Below, in pieces: positions 1 to 21,081 of a stretch of 21,081 bases of DNA. The position numbers were made by a program, and so were the translations under genes. The first letter of the stretch is position 1. Each line of letters starts with the position of its first letter. Below the pieces are notes generated by a model. It made no database searches, had not been told where the DNA came from, and saw nothing but the letters and a program-made list of their open reading frames with translations. This DNA comes from a virus: IMG/VR virus record IMGVR_UViG_3300048033_001543, positions 1 to 21,081 of that record; one strand, given 5' to 3'.

Positions 1-1607
1 CACTTATTGTTGGAACATTAAATGATCTAGTAAGAGGCGAATATGGTGGAACTGGTGTTCTTTGTACTCGCCAATTGAATATGGATATGCTATATCTTAA
101 ATCTGGATCTGTTGCTGTTAAAGGAACTGATATCACTTACTCAGTAAATCATGAATCATTCGCGAATAATGTTTATAAACCAATTGTAGGCGATGCAAAT
201 TATATGTTTGATGAAAGACAAACTATTAAATCTTATGATAATCAAACAGTTGTTCAAGTATCTCCACTAGTTAAAAGAAGCTCACTTCTAATAAAGGCTA
301 CTTTAACAACAGATAATGCTAATGTATCACCTCAGCTTGACTTGCAAAAAGGCGCAGTTTACGTTGTATCCAATCTAATTAATGACACATCTGCCGCACT
401 TGTAAATGTCACTGAATTAGATTCTACTGATCTTTATACTCCAGCTCTAGAAGCTATAACAACTAATGATACCATTGCAACAGGCGAAGGAACGGCTACT
501 GTTTCATCTGGAAACACTTCCCTTACAATTAGCGCTCCAGGCGATGATATTACTTGGATGGCAGATGCTGGTGATTATATCTTAAACTCATCAGGAACAT
601 TTGTTGGAGAGGTTTCAACAGTAAATAATGCAGCATCAGTTACTCTAAGATCTGGCGCTGCGGTAGCATTGTCTTCTGCTGGTTTCCAAATTCAAAATAA
701 CAACCACATCAAGTTCTATGATCTTGGTACAAAAGGTATTATTGAAACAAGCTTTGATACAGCTGATAACTTGCTCGGGAATGCTTACATTGGCAAATGG
801 ATTACCATTGCAGGTATCTCAGATATTGTAAATGGCGATCATCAAATCGAAGATATTGTTATCGAAGCTGCTGAACCTGGACGTCCTGGAAACACGGATG
901 GTGATAGAATTACAATCACATTAGCTGCTCCATTTAATATTAACTCAGTAATGAGATTGAATATTGTAGCAGATACGTTTGACTTCTATGGCTCTGGAAG
1001 TATTACATCAAATGGTTCAACAACTGTAATAGGTTCCGGTGGTAGTAACTTTGTTGAAGAAGTATCAATTGGTGATAAACTAATTACTTTAGATGGAACT
1101 ACGTTAGGCGAAGTTGCTTCTATTACTTCTGCTACCGAACTTGTATTAACTAGTTCTTCTGCTGTTACTATCAGTGGTGAAGATTATACAGTTCGTAAAG
1201 AACTAGGACCAACGCCTACTTACTCAATTAAACAACTTGATAAGTACGTAGAAGATTATGCTCCAGCCGGAACATATAATCTAGCTAACTATATTACTCG
1301 TCCGCTGTATCTTAATGAACCAGCTGATTCTATTAAAATTCTATTCGACGCTGAGGTATTACCTTCAACAGATATTGACGTTTATTATAGAACAGCAGTT
1401 GGTACAGAGGACATTCATTCTAAGATCTTTACTGACACTGGCTTTATAAATAATACTATAAACCCAGAAGGTGAATTTACTCAGAGAGAAATTGATATTG
1501 CAGATGTTGACCCATACACAAGGGTTGTTGTCAAAATTGTAATGAAATCGACTAATCCAGTAAATGTACCGAAAATCAAAAACTTAAGACTTATTGCATA
1601 CTCATAA
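1..1607 (+). CDS. Virion structural protein (baseplate/tail-associated), 5' end missing
   Basis: The reading frame is open from the first complete codon at position 3 (L-I-V-G-T-L-N-D...), so the gene starts upstream of the window; 534 residues are visible. The TTG at 75 is internal and is not a real start. A stretch at about 279-386 (KRSSLLIKATLTTDNANVSP, then LDLQKGAVYVVSNLIND) and the C-terminal third (PLYLNEPADSIKILFDAEV, then DIDVYYRTAVGTED and VPKIKNLRLIAYS) resemble, from memory, a large structural protein common in marine T4-like phages. The middle is beta-rich, with short Gly/Ser/Thr repeats such as GSGSITSNGSTTVIGSGG. In T4 the corresponding position carries baseplate wedge and short-fibre genes upstream of gp13, so a baseplate or fibre-attachment role is an inference. 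Its TAA overlaps the ATG of the next gene (TAATG), suggesting translational coupling. Family membership is fairly sure; the exact role is not. Confidence 0.7.
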   Translation, partial: LIVGTLNDLVRGEYGGTGVLCTRQLNMDMLYLKSGSVAVKGTDITYSVNHESFANNVYKPIVGDANYMFDERQTIKSYDNQTVVQVSPLVKRSSLLIKATLTTDNANVSPQLDLQKGAVYVVSNLINDTSAALVNVTELDSTDLYTPALEAITTNDTIATGEGTATVSSGNTSLTISAPGDDITWMADAGDYILNSSGTFVGEVSTVNNAASVTLRSGAAVALSSAGFQIQNNNHIKFYDLGTKGIIETSFDTADNLLGNAYIGKWITIAGISDIVNGDHQIEDIVIEAAEPGRPGNTDGDRITITLAAPFNINSVMRLNIVADTFDFYGSGSITSNGSTTVIGSGGSNFVEEVSIGDKLITLDGTTLGEVASITSATELVLTSSSAVTISGEDYTVRKELGPTPTYSIKQLDKYVEDYAPAGTYNLANYITRPLYLNEPADSIKILFDAEVLPSTDIDVYYRTAVGTEDIHSKIFTDTGFINNTINPEGEFTQREIDIADVDPYTRVVVKIVMKSTNPVNVPKIKNLRLIAYS

Positions 1608-1834
1608 TGGCACGCTTATCTGTACAAGGTTACACTAATCTAGTTAAAGATCCCACTTCCGGTGGGATCGTTAATAACGATCCACACGCTTTTACAGAAT
1701 ATAAAAAGAAAAGAGAAGCTGCATTACAAAATCTAAATGATAAGAAGGCTCTTGAAGTACGTGTTTCTACCATTGAAACTGATATAAATAACATTAAAGA
1801 TATGCTAAAACTTATTATTGACAAATTAACTTAG
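1607..1834 (+). CDS. Small coiled-coil phage protein (75 aa), function unknown
   Basis: A 75-residue protein whose ATG overlaps the stop of the preceding gene by one base. The N-terminus (LSVQGYTNLVKDPTSGGIVN) matches, from memory, a small family found beside structural genes in marine T4-like phages. Residues about 45-75 form a heptad-like helix (VRVSTIETDINNIKDMLKLI) that is probably a coiled coil. Similar helices assemble trimers in fibre proteins, so it may be a small structural or assembly factor, but nothing in the sequence proves that. Its coding region contains an unusual set of inverted repeats at 1649-1685 and a late-promoter-like TATAAATA at 1783-1790. An ORF on the opposite strand over the same bases is a shadow. 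Confidence 0.75.
   Translation: MARLSVQGYTNLVKDPTSGGIVNNDPHAFTEYKKKREAALQNLNDKKALEVRVSTIETDINNIKDMLKLIIDKLT
1649..1685 (+). other. Three-arm inverted repeat (alternative hairpins) inside the 75-aa gene
   Basis: Arm A GATCCCAC (1649-1656) is perfectly complementary to arm B GTGGGATC (1662-1669), with a 5-base TTCCG loop. Arm B can instead pair with arm C. GGATCGTTA (1665-1673) and TAACGATCC (1675-1683) form a 19-base palindrome with one central base, extendable to GTGG/CCAC with one bulged G. A-B and B-C are mutually exclusive. The pairing is read directly from the sequence; any regulatory role is inference. Confidence 0.6.
1783..1790 (+). promoter_or_regulatory. Candidate T4-type late promoter (TATAAATA) for the 1846 fibre gene
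   Basis: An exact TATAAATA box lies in the 3' part of the 75-aa gene, 55 bases before the ATG at 1846. In T4 this octamer at -10 is recognised by the late sigma factor gp55 with gp33 and the gp45 clamp. It may be a chance match in AT-rich coding DNA, but its distance to the next start resembles that of the intergenic copies. Confidence 0.45.
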
Positions 1835-1845
1835 GAAAATTATCA

Positions 1846-2556
1846 ATGGCTGCAACATTAACTCTAAGGTCAGTAAAAGGAAGTCCACTTACAAATACTG
1901 AAGTGGACGATAATTTTACAAATCTAAATAGTGAAATAACTACTTTAGAAACTGACGTAGGTACTTTACAAACAGATTTGAATACCGCAGAAGGCGAGAT
2001 TGATACTCTGCAATCTGAGGTCAGCGCATTGCAAACAGCTACTGGCGCAAACTTACCAGAAACCATTGCCGATGTTGTTGGAAATATGGTTACATCTAAT
2101 ACTGAATCTGGCATTTCAGTGGTTTATCAAGATGGAGATAATACTCTTGATTTTGATGTGAATGACTTTACTATCACTGTGAACGGTGATGCCACTGGCG
2201 CGGCAACAATCACAAATCTTGGAAGTCAAACTTTAACGTTAGATATTTCTTCTATCACGGGTAATTTAGCAGTAAGTGGTGACGTTGATGCAGCCAACTT
2301 TAACACCACTTCTGATATTTCTCTTAAAGAAAATTTAAATATTATTGAATCACCTTTAGATAAAATTAACCAGTTGAATGGATATACATTTAATTGGAAA
2401 GAAAATAAAAAAGAAGCAATCGGTATTGTAGCTCAAGAAGTTGAAAAAATATTTCCTGAGTTAGTGGTAGCTGGAAGAGATGGAGTGAAACGCGTTAACT
2501 ATGACTCTCTTATTCCAGTAATGTTAGAAGCAATTAAAGAATTAGCCAAACGCTAA
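1846..2556 (+). CDS. Short tail fibre with C-terminal S74 intramolecular chaperone
   Basis: A 236-aa protein preceded by an AGGA ribosome site. Residues 4-27 (LRSVKGSPLTNTEVDDNF...) are an N-terminal motif common in phage fibres. Residues about 28-65 form a coiled coil (ITTLETDVGTLQTDLNTAEG...). Residues 75-126 are a beta module shared with two other fibres in this window. Residues 156-236 form an endosialidase-type intramolecular chaperone domain (Peptidase_S74): SDISLKEN carries the Ser156/Lys161 pair with the spacing of the catalytic Ser-Lys dyad, and GIVAQEVEKIFPE is the family signature. In this family the domain folds the trimer and then cuts itself off just before the serine, so the mature fibre should end near residue 155. 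It is too short to hold a large receptor-binding head. It may act as a connector or rudimentary fibre, or be a shortened relative of the longer S74 fibre at 12809. Confidence 0.85.
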   Translation: MAATLTLRSVKGSPLTNTEVDDNFTNLNSEITTLETDVGTLQTDLNTAEGEIDTLQSEVSALQTATGANLPETIADVVGNMVTSNTESGISVVYQDGDNTLDFDVNDFTITVNGDATGAATITNLGSQTLTLDISSITGNLAVSGDVDAANFNTTSDISLKENLNIIESPLDKINQLNGYTFNWKENKKEAIGIVAQEVEKIFPELVVAGRDGVKRVNYDSLIPVMLEAIKELAKR

Positions 2557-2577
2557 TAGTTCATAAGGAGAACGAAG

Positions 2578-4122
2578 ATGGCCATTAAAGTATCAGGCAC
2601 TACGGTTATTAGTGATAGTCGTGCATTAGAAAATATTACAGATATTCCAAATATTATTAAATCATCGTTTATTGAAAGTCCGACAAACGGATCAACCGAC
2701 ACCGACGTCGGTAAATTTTTTACAGTCGACGTGTCCCCGTTCCAAGCTGTATTTGGAGTTGCACAAACACTAACAATTCAATTAGATAATAATAGTGATT
2801 TTAGTTCACCATTTTATAACGTTGAAACTGTAACGTCTGGATCTGAGGTTACTATTGACGCATCTCAATACAGCTTTCCAACAAGTACTACGGTTTATGT
2901 TAGAGCAAGATATAAAGATGCAGATGGAAACTATAGTGCTTGGACTCCAACTATTAGTTTTACAAGTAGAGTTTCATATGATTATATAATTACACCATCT
3001 ATCACCGCGCCATCCAATGGCGCAACAGATGTAAATTATCAAAGTTTTTCTTTCGGTACCTCAGCGTTTCAAGTCTCCGGTGGATCTTGGACTCATGACT
3101 CTACAGATTGGCAAATTGCTACAGATAGCAATTTCACCGCTCTAGTATTAAATGTCGTTGCTGACACCACTAACAAAGTGTCTAGAACTCCGCCTACGCT
3201 GGACCCTTCAACGACATATTATTTTAGAGTTAGACATAAAAATGATACACTAGGATATAGTGATTGGTCTAATACAGTTAGTGCTACAATGGGTGACCCT
3301 CAAGGTGAAGTTCTTTACACAACTCCAGGTAGCTATACTTGGACAGCGCCCGCTGGTGTTACTGCGGTTAGTGTTGTTGCCATTGGAGCTGGCGGGTCTG
3401 GAAGATCAGATACATATTCTGATGGATCAGGAGGCGCGGCCGGTGGTTTAGGCTGGAAAAATTCTATACCTGTTATACCTGGCAATAATTATACGGTTCA
3501 GGTTGGGGCCAATGGCGGCAATAACAACTCTGGATCCGCAGCAAGCGGTACTGATAGTTATTTCCTCAATACTGGTACAGTTAAAGGTGGCGGCGGCACC
3601 GGCGGAAGAGAAAACTATACAGTCTCTCCCACCGACGCGGGTGCCGAAAGGGACGTCATCGGCGGCAACTATAATGGCGATGGCGGCGGCAATGGCGGCT
3701 GGTCTTATAAAGGAAGTGGTCACCAATGTGCTGGTGGCGGCACTGGCGGGTACACAGGCAACGGAGGGGTCCCATCAAGTAATTATACTGGCTGGAATGG
3801 GATACAGCCGCAGGGCGGTGGCGGCGGCGGCGGGTGCTCTACTAACTGGGGAAATATGAATGGCGGCGGTGGCGTTGGGCTTTTTGGACAAGGCGCCTCA
3901 GGACAAACAACCGCGGCAAACTCAACAACTTCTGCAGCCACTGGTGGTTCTGGTGGCCTTAGTGGGTATTCTGGCACCGACAGGGCATTTTTTGATGTTC
4001 GTAATGCGTCAACAAAATATGGTCAATATGGAGCTGGTGGGCATACTATGATGTCTGGCGCTAATGGGGCCGTTCGTATTATATGGGGTAGCGGTCGATC
4101 GTTCCCAAGTAATGCGTCGTAA
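2578..4122 (+). CDS. Receptor-binding adhesin with Fn3-like and glycine-rich domains
   Basis: A 514-aa protein with a good ribosome site (AAGGAGAA) before its ATG. Residues 1-30 (MAIKVSGTTVISDSRALENI) are a fibre-type N-terminus. Residues about 31-130 and 138-238 look like two fibronectin-type or Ig-like domains, each with strands such as TTVYVRARYKDADGNYSAW and TTYYFRVRHKNDTLGYSDW. From about 244 (GEVLYTTPGSYTWTAPAGVT) a glycine-rich domain follows, with GGGGTGG, DGGGNGGW, GGGTGG and a run of seven glycines (413-419). It ends in GAVRIIWGSGRSFPSNAS, a tail I recall from glycine-rich phage fibres. Glycine-rich tips of T2-type gp38 and related adhesins bind outer-membrane receptors through polyglycine-II sandwiches, so a fibre-tip adhesin is the best call. 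The glycine-rich part is locally GC-rich (many GGC codons) in an otherwise AT-rich window, hinting at separate ancestry. Confidence 0.75.
   Translation: MAIKVSGTTVISDSRALENITDIPNIIKSSFIESPTNGSTDTDVGKFFTVDVSPFQAVFGVAQTLTIQLDNNSDFSSPFYNVETVTSGSEVTIDASQYSFPTSTTVYVRARYKDADGNYSAWTPTISFTSRVSYDYIITPSITAPSNGATDVNYQSFSFGTSAFQVSGGSWTHDSTDWQIATDSNFTALVLNVVADTTNKVSRTPPTLDPSTTYYFRVRHKNDTLGYSDWSNTVSATMGDPQGEVLYTTPGSYTWTAPAGVTAVSVVAIGAGGSGRSDTYSDGSGGAAGGLGWKNSIPVIPGNNYTVQVGANGGNNNSGSAASGTDSYFLNTGTVKGGGGTGGRENYTVSPTDAGAERDVIGGNYNGDGGGNGGWSYKGSGHQCAGGGTGGYTGNGGVPSSNYTGWNGIQPQGGGGGGGCSTNWGNMNGGGGVGLFGQGASGQTTAANSTTSAATGGSGGLSGYSGTDRAFFDVRNASTKYGQYGAGGHTMMSGANGAVRIIWGSGRSFPSNAS
3814..3834 (+). repeat. Polyglycine codon run (seven consecutive Gly codons)
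   Basis: Seven Gly codons in a row, mostly GGC, form a GC-rich simple repeat inside the adhesin gene, flanked by further GGC/GGT clusters from about 3586 to 3870. Such runs can change length by slippage and would alter the glycine-rich receptor-binding region without shifting frame if three bases move at a time. Confidence 0.7.
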
Positions 4123-4144
4123 TTTATAACTTGGAGCTTAGATA

Positions 4145-4396
4145 ATGACAGATAAAAAAATGTTATGGAATTCTCATCATAATGGGGATTATTTACAAAG
4201 TCTGAAAACGTATTGGGATATTAGGTATAAGGGTCCTTCTGGTGTAATTGGAACTTTATATGCCTTTCAAGCGTATGATAAAGATACTGCGGTGCATGAT
4301 GCACCACACGCTATTACAGCATGCTCTCAGTTTAGCCCCGATGATGTTAAAGTGCTTAGCGTCGTTGAATCAAATAATTTACCTCAATTTAATTAA
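4145..4396 (+). CDS. Unknown 83-aa protein between adhesin and DUF4376 gene
   Basis: An 83-residue ORF with a GGAG ribosome site 22 bases after the adhesin stop. I do not recognise the family. It has no signal peptide or membrane segment. It is rich in aromatic residues (WDIRYKG, LYAFQAYD) and has scattered histidines (H11, H12, H51, H55). Its place inside the same transcription unit as the adhesin, before a DUF4376-type protein and a terminator, suggests a fibre-associated or fibre-assembly role, by context only. A 15-base palindrome (4291-4305) lies in its coding region. Confidence 0.6.
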   Translation: MTDKKMLWNSHHNGDYLQSLKTYWDIRYKGPSGVIGTLYAFQAYDKDTAVHDAPHAITACSQFSPDDVKVLSVVESNNLPQFN

Positions 4397-4402
4397 GTTT
4401 AT

Positions 4403-4408
4403 AGGAAC
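4403..4408 (+). promoter_or_regulatory. Ribosome binding site fixing the 4413 start
   Basis: AGGAAC about 5-9 bases before the ATG at 4413 is a reasonable Shine-Dalgarno site and decides this start over the upstream in-frame ATG at 4248. Confidence 0.6.
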
Positions 4409-4412
4409 TAAA

Positions 4413-5069
4413 ATGCCAATTAATTACCAATATGTAATAGAAGTTGATGAGGATGGCGCTGTGCAAGCTGATGCTTTGCCAAAAGCTGTTCCAAATTTCG
4501 CGAACACTCTTAATAAAGATCCACTTACTTTATCAATGGGTGATGTTTTAAACAATAATCATATTCCTTGCGAAGTATATGAGCAGCCAAGGTCAAATCC
4601 AAGACAAACAGTTATCAACAATGGCTGGATAGTTGAAGGCCAAGTAGCATATATTAACTGGGTGTTTGAAGACTTACCAGTTGATGATATTGATACAGCT
4701 GCTTTAAAGCGTGAAAGATATAATGAAATTAATGCGTGGGCCAATAATCAAATAAAAACATCAGCAAAAAATGTTAGTGCTAGTGATGGAACGTCGCTTA
4801 ATGTGCAAATTAGAAATTCAGAAGATATTAGTAATTTAACGTTAATTGGATTGTTAGCTGAAAGAGCTATTAGAACTGGATCTTCGGAAAATGTCAATAT
4901 CATTGATAGTGATAATACTGTCAATGCATTGAGCGCAGAAGTAGCATCCGAAATTGTTAATAGTGTTTTAACATCAATTTCAAATACGAAAGTTAATGCA
5001 TCGACGCACAAATCTGCGATTAATGCTTTGAGTGATAACCAAGATATTATTGATTACGACATTTCGTAA
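4413..5069 (+). CDS. DUF4376-like fibre-associated protein (possible assembly factor)
   Basis: The start chosen is the ATG at 4413, with AGGAAC just upstream, giving 218 aa (MPINYQYVIEVDEDGAVQAD...). An upstream in-frame ATG at 4248 would overlap most of the 83-aa gene in another frame and lacks a ribosome site. The N-terminal half has small beta-rich segments ending in INWVFEDLPVDDID. From about residue 97 (LKRERYNEINAW...) a helical region follows with the DUF4376 pattern: a modified-residue-like DGTSLNVQIRNSEDISNLT, an NTVNALSAEVASEIV segment and a final helix before the terminus. DUF4376 proteins are typically encoded next to phage tail-fibre genes and are often grouped with fibre assembly proteins; the biochemical role is not settled. 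It is the last gene of the adhesin cassette and is followed by a strong terminator. Confidence 0.6.
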   Translation: MPINYQYVIEVDEDGAVQADALPKAVPNFANTLNKDPLTLSMGDVLNNNHIPCEVYEQPRSNPRQTVINNGWIVEGQVAYINWVFEDLPVDDIDTAALKRERYNEINAWANNQIKTSAKNVSASDGTSLNVQIRNSEDISNLTLIGLLAERAIRTGSSENVNIIDSDNTVNALSAEVASEIVNSVLTSISNTKVNASTHKSAINALSDNQDIIDYDIS

Positions 5070-5091
5070 AAGCGTTTTTATAAAAAAACTT

Positions 5092-5120
5092 AAAAGGGAA
5101 TCTTTGGGTTCCCTTTTTTT
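5092..5120 (+). terminator. Rho-independent terminator after the adhesin cassette
   Basis: GGGAATC (5096-5102) pairs with GGTTCCC (5107-5113, including two G-T wobble or G-C pairs) around a TTTG loop. Flanking A residues pair with the T run, and seven T residues follow (5114-5120). It lies 22 bases after the stop of the DUF4376-like gene and before a set of late promoter boxes, so it separates two transcription units. Confidence 0.85.
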
Positions 5121-5134
5121 ATGCGTAGAAAACT

Positions 5135-5142
5135 TATAAATA
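5135..5142 (+). promoter_or_regulatory. T4-type late promoter box (TATAAATA)
   Basis: An exact TATAAATA in the 136-base intergenic space after the terminator. A one-mismatch copy, TATAAATC, follows at 5147-5154, and a further exact copy lies at 5170. It presumably drives the 5206 fibre operon. Confidence 0.65.
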
Positions 5143-5169
5143 ATTGTATAAATCTCAAATTGAGAAAAT

Positions 5170-5177
5170 TATAAATA
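5170..5177 (+). promoter_or_regulatory. T4-type late promoter (TATAAATA) with extended downstream match
   Basis: An exact TATAAATA 28 bases before the ATG at 5206. The 18 bases TATAAATAGATTAAACAA differ by only one base from the promoter region at 12762, which suggests a shared extended element. Confidence 0.75.
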
Positions 5178-5205
5178 GATTAAACAACTCAAGGGTTTTC
5201 CTATT

Positions 5206-5535
5206 ATGGCAATTTATGCGAATCTTACTGCTGATCAAGGATCAACTTTTGAATCGTCAATTGATGTGACTGGTTCAGATGGTGCTGCTTTAGATCTCAC
5301 TACATATACAATCCGCGCACAAGTTCGCAAATCTTACAATTCTTCTACTGCTGTTGATTTTACTACAACAAAAGATTCTTCAGGCAATATTGGTCTTTCT
5401 TTATCAGCAACTCAAACTAGTAATATGAAAGCCGGTAGATATGTTTATGATGTTGAAATAGAATCATCATCTGCAACTGTTTCAAGAGTATTAGAAGGGC
5501 AGCTAGAAATTACACCTAGAGTTACGAGACCATAA
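5206..5535 (+). CDS. Small Ig-like virion/fibre protein (109 aa)
   Basis: A compact all-beta protein of 109 residues. The pattern QGSTFESSIDVTGSDGAALD, then YTIRAQVRKSY, GNIGLSLSATQTSNM, AGRYVYDVEIES and VLEGQLEITPRVTRP matches, from memory, a small structural protein found in many marine T4-like phages and resembles N-terminal attachment domains of baseplate or fibre proteins (BppU-type fold). It opens the second fibre operon, just downstream of two late promoter boxes. The ribosome site is weak (AAGGG, 11 bases upstream). A fibre or baseplate attachment role is likely but inferred. Confidence 0.7.
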   Translation: MAIYANLTADQGSTFESSIDVTGSDGAALDLTTYTIRAQVRKSYNSSTAVDFTTTKDSSGNIGLSLSATQTSNMKAGRYVYDVEIESSSATVSRVLEGQLEITPRVTRP

Positions 5536-5544
5536 GGTATAACA

Positions 5545-5907
5545 ATGGCAATTAAAGCTACAGTAAATAGAGCAAATACTGCTGCAATCGCAGCTAGAAC
5601 TAGTTCTAAAAAAGAGATTCAAGCAAAATCAATTGCTGTAGGTTCTGCTGGTAAAATTCAAGATTTATCTGACGTAGATCTTGGTGATATTGCAGATGGT
5701 AAAGTATTAACATATGATGCGGCTACTGGTAAGTTTAAAGGAGTTGAATCCACAACCTTTGGTAAACAAAGGCTAAATGATTTAAACGATATTGATGTTA
5801 CTCAATTGCAACAGGGCGCAATGGTAGTTTGGGATGAAGCAACACAGAAATGGGTTGCAAAACAAGATATCCAAGATGGTACATCGCTAAATGGCGGTAG
5901 GTACTAA
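5545..5907 (+). CDS. Fibre connector-like protein with two internal repeats (120 aa)
   Basis: A 120-aa protein starting 9 bases after the previous stop, with the ribosome site AAGGT inside that gap. After a helical N-terminus (residues 1-35) it carries two copies of a motif of about 27 residues: LSDVDLGDIADGKVLTYDAA... (41-67) and LNDIDVTQLQQGAMVVWDEA... (80-106). The pattern LxDxD...G.v..wD.at.kw is widespread in phage fibre and structural proteins, where it forms short beta units. It probably serves as a linker or adaptor in fibre attachment; no enzyme motif is visible. Confidence 0.7.
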   Translation: MAIKATVNRANTAAIAARTSSKKEIQAKSIAVGSAGKIQDLSDVDLGDIADGKVLTYDAATGKFKGVESTTFGKQRLNDLNDIDVTQLQQGAMVVWDEATQKWVAKQDIQDGTSLNGGRY

Positions 5908-5939
5908 CTTCATAATAATAATAACGGAGAGGCAATTAA

Positions 5940-7934
5940 ATGTCAACTATCATTAGAATTAAACGTTCTACTACAGCCGGTGATCCTAGTACGCTTGGTG
6001 ACGGCGAACTCGCTTACTCTGCCGCCGACTCGGGTGCCGTTTCTGGTGGTGGAAGACTTTACATTGGTATTGGTGCAGAAACAGCTGGTGACGCTGCTTC
6101 TCACTTAGTTATTGGTGGGCAATACTTCACTGATAAACTAGATCACGCAAATGGTACACTTACTGCGTCATCTGCAATTATCACAGATGCAGATAATAAG
6201 ATCGATATCTTAAATGTTGATAATATTACTTTAAATGGTAATACTATTTCAACTACAGATCTAAACGGTAATCTTACTTTTGCGCCAAATGGGACAGGCA
6301 ACATTGTAGCTTCAAATAAGCGTATTACAAGTGTTGCAGATCCAGTAAATGCTCAAGATGTAGTTACCAAAGCTTATTTAGAAAGCAACGTTAGCTTAGA
6401 ATTTATTCAAGACGACATTGGAGCAATGATTGCTGCAGGTACTCAAAATGGTATCACAGTAACTTATGATGATGCCAATGACGCAATGAACTTTGACGTT
6501 GCTGATCCAACAATTACTATTGCTGGTGATGTAGCTGGTTCTGCTACAATGACAGATCTTGGCGATGTAACAATTACTGTTGCTCAACAAGCTAACTCAG
6601 TAGATCTTGGTACTCACACAACTGGCGACTATGTTCAAAATCTAGTTGCTGGTACCGGTGTTACTCTTTCAAATAACTCTGGCGAAACTGCTACTCCAAC
6701 TGTTGCAATTGGCCAAGATGTTTCAACCTCAGCTAATGTTACATTTAATGATGTAACAGTTGATGGTACACTTACTTCAGATGATATTACAGCTGCTACA
6801 ATGACAGCATCTGGTAACGTTGTTGTTCAAGGTAACCTAACAGTTAATGGTACAACAACTACAGTTAATTCAAATACTGTTGATATTGGTGATTCAATCC
6901 TTCTATTGAACTCTGATGAAACAGGTGCTGCCTCTCAAAATGGTGGTTTTGAAATTGAGCGTGGCACTGATGAAAATGTTCGTTTTGTGTGGGATGAAAC
7001 TAATGATACGTTTTCTCCACAATTGTTTGATGGTACTAACTGGGGCAGCACAACACTTACTGCATCAGAATTTATTGGTCCATTAACTGGCAACGTAACA
7101 GGTAACGTAACTGGAGACATTACAGGTGATATTACAGGTGATGTTACAGGTAATGTAACAGGTAACGTAACAGGTAACGTAACTGGAGACTTAACTGGCA
7201 ACGTAACAGGTAACGTAACTGGTGACTTAACCGGTAATGCTGATACCGCCACAGCTTGGGCAACTGCAAGAAACCTTAGCTTAACAGGCGACGCAACAGC
7301 TACACTTTCGGGTGTTGATGGTACTGCTGCTGTAAGTGCTGCTTTAACCTTAGCTGCATCTGGTGTTACTGCTGGATCATATGGCTCAGCCACAAATATT
7401 CCAACATTCACAGTGGACGCAAAAGGTCGTGTTACTGCAGCCTCTACAGTATCAGTTGCAACAGCTCTTGATATTACAGATGGTTCTAATAATAATACAG
7501 TAGATCTTCTATCAGATACTTTAACATTTACTGGTGGAACCGGACTTACATCAACTGTTGGTACTGATCAAGTAACATTTGATCTTGATGATACTGCAGT
7601 TACTGCAGGTTCTTATGGTAACGCAACTACTATCTCAACATTTACTGTAGATGCACAAGGTAGATTAACAGCTGCTGGTACAACAGCAATTGCAATTCCA
7701 TCATCTCAAGTTACAGACTTTACTGAAGCTGCTCAAGATGCGATGGGTGCGGCAATTGCTGCCGGTGGTCAATCTAACATTACGGTATCTTATGACGATG
7801 CTAATAGCGCTGTTGATTACGCAGTAGCAACTGCAACAACTGTAGTAAAAGGTGTGGCGTCATTTGCAAGTACTAACTTTACTGTAGCGGCTGGAGCTGT
7901 GTCTATAAATAATGTTGATGGTGGATCATATTAA
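5940..7934 (+). CDS. Large repetitive tail fibre with Mtd-like N-terminus (664 aa)
   Basis: A 664-aa fibre with a strong GGAGAGG ribosome site. Residues 3-45 (TIIRIKRSTTAGDPSTLGDG, ELAYS...) match the N-terminal beta domain of Mtd-type fibres, which anchors fibres to the tail. Residues 156-208 hold a beta module shared with the two S74 fibres. Residues 294-360 (VVQGNLTVNGTTTT...) are shared with the 11421 fibre. Residues 380-431 are 13 tandem four-residue units (GPLT GNVT GNVT GDIT...). Two copies of a VTAGSYG..T....TFTVDA.GR.TAA unit sit at about 476-501 and 554-579, and a degenerate second copy of the shared module sits at about 598-630. All this fits a long trimeric beta-structured fibre shaft. 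It has no S74 chaperone or glycine-rich tip, so it may be an inner fibre segment or bind host by its C-terminus. Confidence 0.85.
   Translation: MSTIIRIKRSTTAGDPSTLGDGELAYSAADSGAVSGGGRLYIGIGAETAGDAASHLVIGGQYFTDKLDHANGTLTASSAIITDADNKIDILNVDNITLNGNTISTTDLNGNLTFAPNGTGNIVASNKRITSVADPVNAQDVVTKAYLESNVSLEFIQDDIGAMIAAGTQNGITVTYDDANDAMNFDVADPTITIAGDVAGSATMTDLGDVTITVAQQANSVDLGTHTTGDYVQNLVAGTGVTLSNNSGETATPTVAIGQDVSTSANVTFNDVTVDGTLTSDDITAATMTASGNVVVQGNLTVNGTTTTVNSNTVDIGDSILLLNSDETGAASQNGGFEIERGTDENVRFVWDETNDTFSPQLFDGTNWGSTTLTASEFIGPLTGNVTGNVTGDITGDITGDVTGNVTGNVTGNVTGDLTGNVTGNVTGDLTGNADTATAWATARNLSLTGDATATLSGVDGTAAVSAALTLAASGVTAGSYGSATNIPTFTVDAKGRVTAASTVSVATALDITDGSNNNTVDLLSDTLTFTGGTGLTSTVGTDQVTFDLDDTAVTAGSYGNATTISTFTVDAQGRLTAAGTTAIAIPSSQVTDFTEAAQDAMGAAIAAGGQSNITVSYDDANSAVDYAVATATTVVKGVASFASTNFTVAAGAVSINNVDGGSY
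7077..7232 (+). repeat. 12-bp tandem repeat array (13 units) encoding G-[ND]-x-T
   Basis: Thirteen consecutive 12-base units of the form GGT AAC GTA ACA encode GPLT, GNVT, GNVT, GDIT, GDIT, GDVT, GNVT, GNVT, GNVT, GDLT, GNVT, GNVT, GDLT within the 5940 fibre. Several neighbouring units are identical or nearly so at the DNA level, so copy number could change in frame. Such GNVT repeats recur in marine phage fibres and probably form a repetitive beta stalk. Confidence 0.9.
7904..7911 (+). promoter_or_regulatory. Candidate late promoter (TATAAATA) for the 7953 gene
   Basis: An exact TATAAATA lies within the last codons of the 664-aa fibre, 41 bases before the ATG at 7953. The spacing to the next gene resembles the intergenic late promoters, but a chance match in coding DNA cannot be excluded. 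Confidence 0.45.
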
Positions 7935-7952
7935 TTAAAGGTCTAAGACGTT

Positions 7953-8516
7953 ATGTCTACAGCGATTAAGCTAAAACGAAGTACTGCTCAAGGTTCAACT
8001 CCCACAACAGCTAATTTAGCTGAAGGGGAGTTGGCCCTTAACGTATATGACGGTAAGCTATTTTTTAAGAAAGATAATGGTACTGCGTCTATTGTTTCAT
8101 TAGAAGCATATGATGCAAACAATCCATTACCTACTGAAAAGGGTGGCTTAGGCCAAGGGTTTACTCCTGGCTCAGGACAAATTCCAATTGGTAACGATGC
8201 AGGTGGATTTACTCTTAATAGAATTTTAGGCGGCACCGGAATTCAAGTATCGAGCTCGGCCGGGCAAGTTGAAATTTCTTATAATGGTGAAAATACTTCT
8301 TCTGCCGCCTTTGCTCCACAAGCTAGAACTGATTTAGGATTTGTTTATGAAGCAGCTTCTGCTCAAGATGACGAAGATCTTGGATTAGTAACTGATACCA
8401 CAACACTAAGATATGACCTTGGTTCATTGCAACTTGACGGTATCGTATCACTATCAAATATTGACCAATCGGTGAAAGCCGATTATATTGGTTATTCAAT
8501 TATTTTCGGATTTTAA
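7953..8516 (+). CDS. Short fibre protein with Mtd-like N-terminal domain (187 aa)
   Basis: A 187-aa protein. Residues 3-50 (AIKLKRSTAQGSTPTTANLA, EGELALNVYDGKLFFKKDNG) are a good match to the Mtd-type N-terminal domain (KRST...LAEGELA.N..DGKLF). A GGLGQGFTPGSGQIPIGNDA segment (68-87) and a short ILGGTGIQVSSSAGQVEIS strand follow, both typical of phage fibre shafts. The C-terminal 60 residues (about 128-187) are unrecognised and end in YSIIFGF. It is much shorter than the two neighbouring Mtd-N fibres, so it could be a minor fibre, a spacer, or a fibre that has lost its tip. The ribosome site is AAAGGT. Confidence 0.75.
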   Translation: MSTAIKLKRSTAQGSTPTTANLAEGELALNVYDGKLFFKKDNGTASIVSLEAYDANNPLPTEKGGLGQGFTPGSGQIPIGNDAGGFTLNRILGGTGIQVSSSAGQVEISYNGENTSSAAFAPQARTDLGFVYEAASAQDDEDLGLVTDTTTLRYDLGSLQLDGIVSLSNIDQSVKADYIGYSIIFGF

Positions 8517-8531
8517 AAGGATTACTATAAT

Positions 8532-11393
8532 ATGGCGCGCCAGTTAGTTGAAAAATATATCTTTGCTCCCAATGCTGCAGGACTTGGAACTGTCAAATTT
8601 CCAGGAAAGGTTGATGAAACTCAACTTTTAATTATTGCGAATAAAACAACGCAAGAAAATATTTATGCGATTGGTGATCCAACACGTACTGGTACAGTTT
8701 CGTATGATCCAGCCGATAATGATACATTTTTCTCAGAACAAGACGGTGTGACAACAGTAACTCTTTCTAAAGATACTTCAACTATGTTGAGTAGCCATAA
8801 GATTGCGGTTTATACAGATGCACCACGTCAAGTAGGTAATATTATTAGACCATATGCGTTTGGTGTTGACGCTGTTGAACGTATGAGAGTATCACAGCCA
8901 ACTTCATTGATTGATGCTGACTTTGAATATGGCCTACAAACTACTAAATGGCAAAACTATGCTAACACCAGAGGAATTCCAGGTATTTTTGAAAAACCTG
9001 GTCTTGATTTGTTCTTAAATGATGTTGTTTCTAATGGCGCATCTCCTTCAGAAATTACTGTTACTACAACAGCTCCTCATGAGCTAAATGTTAATGATCC
9101 AATCTTTATTTATGGATTAGGTAACACGTCAGATTATGCCCGAGCTGAAGGTTCTTTTGTTATTACTGAAGTAGCGGATTCAACAACCTTTAAGTTTATC
9201 GCAAAAGGCATTGTTGGTACTAATGGATTATCAGTTGCAACTGGCATTACATATGCAAGACGAGGTGGTTTTTATACTGGAGCATCTTTGCCAATTTCCT
9301 CAATTGCTTCTGATGGAGGTAACCCATCGGTAATTACAGTTACATGTTCTGCCAATCACGGGCTTGTTCCAGGTGCTCCACTTATTTCGATTGTATCATC
9401 TGCTGGTACACGACATAATCTTGTTACTGGTAACTTCTTTGCCGAACAAGTTCCATCACCAACGACATTTAAGTTTACTGCTCGAGTTGGTGGTGATGTT
9501 GATAATGGTACTACTATTACTTCAGATATTTTTTTAAGAACAGATGCTTTTGTTCTCCATAGGCCATTTGACGGTGGTGTTCAATTAGGAAACTTTGTTC
9601 CATCTCATGGTGCCTCTATTTCAAGACAAACTAAAAAATATATGAGATACCAATCTGGTAAAGGTGTTCTTTGGACATCAGGTGTATCTCTTAATCCAGT
9701 TCTTAATCTTGATCAAATTTCAGCAGATGGTACAGCTCCTGGATCTGCAATTACAGTTTCAACTGAGTTAGATCATGGTCTTCAAGTTGGATCAGAAGTT
9801 ACTATTGATGGCGTAGTCACCGAAGGTTATAATGGTTCATACGGTGTAAATACAATTACTTCAGAAAATGCATTTACTATTGTAGCATCTGCCACTCTTG
9901 GAAGTACCGACGCTGTTATTACAACGAAGCCGCGAGTAACTATTAAGAAGTGGCACGGTGCATCTGTACGTGTTGGACCATTCGATGATCAAAACGGTTT
10001 GTTCTGGGAATTTGACGGACAAGAACTTTCTGTTGTAAGACGGGCATCAACGTTCCAATTATCTGGATTTATTGATGTACAATCAGGATCTCAATCAGTA
10101 TCAGGTACCAATTGTAGATTTACACAGCAATTAAAAGTTGGTGATGATGTTGTTATTCGTGGTATGACTTACAAAGTTGGTACTATTACAGATGATAATA
10201 ATCTAACAATTAACCCAGAATATCGTGGTGTGAATAATTCATCTGGTATTAAAATGGCAGCAATTGTAGATCATAGAGTAAAACAATCTGAATTTAATAT
10301 TGATAAACTCGATGGAACTGGTATTTCAGGATATAACTTAAATCTAAATAAAATGCAAATGCTAGGGATTTCATTCTCATGGTATGGTGCTGGCTTTATT
10401 GACTTTATGTGTCGTGGACCAGATGGTAACATGATTCTTGCTCATAGAGCAAAACAAAATAACATTAATGATGAAGCATATATGCGTTCTGGTAACACAG
10501 CAGTTCGTTACCAGTGCGTTAATGAATCTGCAATTAATTCACTAGCATCTACGATCTCAGCTTCGGCAACAAGTATTCCATTAAGTGATGCTTCTAGATT
10601 CCCAACTTCTGGTACTGTTCTAATTGAGAATGAATGTATTAATTACACTGGTAAATCTCAAAATACACTAACTGGTTGTACAAGAGGTGCAACATTTACA
10701 ATGTTTATTGGTGGTACTAATAAAGACTTTACAGGTGGAAGTGCAGCTTCCCATGCTGTAGGTAATGGAAATACCGCAGTAATACTTGTTTCATGTACGG
10801 CATCTCCGACATTGAACCACTGGGGTTCATCGTATATTATGGACGGTGGATTTGACACAGACCGCGGGTATTACTTTAACTATTCAGCATTGAATAATAC
10901 TATTCCTGCAGGAGGTGAAGCTTCGGTGTTCTTTGTGAGATTGGCTCCAGCTGTAAGTAACTCTATTGCTGGTAATCTAGGAGAACGTGATTTGCTAAAC
11001 AGGTCATCAATGCTTCTACAAAAATTACAAGTTCAATCTTCACAAGCTGTACAAGTTTATGGTATTTTGAATCCAGGTAATATTAATTCAGGCACTCTTA
11101 CATGGCAATCAGTTAATACCGTTGCATTAGGATCTCAGCCTTCATTTGCTCAAATTTCAACCAGCAGTTCTACAACAGCTACTCCGGGTGAACAGATTTT
11201 TGCTACACTAGGACAACCTAATGGTTTTTCTGAAATTGACCTTTCAAACTTGAAAGAATTATCAAACTCAGCAATTGGTGGTTATAATAACTTCCCTGAT
11301 GGGCCTGATGTTTTAGCAATTGTTGTAAATAATTTATCATCTAGTAGCGCAGATGTTAACTTAAACTTATTCTGGTCAGAAGCGCAAGCATAA
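8532..11393 (+). CDS. Large virion structural protein of marine T4-like phages (953 aa)
   Basis: A 953-aa protein with AAAGGA before its start. The central signature HRPFDGGVQLGNFVPSHGAS (343-362), ISRQTKKYMRYQSGKGV (363-379), VRVGPFDDQNGLFWEFDGQE (479-498) and FNIDKLDGTGISGYNLNLNK (588-607) followed by WYGAGFIDF is one I recall from a conserved structural protein of cyanophages and related myoviruses. Three copies of a beta unit, ITVTT..HGL..G..I.I.G.....NG.Y.V......TF.., lie at about 174-224, 267-318 and 406-452. A short TSIPLSDASRFPTSGTVLIE, NECINYTG, LTGCTRGA module lies at 680-720. Size and context suggest a baseplate-associated fibre or a fibre-attachment protein, but the exact location in the particle is not known to me. 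Confidence 0.8.
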   Translation: MARQLVEKYIFAPNAAGLGTVKFPGKVDETQLLIIANKTTQENIYAIGDPTRTGTVSYDPADNDTFFSEQDGVTTVTLSKDTSTMLSSHKIAVYTDAPRQVGNIIRPYAFGVDAVERMRVSQPTSLIDADFEYGLQTTKWQNYANTRGIPGIFEKPGLDLFLNDVVSNGASPSEITVTTTAPHELNVNDPIFIYGLGNTSDYARAEGSFVITEVADSTTFKFIAKGIVGTNGLSVATGITYARRGGFYTGASLPISSIASDGGNPSVITVTCSANHGLVPGAPLISIVSSAGTRHNLVTGNFFAEQVPSPTTFKFTARVGGDVDNGTTITSDIFLRTDAFVLHRPFDGGVQLGNFVPSHGASISRQTKKYMRYQSGKGVLWTSGVSLNPVLNLDQISADGTAPGSAITVSTELDHGLQVGSEVTIDGVVTEGYNGSYGVNTITSENAFTIVASATLGSTDAVITTKPRVTIKKWHGASVRVGPFDDQNGLFWEFDGQELSVVRRASTFQLSGFIDVQSGSQSVSGTNCRFTQQLKVGDDVVIRGMTYKVGTITDDNNLTINPEYRGVNNSSGIKMAAIVDHRVKQSEFNIDKLDGTGISGYNLNLNKMQMLGISFSWYGAGFIDFMCRGPDGNMILAHRAKQNNINDEAYMRSGNTAVRYQCVNESAINSLASTISASATSIPLSDASRFPTSGTVLIENECINYTGKSQNTLTGCTRGATFTMFIGGTNKDFTGGSAASHAVGNGNTAVILVSCTASPTLNHWGSSYIMDGGFDTDRGYYFNYSALNNTIPAGGEASVFFVRLAPAVSNSIAGNLGERDLLNRSSMLLQKLQVQSSQAVQVYGILNPGNINSGTLTWQSVNTVALGSQPSFAQISTSSSTTATPGEQIFATLGQPNGFSEIDLSNLKELSNSAIGGYNNFPDGPDVLAIVVNNLSSSSADVNLNLFWSEAQA

Positions 11394-11396
11394 ATA
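11389..11396 (+). promoter_or_regulatory. Candidate late promoter variant (CATAAATA)
   Basis: CATAAATA overlaps the stop codon of the 953-aa gene, 24 bases before the ATG at 11421. It differs from the T4 late box by one base and is followed by GAATAAAG, similar to the tails of the boxes at 5170 and 12762. Confidence 0.5.
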
Positions 11397-11420
11397 GAAT
11401 AAAGATTTAGAGGAAAAATA

Positions 11421-12758
11421 ATGGCAACTCAGGTACAGTTTAGACGAGGCACCACAACGCAAAATAATGCGTTTACTGGAGCCATTGGTGAAATTACATA
11501 TGATACAGAAATTGAAACACTAAGACTCCACGATGGATCCACTCCCGGCGGTGGCGCAATTATTGCTACTACCACTGCTAGTCAAACGATTTTAAATAAA
11601 GTATTAAGTACTGGATCAACTTGGGAAGGTGGTATTATTGATCTTGCCTATGGTGGTACTGGAGCTGCATTAACGGCTGATGCTGGTGGTATTGTTTATT
11701 CGACTTCAGACGCAATGGGCATTTCCTCAGTCGGTGCATCGGGTCAAGTTCTTACCTCGGGCGGAACAAATGCTCCTACTTGGGTAAATGCTTCTGCTCT
11801 TACTGTTGGTACCTCTACAGTTGCTACTACTGCTACAAACATTGAAGGTGGTTCTTCTGGTTATCTAGTTTATCAGGTTTCCGAAGATAATACTGGCTTT
11901 ATTACACCCGGACAATCTGGATTCGTTTTAAGATCTACTGGCGCTTCTACAGCACCAAGCTGGGTTACATCTGCTATTACAATTGGTACTACTGAATTAC
12001 AAGTTGGTGATACGGGCGATTCATTTAGTGGTCTTGATGAGTTAAATGCTACTGGTACAAGCCATTGGACATTACCTGCTGGTACTACTGCACAACGTCC
12101 AGTAACTCCTGCTGATGGTATGGTTCGTTATAACGAAACAATTTCAAGCTTTGAAGGTTATGGTCCTGGTGGAGCATGGGGATCTTTGGGTGGTGTTAAA
12201 GACGTTGACCAAGATACTTATATTACTACTGAAACTTCAGCTGGATCAGATGAAGACACATTTACATTTTATAATGCTGGTTCTTCTTCATTAACATTGA
12301 GTGCAAATGCATTAACCGTAGCAAGTGGTATTGATACTACTTTAAATGGTGCTCTTATTGTACAAGGTAATTTAACTGTTAATGGTACAACCACAACACT
12401 TAATTCTACAACATTAGAAATTGATGATAAAAATATTGTACTTGCTTCAGGGGCTGCTAATGCTGCCGCGGCTGATGGAGCAGGAATTACTATTGATGGT
12501 GCTAATGCTACAATTTTATATGATGCTACTGAAGATAAGTTTTCTTACAGTAAAGGTGTAAAATATAATGGTGAAATTGAGTATGATAATCCAGTAACTT
12601 ATACTTCACCATTTCAATATTATGCGACTGAAGTAAATCAAGACACAACTTTAACAGGTGTTAGTGGTTATGAAATTAGATCAGGATCGAGCATCATAAA
12701 CGTTGCAGCTGGTCAAACATTAACTATTTCTGCTGGAACTTCTGTTACAATTGGATAA
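11421..12758 (+). CDS. Tail fibre with Mtd-like N-terminus (445 aa)
   Basis: A 445-aa fibre with an AGAGGA ribosome site. Residues 3-49 (TQVQFRRGTTTQNNAFTGAI, GEITYDTEIETLRLHDGSTP) are a clear Mtd-type N-terminal domain (RRGTT...GE...DT....R.HDG). The shaft contains LAYGGTGAALTADAGGIVYS, with GGTGA repeats familiar from phage fibres. At 221-275 a module (GTTAQRPVTPADGMVRYN..., EGYGPGGAWGSLGG, DVDQDTYI) is nearly the same as in the following S74 fibre. At 312-377 the VQGNLTVNGTTTT module is shared with the 5940 fibre. The C-terminus (YEIRSGSSIINVAAGQTLTI...) is a regular beta stretch without an S74 domain or HxH motif. It is probably a fibre shaft or a co-fibre of its neighbour. Confidence 0.82.
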   Translation: MATQVQFRRGTTTQNNAFTGAIGEITYDTEIETLRLHDGSTPGGGAIIATTTASQTILNKVLSTGSTWEGGIIDLAYGGTGAALTADAGGIVYSTSDAMGISSVGASGQVLTSGGTNAPTWVNASALTVGTSTVATTATNIEGGSSGYLVYQVSEDNTGFITPGQSGFVLRSTGASTAPSWVTSAITIGTTELQVGDTGDSFSGLDELNATGTSHWTLPAGTTAQRPVTPADGMVRYNETISSFEGYGPGGAWGSLGGVKDVDQDTYITTETSAGSDEDTFTFYNAGSSSLTLSANALTVASGIDTTLNGALIVQGNLTVNGTTTTLNSTTLEIDDKNIVLASGAANAAAADGAGITIDGANATILYDATEDKFSYSKGVKYNGEIEYDNPVTYTSPFQYYATEVNQDTTLTGVSGYEIRSGSSIINVAAGQTLTISAGTSVTIG

Positions 12759-12761
12759 CAG

Positions 12762-12769
12762 TATAAATA
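12762..12769 (+). promoter_or_regulatory. T4-type late promoter (TATAAATA)
   Basis: An exact TATAAATA in the intergenic space, 39 bases before the ATG at 12809. The following GACTAAACAA makes an 18-base match, with one difference, to the promoter at 5170. Confidence 0.75.
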
Positions 12770-12808
12770 GACTAAACAAGATAAGTTTTATTAAAGGATA
12801 GGAAAAAT

Positions 12809-14101
12809 ATGAGCACTCTAGTTGTTTCAAATATTGTCCCATCTGGAAATTCATTGACAGTAGATACTGCCCAAACGGTATTTGATTCTACAGATTCAAT
12901 TAAAATTCCGGTTGGCACTACTGCAAATCGACCACTCACGCCAAGTGCTGGTATGATCAGATATAATTCATCAACTTCTCAATACGAAGGATATGGACCA
13001 GGTGGAGCATGGGGCTCTTTAGGCGGACTTATCGATGTTGACCAAGACACATATATTTTAGCAGAAACTTCTGCTGGAAATGATGATGATACGTTGACGA
13101 TGTATGCAGGAGGAACAAATATTGCTTCCCTTGGATCTTCAAATTTTAATGTAAAAATCGCGGCTGACTTTGATTCTACGCTGAATGTTGATGGAGCATT
13201 AACTGCAGCATCATTAAACATAGGAACCGGAGCATTAGTTGCTGGGTCTTTAGATATTTCAGGTAATGCCGATATTGATGGCACTATGGAAGCAGATGCT
13301 TATACAGTAAATGGTACCGCTTTAAATGAATATATTGCTGATACTGTTGGAGCTATGGTATCTTCAAATACTGAATCTGGTATTTCTGTAGTTTATCAAG
13401 ATGCTGATAATACCCTTGATTTTGATGTTGGCGATTTTAGTGTTACATTAACAGGAGCAGTTACAGGTTCAGGTACTGTTACTAATTTAGGTAATGTTAG
13501 TATCGCGACAACTGCAACATCTGATCCAACTATTACATTAACTGGTGCTGTTACTGGTTCAGCAACAATGACAAATCTTGGTGACGTAAGTATTGCTACA
13601 ACAGCAACAGCTGATCCAACATTAACTTTAGCTGGAGATGCTTCTGGTTCAGCAACATTTACCAACTTAGGAAATGCAACTCTTACTGTTACTGTTGCAA
13701 ATGATTCGCACACTCACGATGGTAGATATTACACAGAATCTGAATCTGATTCAAGATTTGTTAATTCTTCTGGGGATTCAATGTCTGGTAACCTAACAGT
13801 TACTGGTGACGTTACTGCGACAAACTTTAATGCTACTTCTGATGCATCTGTTAAAAGCGACATTATGACTATTGATTCTCCGCTAATGACTTTATCTAAT
13901 CTTAGAGGTGTTAACTTTGATTGGAAATCTACTGGAACAAAATCTATGGGTGTTGTTGCTCAAGAAGTTGAAAAGGTATTACCTTATCTAGTTTCTACAG
14001 ATTCTAATGGTTTGAAATCAGTTAACTATCAGGCAATGGTTGGTCTATTAATTGAATCAGTAAAAGATCTACAAGCTCAGGTAGCAAAACTTTCTAAGTA
14101 A
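12809..14101 (+). CDS. Tail fibre with HxH motif and C-terminal S74 chaperone (430 aa)
   Basis: A 430-aa fibre with an AGGATAGG ribosome site. Residues 36-90 (GTTANRPLTPSAGMIRYN...) are shared with the 11421 fibre. Residues 176-228 are shared with the 1846 and 5940 fibres. Three exact-length 30-residue repeats follow at 211-240, 241-270 and 271-300 (TLTGAVTGS.T.TNLG.VSIATTAT.DP). Residues 299-312 (DSHTHDGRYYTESE) carry an HTH histidine pair; in T4-type fibres such HxH motifs bind a metal ion on the trimer axis. Residues 344-430 form an S74 intramolecular chaperone with the Ser344/Lys349 pair (SDASVKSD) and the GVVAQEVEKVLPY signature. Self-cleavage before Ser344 is expected, leaving a tip formed by the repeats and the HxH region. 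It lies directly before gp13, where T4 carries the whisker fibritin gene wac, but the domain make-up is that of a fibre, not fibritin. Confidence 0.87.
   Translation: MSTLVVSNIVPSGNSLTVDTAQTVFDSTDSIKIPVGTTANRPLTPSAGMIRYNSSTSQYEGYGPGGAWGSLGGLIDVDQDTYILAETSAGNDDDTLTMYAGGTNIASLGSSNFNVKIAADFDSTLNVDGALTAASLNIGTGALVAGSLDISGNADIDGTMEADAYTVNGTALNEYIADTVGAMVSSNTESGISVVYQDADNTLDFDVGDFSVTLTGAVTGSGTVTNLGNVSIATTATSDPTITLTGAVTGSATMTNLGDVSIATTATADPTLTLAGDASGSATFTNLGNATLTVTVANDSHTHDGRYYTESESDSRFVNSSGDSMSGNLTVTGDVTATNFNATSDASVKSDIMTIDSPLMTLSNLRGVNFDWKSTGTKSMGVVAQEVEKVLPYLVSTDSNGLKSVNYQAMVGLLIESVKDLQAQVAKLSK
13439..13708 (+). repeat. Three 90-bp repeats (30 aa each) in the S74 fibre
   Basis: Three in-phase 90-base units (13439-13528, 13529-13618, 13619-13708) encode related 30-residue beta units. 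The first two are most alike (TLTGAVTGS...TNLG.VSIATTAT.DP). The third has diverged (TLTLAGDASGSATFTNLGNA). Confidence 0.85.
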
Positions 14102-14111
14102 GGTAATCTAA

Positions 14112-14861
14112 ATGGCAAATCCAAATACAAGACAGGAATTAGTTGACTACGCTCTTCGTAGATTGGGTGCGCCTGTCATTGAGATTAATGTTGATGACGA
14201 TCAAATAGAAGATCGTGTAGATGATGCTCTACAGTTTTACCAAGAGTATCATTCAGATGCAACAATGCGTGTTTATTTAAAACACCAAATTACAGCAGCT
14301 GATGTAACAAATGGATATATTACATTAAACGATAATATTTTATATGTGAAGCGTGTATTTCCTATCGGCGATTCGCAATCAAGTATTAATATGTTTTCTG
14401 TAAAATATCAAATGAGTTTAAATGATATTTACGATCTTTCTTATATTGGCGACTTAATGTACTATGAAATGGTACAACAGTATGTTTCATTACTAGACAT
14501 GAAGCTAAATGGTAATGGCGAGTTTGTAAGATTTAATCGCCATATGAATCAATTGCATTTAGATGTAAATTGGGAATCAGATATTAAAGAAAATGATTAT
14601 ATTATTGTTGAATGCATGAGAATTGTAGATCCATCAACTTATTCTGATGTTTATAATGATATGTTTCTTAAGCAATATGTAACTGCTTTAATTAAACAAC
14701 AGTGGGGTGCTAACCTTATCAAATTTGAAGGTATGCAACTTCCAGGTGGTGTAACATTAAATGGTCGTCAAATGTTTGATGACGCTACTGAAGAAATTAG
14801 ACAAATTCGAGAGCAGATGCAGCTTAATTATGAAATGCCACCAGACTTTTACGTAGGATAA
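14112..14861 (+). CDS. gp13: Neck protein gp13 (head completion)
   Basis: A 249-aa homologue of T4 gp13, which with gp14 closes the portal vertex of the filled head and allows tail joining. Recognisable stretches are NTRQELVDYALRRLGAP (5-21), DDQIEDRVDDALQFYQEYH (29-47), the aromatic SYIGDLMYYEMVQQYVSLLD, and ALIKQQWGANLIKFEG with LPGGVTLNG in the C-terminal third. It is shorter than T4 gp13 (309 aa), as is usual in marine relatives. It starts 10 bases after the S74 fibre stop, with a weak AAGGT site, and is followed at once by gp14, the T4 order. Identity is firm from sequence and context together. Confidence 0.92.
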   Translation: MANPNTRQELVDYALRRLGAPVIEINVDDDQIEDRVDDALQFYQEYHSDATMRVYLKHQITAADVTNGYITLNDNILYVKRVFPIGDSQSSINMFSVKYQMSLNDIYDLSYIGDLMYYEMVQQYVSLLDMKLNGNGEFVRFNRHMNQLHLDVNWESDIKENDYIIVECMRIVDPSTYSDVYNDMFLKQYVTALIKQQWGANLIKFEGMQLPGGVTLNGRQMFDDATEEIRQIREQMQLNYEMPPDFYVG

Positions 14862-14865
14862 ATCA

Positions 14866-15780
14866 TTGGCTACTAACGTATACTTCTCGCAAAAGGTAAG
14901 AACCGAACAGGACCTTTACGAAGATATTGTCATCGAATCCCTTAAAATGTATGGGCAAGATGTGTATTATCTTCCTAGAGAAGTAGTGCAAGAAGACACT
15001 ATCTTAAATGAAGATATTGAATCAGTCTTTGATGATGCTTATATTATTGAAATGTATATTTCAAATATTGATGGTTTCGAAGGCGATGGTAATTTACTTT
15101 CTAAGTTCGGCGTTGAGATTCGAGACCAAGCCAACTTTATTGTTTCAAAGAAACGATGGAATCAATACATTGGCATTCAAAATGCAGGGACTAATAATTT
15201 AAGACCCAGCGAAGGCGACTTAATATATCTTCCGCTTTCGCAATCTTTATTCGAGATTCGATTTGTTGAACATGAATCTCCATTCTATCAATTATCAAAT
15301 CTTCCAACATATACATTACAATGCGAATTGTTTGAATACTCTGGCGAGCAAATTCAAACTGGGATCTCTGATATCGATACAGCAATGGAAGATATATCAC
15401 AACAACTTGTTCTCGTCATTAATAGTTCAAATGGAACTGAGTTTACAATTGGCGAAACTATTCAGCAGGAAATTGGCGCTACTGGCGAATATGTTACTGG
15501 TAGAGTTGTTTCTTATGAAACTGTTGATGATACAACTAAAAAATTATTTGTAACTGGTTGGGCCACTACTGACGGAAAATATCACACATTTACTAATAGT
15601 ATTATTGATGGAACTGCTTCTGGAGCTCAATGGACAGTAACTGATGTTTATAATATTGATGATCCAATTGCAAATAAAGCATTAAACGATCCACAATCAC
15701 GCAACCAAGAATTTGAATTAGAAGCTGAAGGAATTATTGATTTCTCTGAATCTAACCCATTCGGTGAGATCGGAGGTTAA
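14866..15780 (+). CDS. gp14: Neck protein gp14 (head completion), TTG start
   Basis: A 304-aa homologue of T4 gp14 (256 aa). It opens with M(TTG)ATNVYFSQKVRTEQDLYED, followed by IVIESLKMYGQDVYYLPREV, the hallmark N-terminus of gp14. Other conserved parts are YIGIQNAGTNNLRPSEGDLI, YLPLSQSLFEIRFVEHE and FYQLSNLPTYTLQCELFEYS. The C-terminus ends in ESNPFGEIGG, also typical. The start is TTG: no ATG is available near the conserved N-terminus, and AGGA sits about 10 bases upstream, inside the last codons of gp13. The gap to gp13 is 4 bases, so translation is probably coupled and possibly limited by the weak start codon. Confidence 0.9.
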   Translation: MATNVYFSQKVRTEQDLYEDIVIESLKMYGQDVYYLPREVVQEDTILNEDIESVFDDAYIIEMYISNIDGFEGDGNLLSKFGVEIRDQANFIVSKKRWNQYIGIQNAGTNNLRPSEGDLIYLPLSQSLFEIRFVEHESPFYQLSNLPTYTLQCELFEYSGEQIQTGISDIDTAMEDISQQLVLVINSSNGTEFTIGETIQQEIGATGEYVTGRVVSYETVDDTTKKLFVTGWATTDGKYHTFTNSIIDGTASGAQWTVTDVYNIDDPIANKALNDPQSRNQEFELEAEGIIDFSESNPFGEIGG

Positions 15781-15782
15781 TT

Positions 15783-16547
15783 ATGTTATCTGATCATTTT
15801 TATCACGCAGCAATTAGAAGAACTATTGCGGCCTTTGGTACTATCTTTAATGATATTAAAGTTTTGCGTAAAGGAAATGATGGAGAAGTAAAAAACATCA
15901 TGCGGGTGCCATTAGCTTATGGACCTAAGCAAAAATTTCTTGCAAGATTGGAAGCACAGGCTTCTTTAACAGATCCAAAAGTAGCAATTAAATTACCACG
16001 TATGTCATTTGAAATTACTTCACTAGCATATGATGCAGCATCCAAATTGCCAAAAATGAATCAAATTGTTCGTGGAACTGGAATAACAAGAGACGCAATT
16101 TATACTAGTGCTCCATATAATATGGGTATTCAATTATCAATTATGGCAAAAAACCAAGATGACGCTTTGCAAGTAATTGAACAAATCATTCCATATTTTC
16201 AACCAGAATATACAATTACTATTAATGAAGTACCAGAGCTCGGGATAAAATCTGATGTACCTATTACATTATCAAGTATAGGATTAGCCGAAGACTATGA
16301 AGGCGATTTTTTGTCTCGTAGAGCTATTGTCTATACATTGGACTTTGAACTTAAAGTAAAATTCTATGGTCCAGTAAAACAACGAGGGATTATTCTTAAA
16401 TCTGAAGTAGACATGATTAATTCTGAAGCAGAAGATCCATTTGGATTTCTTGAAGAATATGTTGCAGATGGCACTAATGCCAATGGTGTTATTGAAGATG
16501 CTCTTGTTGGAAAAGATGAAGTTGATGACGGAGAAATTACTCCATGA
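15783..16547 (+). CDS. gp15: Tail completion / sheath terminator gp15
   Basis: A 254-aa homologue of T4 gp15 (272 aa), the hexameric ring that caps the tail tube and sheath and joins the tail to the neck. Typical stretches are YHAAIRRTIAAFGTIFND (N-terminus), VPLAYGPKQKFLARLEA, IKLPRMSFEITSLAYDA, YNMGIQLSIMAKNQDDALQV and IIPYFQPEYTITINEVPELG. The C-terminal tail is acidic (DEVDDGEITP). The ribosome site GGAGG lies inside the last codons of gp14, and the stop overlaps the gp16 start as ATGA. Confidence 0.93.
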   Translation: MLSDHFYHAAIRRTIAAFGTIFNDIKVLRKGNDGEVKNIMRVPLAYGPKQKFLARLEAQASLTDPKVAIKLPRMSFEITSLAYDAASKLPKMNQIVRGTGITRDAIYTSAPYNMGIQLSIMAKNQDDALQVIEQIIPYFQPEYTITINEVPELGIKSDVPITLSSIGLAEDYEGDFLSRRAIVYTLDFELKVKFYGPVKQRGIILKSEVDMINSEAEDPFGFLEEYVADGTNANGVIEDALVGKDEVDDGEITP

Positions 16548-16894
16548 ATAATGGTAAAGATGACGTAGATGACGATTATGATTTTGCTCGAAGTAAATAT
16601 TATAATCTAGCAGAAAAAGGCGATGAAGCAATAGATCTCATGATGGAATTAGCTCGTGAGTCTGAGCATCCTCGTGCCTTTGAAGTATTATCCAATATGA
16701 TGAAACAAAATGCAGAAATTGCAGATCGTCTAATGGAACTACAAAAGAAAAAGAAAGAAGTTCGTCTCAAAGATTCTAAGGGGCTTCCATCTAAATTAAC
16801 ACAAAATAATGTATATGTAGGTTCTTCAACAGATCTACAAAGAATGCTATTGAAAAAAATGGATGATGCAAATGTCATTGAGTCTGAAGAATAA
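16544..16894 (+). CDS. gp16: Terminase small subunit gp16
   Basis: A 116-aa homologue of T4 gp16 (164 aa), the DNA-recognition and regulatory partner of the packaging motor. It starts by ATGA overlap with gp15. An acidic N-terminus (DDVDDDYDF) is followed by two predicted long helices (about residues 14-70: LAEKGDEAIDLMMELARESE, HPRAFEVLSNMMKQNAEIAD, RLMELQKKKKEVRL), the coiled-coil core of this family, then a short basic and C-terminal region (VYVGSSTDLQRMLLKKMDD). The 3' end overlaps gp17 out of frame. A run of seven A bases (16853-16859) lies at the junction. Confidence 0.88.
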   Translation: MNNGKDDVDDDYDFARSKYYNLAEKGDEAIDLMMELARESEHPRAFEVLSNMMKQNAEIADRLMELQKKKKEVRLKDSKGLPSKLTQNNVYVGSSTDLQRMLLKKMDDANVIESEE

Positions 16895-18470
16895 CGAAGC
16901 AGGCTATCTTGGTAACCCTAATGTAAAACGTGATGGTGTTGAGCAAGAGTGGACTCAAGAAGAAATAAAAGAATACGCAAAATGTATGAGAGATCCTGCG
17001 TATTTTGCTAGAACATATTTAAAAGTAATCTCTCTTGATAAAGGTTTAGTTCCATTTGACCTATATCCTTATCAAGAAAAAATGTTTAAACATTTCGAAG
17101 ATAATAGATTTTCTATTGTTTTAGCATGTAGACAATCAGGTAAATCTATTTCATCTGTAGGATACCTTCTATGGTATGCCATCTTTAATCCCGAAAAAAC
17201 CATTGCTGTATTAGCTAACAAAGGTTCTACTGCTAGGGAAATGCTTCAGCGTGTTACTCTTATGCTTGAAAATCTTCCTTTCTTTTTGCAGCCTGGATGT
17301 AAAGCACTAAATAAAGGCTCAATAGAATTTTCTAATAACTCTCGTATTATTGCTGCTGCTACATCTGGTTCCTCTATTCGTGGTATGTCAGTTAACCTAC
17401 TATTCCTTGACGAATTTGCGTTTGTTGAAAATGATGCTGAGTTTTACACATCAACCTATCCAGTTGTTTCATCAGGCGAAAGTACAAGAGTTATTATTAC
17501 AAGTACTGCAAATGGTGTTGGTAATGTTTACCATAAAATCTGGGAAGGCGCAGTTCAAGAAACAAATGAGTATAGACCATTTAGAGTAGATTGGTGGGAT
17601 GTTCCTGGCCGAGATGAAGCTTGGAAACAACAAACAGTTAATAACACTTCCGAACTTCAATTTCAACAAGAATTTGGAAACACTTTTCATGGAACTGGAA
17701 ATACTCTTATTGCTCCTGAAATATTGCTTGGATTGCAAGCTAAAAAGCCTATAAAATCTACAGCTGAAATGAGGATTTATAAAGATCCTGAAGAAGTTCA
17801 TGAATATATGATGTTTGTAGATGTTGCAAAAGGTAGAGGACAAGACTATTCTACTTTTAATATTATAGATATGTCTGTTAGGCCTTTTGAACAAGTTGCT
17901 GTTTATCAGGATAATAAAATATCTCCTCTTCTATTTCCAGACATTATTTACAAATATGCTAACATGTATAATGAAGCATATATTGTGATTGAAAGTAATG
18001 ACCAAGGCTCAGTTGTGTGTAATGGTTTATATTATGATTTAGAGTATGAAAATATTTTTGTAGAGTCAGCGGTAAAAGCCAATTCAATTGGTGTTACTAT
18101 GACTCGTAAAATTAAGCGTATTGGTACATCAAATATCAAAGACTTAATTGAGCAAAGAAAACTAACAATAAACGATGCAGAAACTATTTTAGAACTATCA
18201 ACATTTGAAGCAAGAGGTAATTCTTATGAAGCTTCAACTGGTAATCATGATGACCTAGTAATGAATTTAGTTCTATTTGGATGGTTTTCAACTAATGCAT
18301 TTTTCGCTGAGCTTACAGATATTGATATGAAGTCTCTACTATATTCTGAAAGAATCAAAGCAATGGAAGAAGAAATTGTTCCTGTTGGATTCTTTGAAGA
18401 TGGTAGAGAAGACAAATACGAGAGAGAAGGTGGTATGGTCTGGGAGACTGTAGACACTGGAATTTACTAA
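16863..18470 (+). CDS. gp17: Terminase large subunit gp17 (packaging ATPase-nuclease)
   Basis: A 535-aa homologue of T4 gp17 (610 aa), the ATP-driven motor and headful nuclease. Numbering from the ATG at 16863: an N-terminal substrate-contact stretch FDLYPYQEKMFKHFEDNRFS; Walker A CRQSGKS (89-95); Walker B LLFLDE (179-184); a coupling motif STANG (214-218). The RNase H-like nuclease domain has metal-binding acids Asp320 (MMFVDVAKGRGQDYS), Glu377 (YIVIESND) and Asp463/Asp464 (NHDDLVM). All catalytic groups are present, so it should be active. Three in-frame ATGs (16863, 16866, 16872) are possible starts and none has a clear ribosome site, which fits coupling to gp16, overlapped by 23-32 bases. 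Confidence 0.96.
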   Translation: MMQMSLSLKNNEAGYLGNPNVKRDGVEQEWTQEEIKEYAKCMRDPAYFARTYLKVISLDKGLVPFDLYPYQEKMFKHFEDNRFSIVLACRQSGKSISSVGYLLWYAIFNPEKTIAVLANKGSTAREMLQRVTLMLENLPFFLQPGCKALNKGSIEFSNNSRIIAAATSGSSIRGMSVNLLFLDEFAFVENDAEFYTSTYPVVSSGESTRVIITSTANGVGNVYHKIWEGAVQETNEYRPFRVDWWDVPGRDEAWKQQTVNNTSELQFQQEFGNTFHGTGNTLIAPEILLGLQAKKPIKSTAEMRIYKDPEEVHEYMMFVDVAKGRGQDYSTFNIIDMSVRPFEQVAVYQDNKISPLLFPDIIYKYANMYNEAYIVIESNDQGSVVCNGLYYDLEYENIFVESAVKANSIGVTMTRKIKRIGTSNIKDLIEQRKLTINDAETILELSTFEARGNSYEASTGNHDDLVMNLVLFGWFSTNAFFAELTDIDMKSLLYSERIKAMEEEIVPVGFFEDGREDKYEREGGMVWETVDTGIY

Positions 18471-18473
18471 TCT

Positions 18474-18481
18474 TATAAATA
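18474..18481 (+). promoter_or_regulatory. T4-type late promoter (TATAAATA) for sheath and tube
   Basis: An exact TATAAATA starts 4 bases after the gp17 stop and 85 bases before the gp18 ATG. It should drive separate high-level transcription of gp18-gp19, whose products are needed in many copies. The 89-base spacer has no visible gene. It ends in a strong GGAGAGG ribosome site (18546-18552). Confidence 0.75.
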
Positions 18482-18559
18482 TAATCGAGTGAATAAATAA
18501 ACGTATTATGACATCATATTATATCCCGAGCTTATAATCTTTTTTGGAGAGGAATACAC

Positions 18560-20245
18560 ATGGCTTTTCTAGTATCACCAGGAGTTCAAGTCAAAGAAAT
18601 TGACTTGACGAATGTGATTCCAGCTGTATCTACCAGTATTGGTGGTTTTGCTGGCGCATTCAACTGGGGTCCTGTAGAAGAAATCCGCACACTAGGTTCA
18701 GAAAAAGAACTTGCGGCTATCTTTGGCACCCCAGATAATCAAACCGCGGTATACTTCCTAACAGCAGCTAGCTTCCTAACTTATGGTAATGCATTAAAAG
18801 TTGTCCGTGCTGAAACAGCCGGCATGCTTAATGCTACCACAGGAGCAACTGGTCTTTTAGTGAAGAATCGCGACCATTTAGACGACGTAACAACCACAGG
18901 CTTTGAATTTATTGCTAAGTATCCAGGTACTTTAGGTAATTCATTAAGTGTATCTGTATGTCCTGCTGACTCAGCATCATTTACTGGCTGGGCTTATGCT
19001 AGCCAATTCGATGCAGCACCAGGTACTTCAGATTTTGCAGCAGCACGTAGCTGTTCAAACGACGAATTACATATTGCAGTAATCGATGAAGATGGCGCAT
19101 GGTCAGGAGTTCCAGGAACTGTTCTTGAAACTTTCCCATTCGTATCTCAAGCATCTGATGCAAAATCACCTCAAGGTACCTCAAACTATTGGATGGATGT
19201 AATTAATGGAACATCGTCTTATATTTGGGGCGGCGATCAGCTAGCTCTTCTAACAAATTCTGGCTCTGGCACTGCAACAGTTGCAGGTGACTATATGGCT
19301 TCAATTGTAGCTGCTGTAGTTACTGAATCATTAGCGGCTGGTGCTGATAATAATGTACCAACAGTTGGTGAAATTCAGCTTGGCTACGACATGTTTGAAG
19401 ATGCAGAAACTGTAGATGTAAATCTTTTGTTTGCTGTACCAGGTGCAAATGGTGGCGACGACGTTACTCTTGCTAATGATCTATTAAGTATTGCTACTGC
19501 TCGTAAAGACGTAGTTGCATTTGTTTCTCCTCCAATCGAGGATACAGTAGGAACTGCTACACCAGCAACAGATGTTAAAGCATGGGCTGATCAGCTCACA
19601 TCAACATCTTATGGTGTAATTGATTCTACTGCAATTAAAGTATACGACAAGTACAATGACGTGTATCGCTGGATTCCAGCTGCAGGTCACATGGCTGGTC
19701 TATGTGCTAATACTGACAACGTGGCTGATGCATGGTTCTCACCAGCAGGCTTTACACGTGGTCAAATCTTAGGTATTACAAAGATTGCTTTCAATCCAAA
19801 GCAAGCTGATCGTGATACTCTATACAAAGCACGCATTAATCCAATTGTTTCTTTCCCTGGTCAGGGCACTGTACTATATGGTGATAAGACTGCTCAAGCT
19901 AAGCCTTCTGCATTCGATCGCATCAACGTACGCCGTCTATTCATTACCTTGGAAAAAGCGATTGCAACTGCTGCCAAATTCCAACTCTTTGAGTTCAACG
20001 ACGAATTCACCCGTGCAATGTTCCGTAATATGGTAGAACCATTCCTACGTGATGTTAAGGGTCGTCGTGGTATTACTGACTTTGCAGTCGTTTGTGATGC
20101 AACGAACAATACAGGCGAAGTTGTAGATACTAACCGTTTTGTTGCGGATATCTATATCAAACCTGCTCGTTCTATTAACTTCATCACATTGAACTTCATC
20201 GCGACTCGTACCGGCGTTGAATTCTCTGAAATTATTGGTCAATAA
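18560..20245 (+). CDS. gp18: Contractile tail sheath gp18
   Basis: A 561-aa homologue of T4 gp18 (659 aa), the contractile sheath subunit. The N-terminus SPGVQVKEIDLTNVIP, then TSIGGFAGAFNWGPVEE, is the family signature. The conserved C-terminal core includes AFDRINVRRLFITLEKAI, FEFNDEFTRAMFRNMVEPFL, RDVKGRRGITDFAVVCDATN and YIKPARSINFITLNFIATRT. The middle section (about 100-330), rich in Ala, Gly and Thr, corresponds to the variable protruding domain and explains the length difference from T4. The ribosome site is strong and its own late promoter lies upstream. C-ending codons (AAC, TTC) appear more common here than in the fibre genes, fitting heavy expression. Confidence 0.96.
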   Translation: MAFLVSPGVQVKEIDLTNVIPAVSTSIGGFAGAFNWGPVEEIRTLGSEKELAAIFGTPDNQTAVYFLTAASFLTYGNALKVVRAETAGMLNATTGATGLLVKNRDHLDDVTTTGFEFIAKYPGTLGNSLSVSVCPADSASFTGWAYASQFDAAPGTSDFAAARSCSNDELHIAVIDEDGAWSGVPGTVLETFPFVSQASDAKSPQGTSNYWMDVINGTSSYIWGGDQLALLTNSGSGTATVAGDYMASIVAAVVTESLAAGADNNVPTVGEIQLGYDMFEDAETVDVNLLFAVPGANGGDDVTLANDLLSIATARKDVVAFVSPPIEDTVGTATPATDVKAWADQLTSTSYGVIDSTAIKVYDKYNDVYRWIPAAGHMAGLCANTDNVADAWFSPAGFTRGQILGITKIAFNPKQADRDTLYKARINPIVSFPGQGTVLYGDKTAQAKPSAFDRINVRRLFITLEKAIATAAKFQLFEFNDEFTRAMFRNMVEPFLRDVKGRRGITDFAVVCDATNNTGEVVDTNRFVADIYIKPARSINFITLNFIATRTGVEFSEIIGQ

Positions 20246-20257
20246 GGAGAATAAACA

Positions 20258-20791
20258 ATGGCAATTCTAGGCGTAGATGATTTCAAATCAAAGCTAGTTG
20301 GTGGTGGCGCACGTTCTAACCTTTTCAAGGTAGAAATGGGTTTCCCAGCTGGTATCGCGGGTGCGGCTGAATCTGAAGTAGGTGGTTTCTTAATCAAAGC
20401 CGCTCAGCTTCCAGCTTCTGTTATTGCACCTATCACTGTTCCATTTCGTGGGCGCCAACTTCAAATTGCGGGTGACCGTACTTTTGAACCTTGGTCAATC
20501 ACGGTATTGAATGACACAAACTTCTTACTTCGTGATGCGTTTGAGCGTTGGATGAACTATATCAACTCTCACAATGCAAACACTGGTGAAGTTACTCCAT
20601 CAAACTATTTTGCTGATGCATCTGTTTATCAGCTTGATAAAGACGGTGCAGAAGTTAAAGGCTATACATTCAGAGGTCTATGGCCAACGAACGTAGCAGC
20701 AATTGATGTTTCATTCGACAACGAAAATGCTATCGAAGAGTTCACAGTTGAACTTCAAGTACAGTACTGGGAATCAAACACCACTACTTAA
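20258..20791 (+). CDS. gp19: Tail tube gp19
   Basis: A 177-aa homologue of T4 gp19 (163 aa), the inner tube subunit. MAILGVDDFKSKLVGGGARS, NLFKVEMGFP, then FLIKAAQLPASVIAPITVPF, RGRQLQIAGDRTFEPWSITV and RDAFERWMNYINSHN are the conserved tube fold, ending in a beta strand FTVELQVQYWESN. The ribosome site AAGGAG lies 8 bases before the ATG. It follows gp18 by 12 bases in the T4 order and shares its promoter. Confidence 0.95.
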   Translation: MAILGVDDFKSKLVGGGARSNLFKVEMGFPAGIAGAAESEVGGFLIKAAQLPASVIAPITVPFRGRQLQIAGDRTFEPWSITVLNDTNFLLRDAFERWMNYINSHNANTGEVTPSNYFADASVYQLDKDGAEVKGYTFRGLWPTNVAAIDVSFDNENAIEEFTVELQVQYWESNTTT

Positions 20792-20796
20792 TAGCA

Positions 20797-20804
20797 TATA
20801 AATA
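20797..20804 (+). promoter_or_regulatory. T4-type late promoter (TATAAATA) before gp20
   Basis: An exact TATAAATA 6 bases after the gp19 stop and 50 bases before the gp20 ATG. The terminator hairpin starts 5 bases further on, so a transcript from this box would begin within or next to the hairpin. Confidence 0.65.
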
Positions 20805-20808
20805 ATAG

Positions 20809-20836
20809 CAGAGGGGATAAAACCCCTCTGTTTATT
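20809..20836 (+). terminator. Rho-independent terminator after gp19
   Basis: CAGAGGGG (20809-20816) and CCCCTCTG (20823-20830) form a perfect 8-bp stem with an ATAAAA loop, followed by TTTATT. The U tract is short but the stem is strong. It ends the gp18-gp19 unit. Confidence 0.85.
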
Positions 20837-20854
20837 ATAACGTAGGAAGATTTA

Positions 20855-21081
20855 ATGGCTGAATTATTTGGTTTCGAAATAAAGCGAAAAGAGCAAGATA
20901 AAGAAGATGCTAAAAAGCAATCTTTTGTTGCTCCATTAGAGGATGATGGTTCTAGTTACGTTCAAGCTGGCGGAGGTCACTTTGGCCAGTATATTGACTT
21001 GTCTGGAACTGAAGGAGCTAAAAATGAAGCAGATCTAATCCGTCGTTATAGAGATATCGCAATGCATCCAGAATGTGATGC
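20855..21081 (+). CDS. gp20: Portal vertex protein gp20, N-terminal part only
   Basis: The first 75 codons are visible: MAELFGFEIKRKEQDKEDAK, then KQSFVAPLEDDGSSYVQAGG, GHFGQYIDLSGTEGAKNEAD, LIRRYRDIAMHPECD. This is the standard N-terminus of T4-type portal proteins (T4 gp20 has 524 aa). The gp20 dodecamer forms the DNA entry channel and docks the gp17 motor. The AGGAAG ribosome site at about 20843 supports the ATG at 20855. The gene continues beyond the window. Confidence 0.93.
   Translation, partial: MAELFGFEIKRKEQDKEDAKKQSFVAPLEDDGSSYVQAGGGHFGQYIDLSGTEGAKNEADLIRRYRDIAMHPECD

Follow-up and report, generated by a model that had tools for sequence, protein, structure and literature searches.

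A predicted fibre-tip adhesin with a glycine-rich head in a putative host-recognition cassette of an uncultured T4-like marine myovirus

Introduction

Glycine-rich tips with chaperones, variable segments, the sharing of fibre modules and hypervariability in host recognition are already in print, in the passages of four papers that treat them (PMC9608196, PMC6851490, PMC10579305, PMC3909814). The closest described system is cyanophage Pam3, whose fibre gp24 has been solved together with its cognate chaperone gp25 (PDB 7ypx and 7yfw; PMC9608196). In the description of that structure, gp24 has a conserved glycine stem and a hypervariable distal tip proposed as receptor site, and its motifs adopt angles that the authors consider close to beta-sheet (PMC9608196). 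The passages on gp38 of Salmonella phage S16 (6F45) describe a tip whose glycine-rich motifs are split by hypervariable segments and proposed to bind the receptor; gp38 caps a separate protein, gp37, and combines a beta-helix with a polyglycine-II lattice (PMC6851490). In Alteromonas phages A5 and V22, a host-recognition module of a fibre with its cognate chaperone is reported as common to distant phages; the main text of that paper describes no glycine-rich head and does not use the word glycine (PMC10579305). Marine metaviromic islands, known through read recruitment, are described as carrying host-recognition genes, such as fibres and gp38-type adhesins, that vary between near-identical phages (PMC3909814). 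In experimental evolution of cyanophage S-TIM4, hypervariable regions were reported to show no enrichment of mutations; the authors state that natural diversification also proceeds by allelic exchange (PMC6224464).

The adhesin described here is of this known kind, with a head type already solved in Pam3. It is predicted to share with gp24 a head made of a TNF-like sandwich and a glycine-rich lattice, and both proteins have a conserved glycine stem with variable positions. While gp24, of about 280 amino acids, has a helical bundle at its N-terminus and lacks Fn3 domains, our adhesin has 514 amino acids and Fn3-like domains. A possible chaperone gene, DUF4376-like, lies downstream and is at most a candidate counterpart of gp25. 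Splitting of the glycine-rich motifs by variable segments is common to S16 gp38; the head is here fused to its own shaft, whereas gp38 caps gp37 and a relative of our phage (contig L102) encodes the head as a separate gene. A fibre with a dedicated chaperone is possibly shared with A5 and V22. Variation of host-recognition genes between near-identical phages is shared with the metaviromic islands, the difference being that we describe the replacement of genes, with its edges in the sequence, within a single lineage.

What our analysis adds for this lineage is an assignment of the fold, the edges of the cassette and a decomposed codon signal. The host-recognition cassette of an uncultured T4-like marine lineage thereby gains sequence edges, and a glycine-rich gene of the PF21722 type, often annotated as hypothetical, is now linked to a fibre-tip fold of solved structure. 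There is a warning as well: shifts of GC and glycine codons in glycine-rich genes should not be taken for transfer unless amino-acid and next-codon controls are applied.

Results and Discussion

The window, meaning the whole stretch of 21,081 bases analysed, is the IMG/VR virus record IMGVR_UViG_3300048033_001543. By comparison, its genes follow the neck-terminase-sheath-tube order of T4, and its terminase shares 70% identity with that of Phage C48C1 (Kyanoviridae) and 44.8-47.1% with others, among the best 25 of 2595 records. The virus is a T4-like marine myovirus of an uncultured lineage. The C48C1 record is a complete genome with its host unstated; a psbA-family search gave no match in C48C1 and one in cyanophage S-CREM1, and a cyanobacterial host is thus not indicated.

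The adhesin gene occupies positions 2578-4122, exactly the open reading frame of 514 amino acids that the earlier note had proposed to encode two Fn3/Ig-like domains and a glycine-rich head. This architecture was confirmed by PF25788 and PF21722, both above their cut-offs, and by Fn3 alignments of the predicted structure. The protein starts with an N-terminal plug of 11 codons (2578..2610), followed by a shaft of two Fn3/Ig-like domains (amino acids 29-240, 2662..3297) and the glycine-rich head, predicted to be the receptor-binding part (amino acids 241-514, 3298..4119). Within the head, a core (amino acids 335-431, 3580..3870) shows the strongest shift to GGC and to C-ending codons. All the features of the cassette and its two neighbours lie on the plus strand. 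PF25788 covers amino acids 192-239 of the shaft (30.9 bits, cut-off 27.4), and PF21722 (Gly_rich_2) covers amino acids 248-469 of the head with 35.1 bits, passing the curated threshold of 24.3, and with 42.1 bits in the genome search. The best phage family of the adhesin is phrog_4474 (3.5e-47), most of which is covered (profile positions 17-398 of 407). In the heads of the related contigs L086 and L102, phrog_4474 is strong and PF21722 falls below its cut-off (16.4 and 23.1 bits). The N-terminus had no match in phage records, and sequence searches of solved structures with the adhesin returned nothing convincing.

Further information was obtained from an AlphaFold model of the adhesin, built on 50 sequences, with a mean pLDDT of 75.4. 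Amino acids 1-44 fall below 50; the Fn3-like domains come next, with no long helices. The first of them is modelled better than the second, which is partly unmodelled (pLDDT 44-48 in blocks of amino acids 131-170). Amino acids 43-132 and 43-240 of the model align with Fn3 domains and tandems at Z of about 6-7, a level that the tool calls common. In the head, 22 of 28 ten-residue blocks have a pLDDT of at least 80, the lowest block being 55. The best Foldseek match of the head model is Pam3 gp24 (E 8.6e-8), which aligns with amino acids 241-506 at Z 17.1 (rmsd 3.1, 178 residues, 28% identity); the second Pam3 fibre entry gives Z 16.1. The head model also aligns with the Bxb1 tail tip (Z 12.7) and with the glycine-rich domain of ALK/LTK at Z 7.4-8.9, where the tool warns of common arrangements below about 8. 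S16 gp38 (6F45) is absent among the 50 matches listed, which is no argument either way. A search of predicted viral structures gave a glycine-rich protein of Prochlorococcus phage P-SSM2 as best match. According to this model, the head is predicted to be a tip of the Pam3 gp24 type, a TNF-like sandwich with a glycine-rich lattice. An alignment of 50 heads shows half of its positions to be variable (137/274), while the conserved half holds 63 of the 77 glycines.

A cultured relative in S-CREM1 is annotated as collagen-like protein and some phages hold many such heads (11 PF21722 matches in Bellamy), which would suit a collagen-like or structural decoration protein instead of a receptor-binding tip. 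We consider this very improbable, since the gene sits among fibre and baseplate-type genes, the modelled head has a fibre-tip fold, and variable loops alternate with conserved glycine strands. PF21722 is present in 6 of 9 Kyanoviridae records searched. In Mosig it lies in a protein annotated as hypothetical, whose gene comes right after a putative tail fibre gene, and in S-CAM8 in a gene five genes past a fibre gene.

The adhesin is preceded by a conserved neighbour, an S74-chaperone fibre gene (1846..2556; PF13884, 59.1 bits), 84% identical in L086 and 53-60% in L102, L093 and L087. It is followed by two further cassette genes. The first (4145..4396) encodes 83 amino acids, possibly an accessory protein or chaperone, with no match in phage records and a weak relative in the L086 cassette (22% identity over 58 amino acids, E 3e-5 for one comparison). 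The second (4413..5069) encodes the 218-amino-acid DUF4376-like protein, a possible adhesin chaperone, whose PF14301 score of 24.7 bits is just below the cut-off of 25; it shares phrog_4998 with a 216-amino-acid gene of the L086 cassette, and neither phage records nor a peptide-pattern search of viral contigs yielded a relative of it. A model of this possible chaperone, built on 4 sequences, reached a pLDDT of 33.5. The right edge is marked by a putative terminator-like hairpin with a T run (5096..5121), read off the sequence, and by two TATAAATA boxes (5135-5142 and 5170-5177), putative T4-type late promoters. We take TATAAATA to be the T4 late-promoter box. It occurs 8 times in the window, a number reached by none of 100 shuffles; both boxes are invariant in 5 aligned loci, and in 97 of 113 loci, some of them redundant, the motif lies at most 150 nt upstream of the next gene. 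Beyond them lies the conserved right neighbour (5206..5535; phrog_1084, 8e-27), 96% identical in L102 and 90% in L086.

Between these neighbours, related phages carry different genes. Downstream of position 5081, the window matches L102 at 96.4% over 5.7 kb and L094 at 95.5% over 7.3 kb; between L102 and L094 the identity is 99.96% over 6.9 kb. In L102, a 152-amino-acid plug protein, a separate 297-amino-acid glycine-rich protein and a Phage_tail_APC protein replace the adhesin and its two followers; the L094 contig starts inside the glycine-rich gene. As the three proteins left of the slot in L102 are only 53-69% identical to those of the window, the near-identical stretch begins at the right edge of the slot. 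The L087 slot (about 4.7 kb) holds a plug protein with He_PIG domains and PF21722, a tryptophan halogenase and a DUF4376 protein; the L093 slot (about 8 kb) holds an S74-like fibre and several further genes. DNA identity to the window ends at 2610 in L102 and L087, the left edge of the cassette, and at 2927 in L086, and it resumes at 5081 in L102 and L094 and at 5116 in L086. The left neighbour and the plug slot are spanned by 5 contigs including the window, four of them with a glycine-rich head, which is absent in L093. The plug motif occurs in 6 distinct contigs, window included; among 94 entries of distant relatives with the right neighbour, duplicates included, 11 have the plug and 18 a glycine-rich gene. 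Judged from these sequences, the slot appears to be a hypervariable host-recognition cassette, with different genes on near-identical phages (L102 against the window), and positional replacement provides the best evidence for exchange. Three adhesins come with three different right-hand gene sets. The right-hand genes thus change along with the adhesin, as expected of dedicated chaperones, and one or both genes after the adhesin may act as folding chaperone.

The slot genes of two relatives deserve mention on their own. The tryptophan halogenase of L087 (L087:6981-8474; PF04820, 4.7e-100) lies within the adhesin cassette, and in L093:4006-9295 the slot genes resemble, by eye, glycosyltransferases, a sulfotransferase and a nucleotidyltransferase.

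Only L086 keeps the architecture of the adhesin. Its plug is identical at 23 of 28 positions, its shaft domains at 59 and 45%, and its head at 40-44% (21-38% at non-glycine positions), whereas 15 of the 17 other shared genes are 84-98% identical, the two others 65 and 69%. This pair bears on the possibility that head and backbone were inherited together and that the head evolves fast, its C-ending bias being a local mutational or selective feature. L086 carries the same architecture at the same position, its head is similarly biased (GGC 0.40, non-Gly GC3 0.33), and a clade of both heads was not rejected (p-AU 0.846, the constrained tree scoring better than the unconstrained one). Replacement of the whole cassette in L102, L087 and L093 and the gap between the head and most shared genes argue against such inheritance as the general account, which we regard as rather unlikely, even if the head change within the window and L086 pair may have been vertical. 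FastTree separated the heads of the window, L086 and L102 from one another, with modest support, and 27 of 47 inner branches of the IQ-TREE head tree are open; we left head phylogeny out of the evidence for exchange. The earlier note had proposed acquisition or domain exchange of the receptor-binding part. Exchange is supported at the level of the cassette, replaced in close relatives; the comparison gave no clear instance of a domain exchange apart from the shaft, as the sole relative that keeps the shaft has a diverged, possibly vertical head. One head shared by all relatives and co-diverging with their backbones, the result that the note had named as refuting, was not found.

We prefer exchange of a cassette encoding a tip adhesin with plug, Fn3 spacer, glycine-rich receptor head and folding helpers, and we think it probable that this is the best explanation of the locus. 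The short N-terminal plug would dock the adhesin to the virion, and the two Fn3-like domains would serve as spacer. The head would consist of a beta-sandwich that extends into glycine-rich strands packed as a lattice, with variable loops that could touch the host surface receptor, while one or both following genes may help the adhesin fold. A common plug could seat different adhesins in one virion socket, and the block of terminator and promoters would insulate the next transcription unit, so that homologous recombination between the plug on the left and this block on the right would swap a complete unit.

We propose the adhesin as prime host-range candidate of the phage, in agreement with the earlier note, while a second fibre gene (12809-14101) also varies. 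The latter, with an S74 domain, is just 65% identical in L096, where adjoining genes are 94-98% identical, and its DNA identity to L004 and L005 breaks at about 13582-13800.

The earlier note had also called the adhesin GC-rich in an AT-rich genome and had seen a switch of its glycine codons to GGC. The first claim applies to the head (GC 0.535; 0.601 in the core) and not to the whole gene, since the shaft (0.387) is close to the other coding DNA (0.376). The GC of the head exceeds that of all 1000 draws of the same amino acids from the codon usage of the phage (0.474 ± 0.008); amino acids account for 62% of the excess and codon choice for 38%. The switch is genuine. The head uses GGT 20, GGA 12, GGC 35 and GGG 10 times (n=77), as compared to about 290, 131, 94 and 25 in 19 other genes (n=540; Fisher test for GGC 2.5e-7), and the GGC:GGT ratio is 35:20 against 97:290 in other genes (p 5e-8). 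In the core, GGC makes up 24 of 38 glycine codons. Other amino acids follow, with non-Gly GC3 of 54/188 in the head and about 1004/5528 elsewhere (p 5e-4). In the core, whose boundaries were picked after looking, the C:T ratio of non-Gly codons is 17:22 against 617:2642 elsewhere (p 6e-4), and among 453 overlapping windows of 97 codons taken elsewhere, 1 equals this C share. Another C-ending patch, also picked post hoc, lies in the first Fn3 domain (2662-2757, amino acids 29-60; non-Gly C:T 10:7 against 617:2642, p 3e-4).

The GGC switch could reflect translation and not transfer, GGC being preferred because GGA followed by glycine gives a GGAGG, which is Shine-Dalgarno-like according to the passage on this motif in PMC4046918, and because GGT-GGT is slow. 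The leader-peptide assay in Salmonella described there found GGU-GGU slower than GGU alone and GGC-GGC like GGC alone; the same account has GGA-GGU at one site no slower than single codons, reading being slowed only if it was placed earlier (PMC4046918). GGC is commoner in glycine runs than at isolated glycines in 67 of 78 heads surveyed, GGA in only 8, and in the head of the window it accumulates in runs (0.60 as compared to 0.45 in shuffles, p 0.001), as in the L086 and L087 heads; L102 was not significant. Before a glycine codon, the GGA fraction is 0.12-0.14, compared with 0.32 if the following codon begins with a base other than G, and the GGC fraction 0.29-0.34, compared with 0.19-0.22; this effect, by which GGA is avoided and GGC and GGT are favoured, is alike in other genes. 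The shift also reaches the non-Gly codons in the core, and glycine runs in the other genes of the phage use GGT (55/85), both of which speak against translation as the whole cause. The next-codon rule explains part of the switch and not the preference of this head for GGC over GGT; as a full account, translation is conceivable and not the one we favour.

As the GC is mostly forced by glycine and the GGC preference is partly a next-codon effect, the codon switch is weaker evidence for transfer than the earlier note had supposed. The odd composition of the head is real and only partly a sign of foreign origin, with which the residual shift of C for T, including the non-Gly codons of amino acids 335-431, would fit. 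Searches of viral contigs, genome contigs and phage DNA found no near-identical donor; the head DNA matched phage DNA over 54 bases at 79.6%, in S-CREM1 only, and two relatives appeared among genome contigs, in a Patescibacteria assembly (46% over about 100 residues) and an Acidithiobacillales assembly (53% over 74).

Three other sources of the codon pattern were considered and not retained. Conservation of the glycine codons as recombination DNA was rejected, as, at aligned glycines of the window and L086 proteins, the third base agrees in 16 of 56 cases within the head and in 20 of 67 over the full protein. Slippage of GGC repeats was not adopted: same-codon neighbours make up 14 of 28 pairs in the window against 8.6 expected (p 0.02), an excess over shuffles that is absent in L086, L102 and L087. 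Neither was mRNA structure, the core folding energy of -102.7 being borderline with respect to synonymous reshuffles (-90.2 ± 6.4, z -1.96).

To our search, the literature matches listed contained no paper on glycine codon use in phage glycine-rich heads. We surveyed 84 loci (the best 80 of 275 relatives plus the window, L086, L102 and L087), reduced to 78 after dropping near-identical heads and to 72 with at least 3 other genes. Heads were found by similarity to that of the window, a non-random sample, and defined by a glycine threshold in mechanically picked open reading frames. GGC exceeds the local background in 55 of the 78 distinct heads, window included (median +0.03), and in 37 of 41 heads of AT-rich loci (median +0.07). 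In three cultured phages, the GGC fraction of the glycine-rich protein or head amounts to 0.16-0.20, that of flanking genes to 0.07-0.16. The window has an excess of +0.30, narrowly first of 78. For Gly GC3, its excess leads the 72 heads and exceeds that of every one of the 176 single genes in AT-rich loci that have 15 glycines or more. The excess at non-Gly codons is comparatively ordinary (98th percentile among 273 single genes, below that of L086).

Non-Gly GC3 of the 72 heads, amino-acid matched, follows that of the resident genome with a slope of 0.64 ± 0.045, while the other genes of these loci give 0.96 (0.85-1.08); for Gly GC3 the slopes are 0.76 and 0.95 (0.78-1.11). The shift is one-sided, with all 22 GC-rich heads below expectation and 20 of 37 AT-rich heads above it, which is no general rise. 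We tentatively suggest, as one possibility among others, that glycine-rich heads form a gene pool crossing unrelated phages and genome-GC boundaries faster than their codons adapt, to which the translation of oligo-glycine adds a codon rule. A GC limit in glycine-rich mRNA may also yield a one-sided low slope.

Finally, 29 bases of the head (3454-3482) are identical in several glycine-rich genes of contigs L002 and L003. The L003 record has a terminase only 34% identical to that of the window, and none was found in the L002 record. The records behind L001-L003 (L001:1-16294) contain five PF21722 matches each, in several frames.
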